Of a DNA stretch of 28,004 nt, positions 1 to 28,004 are shown in pieces. The DNA comes from a virus: IMG/VR virus record IMGVR_UViG_3300042472_000180, positions 1 through 28,004 of that record; one strand, given 5' to 3'. The notes below the pieces were generated by a model, which did not search any database, was not told the DNA's origin, and was given only the letters and a program-made list of their open reading frames with translations. The translations under genes and the position numbers were made by a program. Positions within the stretch are counted from its first letter, which is position 1. Each line of letters starts with the position of its first letter.

Positions 1-75
1 CTGAGTCGCTTCCCTTAATTGTTTCTTGAGGGGCTTGACATCTGCATCGAGTATGATCTTATTTTCTTCAGCCAT
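1..75 (-). CDS. Probable tail tape measure protein, N-terminus only
   Basis: An ATG at 75 opens a minus-strand frame that runs off the left window edge. Only 25 residues are visible, beginning MAEENKIILDADVKPLKKQL. A charged start with a short 'I-I-L-D-A-D' strand followed by a basic amphipathic helix (K-x-L-K-K-Q-L-R-E-A) is how many Bacteroidota phage tape measure proteins begin. Its position at the end of a tail gene block fits. A tape measure protein sets tail length and is threaded through the tail tube. Most of the gene lies outside the window, so length, coiled coils and membrane segments cannot be checked; another tail protein remains possible. Confidence 0.5.
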   Translation of the reverse strand, partial: MAEENKIILDADVKPLKKQLREATQ

Positions 76-97
76 TGGTGTGGGTTTTTAAAGGTTA

Positions 98-118
98 GGG
101 GAATCGTTTTGATTCCCC
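98..118. terminator. Perfect 8-bp inverted repeat between tail genes
   Basis: GGGGAATC and GATTCCCC flank a 5-nt loop. On the minus strand the hairpin follows the stop codon of the 46-aa gene and precedes the probable tape measure start. The sequence after it on that strand (TAACCTTTAAAAACCC) has no proper U-tract, so it may be a weak terminator, an RNA-stability hairpin or a translational spacer rather than an efficient terminator. Confidence 0.5.
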
Positions 119-123
119 ATGTT

Positions 124-264
124 TTATTCTGCTTCTTCCTTCGGGTTCTGCTCCTGCACTTGCTGTGCTAGGAATTGGATGAAGGACATCCCGTACTTGG
201 TAGGCAACTCTTGTGCCCATGCTTCTAGCATTTTGATTTGGTCTTCTGTTAGGGTAATTTTCAT
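124..264 (-). CDS. Small hypothetical protein, 46 aa, coupled to the fibre gene
   Basis: The ATG at 264-262 overlaps the TGA of the fibre gene in an ATGA tetranucleotide, so translation is probably coupled. The protein is 46 residues, acidic, and predicted helical, starting MKITLTEDQIKMLEAWAQEL and ending in an acidic QEQNPKEEAE tail. It lies between the tail fibre and the probable tape measure gene. No family is recognised; a small tail-assembly or fibre-attachment accessory would fit the position, but nothing in the sequence proves it. Confidence 0.6.
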   Translation of the reverse strand: MKITLTEDQIKMLEAWAQELPTKYGMSFIQFLAQQVQEQNPKEEAE

Positions 265-3200
265 TTGATTTGGTTTTTAAGTGAATTGATTTGTTCTTGT
301 TGTTCTTGTATTGCTTTGACCAATGTGGCCACGATTGCGTTATAATTTAAGCCTATGAATTTGGCATCTTCTTCCCCATTTTCTACATAGGCCTGCGGAA
401 TAAATTCTTTGACTTCCTGAGCGATAAATCCAAGTTCTTTATTTCCTTCGGATTCATCATCTTTCATTCTGTACAAAGTAGGCTTTAAACCTAAAATTGC
501 ATCTAGTCCAATTGTAGATTCTTCAAAATCCTTCTTTTTATTAATATCAGATAAGGCAGTATACGCTCCTGATGATGGGTTAATACTTCCTACATCATTA
601 CCAAAATAATTAAATCTTAATTGATTTGATGCAGCGGAATAGGTGTTCATTAACCACCATCTACTTTGTGCATCATTCCAAAATTTATAACCTCCACCAT
701 ATTGTGTTTCTACTCCTCCCGATTGAACTTGAACTACCCCCCCCGAAGTGATGCGCATTCGTTCGGATATCGCTCCAACAGTTCCCGTTCCAAAAGCTAA
801 ATCACCCGAACTTCCTCCTGTTCTTACATAATTAATAAAAGCACCTTGACTATTGGTTGCTGAATCATAATTCCTAAACCAATTTATACCGAAGTTATTT
901 GCTCCATCATTGAATGTATTGTATAGCCTATAATTAGCTTGATTTGCCGTAGAAGATTTTATCTCCATCAAATCATTAGGACTATCCGTGCCTATGCCTA
1001 CGTTGCCTGTGTCATATCTTACAGTTAATTTTGGGGATTCACTTCCTTGATAAGATATAAGTCTAAAATGGCCATCAACAGCAGCCTTCAGCATCCATCC
1101 ACCCGCATCATTATTAGATTGAACTAAATATAATTGTGGCACATCTGTAGCAGGTACAATATTTAAACGCCTTAATAATGCCCCACTACTAGCCGTTCCA
1201 ATGCCTACATTGCCTGTAACTCTCTTAAAGGTCATTAAAGGAGAATCTAAACCGCTGTTCACAGCATCAAGACGCAAATCACCATTGACGGCCGTATCAA
1301 GTTTAAAGGTAAATCCAAAAGTAGGATTGCCTTCATCTCTTATTGCAATTACAGGAGCATAACTAACACTTGAGGGGGCAAGAATATGTAGTTTTCCCGC
1401 AGTTGGTGAAACACCGATTCCCACGCTACTTGAAAAGGTAGCTGCGCCTGTGGAGGCTATGGATAATCTTACAGTTCCATTTGTTTGTATTTCTGCTGCT
1501 GTTGAATTACCGCTTCCAAAAATTGATGCATAAGGAGTTGAACCATTTACTAAAGTTCCTCCAACACTACTTTCAACACAAAATTGTGCTAATCCACCTG
1601 TATTTCTTAAATCAACACCAATTTGAAATGATGTTGTAGCATTTGTACTTTTTAATAATGTGCCTCCATTTCCAACTGTTGAAGTGATTAATCCGCTAAA
1701 ACTAGCACTAGTCCCGTTCAAAGCACCTGTCAAAGTTCCACCTGCTAGGGGAAGGTATGCACTAAGGTTTGAAGTGGAGGCGATTGTTGCATCCGCATCA
1801 GGAAAAGTATAGGTTCGATATGCCGAATTATTGAAACTAAAAATGCATCCGTTATTTAAATTTTTTGTAAAATATAAATTATTTGAGTTGTTAAATCCTA
1901 TATGATTAAATCCACTTTGACCTTGTGCCGTTCCTGTGAAGTTTCTTAAAATAGTAATATTTGAAGCACCTTCAGCAGCTATTCTTATAGACCCACTTCC
2001 TACATTCAATGTTCCCGATATAGTGCCACCTGTTAAGGGTAGGTATGCACTCAGGTCTGAAGTCAGGGACAAAGTGCCATCAGCATTAGGGAGGGTATAG
2101 GTTCTAGTAACAGAATCAGCAATACTATTCAAACTCAAAATAGCACCACGAAAAACACCTGCCCCTGTTGTCTGATAAAAATTAAATTGGTTAGTAGTTC
2201 CTGAACCTATAGTGCCGTATCCATTTACCAAAGGGAAAATAGTATTGCTTTCCAAATTTATTACCCCTGCATTTGACCCTGAACCATTTACATTTACTGC
2301 ACTTGATGTAATGTTATAGACTCCTAAATCTACATTTGCTGCTGCACCTGTGTAAGGAACATAAGTAGAAGCAGCACTTCCTGTAGTTAGGTAGGTTGAA
2401 TTGTCATAGCTTATAGTAGTACCGCTTATCTTGACAAATCCTGTTCCATTCAAAGCATTCTGCTTCCCGTTAAATGTAGTCCAATCAGCACTACTCAAAG
2501 CACCTCGATTTGAAGAACTTGCAGTAGGTAGGTTGAAGGTGTGGGTAGAAGTTGAACTTGAGATATTGAAGTCTGTTCCACTAGTCCCTGTAGCGAAGTT
2601 CTGCACCTGAGCAGTCAAGCCATTTAAAGCCGTCAAGCCTGTGGTGAATGTGGTAATGATTTGACAAAGGGTGTTGTTCTCCGTGTGGAGGGTTATAGTT
2701 CTTCCTGAGTGGGTTACATAGTACCTCAAAGCTAGCCTATCTGTAAGGGCTAGGGTAGTAGTAGGAACTGCCAAAGCAGAGAAGTAAGGAGTGGTGCTAG
2801 TACCAAATGCTATGAGTTCAGGAGTGCCTGAATTTGATGCTATCAAAGTAGCTGTTCCTCCTGAGTTTACTTTGTAAAGTTCAATATAAAAGCTAGGAGT
2901 ACCTCCTGCTGAAGATGCCTGTAGATATGTTTCAAAATTCCAATTCCCTGCAGGGATTTCTAGCAAAGCAGGATCACCTGCATCAGTAATGAAGGAAGCT
3001 ATATATCCATCAGCATTGATAGTGAAGTCTGTACCTGCACCTAGAATAGGTGTCTTATTCATTTCAAGATAAGCCACACCCCCGATAGTACCCTGAGATA
3101 CTGATCCATTTAGGTAGTAGTTAACCGAAGAACCGCCACCACCTCCACCTTGAGGAAAGTCTGCTAGGCTACCATCTCCACGAATGTATTGGGATACTGT

Positions 3201-3443
3201 TCCTGCACCTACTACAGAGATATTCCCTGAAGTAGTTACGGGACTATTGGTGACAGTGAAAGCCGAAGGCATAGAAAGACCTACAGAAGTGACCCCTACA
3301 TCTAGGTTGTCCTGCATCCAATCCTGTAAGGTGGAAACAGTTACTTTGTTCGTAGTGGTAGCACCGCTTGCTACTATAGGTAGAACATCATTGTTAGCAA
3401 TGTTTATGCGCTCTACTAGTTGACTTATTCTCTTATCTGCCAT
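261..3443 (-). CDS. Tail fibre/spike protein with C-terminal peptidase S74 chaperone domain
   Basis: A 1060-aa structural protein. The N-terminus (MADKRISQLVERINIANNDV) is of the type that attaches fibres to the virion. A run of six glycines lies near residues 99-104. The long middle is Ser/Thr/Gly/Asn-rich, as in beta-rich trimeric fibres, with recurring 'LSAYLPL-x-GGT' and 'GNVGIGT' units. The last ~96 residues match the intramolecular chaperone (peptidase S74) domain: S965-D-I-N-K-K-K, then 'GLKPTLYRMK', 'ELGFIAQEV', and a coiled-coil end (IQEQQEQINSLKNQIK). In this family the domain trimerises, folds the fibre and cuts itself off before the conserved Ser; Ser965 and a following Lys (969-971) are the candidate dyad. 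It is likely the receptor-binding fibre. Confidence 0.88.
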   Translation of the reverse strand: MADKRISQLVERINIANNDVLPIVASGATTTNKVTVSTLQDWMQDNLDVGVTSVGLSMPSAFTVTNSPVTTSGNISVVGAGTVSQYIRGDGSLADFPQGGGGGGSSVNYYLNGSVSQGTIGGVAYLEMNKTPILGAGTDFTINADGYIASFITDAGDPALLEIPAGNWNFETYLQASSAGGTPSFYIELYKVNSGGTATLIASNSGTPELIAFGTSTTPYFSALAVPTTTLALTDRLALRYYVTHSGRTITLHTENNTLCQIITTFTTGLTALNGLTAQVQNFATGTSGTDFNISSSTSTHTFNLPTASSSNRGALSSADWTTFNGKQNALNGTGFVKISGTTISYDNSTYLTTGSAASTYVPYTGAAANVDLGVYNITSSAVNVNGSGSNAGVINLESNTIFPLVNGYGTIGSGTTNQFNFYQTTGAGVFRGAILSLNSIADSVTRTYTLPNADGTLSLTSDLSAYLPLTGGTISGTLNVGSGSIRIAAEGASNITILRNFTGTAQGQSGFNHIGFNNSNNLYFTKNLNNGCIFSFNNSAYRTYTFPDADATIASTSNLSAYLPLAGGTLTGALNGTSASFSGLITSTVGNGGTLLKSTNATTSFQIGVDLRNTGGLAQFCVESSVGGTLVNGSTPYASIFGSGNSTAAEIQTNGTVRLSIASTGAATFSSSVGIGVSPTAGKLHILAPSSVSYAPVIAIRDEGNPTFGFTFKLDTAVNGDLRLDAVNSGLDSPLMTFKRVTGNVGIGTASSGALLRRLNIVPATDVPQLYLVQSNNDAGGWMLKAAVDGHFRLISYQGSESPKLTVRYDTGNVGIGTDSPNDLMEIKSSTANQANYRLYNTFNDGANNFGINWFRNYDSATNSQGAFINYVRTGGSSGDLAFGTGTVGAISERMRITSGGVVQVQSGGVETQYGGGYKFWNDAQSRWWLMNTYSAASNQLRFNYFGNDVGSINPSSGAYTALSDINKKKDFEESTIGLDAILGLKPTLYRMKDDESEGNKELGFIAQEVKEFIPQAYVENGEEDAKFIGLNYNAIVATLVKAIQEQQEQINSLKNQIK

Positions 3444-3448
3444 ATCGA

Positions 3449-5626
3449 TTAAATATAAAATCTAGAAGTTCCGTTTTCTTGTAGCATATAGAAGTCATCT
3501 TCAAGAAGGATGTAGTCATAGTCTACAGGACTGATGTTTCTCAGGATCTTGAATAGGGATACATAGGAAAGCCCGTTCGCTATTGGGTTATATTTATCCA
3601 CCTTCTCAAGTTGAAAGAAGTGAACCCCTACCTTCACAATAGTCCTAAAATCTAGGTTCATGATGTCCGTAGGTGTCAAGTAGAAATACCCCTCAAGAAG
3701 CCTACTATTCCTGTCACCTATCGAAGTGATCAGTCCTTCATAGTATTCCTTGTATAGGTTAACTCCTGGATATACACCAATCGAGAAATAGACCTCCCTA
3801 GGGTTAGCGAAAAGCACATCTGTATTCGGTGCTATAGGATCATCTAGGTGACCTGCATACGGGTAGGCTGTGTAGGTCACATCTACATTCCCTGCATATC
3901 TTATCTTCCAAGCAGGGCACGCTACCTGTGGCTTCCAATAGGCTATACGAGGCTTGAAGTTATCAGGTATTTTGACCCCATTTTCTACCTTGTATAGGTG
4001 AATCATGATCTGCCCTGCTACCTGCTCCCTCATTACAGGTGGACTGAAGACCACCTTCACAGTCTTTGTGTCTAGAATAAAGTCATTGTCTATGATGGTT
4101 CTAGATTCCCCATAGGCTTGATTGAACTTAGTCTTGTAGGAAGTACTCCAATAGTCGGCATCATCATCAAATGTAAGCCTATATTCCTTGGCTGAAAGTT
4201 CGGATAGTGGTGTGATTGAGATCTCTTTGCTTTGATCTAGCTTATCACTCCAATCTAGTGCCTGATCCTTGAAGGTTCTGTAGAATTCATTGTATGGGAT
4301 TATCTCTAGGACATTTGTCCGAAGCCTGTCCTGTGTCACATACAAGTTGTACATAGAAATGATAGACTTCAAGAAGTCACGCTGCTTCAAGGATTTTGGA
4401 AGGGTGTATTCTATTTTCATAGTATCCCCCTGCTCAAGTTCTACTGCCACGGGTACTGTGTTGCCTATCTTGAAAGATCCTATAGGTGCTACTACTACCT
4501 CTGTCTGAAGTTGTGTATTCGTTCCTGATCCTGCAATCTCTCCCTTCAATCGGATCTCAAAATAGTCATCAAAAGCAAGGTCTATGCCTCCTGTGATTTC
4601 TACATCCCATAGATAAAATTGACCTACTGAAATGAAATTCACATTCCTAGAAGAAAACAAAATTTCAGATCCATTCTTCAATACTGAGATAGTCCACACA
4701 TTCTCTGTGAATGCCTGCAAGGATTCGAAAGATAGCCTTAGATTCAAGGTCAAACCCGTGTTCAGGTTCTGTGTCTTATTCCATCTAAACCTAGTCCCTG
4801 AGTTTTGGATCGTGAACCCTGAAGCTAAGGTGCTACTGAAATTCAATAGCCTTGAGAAGGATGCATCTGTAGTGACTTCCTGCTGATAAAGTACAGGAGT
4901 CTGATGTAGAAGGGTGGTGCTTTCCTTGGTGATGGTCTTCTCTGCCGTGATCAAAAGTAGCTTTCTGAAATAGACTGAACTGAAGATCGGGGCAGTCACT
5001 TGGAAGTTAGCCTCAGCAAAGATCCTCTTTAGAATCTCACTTACAAATACAGCAGGTTTGAAATTGGTGATAGGAAAGGTGACATTGCCATCTGTTGAAT
5101 AGCCATAGTCTACCAAGGGATAGACATAATTGGAAGCACCATCTACCCAATCTGTCCTACTCCAAGAAGCCTCTATATTGGTTCTATTCCAAACATGGTC
5201 ATAGTCATCAAAATCAAGATCCGCTAGAGTCTTATCTCCTAGTTCGTGAAGAATGTCCCGAAGCCTTCCGAACATATTCACCTCATATACTATGTCCCCT
5301 GATTTGGAGTTGATCTTCATCATCCTTAGAACTCCATCAAAGATTTTGACATTATCAAGGAAGATCTGCGCCTGTGCCTGCTTTGCAGGGTTAAAGTTCT
5401 GTCCTATGTTTACATCACCGACTATGTAGTCATTGCTTACAGAGATGTCAAAGATATTCCCGAATAGCTGCTGATTCTTTGCCGTACTTGGTAGGGTTAA
5501 TGTCTTTGAATAGGATGTATTTCTTCTCTCAATGTCGCTAACATCAGCCACAGAGAAGGTGAATTCTACATCTATATCACCTAGGGTATCAGCCTCAATT
5601 CCTTCTACAAATAGCCGTGCGCTCAT
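3449..5626 (-). CDS. Tail protein, 725 aa, probably tail tip/baseplate
   Basis: A large beta-rich protein, beginning MSARLFVEGIEADTLGDIDV, that starts in an ATGA overlap with the upstream 393-aa tail gene and ends just before the fibre gene. The N-terminal 100 or so residues include 'SYSKTLTLPSTAKNQQLFGN', a stretch I associate with tail proteins of Bacteroides and flavobacterial siphoviruses. The middle (about 400-520) has many aromatic and acidic residues. Position between gp10-like/tail proteins and the fibre suggests a tail tip or baseplate component that joins tube to fibre. No enzymatic motif is seen. The tail assignment is firm from context; the precise role is inferred. Confidence 0.65.
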   Translation of the reverse strand: MSARLFVEGIEADTLGDIDVEFTFSVADVSDIERRNTSYSKTLTLPSTAKNQQLFGNIFDISVSNDYIVGDVNIGQNFNPAKQAQAQIFLDNVKIFDGVLRMMKINSKSGDIVYEVNMFGRLRDILHELGDKTLADLDFDDYDHVWNRTNIEASWSRTDWVDGASNYVYPLVDYGYSTDGNVTFPITNFKPAVFVSEILKRIFAEANFQVTAPIFSSVYFRKLLLITAEKTITKESTTLLHQTPVLYQQEVTTDASFSRLLNFSSTLASGFTIQNSGTRFRWNKTQNLNTGLTLNLRLSFESLQAFTENVWTISVLKNGSEILFSSRNVNFISVGQFYLWDVEITGGIDLAFDDYFEIRLKGEIAGSGTNTQLQTEVVVAPIGSFKIGNTVPVAVELEQGDTMKIEYTLPKSLKQRDFLKSIISMYNLYVTQDRLRTNVLEIIPYNEFYRTFKDQALDWSDKLDQSKEISITPLSELSAKEYRLTFDDDADYWSTSYKTKFNQAYGESRTIIDNDFILDTKTVKVVFSPPVMREQVAGQIMIHLYKVENGVKIPDNFKPRIAYWKPQVACPAWKIRYAGNVDVTYTAYPYAGHLDDPIAPNTDVLFANPREVYFSIGVYPGVNLYKEYYEGLITSIGDRNSRLLEGYFYLTPTDIMNLDFRTIVKVGVHFFQLEKVDKYNPIANGLSYVSLFKILRNISPVDYDYILLEDDFYMLQENGTSRFYI

Positions 5627-6804
5627 ATTACTTGTCGGGGGTTAGAAAGTTGAAGTTCCACATCTAGTTCAATATTGAAGACCTTATCAGAAGCAGTCTT
5701 CTTGACCTCATAGCTAGTAGGCATAGGCTTGACAGGAATCCATGAAGGGGTGATATAGTTATCATTCACCACATTCAAGAATACCAAAGGGGAAGAATGC
5801 AGTTCACGAAGTAGTTCCGCCTGGGAATCTGTTAGATAGTCTGAAATGATCTTCCAATTCTGTGTTTCATTTGTGTAGTAGATCGGATTGATATTTTTGA
5901 CCACGATCCCATCAGCCTCATAGATATCCCCTGAATAGTTCCTTTCATATCCCTTCTTTTCAATCTGAAAACTAGTCTTATTCACTAGGTCAAAGTTGAA
6001 GAAATCAAAAGCCCCGTATTTGTTTAGGTAAGCTATGCGCATAGGATCATACTTTCCACAGGATTGGGTGAATAGGGTAGCAAATTTGTATCTTCTTGCA
6101 GATCCGTTATTCCAATTCACAAATAACTGAATTGATTCTACATTTGATCCGTAGGTCATGGGAGTGATCTTGAAATAGGTCACACTTGTAGTAGCTACTG
6201 CCGAAGGTGTGATATAGTAGGTTGCTGTAGTAGCGTTTGTGTAGGTGACTAGCAGTTCACAATTAGTCAAAAGCCCTGTATTGATAAAGGATATGATCTG
6301 TGAATCTGATTCCCTTACTTTGATGGTAGTCCAATCTGATAAAGGCTTGTATACAGTATTGCTAGATCCCCAATATTGTGCCTGATTTGCATACCAATTT
6401 TTTAATTCTAGCAGAGGCAAAGCACCTGCAAAAGCATACTTAGTAGAACTCACTACCTCACTAGCCAAAACTATCACGAACTCCCCACCTACTTCATAGT
6501 ACTCATAGCACTTCAGGTAGAAGCCCTTGATCACATTGGTAGAACTAGATGAATTTGCAGTCTCATAGAATCCCTTGGAATAGGTGAAATCTACAGAGAC
6601 ATACTTAGAAACATCAAATTCTACAGGATCTCCTGCATCAGCAGGGCTATCATAGTAGGCAGTAGTTACCAATTCATTTGCTGCATTGTATACCTTAACC
6701 ACATACTTGAATCCGATCTCTTCTGAGTTCGTGCTGCTTATGCTGTAGTTTATCCTGTTGAATGCAGGTAGGATATTTATGCTAGGTTGGGTGAGGGTGA
6801 TCAT
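5623..6804 (-). CDS. Tail protein, 393 aa
   Basis: A beta-rich protein rich in Tyr, Thr, Ser and Asn, with no signal peptide or membrane segment. Start and stop both sit in ATGA overlaps (6801-6804 with the gp10-like gene, 5623-5626 with the 725-aa tail gene), so it is the middle of a tightly coupled tail operon. The segment 'KYDPMRIAYLNKYGAFDFFN' around residues 250-270 is of a kind seen in distal tail proteins of Bacteroidota phages, where a Cys-Gly-x-Tyr precedes a 'YLNxxGxxDxFxF' stretch. A distal-tail or baseplate role is inferred; no enzymatic activity is suggested. Confidence 0.6.
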   Translation of the reverse strand: MITLTQPSINILPAFNRINYSISSTNSEEIGFKYVVKVYNAANELVTTAYYDSPADAGDPVEFDVSKYVSVDFTYSKGFYETANSSSSTNVIKGFYLKCYEYYEVGGEFVIVLASEVVSSTKYAFAGALPLLELKNWYANQAQYWGSSNTVYKPLSDWTTIKVRESDSQIISFINTGLLTNCELLVTYTNATTATYYITPSAVATTSVTYFKITPMTYGSNVESIQLFVNWNNGSARRYKFATLFTQSCGKYDPMRIAYLNKYGAFDFFNFDLVNKTSFQIEKKGYERNYSGDIYEADGIVVKNINPIYYTNETQNWKIISDYLTDSQAELLRELHSSPLVFLNVVNDNYITPSWIPVKPMPTSYEVKKTASDKVFNIELDVELQLSNPRQVI

Positions 6805-7445
6805 TTGCTTATTTTTAAAATGAGTGAATCGCTTCCAATGGTTTGGATATCGACATTGAATTCAGGGGTAGCTTCATCAATTGATTTCTTAATGAATTGC
6901 CTTCCTTCAATACCATATTTTTTGATGTAGTAGGCTAGTCTTTTTGCACTAGTTGAGATCTGTGGAAGAACCTGTCTACCTTCCATGCTTTCATCTCCTG
7001 AGTTTATTCTTAGGTTACTTGCATCTATCTCCATGTTCTTTCTCTGCATCCATCCTTCCAATTGTTTCAAGGCTTCCAAAGGCATCCCATAGGTTTTGAA
7101 TTGATAGTATCTACCTTCCTCATTCTTGTAGGTCTTTCGCTTGTTTTGAATACCCCTCACACCCTTATCTATGTAGTCGGCATAGTCTACCCCTACTTTG
7201 ATTTCAAGCCTGTATCCTGTCCTTGTTTCGCTTACTCCAATGACTGAAAAAGAGGATGCTAATTTGCCCTGATCCGCAGGTGAGTATTTGGCTAGGTTAT
7301 CTACTAGATTGATCCCTAGCTTCTCCATAGCGTTCTTGACATTTGCCACAAGTGTGCCCTCTACCTTAGCTATGTATTCACTAGGCTTGAGTTTCCTTCC
7401 TCCTATTACTAGGTCTGCTACTTGAGTTTCTGTTGCAACTGCCAT
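6801..7445 (-). CDS. HK97 gp10-like head-tail/tail completion protein
   Basis: A 214-aa protein with the core pattern of the HK97 gp10 group: an N-terminal amphipathic helix (residues 30-60), 'YSPADQGKLASSF', a beta strand, then 'VGVDYADYIDKGVRG'. The 'tGxLa-SF' and 'Y-a-xyi-e-xG' elements are the recognisable signature. In tailed phages this group sits at the head-tail junction or completes the tail. It is longer than the usual 110-150 aa because of a C-terminal extension (about residues 140-214). Its start overlaps the -1 frame of the chaperone gene by 28 nt, so it belongs to the same transcript. Confidence 0.6.
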   Translation of the reverse strand: MAVATETQVADLVIGGRKLKPSEYIAKVEGTLVANVKNAMEKLGINLVDNLAKYSPADQGKLASSFSVIGVSETRTGYRLEIKVGVDYADYIDKGVRGIQNKRKTYKNEEGRYYQFKTYGMPLEALKQLEGWMQRKNMEIDASNLRINSGDESMEGRQVLPQISTSAKRLAYYIKKYGIEGRQFIKKSIDEATPEFNVDIQTIGSDSLILKISK

Positions 7446-7684
7446 TTTTTGTACTGCGCTTCTTTGTCTTTGTTATAATCCTTCAAATATGCTAGGGTAT
7501 TCAGGTACTCGATCACCCTGAGATCATAGGCTGCATTTACTGTGATATTTTGGAAGTCTGCAACTTGCTTAGTGCTAAATACCCACCCCCACCTTGCCAT
7601 AAATCCACTACCTTTTTCCCCATCTCCTGATTCTGCATTGAGAAGGTTATTGTATTGCTTATTAATTCGCTGAATAGTTGACAA
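7418..7684 (-). CDS. -1 frameshift extension of the tail assembly chaperone (88 residues)
   Basis: This frame begins with a TTG at 7684 inside the upstream coding sequence and has no leader of its own. A TAG in the same frame lies only a few codons upstream of the T-run. Its first 148 nt overlap the zero frame, then it continues 119 nt beyond the zero-frame stop and overlaps the gp10-like start. The product would be residues 155-242 of the fusion and is rich in Trp, Lys and Gln (for example GFMARWGWVF and KKWQLQQKLK). The pattern matches a GT-type extension that recruits tail tube or tape measure protein. It is most unlikely to be an independent gene. Confidence 0.7.
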   Translation of the reverse strand: MSTIQRINKQYNNLLNAESGDGEKGSGFMARWGWVFSTKQVADFQNITVNAAYDLRVIEYLNTLAYLKDYNKDKEAQYKKWQLQQKLK

Positions 7685-8145
7685 AAAAAAAGCATACAGC
7701 TATATACTTCTATAAATTTTGCCCCTAGCAAATCATCAGCCACCACATCATGAGGAACTACCCCATAGCCTTGATACTTATCACCCTGCATAGGAAGAAA
7801 GAAGCAGGCAGCAATCTTATTGATCTGCATGATCTCCCCACTGAATGAAAGGATATCTATGTACTGCCCTGCCGTGATCTCGTGTAGTTCAAAGCAGAAC
7901 TTGTATCTGTTATCTCCTACCTGCAAATAGTCCACAGGCTTGGTCTCAGGGATGTTGTCAAAGAAGGATAACTTCTCTGCGTACTCATGCAAGAGATCTC
8001 TGTATTTGAAATCATCATAGAATTCTTCATCCTTACCCTCCACGATTGCAAGCATTTTTTGCTGCTTCTCGATTATGTTCAGATTTGAGTTTGTCTCGAT
8101 ATCGTACAGGCTAATGAACTGCCCTACTGTAAGTTTATCCCACAT
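7537..8145 (-). CDS. Putative tail assembly chaperone, zero-frame product (202 aa)
   Basis: The protein starts MWDKLTVGQFISLYDIE and is acidic and helical, as expected for a gpG-like tail assembly chaperone. Codons around residues 151-155 read CTT TTT TTT TGT through a run of nine T. A -1 slip there joins the first 154 residues to the overlapping frame described separately, giving a 242-aa fusion. Producing a short and a long form by frameshifting is typical of tail assembly chaperones, which coat the tape measure protein during tail formation. An unusual point is its position directly after the terminase large subunit, not next to the tape measure gene. The chaperone name rests on the frameshift architecture, acidity and context, not on a firm sequence match. 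Confidence 0.6.
   Translation of the reverse strand: MWDKLTVGQFISLYDIETNSNLNIIEKQQKMLAIVEGKDEEFYDDFKYRDLLHEYAEKLSFFDNIPETKPVDYLQVGDNRYKFCFELHEITAGQYIDILSFSGEIMQINKIAACFFLPMQGDKYQGYGVVPHDVVADDLLGAKFIEVYSCMLFFCQLFSELISNTITFSMQNQEMGKKVVDLWQGGGGYLALSKLQTSKISQ
7684..7690 (-). other. Programmed -1 ribosomal frameshift slip site (T TTT TTT)
   Basis: Nine consecutive T on the minus strand (7691-7683) give the heptamer T-TTT-TTT in the zero frame, so both tRNAs can re-pair after a one-base backward slip. After the slip the next codon is TTG (7684-7682) in the frame that stays open to 7418. The zero frame itself ends at 7537. No stimulatory downstream structure was worked out. Confidence 0.7.
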
Positions 8146-8177
8146 AGCTAGAAATATATTTTTAAGGTTTGATGTAT

Positions 8178-9338
8178 TTATCTGAAGGAGTACTTCCCTA
8201 GGTGGCTTGATGTGATCTTATTCACCACCGAATACCTAAGTGCGTCCAGCGCATGATTAAAATTGTCCACGGGGCGATTAGTTAGCAAACCATTTTTATC
8301 TTCAATGTATTTGTAGTTCCGTAGTTCCTTTATCAGGTTGTAGCTTCTTTCCGTTGCATATAGCTTGTATCTCCTGATGATGTCTATGCCTATGTTGATA
8401 GATCCTTTGATGGTAGGCTTCACATTCCACCCCATCCTGTATATTTCTTCAATGCTTTTAGGTTCGGCACTATCTGCGAATACTTCATTGCTCCTATCAA
8501 GCCCTAGTACCTTCATCTCATTTGCTATGTCCTGATTGGTCATGCCTGTTCTGTATAGCAATTCATCCACATACATGGAATCATCTAGGATGTAGGTTCT
8601 CACTAGGCTAGTAGGATCTGAACTATACCCGAAGTCTAGACCATAGCTTACTAGCTTTGCTTCCTTTGGTATTTCTTTGGTAGTACTGAAGGTATATACT
8701 AGGGATCTGCTCTGCCCCCTTTCACCAAGTCCATATACCCTCCAATAGTTTTCATCTATATCCTTGAGTCTTTCAATCTCTGCTTTGATCTCTGCCCCCA
8801 GGAAAGGGTTATCCTTGTAAGTAGTCTGATAGAATTCTACATCCTTTCTAGGTAGAACCTGATCGTAAATCCAATGAAATTCTTCCGAAGGATTGAAGTC
8901 AATGATCACCTTCTCATTGGTTCTGAATAGTAACTGCTGCCAATCTTCAAAGGTCAATTCATTGGCTTCATTAGCAAATAGCAGATCTCTCTTTCTACCC
9001 CTGATCTTCTGAGGCATATCAAGGGATATGAATTCTATGGTGTTGCCGTTTAGTCTGTATTCTGATGCTGTCTTTGAGTGATCATCTTCTGAGTAGATTT
9101 CATGATCCTTCAGGATGGTTAGGAAGTCACGCATGACAGTACCCCTCAAAGCAGGGTAGGTCTTCCTACAGATCGTGATGACTTTATTCGTGTTCTTTTC
9201 GCAATATGAAAAAATTATCCATAGAAGGATGTTATAGGTCTTCCCTGATCTAGTGCCACCTTGCTGAACTACTATCTTAGCTTTGCTAGTCTCAAGATGC
9301 CTGAATACTTTATTTGTTTTTATACTAGATACTGTCAT
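8178..9338 (-). CDS. terL: Terminase large subunit
   Basis: A 386-aa DNA packaging motor. The ATPase part has Walker A GGTRSGKT (residues 27-34) and a Walker B strand ending LLFANE (about 119-124) with the catalytic Glu. The C-terminal RNase H-like nuclease has the three expected acidic positions: D235 in YGLDFGY, D289 in VFADSAEP, and D365 in NHALDALRY. The length is short for TerL but complete for the group found in Bacteroidota and Firmicutes siphoviruses. The enzyme would act at the portal, translocating and cutting concatemeric DNA. It overlaps the small subunit gene by 14 nt and is followed by the chaperone gene. Confidence 0.95.
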   Translation of the reverse strand: MTVSSIKTNKVFRHLETSKAKIVVQQGGTRSGKTYNILLWIIFSYCEKNTNKVITICRKTYPALRGTVMRDFLTILKDHEIYSEDDHSKTASEYRLNGNTIEFISLDMPQKIRGRKRDLLFANEANELTFEDWQQLLFRTNEKVIIDFNPSEEFHWIYDQVLPRKDVEFYQTTYKDNPFLGAEIKAEIERLKDIDENYWRVYGLGERGQSRSLVYTFSTTKEIPKEAKLVSYGLDFGYSSDPTSLVRTYILDDSMYVDELLYRTGMTNQDIANEMKVLGLDRSNEVFADSAEPKSIEEIYRMGWNVKPTIKGSINIGIDIIRRYKLYATERSYNLIKELRNYKYIEDKNGLLTNRPVDNFNHALDALRYSVVNKITSSHLGKYSFR

Positions 9339-9660
9339 CTAGAATAGTCACTTCAAAAAATTTCTTTCCATCTGCACCTGTGATCTCCTGCCTTTCGACA
9401 TAGCCCCTAGACTTCCCTTGAGTTTTAAGAAAGAAGATGATAGCAGTAGTATCACCGCTATCAATCTTCTGATCTAGTTTCCCTTCTACGAAATCAAGTC
9501 TAGAATTCCTGCCTTCTACTACAGCCTGTTCTAGCCCATCCTGTTCAATCCAACTATATAGGGTAGGTCTTTCTATACCCAATGATTTTGAGGCTGCTGA
9601 GAGGTTGCCAAATGCCTTCACAATGGCTTGCTCTATCAAAGATCTCTCAGGCTTTTTCAT
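9325..9660 (-). CDS. terS: Terminase small subunit
   Basis: A 111-aa protein with an N-terminal helix-turn-helix (about residues 14-40: 'AFGNLSAASKSLGIERPTLY'), followed by a helical oligomerisation region and a C-terminal acidic tail. This FIS/Nu1-like HTH arrangement directly before a large terminase gene is the standard packaging pair. The protein would recognise the packaging site and load the large subunit. The gene begins after a 22-nt A/T-rich leader and overlaps terL by 14 nt. Confidence 0.88.
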   Translation of the reverse strand: MKKPERSLIEQAIVKAFGNLSAASKSLGIERPTLYSWIEQDGLEQAVVEGRNSRLDFVEGKLDQKIDSGDTTAIIFFLKTQGKSRGYVERQEITGADGKKFFEVTILDDSI

Positions 9661-9682
9661 AGTGTAAAATTTTGTAAAAGGT

Positions 9683-9880
9683 TTAGTCTAGTTTTTCGTT
9701 GGCTACTTGCAAAGGTTCTACAGGTGTGATCTCCTTTTCTTCTAGCTTGTTAGGAATTCCTGCATCATCTAGCAACTTCTTAAACAAGTAAGCTAGATCA
9801 AAGATTCCCTGCTCTTCATCTTCAAGGGTTACACTTATAACTTTGTTTTCACTATTGAAATTCAATTGAAATTTTGACAT
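9683..9880 (-). CDS. Hypothetical protein, 65 aa, acidic
   Basis: A small acidic protein beginning MSKFQLNFNSENKVISVTLE, with beta character at the N-terminus, an amphipathic helix around residues 28-40 (DLAYLFKKLLDDAGIPNKL) and a Glu/Pro-rich tail. It lies between the SSB-like gene and terS. The leader is A-rich and contains AACCAA just before the ATG. No family is recognised and there are no metal-binding or membrane motifs. Confidence 0.6.
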   Translation of the reverse strand: MSKFQLNFNSENKVISVTLEDEEQGIFDLAYLFKKLLDDAGIPNKLEEKEITPVEPLQVANEKLD

Positions 9881-9892
9881 GATTGGTTTTTT

Positions 9893-10180
9893 TTAGAATG
9901 GTAGATCGTATTCTTCAGCCTGATAATTTCCAGGAGTAGTAGGCATCTTGTTAACCTGTGGGGTATTATTTTCTTCCTTTTTATAATCGTTTAAGGTAAT
10001 GGCTACATCCTTCCCGTACTCATTCGGCTTATCGTAGATATTGATGTTGAGATTGACATACTTCTTCCCGTTGTAGGTGTATGCGTGTGCCTCTCCATCA
10101 GATATACAGATAGCAGCCGTGATCCATGAATCACTTCTTTTCTTCCCGTTTCCTAGTTTGGTTTTTGGTTTGTTGTCCAT
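9893..10180 (-). CDS. SSB-like single-stranded DNA-binding protein candidate
   Basis: A 95-aa protein. Residues 17-65 form a short beta-rich segment ('WITAAICISDGEAH', 'KKYVNLNINIYDKPNEYGKD', 'VAITLNDYK') compatible with a small OB-fold. A Pro/Asn/Gln-rich linker follows, and the protein ends in EEYDLPF. That ending resembles the acidic, phenylalanine-terminated tip of bacterial SSB (DDDIPF) that recruits repair proteins. With ERF, RusA and helicase in the same block, an SSB role is reasonable. The core is shorter than in classical SSB, so this is an inference; another OB-fold protein is possible. Confidence 0.5.
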   Translation of the reverse strand: MDNKPKTKLGNGKKRSDSWITAAICISDGEAHAYTYNGKKYVNLNINIYDKPNEYGKDVAITLNDYKKEENNTPQVNKMPTTPGNYQAEEYDLPF

Positions 10181-10183
10181 GTG

Positions 10184-10519
10184 TTATGTATTTGGTTTTC
10201 TTCTTCTCTTGATCGGCTTGTTTTCAATCACAGGTTCTTCTGTGTTGAAAGGCACTTCTACTACTTCCTCTTTAGGCTGTTCTCTGTACCATGTAGTATT
10301 CTCTTCATTTACATACCACCCATACAGGTAGTTGACTAGTTCAGCCCTACAGCTACTGCACCAATGTGAGAAGTTATGCTTCGCATTGACATAGGTAGTA
10401 TATAGGTGAATCAAATCATTGTACACTTCCTTATCGTAGTTGCGAATGAAAGCGTGTTTTTTGTAGCACTCATAGAGTTCAAAGTGCTTCTTGAATAGTT
10501 CTAAATCTTCAGGTTTCAT
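10184..10519 (-). CDS. Hypothetical protein, 111 aa, with a short Cys/His patch
   Basis: A helical, Tyr/His-rich N-terminal part (residues 1-50) leads to 'HNFSHWCSSCRAELVNYLYG' (about 48-67). This contains CxxC with nearby histidines, a possible half metal site or redox motif. The C-terminus is acidic and then ends in a basic stretch (KRRRKPNT) that could bind nucleic acid. It starts in an ATGA overlap with the gene before it. The function is not recognised; position in the replication/regulation block suggests DNA metabolism or host takeover. Confidence 0.6.
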   Translation of the reverse strand: MKPEDLELFKKHFELYECYKKHAFIRNYDKEVYNDLIHLYTTYVNAKHNFSHWCSSCRAELVNYLYGWYVNEENTTWYREQPKEEVVEVPFNTEEPVIENKPIKRRRKPNT

Positions 10520-10722
10520 ATTTTTTGTAGTTCGTTTTTAACTTCTTCCCAATATTCATATTCTTTTGTTCCGTACTTAGACAATACATTCAAGATTTCA
10601 TCTACTGCTATTATTGCACATCTATTTGCAGCGTGTAAATCTCTTACATCATTGTACCCATGTATGCATTCACTCATTTTAAATTTGATCAGCAATTGAT
10701 CTGCCTTTGACCTTGCTGTCAT
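10516..10722 (-). CDS. Hypothetical protein, 68 aa
   Basis: A small helical protein, MTARSKADQLLIKF at the start and 'DEILNVLSKYGTKEYEYWEE' near residues 41-60. Small phage proteins with a 'DEIL...YWxxVKxEL' ending are common in Bacteroidota phage early regions, but I know of no function. Both ends sit in 4-nt ATGA overlaps (10719-10722 and 10516-10519), so it is translated as part of a coupled string of small genes. Confidence 0.6.
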   Translation of the reverse strand: MTARSKADQLLIKFKMSECIHGYNDVRDLHAANRCAIIAVDEILNVLSKYGTKEYEYWEEVKNELQKI

Positions 10723-10985
10723 AGTTGAAATTTATTAGTGAAATGATCCTCCACATACAGATAGATGAAGGGTACTGCGCTACTTATAAATATCGCTTCT
10801 AGCAAATCCGTTTTTAAGATTAGAAAAAATAGGCTGATCCAAAAGGACATACAGAATGAACAGCTAAAAGGCTTGACCAAATTCCTACCTGTGACTTTCT
10901 TAAAAATTTTAGGAAAGTTCAGGATGTAGAAGTAGATCAGAGTTATCCCTATTGCTCCTAGTACACTAATTGCTGCTTGATACAT
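10719..10985 (-). CDS. Small membrane protein, DUF1360-like
   Basis: An 88-aa protein with hydrophobic segments at about residues 3-24, 45-58 and 63-78, so two to three membrane helices. A 'KPFSCSFCMSFWISLFF' stretch (about 38-54) has the CxxC followed by FW that I associate with DUF1360-type membrane proteins. The start overlaps the sigma-like gene by 28 nt and the end overlaps the next gene by 4 nt. The role is unknown; superinfection exclusion or interference with the host envelope is only a guess from its membrane nature and early position. Confidence 0.55.
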   Translation of the reverse strand: MYQAAISVLGAIGITLIYFYILNFPKIFKKVTGRNLVKPFSCSFCMSFWISLFFLILKTDLLEAIFISSAVPFIYLYVEDHFTNKFQL

Positions 10986-11443
10986 TTTCTTATGTTTTTA
11001 ATTGTGATGAAAATTGAGGTGTGTGGGATGCCTGTCTGCTTTGATACCTTCCTAACTGAACCAAGTTCTACATACATCTTGAGAATCTCCTGATCATACC
11101 AATACAGGGTTTCAATGATCTTAGATATTGAGTCTGCTACCGCTTGACTATTGTCTATTTCTTCTTCTTCCTTGATGAACTTGACTATATCCTCCACAGG
11201 CACTAGGGCTGCATACATCCTGCCAAACTTCCCGTACTTTGAATTAGTTTGATTGCAGCAGATCCGCACTATCCAAAACTTGAAAACCTGCTTTCCTTTG
11301 GCTTCTAGTTCCCTGAGTTTTGTGGCATCATATTCTAGGACTATGACTGCTACTTCCTGCCTCAGATCTTCCCATAGATCCTTACCTATATTCTGAAATA
11401 CATATTTGAATTCATTGTCATATAGCCATCCGATCGCTTTCAT
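10958..11443 (-). CDS. Sigma-70-like transcription factor
   Basis: A 161-aa protein laid out like a small sigma factor. An N-terminal helical part (residues 1-70) contains 'DLWEDLRQEVAVIVLEYD' and 'VFKFWIVRICCNQTNSKYG', similar to region 2 (DLxQEV...., fxxWlxxIaxN). The C-terminal part (about 110-160) contains 'YDQEILKMYVELGSVRKVSK' followed by 'TGIPHTSIFITIKNIRKCIK', a region 4-type helix-turn-helix. Such proteins are frequent in Bacteroidota phages and are likely to redirect host RNA polymerase to middle or late genes. It lies just before the terminase block, as a late-gene switch should. Whether it really acts as a sigma factor is inferred. Confidence 0.65.
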   Translation of the reverse strand: MKAIGWLYDNEFKYVFQNIGKDLWEDLRQEVAVIVLEYDATKLRELEAKGKQVFKFWIVRICCNQTNSKYGKFGRMYAALVPVEDIVKFIKEEEEIDNSQAVADSISKIIETLYWYDQEILKMYVELGSVRKVSKQTGIPHTSIFITIKNIRKCIKQQLVY

Positions 11444-11691
11444 TTTAGGCTTATTACTTCGCCCGTAGGAAGCCCTGCAAAATCACACAGCCATCCGTTC
11501 CACTCGAATCTTACTTCCTTCTCTCTGCCATTATATGAGGCTGCTAGAAGTCTTATCTGCCTCTGCACTATCTCAATACTTTGAAAGCTACCTTTTCCCT
11601 TATTCATCCATGCAGACCATTCACCGCTTGAAAGCCTATAGCGGATTTCAAGCGAATAATCTAGTGTTGATTTGGGTAGCATTCTAGGCAT
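11440..11691 (-). CDS. Hypothetical protein, 83 aa
   Basis: A small protein with beta character: 'YSLEIRYRLSSGEWSAWMNK' (residues 12-31), a short helix with 'VQRQIRLLAASY', and 'VRFEWNGWLCDFAGLPTGEV' near the end. It starts downstream of the structured RNA region (11731-11893) and overlaps the sigma-like gene by an ATGA, so it shares the sigma gene's transcript. There are two nearby ATGs (codons 1 and 4), and the true start may be either. No family is recognised. Confidence 0.6.
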   Translation of the reverse strand: MPRMLPKSTLDYSLEIRYRLSSGEWSAWMNKGKGSFQSIEIVQRQIRLLAASYNGREKEVRFEWNGWLCDFAGLPTGEVISLK

Positions 11692-11730
11692 TTTCTATTT
11701 TCTATTTGTGGCATTTATGCCGTAATAAGA

Positions 11731-11786
11731 AGGCTACCTGCTAACAACTCACACCCCAATTGCAGGCAGGTGGGGTCACTTAGCCT
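11731..11786 (-). ncRNA. Compact structured RNA with pseudoknot potential in the leader of the sigma operon
   Basis: On the minus strand AGGCTA (11786-11781) pairs with TAGCCT (11736-11731) and encloses a second stem, ACCCCA (11776-11771) with TGGGGT (11758-11753). The 12-nt loop of that inner stem contains CCTGC, which is complementary to GCAGG (11741-11737) just inside the outer stem, so an H-type pseudoknot is possible. It lies immediately after the tRNA-like element and about 40 nt before the start of the 83-aa gene. No U-tract follows, so it is not a terminator. Function is unknown; a cis-regulatory leader is the simplest idea. Confidence 0.4.
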
Positions 11787-11788
11787 AG

Positions 11789-11893
11789 TAGTCATGACAG
11801 GATTCAAACCTGCACGCACAAATATAGGGTATCTCATTGTGCCATCACTTTTACAAGCAGTTCCGATGTGTGTCTACATTCCACCACATGACT
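11789..11893 (-). tRNA. Class II (Leu-like) tRNA or tRNA-like RNA with an enlarged anticodon loop
   Basis: Reading the minus strand from 11893: a 7-bp acceptor (AGTCATG / CATGACT), TG, a D-arm GTGGAATGTAGACAC very close to bacterial tRNA-Leu, one base, a 5-bp anticodon stem (CATCG / TGATG with one G-U), a long variable arm with a 6-bp stem (GCACAA / TTGTGC), a T-arm GCAGG-TTTGAAT-CCTGT, and discriminator A. CCA is not encoded. All spacings are canonical except that the anticodon loop is 16 nt (11863-11848) instead of 7, and the D-loop has a single G where two are usual, with T in place of C56. It may be a decayed tRNA, or a tRNA mimic. Its 5' end overlaps the stop codon of the repressor gene. 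Confidence 0.6.
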
Positions 11894-12092
11894 ATATTTT
11901 TTCTCTGATTACTACTTCCAATCCTATAGCCTCACAGATCATTCTAAGATTGAACAGGCTTATGCTTTCCCATCCATTCTCTACCTGATTGATAGGGGCA
12001 TGGCTTAGTCCTAGCTTCTTGCATAGTTCTAGCTGTGTGTATCCGCTTTTCTTTCTTGATCTTCTTATCAGTAGTCCTTCTTCTACGCTCAT
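11892..12092 (-). CDS. Cro/CI-type HTH transcriptional regulator
   Basis: A 66-aa, single-domain HTH (HTH_3/XRE) protein. Residues 6-60 hold the five-helix fold: 'LIRRSRKKSGYTQLELCKKL' contains the start of the HTH (Q20-L-E-L), 'GLSHAPINQVENGWESISL' the recognition helix and following turn, then 'LRMICEAIGLEVVI'. It has no C-terminal dimerisation domain, so it resembles Cro or a small control protein. The gene has its own putative promoter (12111-12139) and an AAACCAAA leader. It ends at the tRNA-like element and could regulate the early or late switch; the target is not identified. Confidence 0.8.
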   Translation of the reverse strand: MSVEEGLLIRRSRKKSGYTQLELCKKLGLSHAPINQVENGWESISLFNLRMICEAIGLEVVIREKI

Positions 12093-12110
12093 TTTGGTTT
12101 GTTATTTATT

Positions 12111-12139
12111 CAAATATACTATTAAAATGAATATCCAAT
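12111..12139 (-). promoter_or_regulatory. Putative Bacteroidota-type promoter for the HTH regulator gene
   Basis: The minus strand shows TATATTTG at 12118-12111, an exact match to the TAnnTTTG -7 box used by the Bacteroidota primary sigma factor. The upstream ATTG (12139-12136) is a weak -33 match at 17-nt spacing, shorter than the usual 19-21. The predicted start would leave a leader of roughly 12 nt before the ATG at 12092. Confidence 0.5.
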
Positions 12140-12158
12140 TTTAAAGGGTGAATTTTGT

Positions 12159-12500
12159 CTAAAAAGGTAGCATCTTAAAAATTCCCATGCTGATAAATTC
12201 ATCCCCCTTCTTGACTATGCACTTCCTCACATTCAATTCAAAAACCATTTTGTCATTGAATCCGAATTTTTTCTGTGCCAAATCTAGGGTAGCTTTTATG
12301 GGATTATCTATGTCCGCTGATTTTGTTGAAAAACCAAAGAATAGTTCTACCCTTAGCATCTGATCAGGATCTATTTTTCCTTTTGGCATTTTCAAAAGCA
12401 TAGATCTTTCAAATTCTATGTAGGCCTTGGTTCGGAATCTTCTACCCCTGTAGGCTTCATTTACTGAAAGAGGCTTCTGCTTTATATTGAATTGTATCAT
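12159..12500 (-). CDS. rusA: RusA-family Holliday junction resolvase
   Basis: A 113-aa protein from the ATG at 12500, chosen because it forms an ATGA overlap with the previous gene; an in-frame TTG six bases earlier is less likely. The RusA signature is clear: 'KSADIDNPIKATLDLAQKKF' with D63, D65, N66, K69 and D73, then 'FNDKMV' with D83. These correspond to the acidic residues and lysine needed for metal-dependent cleavage of four-way junctions. RusA proteins act as dimers on recombination and replication intermediates, here probably resolving branched concatemers before packaging. It works with the ERF and helicase genes of the same block. Confidence 0.9.
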   Translation of the reverse strand: MIQFNIKQKPLSVNEAYRGRRFRTKAYIEFERSMLLKMPKGKIDPDQMLRVELFFGFSTKSADIDNPIKATLDLAQKKFGFNDKMVFELNVRKCIVKKGDEFISMGIFKMLPF

Positions 12501-12673
12501 TTGCAAGCCTTATAGATAAAGTCCATTCCTATGGTAACCGCCATTACAATAAACATGAACCAAATCCCACAATCAAAGTCAAAGTGAATCAAAGCAAAGA
12601 CACAGAGTAGGGTAGTTTGAATACTGAATAGATCCTGCTTTTTAGGTGTTAGGTTTTCAATTAGCTTTTTCAT
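12497..12673 (-). CDS. Small membrane protein, 58 aa
   Basis: The start at 12673 is preferred because it gives an ATGA overlap with the methyltransferase-like stop; longer upstream frame exists but would run inside that gene. The N-terminus is basic (MKKLIENLTPKKQDLF), followed by two hydrophobic segments (about residues 17-30 and 36-53), so a two-helix membrane protein is likely, with a short cytoplasmic end (IYKACK). The function is unknown. It is encoded between two DNA-processing genes. Confidence 0.6.
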   Translation of the reverse strand: MKKLIENLTPKKQDLFSIQTTLLCVFALIHFDFDCGIWFMFIVMAVTIGMDFIYKACK

Positions 12674-13479
12674 TTTTTTACATTTTTTAAATATTGACCC
12701 CATTGACTAGCCATAGCTTCCGCAATCCCAGGGAATGTCTTTGATCTGATCTTTGCCCTATCTTCTGATGGTGGTAAGTTATACCATTTAGGAAGTACCT
12801 TCCCTGATTTGGTAGTGTGAAATTCACCCATGTTCAGAGTCTCACCAAATAATGGGGCATCACCCAAATTAGTAGCTTTCAATTTAGGTAGATTTTTAAG
12901 CCATAGACAGGTAGGCTTTCTTGCAGGATCTCCAAAGTCAAAAGGATTGATTATCTGATCAGGCTTTCTGTAGTAAGTTGACATCACCCCTATAGGGTTT
13001 TCAATTGCAATGTGTTCAATAGGTGCATTTGCCAAAGCAAGGAAAAAATCTATACTCCTCTGCTGCCTCCCATCCTTTCTCTTTTGTTCAAAATGCTTAG
13101 CACCCGACATAGATAGATCTGTACATGGAGGGAAAGCTATCACAGCATCCCATTCAAATACTTTGGCATATAGTTCACCATCAAATTCTTTGTAGTCAAA
13201 ATCCATAGTAGGCCCAGGATGAAAACATTCTCCATATTCTTTGAAGCATTCAGGGCAGATAGGACATTCATAGTCTTCATCCCAATCTTCAAAAACACAG
13301 TCATGTGCATTAATCACTTTGATGTATCCATCTATCACTTTGGTGACATCATCTTTTATGTGCCATTCAGGATGACCACCTGATTCATCAATGATGTCAC
13401 AGGAATATGCTTCTATTCCCATCTTTCTAAATTCTAAAGTCACAGATTGACTTTCTTCACAGGCTATTAAAATTTTCAT
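12670..13479 (-). CDS. Cytosine-C5 methyltransferase-like protein with a Cys-rich insert
   Basis: A 269-aa protein with a Rossmann-like start (MKILIACEESQSVTLEFRKM, motif I type), the catalytic loop 'FPPCTDLSMSG' (P117-P118-C119, motif IV), and 'IENPIG' (E160-N161, motif VI). These are the key elements of DNA cytosine methylation by a covalent Cys intermediate. An unusual insert of about 40 residues between motifs I and IV contains C72-x2-C75-x2-C78-x6-C85-x-H87, a possible zinc site. The target recognition domain looks short or absent. It may protect phage DNA from host restriction, but similar phage proteins are also annotated only as hypothetical. It follows the helicase gene directly. Confidence 0.7.
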   Translation of the reverse strand: MKILIACEESQSVTLEFRKMGIEAYSCDIIDESGGHPEWHIKDDVTKVIDGYIKVINAHDCVFEDWDEDYECPICPECFKEYGECFHPGPTMDFDYKEFDGELYAKVFEWDAVIAFPPCTDLSMSGAKHFEQKRKDGRQQRSIDFFLALANAPIEHIAIENPIGVMSTYYRKPDQIINPFDFGDPARKPTCLWLKNLPKLKATNLGDAPLFGETLNMGEFHTTKSGKVLPKWYNLPPSEDRAKIRSKTFPGIAEAMASQWGQYLKNVKK

Positions 13480-14541
13480 TTAAAATGGTGTTTTAGTTTC
13501 TTCTTGATCAGGGAATTGAAAGTCATCATCAGGTAATGGGTATTGAAATTTTGGAAGATCAGAAATCTTTTTTTTGCCTACTGCTGCATTCTCAAAGTAG
13601 TCAAATCCATCCTTCCCCATGTATCTATTCTTCTTTCTGTTGAAGTCTATTGTGATCTCAAAGGGAATACCTACTAGCTTCTGCTTCTTGATCTTATCCG
13701 TTTTGATTATGACTGTGGTATCATTTGGATCTGTTGCCCTGTTAGGTCTCCATACTGAGATAGAATTGTCTGTGCTATCCGCAAAAGTACCACCACCTTT
13801 GATTTGGTACAGGGAAGGTGGAGGGTAGTTTCCATCCTTTTCCTTCCTAGGTGTAGTTTGGTGCATCACTAGGTGGTAGGATACATTGTTTTTTCTAGTG
13901 AAGTTGATCCTGTCCATCATGAACCTAGATGCATACAGGTGTTCAGGTTCTCCTGCTGTCATCTCATGTCTTATCTTGATGTAGGGATCTACTACCACAG
14001 CCTTGACATCCTTCTCCCACACTAGGAATTCAAATACAGATTCAATCTGATCTATGGTGAAATCAGGCACACCATTCTTCTCAGGGTAGACAAAGAAAAA
14101 GGAGTCCTTTACCATGTCAAAAGCCTTCAAGTATTCCTGCTCACTCACATCAAAATTTTTGTAATACCTATCTGTGCTTTTCCCCAGGATAGTGTGAATT
14201 ATGTCATCAAAGAATTCATCAGGTGGGTAGTTCTCAGGGCTAAAGAATGCGAACTTCCACCCTTCATTTATTGCCTTCAATACACATAGAAAGATCAAGA
14301 ACTGTGACTTCCCTTCATTGTTGTATCCTGTCCACAGATTGAATTCTCCTGCCTTCCATGACCACATCTTGTTTTGTATCCCTCCACTACTGATTTGATC
14401 TAGGTCTCTAACATAGGTCTTAGATCCTGCCTCCTTACCCTTCCTGAAGTTCTGTAGCATTGAGTCTCTCTGCCCTGCAAAAGTTTTGATTGATGCCTCA
14501 CAGAATTCTAGGTCAAAGATCTTTTCTGATTTCTTTTTCAT
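13480..14541 (-). CDS. RecA/DnaB-fold replicative helicase-like ATPase
   Basis: A 353-aa protein with Walker A GYNNEGKS (residues 72-79), Walker B AVVVDP (181-186), and a motif 3-like 'LVMHQ' (224-228), followed by 'KGGGTFADSTDNSISVWRPN', which resembles the C-terminal ATPase domain of DnaB and Twinkle-type helicases. The N-terminal DnaB domain is missing, and the C-terminus is an acidic, Pro/Phe-rich tail (about 325-353). It should form a hexamer that unwinds DNA ahead of replication. It starts in an ATGA overlap with a 102-aa gene and lies downstream of a DUF6291-like protein. Together these make a replication initiation module. Confidence 0.82.
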   Translation of the reverse strand: MKKKSEKIFDLEFCEASIKTFAGQRDSMLQNFRKGKEAGSKTYVRDLDQISSGGIQNKMWSWKAGEFNLWTGYNNEGKSQFLIFLCVLKAINEGWKFAFFSPENYPPDEFFDDIIHTILGKSTDRYYKNFDVSEQEYLKAFDMVKDSFFFVYPEKNGVPDFTIDQIESVFEFLVWEKDVKAVVVDPYIKIRHEMTAGEPEHLYASRFMMDRINFTRKNNVSYHLVMHQTTPRKEKDGNYPPPSLYQIKGGGTFADSTDNSISVWRPNRATDPNDTTVIIKTDKIKKQKLVGIPFEITIDFNRKKNRYMGKDGFDYFENAAVGKKKISDLPKFQYPLPDDDFQFPDQEETKTPF

Positions 14542-14846
14542 GTAGGGAAGTGTTTATCTATATTCTCTTTCATATCCTGATAGCTTCCTGATCTAGTAGC
14601 TACATCTTTGAACCATTGCTTCTCAAACTTATTCCTCACCCGTATTTCATCTTGAAGCATCAAGGTAGTTCCTTTCACTTCATAATCCATGATATTGATT
14701 AAATTAATATACTTTTTTTGTAAGGAGTAGAGTCTCTTGAGATTCACTTCCATCAATGCCCAATTCTTAGTTTGTTGTGCCTGTACTATCATGCCCCAAA
14801 TATCCCTATTCAGGTCATTCATTTTCTGTAGATCTTCCGCTTTCAT
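14538..14846 (-). CDS. Hypothetical helical protein, 102 aa, in the replication module
   Basis: A protein that is nearly all helical, with 'DLQKMNDLNRDIWGMIVQAQ' at the start and 'VNLKRLYSLQKKYINLINIM' further on, so a coiled-coil or helical hairpin is likely. It lies between the DUF6291-like gene and the helicase gene and overlaps the helicase start by 4 nt. That position, one nucleotide after the DUF6291-like stop, suggests a helicase loader or accessory subunit. No family is recognised and no motif proves the loader role. Confidence 0.6.
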   Translation of the reverse strand: MKAEDLQKMNDLNRDIWGMIVQAQQTKNWALMEVNLKRLYSLQKKYINLINIMDYEVKGTTLMLQDEIRVRNKFEKQWFKDVATRSGSYQDMKENIDKHFPT

Positions 14847-14847
14847 C

Positions 14848-15498
14848 TTACCACCAATTATCTTCTATAGTTGACTTCGGGTACTTAGGTGACTGTACTT
14901 CTGTACTTCCGCTGTATCCTATACTTGCATTATTCTTCAGGTACAGATTAAAGGAGTTCTGTGCTTTGCCTATAGTCATGGCTTCTCCTTCCTTTAGGAT
15001 CTTCCAATTCTTGAAGGCTTCCTTTATCTTCTTTTCATCCAGGTTATAGATCTCCTGCATCCTACTGAAGAATGGTCTATGCATTGGCTTTTCCTTTGTC
15101 ATCTCTACCTCTACTTCATCCAAAGAAATCAAAGTCTCTTTATTTATATCATTTACATTACCATTAACATTTACATTAACAGCTAGATTTGCTACATCAT
15201 TTGTAGCATTGCTAGGTTTTGCTAGACTTTGCTTAGCATTGCTAGACTTTGCTAGACCTCCCTTTTTTCCTGCCTCTGCCCTTTGCTCTTTCTTTTCATC
15301 CCACATCTTCAAATCTCTTTTCAATTGAGTCTTGATAGGAAGGAATGCTACCTTTAATAGCTTATCCTCTGTGATGGGATCTTCATCATTGACATAAGCG
15401 AAAATATGCTTGATCAACTTACCTGCATCTTCATCTGAAAGTTCATCAAAAACTTCCCTCTGATCTGTGTACAAAACGAATGATTTTTTACCCTGCAT
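14848..15498 (-). CDS. DUF6291-like replication-associated protein
   Basis: A 216-aa protein. The N-terminal domain (1-75) reads 'KKSFVLYTDQREVFDELSDE', 'DAGKLIKHIFAYVNDEDP' and 'FLPIKTQLKRDLKMWDEKKE', the arrangement I associate with DUF6291 proteins of phage replication modules. A low-complexity linker (about 78-125: KKGGLAKSSNAK, VNVNVNGNVN) leads to a second helical domain (about 135-190). Such proteins accompany helicases and resemble DnaD-type initiators in layout, so an origin-binding or helicase-loading role is inferred. The start codon lies a few bases after the U-tract of the 15503-15541 terminator, so expression should depend on read-through. Confidence 0.7.
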   Translation of the reverse strand: MQGKKSFVLYTDQREVFDELSDEDAGKLIKHIFAYVNDEDPITEDKLLKVAFLPIKTQLKRDLKMWDEKKEQRAEAGKKGGLAKSSNAKQSLAKPSNATNDVANLAVNVNVNGNVNDINKETLISLDEVEVEMTKEKPMHRPFFSRMQEIYNLDEKKIKEAFKNWKILKEGEAMTIGKAQNSFNLYLKNNASIGYSGSTEVQSPKYPKSTIEDNWW

Positions 15499-15502
15499 TT
15501 TT

Positions 15503-15541
15503 GAAAATAAAAAAGCCCAACAGGTGGTAGACTGTCGGGCT
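15503..15541 (-). terminator. Strong intrinsic terminator placed just before the replication operon
   Basis: On the minus strand AGCCCGACAG (15541-15532) pairs with CTGTTGGGCT (15523-15514), a 10-bp stem with one G-U, an 8-nt loop and a following TTTTTTATTTT tract. The ATG of the DUF6291-like gene is at 15498, only about five bases past the tract. Transcripts from the upstream early genes should stop here unless the structure is disrupted, so it acts as an attenuator for the replication genes rather than as an operon end. Confidence 0.85.
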
Positions 15542-15593
15542 AGGTTGAAATAAACCTTTTGGAATCATGCTTGCTACCACACAGGAATGATTC
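15542..15593 (-). ncRNA. Leader RNA: two hairpins upstream of the attenuator, with loop-loop complementarity
   Basis: Hairpin 1 pairs GAATCAT (15593-15587) with ATGATTC (15568-15562) around an 18-nt loop. Hairpin 2 pairs AGGTT (15557-15553) with AACCT (15546-15542) and abuts the terminator stem. The hairpin 1 loop holds GTGGTAG (15580-15574), and the terminator loop holds the exact complement CTACCAC (15530-15524), so a 7-bp kissing interaction is possible. No known riboswitch class is recognised. Confidence 0.55.
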
Positions 15594-15624
15594 TTGAATA
15601 CACGAATATAATACTTTTTTTCAA

Positions 15625-15774
15625 TTATCCTACTAGAGAGCGTTTTTTTAATTGATTAAAAATGCACATATAACTCACCCCCATTTCCATAGCTATCACC
15701 TTTGTAGGCACTCGATCCTGCCATTTTTCAAAGATGACTATCTTCTCGTATTCGGTTAGGTTTCTCCTTCTCAT
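15625..15774 (-). CDS. Small HTH DNA-binding protein, 49 aa
   Basis: This gene is below the usual size cut-off but well supported. Its ATG (15774-15772) overlaps the TGA of the 76-aa gene as ATGA. The product begins MRRRNLTEYEKIVIFEKWQD, then 'RVPTKVIAMEMGVSYMCIFN', a typical helix-turn-helix (K-V-I-A-x-E-M-G-V-S), and ends with a basic QLKKRSLVG. It is the last gene before the attenuator-like leader of the replication operon, so a regulatory role is plausible. The target is unknown. Confidence 0.65.
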   Translation of the reverse strand: MRRRNLTEYEKIVIFEKWQDRVPTKVIAMEMGVSYMCIFNQLKKRSLVG

Positions 15775-16001
15775 TTGTTCAGGTAGTATTTTGCTATGCG
15801 TTTATCATTTACATTCACCATGTCGGTGATGATATCTAGACCTTCTTCCCGAAGGTTAGATATCCTTGCTGATAGCCTGAAGCAGCCGAACATATTCAAG
15901 GCATCTAGTTGAGTGATTGAGTAGCCATTCAATAGCCACCCCTTGATCAATGCAGTCTGTGAGTCTGTGGATTTCATAGGCTTGAAATAAATTTCTTGCA
16001 C
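15771..16001 (-). CDS. Small winged-HTH-like protein, 76 aa
   Basis: The pattern 'QTALIKGWLLNGYSITQLDA' followed by 'LNMFGCFRLSARISNLREEG' and 'LDIITDMVNVN' belongs to a small phage HTH family, in which a T-x-x-D/E-A-L turn leads to 'xRLxARIxxLRxxG' and a two-strand wing ('I-T-D-M-V... RIAKYYL'). It probably binds DNA. It overlaps the upstream 101-aa gene by 28 nt and the downstream 49-aa HTH gene by 4 nt, so three small genes are translated together. Confidence 0.7.
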   Translation of the reverse strand: MQEIYFKPMKSTDSQTALIKGWLLNGYSITQLDALNMFGCFRLSARISNLREEGLDIITDMVNVNDKRIAKYYLNK

Positions 16002-16279
16002 TCATTTAGATTGATATTGAATTCTTCCTCTGTGATCTCCTTGTAGTTCTCAGCCTTGACCATATACTGAACATAGCGGATATTCTCCACCCGTATAGAT
16101 GGGAATAACTCTAGGCTGAAAATAGTATCCTTTCGGTTAGGGTAGTAGGTTACAGCTAGGCAGGTCTTTTCATCTAGCAGTTTGTAGAAAGACCAATCAT
16201 GAATAGTGAAGTATTTAGAGAGTGTGAACTCACCTTCTACTTCTACGGATTTTAGGATCTTGATTTTTAGATTCTCCAT
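15974..16279 (-). CDS. Hypothetical protein, 101 aa
   Basis: An alpha/beta protein, MENLKIKILKSVEVEGEFTL at the start, with 'FTIHDWSFYKLLDEKTCLAV' and 'ENIRYVQYMVKAENYKEITE' further on. The many aromatic residues suggest a compact fold. The leader repeats CCAAAA twice just before the ATG, like other genes here. It belongs to the early operon that starts at the 16640-16670 promoter. No family is recognised. Confidence 0.6.
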   Translation of the reverse strand: MENLKIKILKSVEVEGEFTLSKYFTIHDWSFYKLLDEKTCLAVTYYPNRKDTIFSLELFPSIRVENIRYVQYMVKAENYKEITEEEFNINLNECKKFISSL

Positions 16280-16300
16280 TTTGGATTTTGGTTTTTGTGT

Positions 16301-16402
16301 TTACAATAATTTAAGACCTAGCATATATCCCAGGGCAAAGATGGGAGATAGTGCAAGGATAGTATAGATAATTTTGCCCGTGATCTGAAGTGCCTTTTTC
16401 AT
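16301..16402 (-). CDS. Single-pass membrane peptide, 33 aa
   Basis: The ATG at 16402-16400 opens a 34-codon frame to a TAA at 16303-16301. It starts MKKALQITGKIIYTILALSP and has one hydrophobic segment over about residues 10-31, with positive residues in front. The gap between the neighbouring genes is otherwise empty. Small early membrane peptides are common in phages; function is unknown. Confidence 0.5.
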   Translation of the reverse strand: MKKALQITGKIIYTILALSPIFALGYMLGLKLL

Positions 16403-16406
16403 GATC

Positions 16407-16610
16407 TTATTTAGTTAGATTATTTCTTTGCTGAAGAATCATCTGAATGTCAAACCAATCTTCTTGATATTCACTTCTCTTGATTGAATCAAGATGTCTT
16501 CTAAATTGATCAATAATCAATTGTTCATTCACAAAGTCATATCTTTTCTGAAGATGCTTTGTCTCTACTGTTGAAAGTGCTTCCTGATTTTTAGTTATTA
16601 GATTTTCCAT
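16407..16610 (-). CDS. Hypothetical protein, 67 aa, first gene after an early promoter
   Basis: The start at 16610 (MENLITKNQEALSTVETKHL) is chosen because the frame's earlier ATG at 16679 lies upstream of the predicted promoter and transcription start, and inside the previous gene. The protein is helical and charged, with 'QFRRHLDSIKRSEYQEDWFD' near residues 35-54. The function is not recognised. It heads a set of five small genes that lead up to the attenuator at 15503. Confidence 0.6.
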   Translation of the reverse strand: MENLITKNQEALSTVETKHLQKRYDFVNEQLIIDQFRRHLDSIKRSEYQEDWFDIQMILQQRNNLTK

Positions 16611-16639
16611 TTTTTTAGGGGTTGATGTTATTTGATAGA

Positions 16640-16670
16640 CAAATCTAAACAATAGTTTAGAATATGCAAT
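16640..16670 (-). promoter_or_regulatory. Putative Bacteroidota-type promoter for the small early genes
   Basis: TAGATTTG (16647-16640 on the minus strand) is an exact TAnnTTTG -7 box. ATTG (16670-16667) lies 19 nt upstream as a 3-of-4 match to the TTTG -33 box. A start near 16634 would give a leader of about 24 nt to the ATG at 16610. Confidence 0.6.
16645..16660. promoter_or_regulatory. Candidate operator palindrome overlapping the promoter
   Basis: CTAAAC-AATA-GTTTAG is a perfect 6-bp inverted repeat with a 4-nt centre. It overlaps the 5' end of the -7 box and the spacer of the promoter. A bound repressor, for example one of the small HTH proteins encoded nearby, would block RNA polymerase. 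No U-tract follows on either strand, so it is unlikely to be a terminator. Confidence 0.45.
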
Positions 16671-16675
16671 ACCCT

Positions 16676-17005
16676 TCAAGAAAATTTTTGAATTAATTTT
16701 TTATCAGTAGCCTCCTTCACTAGATCCGCTACTAGTTTGAACTTCACATTTAGATCTTCCGCTATCTCTTTCTTAGTGTATCCCCAACAGGATAGCGTGA
16801 TCACCCTGTTCACTAGTTCCCTTGGCATCTCATTCACTAGATTAGATCTAGGATTATTTGAAGACACCCCTAGGATCACATACAGGATGTAGTTCACGGA
16901 TGTCAATCTCACACCCATGATCTCAGCTATCTGATGCTTGGTATGTCCTTGGGTGTATAGTTCCCGTACCAATGGGACTAGTGCTTCATGCTTGCAAGTT
17001 GCCAT
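16676..17005 (-). CDS. Tandem helix-turn-helix regulator, 109 aa
   Basis: The protein holds two HTH units. The first is 'GHTKHQIAEIMGVRLTSVNY' (about residues 19-38), the second 'GYTKKEIAEDLNVKFKLVAD' (about 76-95). The halves share the pattern G-x-T-K-x-x-I-A-E-x-x-x-V, so internal duplication is likely. It could bind an inverted or direct repeat in DNA, and the palindromic sequence just downstream (16645-16660) is a natural candidate. It overlaps the preceding 48-aa gene by 28 nt. Function as a transcriptional regulator is inferred from the motif. Confidence 0.75.
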   Translation of the reverse strand: MATCKHEALVPLVRELYTQGHTKHQIAEIMGVRLTSVNYILYVILGVSSNNPRSNLVNEMPRELVNRVITLSCWGYTKKEIAEDLNVKFKLVADLVKEATDKKLIQKFS

Positions 17006-17124
17006 AGTCTCTCAAAGGTTTCATTGAATGGTAGCTTTTCAGTTTGACAGGTAGACTTCACCCCCTTGGGGGCTAGATCTCCAGGTCGCTTGATGAATTT
17101 TCCTAGGTATAGATAGCTGTTCAT
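16978..17124 (-). CDS. Small hypothetical protein, 48 aa
   Basis: The ATG (17124-17122) overlaps the TGA of the Gp157 gene as ATGA, which supports coupled translation. The product starts MNSYLYLGKFIKRPGDLAPK and is basic. It ends within the start of the tandem-HTH gene. Gene density and the coupled start support a real gene, although there is no recognised family. Confidence 0.5.
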   Translation of the reverse strand: MNSYLYLGKFIKRPGDLAPKGVKSTCQTEKLPFNETFERLWQLASMKH

Positions 17125-17603
17125 TTTATCTGAAGGTTGAAGTTCTCAATAATTCTAGCACCGAATACATTCTCACCTTTTTTGATAGCTTCTTTAATTG
17201 CCATCTTATCAGCAGTCACTACATTCTTCACATTCTGAAATGAAGAAGGCAGGGCTTCTACTACATCTACCTCCACCGCTTCGGATCTTCTTAGTGAGAT
17301 CTTGAATATGGGTGATTCTATCTTCTCTATTCCGCTTACTAGCATGGCTTTCTTGAGGCTTTCTGTTAACCATGTGACCTTCTTATCTCTGCTCTCCTTC
17401 ATTGCCTTGAGTCGCTTGATTTCGGCATCTATTTGATCAGCCTCACTTTGGTAGTTGGCTATGACCTTTGCATAGTTTATGCCCTTGCTCTGTAGCTGCT
17501 CCTGATTGATCAGCAGTTCTGCTTCTAGTTCAGGTGTGAGTTCTTCGGTTTCAAGAAGCACAGCTAGATACTGCGCTTCCTGAGTGATTTGATATAGGTT
17601 CAT
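17121..17603 (-). CDS. Siphovirus Gp157-family protein
   Basis: A 160-aa protein from the ATG at 17603, chosen over 17615 because it makes an ATGA overlap with the upstream gene. The layout follows the Gp157 family: MNLYQITQEAQYLAVLLE at the start, 'LEAELLINQEQLQSKGINYA', a long charged coiled coil ('SEADQIDAEIKRLKAMKESR'), 'LTESLKKAMLVSGIEKIESP', and a short beta C-terminus. In streptococcal phages the family has been linked to phage DNA replication and phage resistance. It is usually found beside recombination genes, as here next to ERF. Confidence 0.82.
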   Translation of the reverse strand: MNLYQITQEAQYLAVLLETEELTPELEAELLINQEQLQSKGINYAKVIANYQSEADQIDAEIKRLKAMKESRDKKVTWLTESLKKAMLVSGIEKIESPIFKISLRRSEAVEVDVVEALPSSFQNVKNVVTADKMAIKEAIKKGENVFGARIIENFNLQIK

Positions 17604-17935
17604 AGTTCGCTCCAAGTTGGTTTTAATACCTTGTATCCTTTTGCCTTCAAGATGTTGATCATCTCTTCATCTGATAGTTCAGCCTTGACAGGAGCAGGTT
17701 CTACTGCCTCCACCTTCAAAGGGATTTCAATCTGTACTTCTTTCTTTTTCCATAGGAATTTGTTGATCCTTTCGCTATTGTTTAACAGGAATGAGAGATG
17801 AAAGTCACTCTTGATCTCTTCCTTCCTGATCCCTGTCTTCCGTAGCTTGGAAAGGAATTTGTGAGATGAGAACACGGAAGGCATTGAAGTGATAGCCTTG
17901 CTGTAGAATTCGGATGCATTTAAATTGTTTTTCAT
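17600..17935 (-). CDS. Hypothetical protein, 111 aa, with a C-terminal helical motif
   Basis: A basic N-terminal part (residues 1-65, 'FLSKLRKTGIRKEEIKSDFH') is joined by a Pro/Glu/Val linker to a short C-terminal unit, 'LSDEEMINILKAKGYKVLKP' (about 87-106), which could be a small helical binding motif. The leader contains AACCAAAAACC just before the ATG. It lies between ERF and Gp157 in the recombination block. A role in recombination or replication is likely by position only. Confidence 0.6.
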   Translation of the reverse strand: MKNNLNASEFYSKAITSMPSVFSSHKFLSKLRKTGIRKEEIKSDFHLSFLLNNSERINKFLWKKKEVQIEIPLKVEAVEPAPVKAELSDEEMINILKAKGYKVLKPTWSEL

Positions 17936-17956
17936 TTTGATTTTTGGTTTTTGGTT

Positions 17957-18508
17957 TTAGATAAGTCCTTCAATAATTTCTTTTTGATCACTTGTTAATG
18001 TGTATTTCTTTAGTGCCTCCTTGGCTGTCTTCTGCTGATCAGGTGTGCCATTCAAGTACTGAACTATGCCTGAGAACTGCGCTTCTGTAGGTGCTACCTT
18101 AACAGGTGCAGGTGCTTGTCTCAAAGGCTTCATAGCTGCCTCTGCATCATCATCTGAGATAGCTAGGTTCAATACTGAAGTCAAGCCATATCTTCTAGCA
18201 TAACTCAAAGCAGACCCCTGTGCCTGGGGATCATTCTGCCGTACTACCTGAAGTGTGTAGGTAGCTGATAAATACTCCCCACTATCAGCATGAATGAGCA
18301 TAGTGGTGAGACCATCTCCATCAGGGAACTGTGATATCACAAGCCCTGCCTTCTCCATAGGTTCAGAGATCTCTGTGATGATGTGCGGAAGGCTTGCGTA
18401 GTTTGACTTGAAGAAGGGATTCTTTGCATCCTTGCTGATGCGCCCTACCATAGCGTGAAACTTGGCTAGTCCTTGGGTAAGGTTTTGAATACTAGGTGAT
18501 CTTTCCAT
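17957..18508 (-). CDS. erf: ERF-family single-strand annealing recombinase
   Basis: A 183-aa protein with the ERF superfamily signature: 'ISKDAKNPFFKSNYASLPHI' (about 24-43), 'EKAGLVISQFPDGDGLTTML', and 'QNDPQAQGSALSYARRYGLT' (about 91-110), the QaxGsaxsYARRYgL motif. ERF proteins bind single-stranded DNA and promote annealing of homologous strands, acting in phage recombination and concatemer formation. The C-terminal 45 residues form a helical tail. The RusA and SSB-like genes in the same block complete the pathway. Confidence 0.9.
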   Translation of the reverse strand: MERSPSIQNLTQGLAKFHAMVGRISKDAKNPFFKSNYASLPHIITEISEPMEKAGLVISQFPDGDGLTTMLIHADSGEYLSATYTLQVVRQNDPQAQGSALSYARRYGLTSVLNLAISDDDAEAAMKPLRQAPAPVKVAPTEAQFSGIVQYLNGTPDQQKTAKEALKKYTLTSDQKEIIEGLI

Positions 18509-18525
18509 TTGGTTTGTTTATTTGG

Positions 18526-18780
18526 TTAATAGTTTCTTTCAATTTCGATTTCTAGTTCCATCATCATGGATCTAGTAGGTACTACCTCAAAGCCGTGTTC
18601 ATAGGATGATAGGCTTCTAGTGTAGTCTATGGTGATCTCCATCTCACCATAGGCAGGGGTGAATTCGGTTTCATCTTCACCTGTGTGTTCGATGGTGTAG
18701 TCTCCTATCCAAAGGTAGTCTTGACCTTCGTAGGTGAATGTGATCTCTTGATCGTAGAAGTTTTCTGAATCGTAGTTCAT
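18526..18780 (-). CDS. Hypothetical acidic protein, 84 aa
   Basis: A strongly acidic beta-rich protein, MNYDSENFYDQEITFTYEGQ then 'DYLWIGDYTIEHTGEDETEF', ending 'MMMELEIEIERNY'. No signal peptide or membrane segment. The gene lies between the 83-aa gene and erf. Acidic small proteins of this kind can mimic DNA, but there is no motif that shows it, and I recognise no family. Confidence 0.6.
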   Translation of the reverse strand: MNYDSENFYDQEITFTYEGQDYLWIGDYTIEHTGEDETEFTPAYGEMEITIDYTRSLSSYEHGFEVVPTRSMMMELEIEIERNY

Positions 18781-18801
18781 TTTTTTTAGGGTTTAAAGTG
18801 T

Positions 18802-18817
18802 GCCCCCTTTCGGGGGC
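18802..18817. repeat. GC-rich hairpin with tetraloop between early genes
   Basis: GCCCCC and GGGGGC flank TTTC (GAAA on the minus strand, a GNRA-type tetraloop). The minus strand lacks a U-tract afterwards and the plus strand has only three T. It may stabilise RNA or be a weak terminator between the 83-aa gene and the 84-aa gene. Confidence 0.5.
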
Positions 18818-18822
18818 TTTGA

Positions 18823-19074
18823 TTATATTCTTCCTGTGATTTCAATAGCGTTTCCGTAATTGTATCTATGGCTACTTTTAGTTCCTGTTTTTAAGAAATT
18901 CAAGTGCCTTTCATAAAAGGTCTTTACTCCATCCCTATCACAAACATCTAATATTCTAAGAACAAAAGTTTTATCCTTTACTTCTACAACTACCCCTTCG
19001 ACAATCATTCCTCCTCTTTCTTCAAAAGTTACTATGTGACCTACTTCTACATTTTCAAATTTTCTTGCTTTCAT
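18823..19074 (-). CDS. Hypothetical protein, 83 aa, first gene of the minus-strand early operon
   Basis: A small protein with a beta-barrel look: 'ENVEVGHIVTFEERGGMIVE' and 'GVVVEVKDKTFVLRILDVCD' resemble SH3- or KOW-like strands. It has its own promoter upstream (19135-19165) and an AACCAAA leader, so it is probably one of the first genes expressed. The divergent plus-strand operon begins 146 bp away. The function is not recognised. Confidence 0.6.
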   Translation of the reverse strand: MKARKFENVEVGHIVTFEERGGMIVEGVVVEVKDKTFVLRILDVCDRDGVKTFYERHLNFLKTGTKSSHRYNYGNAIEITGRI

Positions 19075-19098
19075 GGTGTTTTTGGTTTTATGTGCTTG

Positions 19099-19112
19099 TT
19101 TGATGAATCAAA
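19099..19112. promoter_or_regulatory. Candidate operator in the divergent intergenic region
   Basis: TTTGAT-GA-ATCAAA is a perfect 6-bp inverted repeat with a 2-nt centre. It lies between the predicted minus-strand transcription start and the ATG at 19074, so bound protein could block early transcription. Confidence 0.35.
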
Positions 19113-19134
19113 TATCGCAGGAATAAATTAGAAT

Positions 19135-19165
19135 AAAAAATATTTGTGAAATTATTTTCGACAAA
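19135..19165 (-). promoter_or_regulatory. Putative Bacteroidota-type promoter of the minus-strand early operon
   Basis: The minus strand has TTTG (19165-19162), a 19-nt spacer, and TATTTTTT (19142-19135), which matches TAnnTTTG in all but the final G. The start would lie near 19128, about 55 nt before the ATG at 19074. It is the only match in this 146-bp gap with the full -33 box and normal spacing. Confidence 0.55.
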
Positions 19166-19220
19166 AAGTGAGATTTTTTTCAAGCCTATCTTTTTATCCC
19201 TATAACTTGCAAATAAAAAC

Positions 19221-19472
19221 ATGGAAGAATCAGAGATCTTGAATCCTTTTGGATATGGCAAAGCCTCAAAGGTTATGGATGAGAACCGCAAGCCTACGGA
19301 ATGGTGGGCAGACTATGTGCAGTTTAATGAAGTAGTAGCAGAAAATGAATTCTATGTCCTATTTGAGGATGGCTTCCTGATCAAGAAGGGAAAGTCAAAG
19401 TTCCAAAGCAGTCAATACTTGAAAGGGGATAGGTTCAGATCCTTCAAAGAGTTCCATGAATCGGCAGGCTAA
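19221..19472 (+). CDS. Hypothetical protein, 83 aa, first gene of the plus-strand operon
   Basis: It starts MEESEILNPFGYGKASKVMD and contains 'WWADYVQFNEVVAENEFYVL' and 'DGFLIKKGKSKFQSSQYLKG', with a mixed alpha/beta composition. It is on the opposite strand from nearly all other genes. The minus-strand frame that overlaps its first part lacks a supporting context. Its end overlaps the next small gene by 17 nt. No family is recognised. Confidence 0.6.
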   Translation: MEESEILNPFGYGKASKVMDENRKPTEWWADYVQFNEVVAENEFYVLFEDGFLIKKGKSKFQSSQYLKGDRFRSFKEFHESAG

Positions 19473-19551
19473 ATCCTTCTTGATAGTAGTAGGCTTATCT
19501 CTTATCTTTGCCTTGATCATTATAGCCATTTTTGAATACCTTATCACATGA
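19456..19551 (+). CDS. Single-pass membrane peptide, 31 aa, in the plus-strand operon
   Basis: The ATG at 19456 opens a 32-codon frame to the TGA at 19549-19551. The peptide starts MNRQAKSFLIVVGLSL and is hydrophobic from about residue 8 to 27, so a single transmembrane helix with a basic front is expected. Its stop codon overlaps the start of the next gene as ATGA, and its start lies within the preceding gene. That double coupling is good support for a real gene. Confidence 0.55.
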   Translation: MNRQAKSFLIVVGLSLIFALIIIAIFEYLIT

Positions 19552-19811
19552 ATGATTTTTCACATTTAGTATCTGCCTATCTCCTAGAAATCCGTGAACT
19601 CCTGATCAACAAAAATATCAAGTACGGGAACTCAGCCCTTGAACCCCTAGGTGTGTTCTCTCAGATGTCCGCAAAAGAAGGACTACTCATTCGGATAGAT
19701 GACAAACTCAAGCGGATCAAAAACGGAAGCCTAGAGAATGATGATGAAGATGTCATCAATGATCTGATAGGCTACCTAGTCCTGCTGAAGATTCAGGATA
19801 AAGTTAAGTAG
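19548..19811 (+). CDS. Nucleotide modification associated domain 1 (DUF1599)-like protein
   Basis: An 87-aa protein with the pattern 'NKNIKYGNSALEPLGVFSQM' (residues 22-41), 'LLIRIDDKLKRIKNG' (46-60) and 'DDEDVINDLIGYLVLLKIQD' (65-84). The YGNSA, RIDDKL and ED-x-x-x-DLIGYLVLL elements are the core of the Nmad1/DUF1599 group, which is predicted to be an all-helical MazG-like fold linked to nucleotide or base modification in phages. The acidic residues E/D at 66-72 could bind metal. The activity of the family is mostly predicted, so the role here is an inference. Confidence 0.7.
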   Translation: MNDFSHLVSAYLLEIRELLINKNIKYGNSALEPLGVFSQMSAKEGLLIRIDDKLKRIKNGSLENDDEDVINDLIGYLVLLKIQDKVK

Positions 19812-19834
19812 AGTTTACAAAAAGGGGGTAGAAT

Positions 19835-19850
19835 GTAAGATATCCTACAC
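19835..19850. repeat. Imperfect palindrome upstream of the 65-aa gene
   Basis: TGTAAGATATCCTACA is self-complementary except for one mismatched pair. It lies between two plus-strand genes, about 37 nt before the ATG at 19887, and shares the TGTA...TACA ends with the palindrome at 20088-20106. It may be a protein-binding site. Confidence 0.3.
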
Positions 19851-19886
19851 ATTTAACAGAAAAAATAAACTAATGAATGAATAATC

Positions 19887-20084
19887 ATGCCTGATATCAC
19901 CATGTGCCTAGGGACAGATTGTCCCTACAAAGAAGGATGCTATAGGTTTACCGCTAAACCTAGTGACTATCAGTCCTACTTCATGAGTCCACCCTTCAAA
20001 GATGGAAAGTGTGAGATGTATTGGGGGGATCTTCAATCTGATATATGGAATCAATTGAAGGATATAGTCAAAAAAAAGGAATAG
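19887..20084 (+). CDS. Small Cys-containing protein, 65 aa
   Basis: It begins MPDITMCLGTDCPYKEGCYR, with Cys at residues 7, 12 and 18, and a fourth Cys at residue 42 in 'FKDGKCEMYWGDLQSDIWNQ'. The C-x4-C-x5-C plus distal C could hold zinc or an iron-sulphur cluster. Short proteins with this 'CxGxxCPxKxxCYRFTA' start occur in many phages but have no assigned function. It is the last gene of the plus-strand operon and faces the minus-strand 81-aa gene. Confidence 0.7.
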   Translation: MPDITMCLGTDCPYKEGCYRFTAKPSDYQSYFMSPPFKDGKCEMYWGDLQSDIWNQLKDIVKKKE

Positions 20085-20087
20085 AAC

Positions 20088-20106
20088 TGTAGACAACTTG
20101 TCTACA
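20088..20106. terminator. Long palindrome between convergent genes
   Basis: TGTAGACAA-C-TTGTCTACA is a perfect 9-bp inverted repeat around one base, four nucleotides after the 65-aa gene. It has no T-run on either strand. It could act as a terminator or RNA end-stabiliser for the plus operon, or as a protein-binding site. Confidence 0.45.
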
Positions 20107-20128
20107 CTTGGTAAAAATTCATGCAGTT

Positions 20129-20147
20129 ATTCGGAAAAAATCCGAAT
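20129..20147. terminator. Hairpin at the end of the 81-aa gene
   Basis: ATTCGGA and TCCGAAT flank a 5-A loop (5 T on the minus strand). It touches the TAA of the minus-strand 81-aa gene. On that strand a T5 run follows some 12 nt later. It is likely a weak terminator in the convergent gap. Confidence 0.4.
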
Positions 20148-20392
20148 TAGTCAAGATCACTTTCCTGATCTAAGTGAAGTAGTTCATCTCTGATCTCCTG
20201 GTAGCTACCCCTGATCAAGCAGGAAGATTTGTCATAGAAGTACATGACTTGAATATCATTCACCAATTCCTGCACATAGGCAATGTCCTCTATTCGAACC
20301 ATTCGCCTCACAAATTCATGCTTGACTTCTAGCCCTAGTTCCTGCCAATCCATAGTACTACCTGCTAGCATGACATCGATCTCAATCCACAT
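20147..20392 (-). CDS. Hypothetical protein, 81 aa, last gene of the capsid/lysis operon
   Basis: A small alpha/beta protein. 'VRIEDIAYVQELVNDIQVMY' followed by 'CLIRGSYQEIRDELLHL' resembles small phage and FlbD-like proteins, in which a 'V-x-x-d-I-x-x-V' strand is followed by 'v-x-e-S-y-e-E-I'. The C-terminus is acidic. It starts one base after the stop of the 183-aa gene. Function is unknown. Confidence 0.55.
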   Translation of the reverse strand: MWIEIDVMLAGSTMDWQELGLEVKHEFVRRMVRIEDIAYVQELVNDIQVMYFYDKSSCLIRGSYQEIRDELLHLDQESDLD

Positions 20393-20393
20393 A

Positions 20394-20945
20394 CTAGAAT
20401 AGCTTTTTAGATATTCCCAAAGTGTGAACTTTTGTCACAGGTTGGTAGCTGTATTCAAACAGATATTTGTTATCCAAGTAGGAAACTTTTGCCAAAGGAT
20501 CAAGAAGGGAATTCACCCCTGCACCTAGGTAGATCCCCTTGGGTTTCTGCACTATTGTTTTGGTTTCCGTGTTGGTGATCGTGTTGGTCACCACAGGAAT
20601 CTTATAATCATTCGTAGCAGTCATTTTTAGGACTTCTCCAAGGACTTCACCACTCACATGGGTACTTCCATACTCCGAAGGAATGGATGTCTTAAACAGG
20701 CTTATTTTAGGCTTATAATCTAAAAGGATTGTATCCCTAAGAATCTGTGATTTTATCCTCATTTTCGGCACATAAACTGTGTCCACTACATGAGAGTAAA
20801 TTGTATCCGTTTCTACCTTCGTTTCAAACTTGTAGACAGTCTCCTGTTCAGGTCTAGGGAATACTATAAAAGCTAAAATCACTCCTGCAATAAAAGCTAA
20901 AATAGCAATTCTTATTTTTTGGTTATCTGTTGAAAATTCCATCAC
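20394..20945 (-). CDS. Membrane-anchored protein, possible spanin-like
   Basis: A 183-aa protein with one N-terminal hydrophobic helix (about residues 11-28, 'IRIAILAFIAGVILAFIVFP'), then a long region outside the membrane ('ETVYKFETKVETDTIYSHVV', 'KTIVQKPKGIYLGAG') and a beta-rich C-terminus. The single N-terminal anchor with a periplasmic extension, in a lysis cassette after holin-like and endolysin genes, suits a spanin or other envelope protein. No cysteine or lipobox was seen that would prove a spanin. DUF6808-like is another possible label. Confidence 0.5.
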   Translation of the reverse strand: MMEFSTDNQKIRIAILAFIAGVILAFIVFPRPEQETVYKFETKVETDTIYSHVVDTVYVPKMRIKSQILRDTILLDYKPKISLFKTSIPSEYGSTHVSGEVLGEVLKMTATNDYKIPVVTNTITNTETKTIVQKPKGIYLGAGVNSLLDPLAKVSYLDNKYLFEYSYQPVTKVHTLGISKKLF

Positions 20946-21163
20946 TGCTCTATGAATAAATTGTCCTGCTCAAGTATTTTTCTTAATTCCTTCCTGCAAT
21001 ATTCATAAGCCTTGTAGGTGTCATCAGATAATTCTTTGTACTTCATTTCTGATCTAAGCAATTGATCAAAGTCCCATATAGCACTTTTATAGTTGTGTCC
21101 ATTTATGGCTGCTTGAAAATCTGTATTATCTTCAGGCAAATCAAATTCTAGTACTGCTTTCAT
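20942..21163 (-). CDS. Hypothetical protein, 73 aa
   Basis: An acidic, helical protein, MKAVLEFDLPEDNTDFQAAI, with 'NYKSAIWDFDQLLRSEMKYK' and 'DDTYKAYEYCRKELRKILEQ'. It starts and ends in ATGA-type 4-nt overlaps, coupling it to the metallophosphoesterase and the 183-aa gene. Similar small proteins occur in phages without known function. Confidence 0.6.
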   Translation of the reverse strand: MKAVLEFDLPEDNTDFQAAINGHNYKSAIWDFDQLLRSEMKYKELSDDTYKAYEYCRKELRKILEQDNLFIEQ

Positions 21164-22041
21164 AGTGGGAATTTATTTGAGTCGATTAACAAATCATAAT
21201 TCTCAGATCCATCCTTCACAAGTCTTCTGCCGTGCAAAGTTAGAATTCTACCTCCTACAGGTTTAACAGGTGCACCTCTTTCAATGTGCCATCCTTGAGA
21301 TCCATCTCCGTATTCTTCTTTGTATGTTCCTGTGATAGCTAGGTGGATCTGCTTCTGCTGTAATTCATACACCCTCTTACCTTGGTTATATTGAAGGGTG
21401 TCCCTTACATCGTTTCTACTTGAGTTCTCATGGATGTGACCCATCACAAAGATGTCCATATTCTCATAGGTCTCTAAAGCCCTAGTCAAGTTGATTGCCC
21501 CTCGTGTAACAATTCCACCGCCTGCACTCCCATGAAAATATTTCATAGTCTTGCTCATTGAAGTACTATTTCTTAATTCATATTTCAGAACCATCCAGCC
21601 CCCGTATCCTCCTGTGAATACATTGCTTTTATTTTTGTAGTTGAATAGATCTACAAATCTTTGAAGGATGTCTGTCTCTGAGTACTTGATGATAGATGTC
21701 TCATGATTGCCGTACCCGATCACAGTCAATAGGTGAGCATAAGGTGACCACCATTCTATAGCCGTTTCCACTACACTATCTAAATACTTTGCATTATTGT
21801 GTTCAGGTCTGATGTCTGATTTGTTGCTTCTCCGATCCATGCGCCCCTGCATACAGCAGAAGAAATCCCCATTGATGAAGATAGGTATCTGATTATCAAG
21901 GCAGTAGTCAAGATGTCGCTTGAGCATATCCCTATCACATTTAGGATTATCCCAATGAATGTCAGACAAAAGGGCTACTCTGTTTTCCTCTTTGCTTAGT
22001 GAAAGAGAATGCACATTCCGTGCAATTTTGGTAAGTTCCAT
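21160..22041 (-). CDS. Calcineurin-like metallophosphoesterase
   Basis: A 293-aa protein with all core motifs of the family: D27-x-H29 (LLSDIHW), G58-D59 (FINGDF), G111-N112-H113-E114, H170 (YFHGSAGG), and G201-H202-x-H204 (VMGHIHE). These bind two metal ions and cleave phosphoesters. The substrate is unknown; nucleotides, DNA or a 3',5'-cyclic compound are possible. It is placed inside the lysis block, its start codon sharing one base with the endolysin stop, which is unusual for a nuclease-like enzyme. It could degrade host signalling nucleotides or DNA late in infection. Confidence 0.88.
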   Translation of the reverse strand: MELTKIARNVHSLSLSKEENRVALLSDIHWDNPKCDRDMLKRHLDYCLDNQIPIFINGDFFCCMQGRMDRRSNKSDIRPEHNNAKYLDSVVETAIEWWSPYAHLLTVIGYGNHETSIIKYSETDILQRFVDLFNYKNKSNVFTGGYGGWMVLKYELRNSTSMSKTMKYFHGSAGGGIVTRGAINLTRALETYENMDIFVMGHIHENSSRNDVRDTLQYNQGKRVYELQQKQIHLAITGTYKEEYGDGSQGWHIERGAPVKPVGGRILTLHGRRLVKDGSENYDLLIDSNKFPL

Positions 22042-22502
22042 TAAATAGGTAGATAGGTTGTTTTTCCTCCCGACCTAACAGCCTTGAGTTTCTGCTTTCT
22101 GTTTCCTGATTTTACGAATGAGACATGAACCCAATCAGGGTTGAAGTCTGTTCCAAACTCCCAAATCAATTGATCAAAGTCTAGCTTATTTTTTATGAAA
22201 TCAAATACCATTCTATTGGTCACTTCACCATTCCCTCCATCCATATCTATATCAATGGCTTGACCTTTGCAATGTTGAGATGATGCGCTACCTTTTATAA
22301 AAGCATTCAAAGCCTTTGATCTGTATCCGCTTGAAATAAAAATAGGAACTCCGAAGTGTTCCCGAATAGGTTCGAATACTTTATCTGCAAGTAGCTTGAA
22401 GTTCTCAAGATGCTCTGCCGTTGGTGTGTTATCTATTCCGTGTCTTTTGGCTGTGTCACTTCTAGTGATCTCAGCTAAATTAAGATGTGGACTGATCTTC
22501 AT
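22041..22502 (-). CDS. Endolysin, peptidase M15 (D-Ala-D-Ala carboxypeptidase-like)
   Basis: A 153-aa protein of the M15_3 peptidase type. Zinc ligands are in 'SSQHCKGQAIDID' (H77, D84) and 'DWVHVSF' (H126). The pattern 'HLNLAEITRSDTAKRHGIDN' at the N-terminus and 'FISSGYRSKALNAFIKGSAS' are characteristic of phage endolysins that cut peptide cross-links of peptidoglycan. There is no signal peptide, so a holin is needed, and the gene next to it is holin-like. The start has an AAACCAAA leader and overlaps the upstream gene by 23 nt. Confidence 0.9.
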   Translation of the reverse strand: MKISPHLNLAEITRSDTAKRHGIDNTPTAEHLENFKLLADKVFEPIREHFGVPIFISSGYRSKALNAFIKGSASSQHCKGQAIDIDMDGGNGEVTNRMVFDFIKNKLDFDQLIWEFGTDFNPDWVHVSFVKSGNRKQKLKAVRSGGKTTYLPI

Positions 22503-22719
22503 TTTTATTGTTATTTGGTTTTTTGAATATTTTTTCAGCAGCCGTGATCCCCAAAGCAGCAGCAGACAGGGCAGCTACCGAATATACTAATGGTTCGTTT
22601 TGGTTTAAAAATAAAGCACAGCATAGAGTGATTCCACTCAATACACCTACTAGTCTTTTACTAGATGCTTCTCCCCCTTCAGACAGGAATCCTTTTGCCC
22701 ATGTGAAGAAGTTTTTCAT
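22480..22719 (-). CDS. Holin-like membrane protein, 79 aa
   Basis: It starts MKNFFTWAKGFLSEGGEASS, followed by two hydrophobic segments (about residues 22-39 and 44-63) and a charged tail ('KIFKKPNNNKNEDQ'). Size, two helices, a polar tail, and its place directly before the M15 endolysin make a holin the most likely role. It starts in an ATGA overlap with the 40-aa basic gene. A second membrane protein lies just upstream, so which of the two is the holin and which is an antiholin is not settled. Confidence 0.65.
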   Translation of the reverse strand: MKNFFTWAKGFLSEGGEASSKRLVGVLSGITLCCALFLNQNEPLVYSVAALSAAALGITAAEKIFKKPNNNKNEDQSTS

Positions 22720-22838
22720 CTCCCTTGTCCCCTGTATTTTTTAGGCTTGTTTAAACTTTTGGAATAGGCTTTCTTTGCCTTCCCGTTTCTCCTTTTTCCA
22801 AAGGTCACCTTGACCTGCGCACTACTTCCCTTCTTCAT
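22716..22838 (-). CDS. Small basic protein, 40 aa
   Basis: An ATG at 22838 opens a 41-codon frame to the TGA at 22718-22716. The product is strongly basic: MKKGSSAQVKVTFGKRRNGK, then 'KAKKAYSKSLNKPKKYRGQG'. It is flanked by overlapping genes: 17 nt with the 67-aa gene and ATGA with the holin-like gene. Short basic peptides of this type are common in this place in Bacteroidota phages. The charge suits nucleic-acid or membrane-surface binding; the function is not known. Confidence 0.65.
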   Translation of the reverse strand: MKKGSSAQVKVTFGKRRNGKAKKAYSKSLNKPKKYRGQGR

Positions 22839-23025
22839 CTTTCTTTGCGTCAAATTTACCTTTCTCGTTTTTGATTTTGTAGATCAAATAGATGATTGAT
22901 AAGATCGAGATGATCCATGTGAAAAACATATTCACAAAGCTAAGCCCAATAACCTGGGATACATTTGCAAAGATGGCTACCAATGTAGAAGGTACTCCTA
23001 GTTCATCACTTTTCAAGATATTCAT
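22822..23025 (-). CDS. Small membrane protein, 67 aa, possible second holin component
   Basis: It starts MNILKSDELGVPSTLVAIFA, with two hydrophobic stretches (about residues 14-29 and 31-50) and a charged tail (KIKNEKGKFDAKKDEEGK). Composition and position before the holin-like gene suggest an antiholin or a second pore protein. Its end overlaps the 40-aa gene by 17 nt. Confidence 0.55.
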   Translation of the reverse strand: MNILKSDELGVPSTLVAIFANVSQVIGLSFVNMFFTWIISILSIIYLIYKIKNEKGKFDAKKDEEGK

Positions 23026-23026
23026 T

Positions 23027-23464
23027 TTAGGCTATAGTTGGGATCACACAAAGGTTCAAAGGCATAGGAGCAGTAACCTGTATAGCAATAGATACTCCTG
23101 CTGTAAAATCATCAAAGCGTTCCTGAAAGAATTCGATAGCAGCATTTGGTGTAGTATTAAAGGTGTAAGAATTATCTAGTTTTAATTTTGCTAGTACATC
23201 CAAAGCCACAAGTAGCTGATCACTTTGAATCTGTAGTCTGTTGCTTTTATCTTCAGTCAATAGATCCGCAAAGAGAAGCACTAGATCATAGCGGAGGGTA
23301 GTGCCGTTATACACGGAAGGTCTCACCACAGTCCAAAGGACAGGGTATTCAATCTCTCCACCATTATCTACATAATCGTAGATATCACCCTCTCCGAATG
23401 TTCGGATCATTGGGTGTGCTTCTTGGATTGCCTTTAACTTTTTGACTAGGTCTACTAATGTCAT
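23027..23464 (-). CDS. Putative tail terminator/neck protein, 145 aa
   Basis: A mainly helical protein with 'VDLVKKLKAIQEAHPMIRTF', 'GEGDIYDYVDNGGEIEYPVL', and 'LLVALDVLAKLKLDNSYTFN' then 'FFQERFDDFTAGVSIAIQVT' towards the end. The 'ERFDDxxAGxxxxIxV' ending is a recurring feature of small proteins that follow the connector gene in Bacteroidota phages and are thought to be tail terminator or neck proteins. The role is inferred from place and pattern. It is one of a run of genes between the portal and the lysis cassette. Confidence 0.5.
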   Translation of the reverse strand: MTLVDLVKKLKAIQEAHPMIRTFGEGDIYDYVDNGGEIEYPVLWTVVRPSVYNGTTLRYDLVLLFADLLTEDKSNRLQIQSDQLLVALDVLAKLKLDNSYTFNTTPNAAIEFFQERFDDFTAGVSIAIQVTAPMPLNLCVIPTIA

Positions 23465-23516
23465 CTTGCTTGGATAGAAATTCTTTTAGCTTCTTTTCGT
23501 TTTTGCTGTAAGCCAT
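23385..23516 (-). CDS. Possible small basic ORF, 43 aa
   Basis: The ATG at 23516-23514 opens three bases after the connector stop codon. The frame (MAYSKNEKKLKEFLSKQDDI...) ends at a TGA at 23387-23385 inside the 145-aa gene, sharing about 80 nt with it in another frame. It fills a gap in an otherwise packed operon and has a plausible coding start, but there is no family support, so it may be spurious. Confidence 0.3.
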   Translation of the reverse strand: MAYSKNEKKLKEFLSKQDDISRPSQKVKGNPRSTPNDPNIRRG

Positions 23517-23519
23517 TTT

Positions 23520-24113
23520 TTAGAATGGTTTTTTGTATCTGTTCCCTTGGTATCTTTCGCTGTATGGTCGGTGATCTTCATAGTCTCCCCTGCCTAGATT
23601 GATAGCCACCTTGTACTGATTAGATACAGGCTGAATAGTAGTTACATCAGATCCTGGGTTCAAGTACTCAGGGTACAGGGTAGAGTTCGCACAGAGATAA
23701 TTGATAGCCCGTTCAGCATACCACTCAGCATATCCCTTGTAGTATTGGCTGATGCTCTGCAATTCTGCAAAGGTAGGTTCTGTGATGTTCTCAGACTTCC
23801 GCTTCACCACTCCCTTATTTACAAATTTATACTGCATAGCCATAGGCAATTCACCTAGGACATAGTTGAATAGGGTATCTGTTAGATAGCTATCTAGGAA
23901 GGTCTTATATACTGCATTCCCTCCTGATCCTATAGTACCTGCTGAAATGAGGGTGAGGATCTTATCATATAGAGCAGTACCACAGATAGGATGGATGTAC
24001 CTGTCCTGTGTCATCTTGATCACCTGAGTGACATTCTTCAGGTCAATATTTGCGGAGGCTACAGTGAAATCCTTGAAGGACTGCTCACTGATCATTAATA
24101 CATTTGCGCTCAT
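23520..24113 (-). CDS. Head-tail connector-like protein, 197 aa
   Basis: The start at 24113 (MSANVLMISEQ) is chosen because it forms an ATGA overlap with the portal stop; an earlier in-frame ATG at 24149 would lie inside the portal gene. The protein has 'TQDRYIHPICGTALYDKILT' and 'FLDSYLTDTLFNYVLGELPM', a pattern of helical phage connectors (head completion proteins), and ends in a disordered, basic, Tyr/Arg-rich tail (about 170-197). It probably caps the portal. DUF6712-like is a possible family name. No enzymatic motif. Confidence 0.6.
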   Translation of the reverse strand: MSANVLMISEQSFKDFTVASANIDLKNVTQVIKMTQDRYIHPICGTALYDKILTLISAGTIGSGGNAVYKTFLDSYLTDTLFNYVLGELPMAMQYKFVNKGVVKRKSENITEPTFAELQSISQYYKGYAEWYAERAINYLCANSTLYPEYLNPGSDVTTIQPVSNQYKVAINLGRGDYEDHRPYSERYQGNRYKKPF

Positions 24114-26122
24114 CGTGATGTCTTTTCTACTACTACATTTCTTTTCCACTCATGTCGGCAGAATGGAGTTCTTTTGCCTGTGTTAGGGTTGGTGTACCAT
24201 CCTCCACACAATTGAAAAACACTATAGCCTAGCTGATTGGATAGGTTTTGAATTTCTTCCCGTGTGAAGAATAAATCTTTTTTTATTAATTCTGAACACA
24301 AAGGTCTTGATGAAGATCCTGGAAGTAAGTCGGGAGCATCTTTTCTTTTCTCATAAGAATAAAGCACTTTGAAGGAAGTCACAGGTTGAAGTCTCTTGAT
24401 AGCTGCTACCCCTGATCGAGTCACGGATCTAGTGATCAAGCCTTCACGGGTGATCTTTTCAACTAGCACCTGATCATCAATCAAAGTATTGATTCTTGAG
24501 ATCACAGATGCTTCATCTATGCCTACTACCTTAGCTATCTGTGGGATTGTTATATTCTCATTCCTTTGGATCTGAGTGATGATCTTCTTCTGTACTTCAT
24601 TGAGCATATACTCAGCAAATAGATCCTGCTTGACAAAATCATCCATGCTAGAGAAGTGTGTCTTTGAACTTTCAATCACTTTGAATTTATCCTTTGCAAT
24701 ACCTTTGCCTTCAAACTTTGATAGGATATTTGCATCATGTTCTGAGATGCTGCATTCAAGGTGGAGGTGATCAGAGAATCCTTGATTAGGATCTGTGATG
24801 ACTTCTGTAGGGGTGACTATTTCAGTCCGTACAGGTAGACCTATCAAGCTACGCAGTTCATTCACATCCATAGACTCCACTACCTTGGTAGCAATCAATG
24901 GGGATAGGCTATTCAATGAGTTGATGATGTCCTGCGCTCCTGCTGTTTCCTTCTTCTCAATTGGTGCAAGTCCTAGCTTCTCTCTGATCTCATCCTGAGT
25001 CATGTTAGTGCTGATGATCTGCTCTGTGAATTGAAAGGAGATAGGTTCAGTCTTCTTGATTTCAAGTTCAGCTATAATGTCATTGAACTTCAAAAGGTAG
25101 TTCACTACTTCCTCTAGGGCTTGCTGCTTTGAATTCACATAGGTGTTCTGAAATAACTCAGAAGCCTCTCTCATTTCAGATCTACCCCCTAGCTGCCCTT
25201 CAGTCTTAACACCGAAAAGCATAGGACTAGTCACCTTATGACCTGTGAAGATCTCCTGCTGTACTGTCTTATTTAGTAGGTCAAAGTGCTTATCTAATTC
25301 AGTCCCTGATAGGTCAATGATGGAAGGTTCATTCTCTTTGCTGTCATTGAATGCCAACATGAATTTTCCTGCATTCTTAGATCCTGAGAACTTGTCTTTG
25401 AATTGTCTTTCAATTCTATCTTCTTCTTCCTGGGATACCTTCCCTCCGTTCAAGTTGATCAACTTGCTTGAGAACATCCCGTTATTTATGGTGTTCAAAT
25501 GGTACTCACCTATAGAGATATCTAGTTCAATGTAAGAGATAGCCCCTCTGTAGTCAGGCAAAGAATAGGTATTCGCTCCTGCTCTGTATTCCTTGAAGTA
25601 TAGGATCTGTGTGCCTGTGGTATTGTTAGGATCAAATGCAGGGTAGGTATCAAAATCAGGTCTAGGGTTGACATTGTCATTCTTGATCCAATTGTCAGAC
25701 ACATAGAATTCACTATTGTCTGCATTTGTTCTCACCTTGTAGTAGTCTACATGATAGAGTTCTGCTATCTCACCCGTGCCCTTTGTCCATATCACCTGAA
25801 GGTAGTAGCCTCCAAAGATGGATAGATCAGTCACTAGCTTCTTTGTCAATTCGTTTAGGCTTTCCTGCTTGGTGTTGATCCGATCAATCAAGCCGAATGC
25901 CTTCGCCTTCTGCATTTCATCTTCAGCCTTGACAGTCCACCCATTGCCACAGATGTAGTCTACCTTGCCCGTGATGATAGCGTTATTCTTTGCGCTATTG
26001 TTATAGATCCGAAGTAGGTAGTTCGGGTAGTCATTCTTTTCCCCGTAGTAGATGTAGTCCTTTCCTTTTACTTCTTTGTAAACGGGCAGAGGCACTTGAT
26101 CAAACTTGAATAATTTTATCAT
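24110..26122 (-). CDS. Portal protein with winged-helix-like segment and Cys/His-rich C-terminal domain
   Basis: A 670-aa protein. The N-terminal 430 residues match phage portals: 'YYGEKNDYPNYLLRIYNNSA', 'FGGYYLQVIWTKGTGEIAEL', and a helical region with 'GVKTEGQLGGRSEMREASEL', the site where portals often have a conserved 'GxL.' element. Residues 502-578 read like a winged helix ('KKIITQIQRNENITIPQIAK', 'VVGIDEASVISRINTLIDDQ'). The end (606-670) has C609, C639, C655 and H657 with 'GGWYTNPNTGKRTPFCRHEW', which resembles the C-terminal part of MuF-type capsid morphogenesis proteins. Portals are dodecameric DNA gates. This one joins three functions in a single chain, more than the usual 400-500 aa. 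Confidence 0.85.
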   Translation of the reverse strand: MIKLFKFDQVPLPVYKEVKGKDYIYYGEKNDYPNYLLRIYNNSAKNNAIITGKVDYICGNGWTVKAEDEMQKAKAFGLIDRINTKQESLNELTKKLVTDLSIFGGYYLQVIWTKGTGEIAELYHVDYYKVRTNADNSEFYVSDNWIKNDNVNPRPDFDTYPAFDPNNTTGTQILYFKEYRAGANTYSLPDYRGAISYIELDISIGEYHLNTINNGMFSSKLINLNGGKVSQEEEDRIERQFKDKFSGSKNAGKFMLAFNDSKENEPSIIDLSGTELDKHFDLLNKTVQQEIFTGHKVTSPMLFGVKTEGQLGGRSEMREASELFQNTYVNSKQQALEEVVNYLLKFNDIIAELEIKKTEPISFQFTEQIISTNMTQDEIREKLGLAPIEKKETAGAQDIINSLNSLSPLIATKVVESMDVNELRSLIGLPVRTEIVTPTEVITDPNQGFSDHLHLECSISEHDANILSKFEGKGIAKDKFKVIESSKTHFSSMDDFVKQDLFAEYMLNEVQKKIITQIQRNENITIPQIAKVVGIDEASVISRINTLIDDQVLVEKITREGLITRSVTRSGVAAIKRLQPVTSFKVLYSYEKRKDAPDLLPGSSSRPLCSELIKKDLFFTREEIQNLSNQLGYSVFQLCGGWYTNPNTGKRTPFCRHEWKRNVVVEKTSR

Positions 26123-26478
26123 GCTGTTGTATAGGTCTTATAATTACCATTGTACCCGTTGTATCTCACCACTCCTGTAGTAGATAGATCAGGTGCAGTC
26201 AATTCCATTTTTCCTGTAGCAATAATCTCAGCACCGCTACCCGTTTGGGTTACATAGTACCTCCAAAAGCCCACAGTCCCATTAGTGAAAGATGCTGCCA
26301 AGATATTGAACTCTGAAGATCTCTGCTTGAAGTCACTCACATCTGTAAGGGTTAAAGTCACTTCCTCCTTTGTCACTTCATTCTGAAATAGAAAGGTGTA
26401 GGAATTGCTGCTAGTTTCTCTTTTGTCAAATAGGGCTATGTAGATCACACTATTCACCCCCTTCTGAATTATCACCAT
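26119..26478 (-). CDS. Hypothetical structural-type protein, 119 aa
   Basis: A beta-rich protein with 'IYIALFDKRETSSNSYTFLF', 'LTLTDVSDFKQRSSEFNILA', and 'FWRYYVTQTGSGAEIIATGK', followed by a Tyr/Asn-rich end. Similar small beta proteins sit beside the portal in many Bacteroidota phages. It could be a head decoration or minor capsid protein. The start has no clear promoter match, but a strong terminator lies just upstream, so it may start a separate transcription unit. It overlaps the portal start by 4 nt. Confidence 0.5.
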   Translation of the reverse strand: MVIIQKGVNSVIYIALFDKRETSSNSYTFLFQNEVTKEEVTLTLTDVSDFKQRSSEFNILAASFTNGTVGFWRYYVTQTGSGAEIIATGKMELTAPDLSTTGVVRYNGYNGNYKTYTTA

Positions 26479-26512
26479 ACCTTTAAATACAAAAAGCCTT
26501 TAGAATGTACAC

Positions 26513-26540
26513 AAAAAAAACACCCCCAAAATTGAGGGTG
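26513..26540 (-). terminator. Intrinsic terminator after the second structural gene
   Basis: On the minus strand CACCCTC (26540-26534) pairs with GGGGGTG (26527-26521), one G-U included, with an AATTTT loop and a T8 tract (26520-26513). It follows the 167-aa gene and precedes the 119-aa gene, so capsid transcription may be largely stopped before the portal gene. Confidence 0.85.
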
Positions 26541-26569
26541 CTTTCACATCTAAACAACAAACCAAATAT

Positions 26570-27073
26570 TTAGGTAATTGGAATGACTGCTGTCACTTTT
26601 GGACAGAGTTCTTTCTCATTACCTGTGAAGGTCAAAGTATATCCTGATCTATCACCGAAGGCAGTACCTGAAGCACTTCCTCCACCTGTTAAATCCAAAC
26701 CATTACCTATTCCCAAAAACCAATTTTCTCCATTATTGTCTGTCGCAATTACAGCAAGTCTATTTTTTCCCAAAAGAACTATTTCATTTCGAGTGTTGAC
26801 TTGCAATTTGTTAAGAATAATTTCGAGTGTTTGGGCATAGAAAATAGTACCATTCTGCACATTCGTATTGACAGCCTCAGCAAAGTTTGAAGATTCTTTC
26901 ACAAGATCATACTTGTAGAATCTCTTGGTTGCATCCATAGTCAAGGTAGTTACTACTCCTGCTGCTATGGTTACTGTAGCCAAATCTTCATAAGGTGCAA
27001 AGTATACTGCTGTCAAACCACCTACACTGTCTTTGCAGTCTAGTGTGTAACTCTGAGTTAAGGCACAAGGCAT
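26570..27073 (-). CDS. Structural protein downstream of the capsid gene, 167 aa
   Basis: A Thr/Gly/Asn-rich beta protein, MPCALTQSYTLDCKDSVGGL, with 'AVYFAPYEDLATVTIAAGVV', 'LLGKNRLAVIATDNNGENWF', and 'GSASGTAFGDRSGYTLTFTG'. Its position directly after the major capsid gene, the high beta content and the strong terminator behind it, fitting abundant expression, support a virion component such as a decoration or tail tube protein. No specific family is proved; the 'GxxxGDRSGYTLTFTGxE' ending resembles tail tube or capsid-associated proteins in Bacteroidota phages. Confidence 0.55.
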   Translation of the reverse strand: MPCALTQSYTLDCKDSVGGLTAVYFAPYEDLATVTIAAGVVTTLTMDATKRFYKYDLVKESSNFAEAVNTNVQNGTIFYAQTLEIILNKLQVNTRNEIVLLGKNRLAVIATDNNGENWFLGIGNGLDLTGGGSASGTAFGDRSGYTLTFTGNEKELCPKVTAVIPIT

Positions 27074-27098
27074 ATTTATATTTTATTTATAAAGTGAA

Positions 27099-27122
27099 GG
27101 GGAAGACGCCACCATCTTCCCC
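27099..27122. terminator. 8-bp hairpin after the major capsid gene
   Basis: GGGGAAGA and TCTTCCCC flank an 8-nt loop. On the minus strand the hairpin follows the capsid stop codon (27134) and lacks a U-tract (TTCACTTTAT); on the plus strand it is followed by AATTTTTTTA, a good terminator. It may partly terminate capsid mRNA or protect its 3' end, while blocking antisense transcription into the capsid gene. Confidence 0.6.
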
Positions 27123-27133
27123 AATTTTTTTAT

Positions 27134-28004
27134 TTAAGGAGCAACATACTTCTTCCAAAACACTACTTGGTCAGGGAATGCTACCTGAACACCCATTTTG
27201 AATTCTACTACGAATCTCATTTCATCTGCTTCCTTAGCATAGAATAACTCAAAGCGATCCTGCTCATTCAAAAGGTCAGTACCTAGGTACATATTTGACA
27301 TTGACAAACCTACTAGGTAATCTGTGCCATTCAATCCGTTCACACCAATCAACTTCACATTTGTACCTGGGATGATCAACTCCATGTTCGCTGCATCTAC
27401 AGGATAGTGGAATAGGTTAGCGTTTCTCAAAGCTAGTACATACTCTCTGAAAGTATCATTACCTGCAAAGATAACTACATCAGACTTGTCCAATAGTTCA
27501 GCAGGAAGGGCAGCAAATACCGCATCAACAGCAGCAATCACAGTAGAAGTAGTCAATGTAGTAACATTGGCAGAGTTTCCATTGATTGGATCACCTGCAC
27601 CACCAAAACCTAGAGCATTGATGATAGTAGCAAAGCCATTGAACTTGTTAAGGTTAGCAGTACCTGAAGTAGTATCTCCCTGCCAAATAGCAGTTTCAAG
27701 GGCTGCGCCAATTCTCTCAACTTTCTGAGCAGAGTATTCTGCACCATAAGCCATGTAGTCATAGGTAGAACCTTCTCTCAAAGCCTTCTGAGTGTACTTA
27801 GCTTCAAATGCCTTAGGGCAAATTGATTCCTGAATTTTAATCTTTCCTACAGTGATGGTTCTCTGAGTGATAGTAGTAGTTCCGCTTGAGTTGAAACCAC
27901 AAGTTCCACCTGCTTGGAATACTGCATCAGTAGTCATGATGTTAATAGTCTCAGCGGATTTCACACCCACCTGAACATTACCTAGTGCTTCGATCAAAGA
28001 AGCA
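27134..28004 (-). CDS. Major capsid protein (HK97-type), C-terminal part
   Basis: The frame is open to the right window edge, so the gene is truncated there and its true start is not visible; the TTG at 27997 is an internal Leu codon. 289 residues are present. 'AEYSAQKVERIGAALETAIW', 'NKFNGFATIINAL', 'LPAELLDKSDVVIFAGNDTF', 'FHYPVDAANMELIIPGTNVK' and 'RFVVEFKMGVQVAFPDQVVF' follow the order of HK97-like capsid proteins (P- and A-domain strands, the short beta-rich C-terminus). It forms the icosahedral shell. It is followed by a hairpin and a second structural gene, consistent with high expression. Confidence 0.82.
   Translation of the reverse strand, partial: ASLIEALGNVQVGVKSAETINIMTTDAVFQAGGTCGFNSSGTTTITQRTITVGKIKIQESICPKAFEAKYTQKALREGSTYDYMAYGAEYSAQKVERIGAALETAIWQGDTTSGTANLNKFNGFATIINALGFGGAGDPINGNSANVTTLTTSTVIAAVDAVFAALPAELLDKSDVVIFAGNDTFREYVLALRNANLFHYPVDAANMELIIPGTNVKLIGVNGLNGTDYLVGLSMSNMYLGTDLLNEQDRFELFYAKEADEMRFVVEFKMGVQVAFPDQVVFWKKYVAP

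Follow-up and report, generated by a model that had tools for sequence, protein, structure and literature searches.

The locus and its gene neighbourhood

The window, by which we mean the whole stretch of DNA that was analysed, is the complete IMG/VR record, 28,004 bases long, of a tailed phage that carries almost all of its genes on the minus strand, among them those for terminase, portal, endolysin, Erf, a Gam-like protein, tail fibre, helicase and a DNA methyltransferase. No integrase was found among the window proteins scanned. Residues 507-552 of the portal protein (window 24110-26122) look like a winged helix-turn-helix domain (HTH_24, E=5e-9). Most relatives found by protein search are phages of Flavobacterium, Cellulophaga, Olleya and Tenacibaculum, which makes a host in the Bacteroidota probable; the helicase is 48% identical to that of Tenacibaculum phage JQ.

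The RNA described here lies between a 49-aa helix-turn-helix-like gene, whose stop codon falls just before the predicted promoter of the RNA, and a DUF6291 gene with its ATG at 15498, with the helicase gene further downstream (Table 1). An earlier note, made from the window sequence, had placed a hairpin attenuator at this position, and its elements are all there, on the minus strand and in front of the DUF6291 gene, although the feature is larger than the note thought. Within the DUF6291 gene, at window 15150-15257, the 10-bp unit TTGCTAGACT occurs about five times and is followed by AT-rich CATTAA repeats; similar iteron-like repeats are present in three related loci (L013, L022 and L027) and different repeats in a fourth (L074). 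We consider it probable that the replication origin lies within the initiator gene, in which case read-through from the leader would transcribe the origin too.

Table 1. Features of the RNA and its flanking genes in the window.
Feature	Position	Strand	Basis or remark
49-aa helix-turn-helix-like gene, directly upstream of the RNA	15625..15774	-	weak PHROG 4629 and Pfam HTH_23 matches
TATATTCG, match to the Bacteroidota -7 promoter box TAnnTTTG, ~10 nt before P1	15603..15610	-	
P1 hairpin, 12-bp stem, 8-nt loop	15562..15593	-	parse of 57 loci
P1 kissing bases GTGGTAG	15574..15580	-	exactly complementary to 15524-15530
P2, weak linker hairpin GGTT...AACC	15543..15556	-	-1 to -4 kcal/mol
P3 terminator hairpin, 9-bp stem (10 with the outer A-T), 8-nt loop	15515..15540	-	terminator scan
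P3 kissing bases CTACCAC	15524..15530	-	covarying with the P1 loop
Terminator T-tract TTTTTTATTTTC	15503..15514	-	sequence; TTTTTTATTT conserved in relatives
DUF6291 replication-initiator-like gene, directly downstream of the RNA	14848..15498	-	PF19808 E=8e-27; PHROG match is a primosomal protein
Replicative helicase (primase/helicase family), same downstream gene cluster	13480..14541	-	PHROG 239 E=1e-27

The RNA in the window

P1 is likely to form the 5′ end of the RNA. Its stem contains two mismatches in the window, whereas most relatives, in which P1 is a 12-bp hairpin with a loop of 8 or 10 nt, have none or one. The loop of this upstream hairpin had been given as 18 nt; in fact the stem has 12 bp and the loop only 8 nt. 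The exact complementarity reported between the two loops is as described, since seven bases of each 8-nt loop are complementary, and simple arithmetic puts the chance of this for two 8-nt loops at about 0.02%; the earlier rough estimate was well under 1%. The leader has a folding energy of -32.4 kcal/mol (z = -3.6), and none of 200 shuffles folded as well. P3 is followed directly by six T residues (15514-15509), the terminator tail being TTTTTTATTTT.

The promoter box is present in nearly all relatives, as TATATTTG, TATATTCG or TATCTTTG; in the part of the literature accessible to us, the TAnnTTTG consensus is named for Bacteroides promoters. Because this conserved box lies only about 10 nt upstream of P1, the RNA is probably made as its own short transcript beginning at P1, and not simply as the leader of a long early message. 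At the other end, the T-tract is only ~10-20 nt from the ATG in the window's family, and the initiator and the genes behind it would consequently need read-through for their expression, as the earlier note had proposed. We considered a leader peptide and rejected it: a short frame through P3 of the window starts in P1 and, as judged by eye, stops after four codons in the CGG class.

Conservation and covariation in close relatives

Viral contigs were scanned with the DUF6291 protein (67 loci) and with an alignment (80 loci), and in both scans essentially every leader whose sequence was available had the same layout. When 57 loci were parsed with a requirement only for GT...AG and CT...AC at the loop ends, leaving the three middle bases free, an exact 7-bp loop-loop match was found in 57/57, in six combinations. 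The match was likewise exact in all 47 distinct related RNAs, again with six different sequences; one position of the kiss shows all four Watson-Crick pairs and another shows three, and there are no mismatches. If the P3 loops of these 47 sequences are dealt out at random, the match survives in 9 sequences on average and in 18 at most. We looked for homologues lacking the loop complementarity, and it was exact in every relative parsed. A scan that required neither a motif nor complementarity gave matches of 7-8 nt in the true leaders and of at most 6 nt in other hairpin pairs.

A covariance model recovered one copy of more than 50 bits per locus; every locus with a complete leader had a single strong copy, invariably placed immediately ahead of the replication gene. 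In the model alignment, stem covariation was 0.363 vs 0.158 when shuffled, and that of the kiss was 0.362 vs 0.084 when shuffled and at most 0.10 when slid, the value of 0.362 being an underestimate because five GGA-class sequences are one base out of place. The P1 helix is paired in 95% of cells and has five pairs changed on both sides, and the P3 helix is paired in 92% and has six such pairs. We are practically certain that the RNA structure is real, and the kissing potential recognised in the window alone is now backed by strong covariation. P2 is paired in only 70% of cells and is absent from distant relatives; all three hairpins of the original description are therefore present in the window, but the RNA is essentially a two-hairpin device in which P2 is weak.

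Does the complementarity extend beyond the loops? On the 3′ side of P1 the next pair fails in 46/47 sequences, so the complementarity ends at the loops, which fits a kiss with both stems intact and speaks against an alternative antiterminator helix. Within the loops only the bases GU...AG and CU...AC, which bound the kissing helix, are invariant, and this bears on the suggestion that the fold senses a ligand. A riboswitch, with P1-P3 as aptamer and terminator, would suit a stable fold in a terminator-bearing leader directly before a gene, but no core is conserved beyond the ends of the kissing helix, the loops and stems differ completely between lineages and distant relatives share no sequence core. 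Nor was there any credible match in Rfam 15: the window had none above the gathering threshold, relaxed thresholds gave only sub-threshold matches, and the leaders of ten relatives matched no RNA family. The earlier note, too, had recognised no known riboswitch motif. We give the riboswitch reading almost no credence. A DUF2693-type RNA, another candidate, had no Rfam match either, and no paper on it was found.

Distant relatives and second copies

The same plan, with unrelated loop pairs of 7-10 nt, occurs before replication genes in eight named, cultured phages. The loops are TGAGAGC/GCTCTCA in elemoC (Flavobacterium) and GTGGTGG/CCACCAC in Harreka_1 (Olleya), and the kiss is of 10 nt in Tenacibaculum JQ, 9 nt in Cellulophaga phi19:3, 8 nt in tooticki6-1, hemulen6-2 and 11b, and 7 nt in FCOV-S1 and phi19:1; Nekkels_1 has an apparent leader, read by eye, with the loops ATTGGAA/TTCCAAT. 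Over nine lineages the loops matched their own partners over 7-10 nt in every case, and a cross match of at least 7 nt occurred in 0/72 comparisons. Loop and stem sequences are wholly different between lineages; in the distant relatives the terminator stem is longer and has an internal loop, the kissing bases lie in the apical loop and an AU-rich linker replaces P2. FCOV-S1 and phi19:1 have only a weak T-tract, and the element may therefore not always terminate.

A TAnnTTTG-type box upstream and a replication gene downstream were found across the family, and this layout was absent from Riemerella RAP44 and from three human-gut phage records of unknown host. The leader also precedes DUF6291 in two Bacteroidota genomes, among four bearing DUF6291 in 395 sampled. 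In two Cellulophaga phages, phi19:3 (L160 2851-2996) and phi13:2 (L257 1850-2000), the polarity is reversed, the 5′ hairpin holding the pyrimidine-rich partner and the terminator loop the purine-rich one.

A genome-wide detector found 11 non-coding clusters vs 8.3 in shuffles over 0.9 Mb, the shuffles having no genes and being little helped by the non-coding filter, and we trusted only clusters at shared positions or directly before genes. It had no match in crAss001, B124-14, 6H, phi38:1, phi39:1, phi10:1, Panino, P12024S or RAP44; it also missed the leaders of phi19:3 and Nekkels_1, which have weak P1 stems and were recognised by eye. There are two probable second leaders, one (L157 598-686) immediately ahead of an endonuclease gene of tooticki6-1 and one (L167 5986-6077) before another gene of FCOV-S1; each has a loop pair of its own, and they argue for a reusable cis leader. 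They also bear on the idea that the RNA serves the origin, its transcript activating or priming replication at the repeats ~240-350 nt downstream with the kiss controlling its length. The iteron-like and AT-rich repeats inside the DUF6291 gene and the constant position before initiator genes would agree with such a role, but the probable second copies do not, and in tooticki and 11b other small genes intervene; we think it very unlikely.

Exchange of loop classes between near-identical phages

When the loop class is mapped on a tree built from the first 330 nt of the DUF6291 gene, at least 26 changes are required where 5 would suffice. The class differs in 22 of the 48 pairs with 94-97% gene identity and, at 90-94% identity, in 84/103, about the same as in distant pairs. 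In the case of L098 and L108, the flanks are 97-99% identical over 270 bp upstream and 100% identical over 400 bp downstream, with the RNA only 67% and the promoter 76% identical, and further upstream other nearby segments also diverge. Only six of the 64 possible middle loop triplets occur, and the same ones recur across the tree. The pattern of loop specificity thus resembles an exchange of alleles drawn from a finite set, which is how an immunity or incompatibility determinant would be expected to behave and which may also reflect general mosaicism. The comparative evidence demonstrates the two hairpins, the kiss, the place before replication genes and the exchange of the whole as a cassette.

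A proposed attenuator of phage replication

What, then, might such an RNA do? That it attenuates the replication genes seems to us reasonably probable, and we lean, with some caution, towards a phage-encoded kissing-loop transcription attenuator that would control read-through into the initiator, presumed origin and helicase, perhaps with feedback in trans. RNA polymerase would start at the TAnnTTTG box and make a P1-linker-P3 RNA of ~90 nt; as P3 emerged its loop would pair with that of P1 to form a coaxial P1-kiss-P3 rod, and the polymerase would stop at the T-tract. The DUF6291 initiator and the helicase would then be expressed, and the presumed origin inside the initiator gene transcribed, only by read-through, and the kiss would thereby set the amount of replication machinery made. 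We infer the transcript ends, the direction in which the kiss affects termination and any action in trans from sequence. Trans action is proposed on the ground that loop pairs are exchanged as cassettes, much like alleles: the terminated RNA could act on nascent leaders of the same loop type, and this pairing might give copy-number-dependent feedback or same-type exclusion. Trans feedback or immunity of this kind is possible but rather doubtful. A kiss within one molecule would sequester both loops and limit action in trans; in addition, the genomes yielded no further site for the loop sequences, and outside the RNA the loop 7-mers were neither commoner than the 7-mers of other classes nor placed at shared positions.

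A bolder and more speculative form of the proposal, which we think unlikely, is that the RNA constitutes an RNA-only replication immunity, of a class new in Bacteroidota phages, in which the terminated RNA would recognise nascent leaders that carry its own allele and stop synthesis of the initiator and helicase. Each phage would hold one loop-pair allele from a finite set, same types would exclude each other, and phages would escape exclusion by swapping the ~130-bp RNA-plus-promoter cassette. Alternatively the RNA could be a purely structural terminator, compact, efficient and nuclease-resistant, that insulates the replication genes in cis from transcription arriving from upstream, with neither regulation nor action in trans. 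Such a terminator would be compatible with a kiss that coexists with both stems, with our failure to find trans targets in the genomes and with use of the element before more than one gene in one phage; but ordinary terminators need no 5′ hairpin partner, and there is no obvious reason why near-identical phages should rapidly exchange the loop class of one. We judge this reading to be unlikely as well, to a similar degree.

By a rough estimate from ideal A-form geometry, an intramolecular coaxial kiss needs 75-83 A, a distance that the 18-22 nt linker spans if P2 is open; with P2 folded the reach is 60-78 A for most lengths, barely or not long enough, and on this estimate P2 may compete with the kiss. 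The pRNA of phage phi29, which is encoded with the DNA packaging motor that it serves, has two hairpin loops that vary in sequence from phage to phage but remain complementary, and it kisses intermolecularly. The RNA described here resembles it as a phage RNA with two complementary, phage-variable loops, but it ends in a terminator beside replication genes, with the terminase genes of the window ~6 kb away. Might it nevertheless be a stand-alone small RNA that acts away from the operon, or one that assembles by P1-P3 kisses into dimers or rings as phi29 pRNA does? The heterotypic complementary loops, the strictly kept stem lengths, the predicted promoter and terminator of its own and the short reach of a linker with P2 folded would all suit this, whereas the easy reach with P2 open, the unstructured AU-rich linker of distant relatives, the probable second copies before other genes and neighbours that are replication and not packaging genes speak against it, and we hold it to be improbable.

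Relation to known systems

The plasmid copy-number attenuators of the pT181/pIP501 type resemble the attenuator that we propose in that loop-loop contact ends transcription early, ahead of a replication initiator gene. There the contact is made by a separate antisense RNA read from the other strand, and none is evident here: no conserved promoter or terminator was seen on the opposite strand, and only one locus (L036) has a chance antisense terminator-like site.

Among phage RNAs, the nearest functional parallels are two, as far as the accessible text of PMC4825925 describes them, and our RNA is a member of neither. In satellite phage P4, pairing within the leader of the replication operon by the CI RNA results in premature termination and immunity (PMC4825925). 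The P4 RNA is likewise a small RNA in a replication-operon leader that pairs within that same leader; however, its partners seqA and seqC lie outside the processed RNA, which is cut out of a longer transcript and acts in trans, whereas the present short RNA contains both partner loops, one of them that of the terminator, and no sequence or Rfam relation was found. IsrK of prophage Gifsy-1 is a short RNA that ends at its own terminator, which is partly read through into the genes behind it; the short form acts on its own longer, read-through form, mainly at translation through an alternative structure (PMC4825925). The likeness lies in a terminated short phage RNA with read-through into downstream genes; in the text available, no terminator-loop kiss is described for IsrK, and its host and genes are unrelated. 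No description of the present RNA was found in the literature searched, subscription journals lying outside its coverage.

The evidence thus points to a previously unrecognised RNA switch that acts on the replication of phage DNA, a widespread structured RNA outside Rfam in the phages of Flavobacteriia, whose gene control has been little studied. With a terminator loop that kisses the first hairpin of its own transcript, a phage would have a simple, modular switch whose specificity is programmable. Should the loop types be immunity or incompatibility groups, this would explain why near-identical phages differ just there, an idea that is testable in cultured hosts.

Two minor observations concern the genes around the RNA. 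In several relatives (L046-L055) the RNA is kept but the gene that follows it has a different N-terminal domain, its match to the window DUF6291 protein being confined to residues 82-216. Several Flavobacteriia phages also have a conserved element like TTTAATAGTTATCGGTAATCTTAAAACCGTTTAAATTATG (L168 ~1584-1620, L157 ~1740-1782 and L075 ~1240-1283) directly 5′ of the small gene that precedes the replication initiator.
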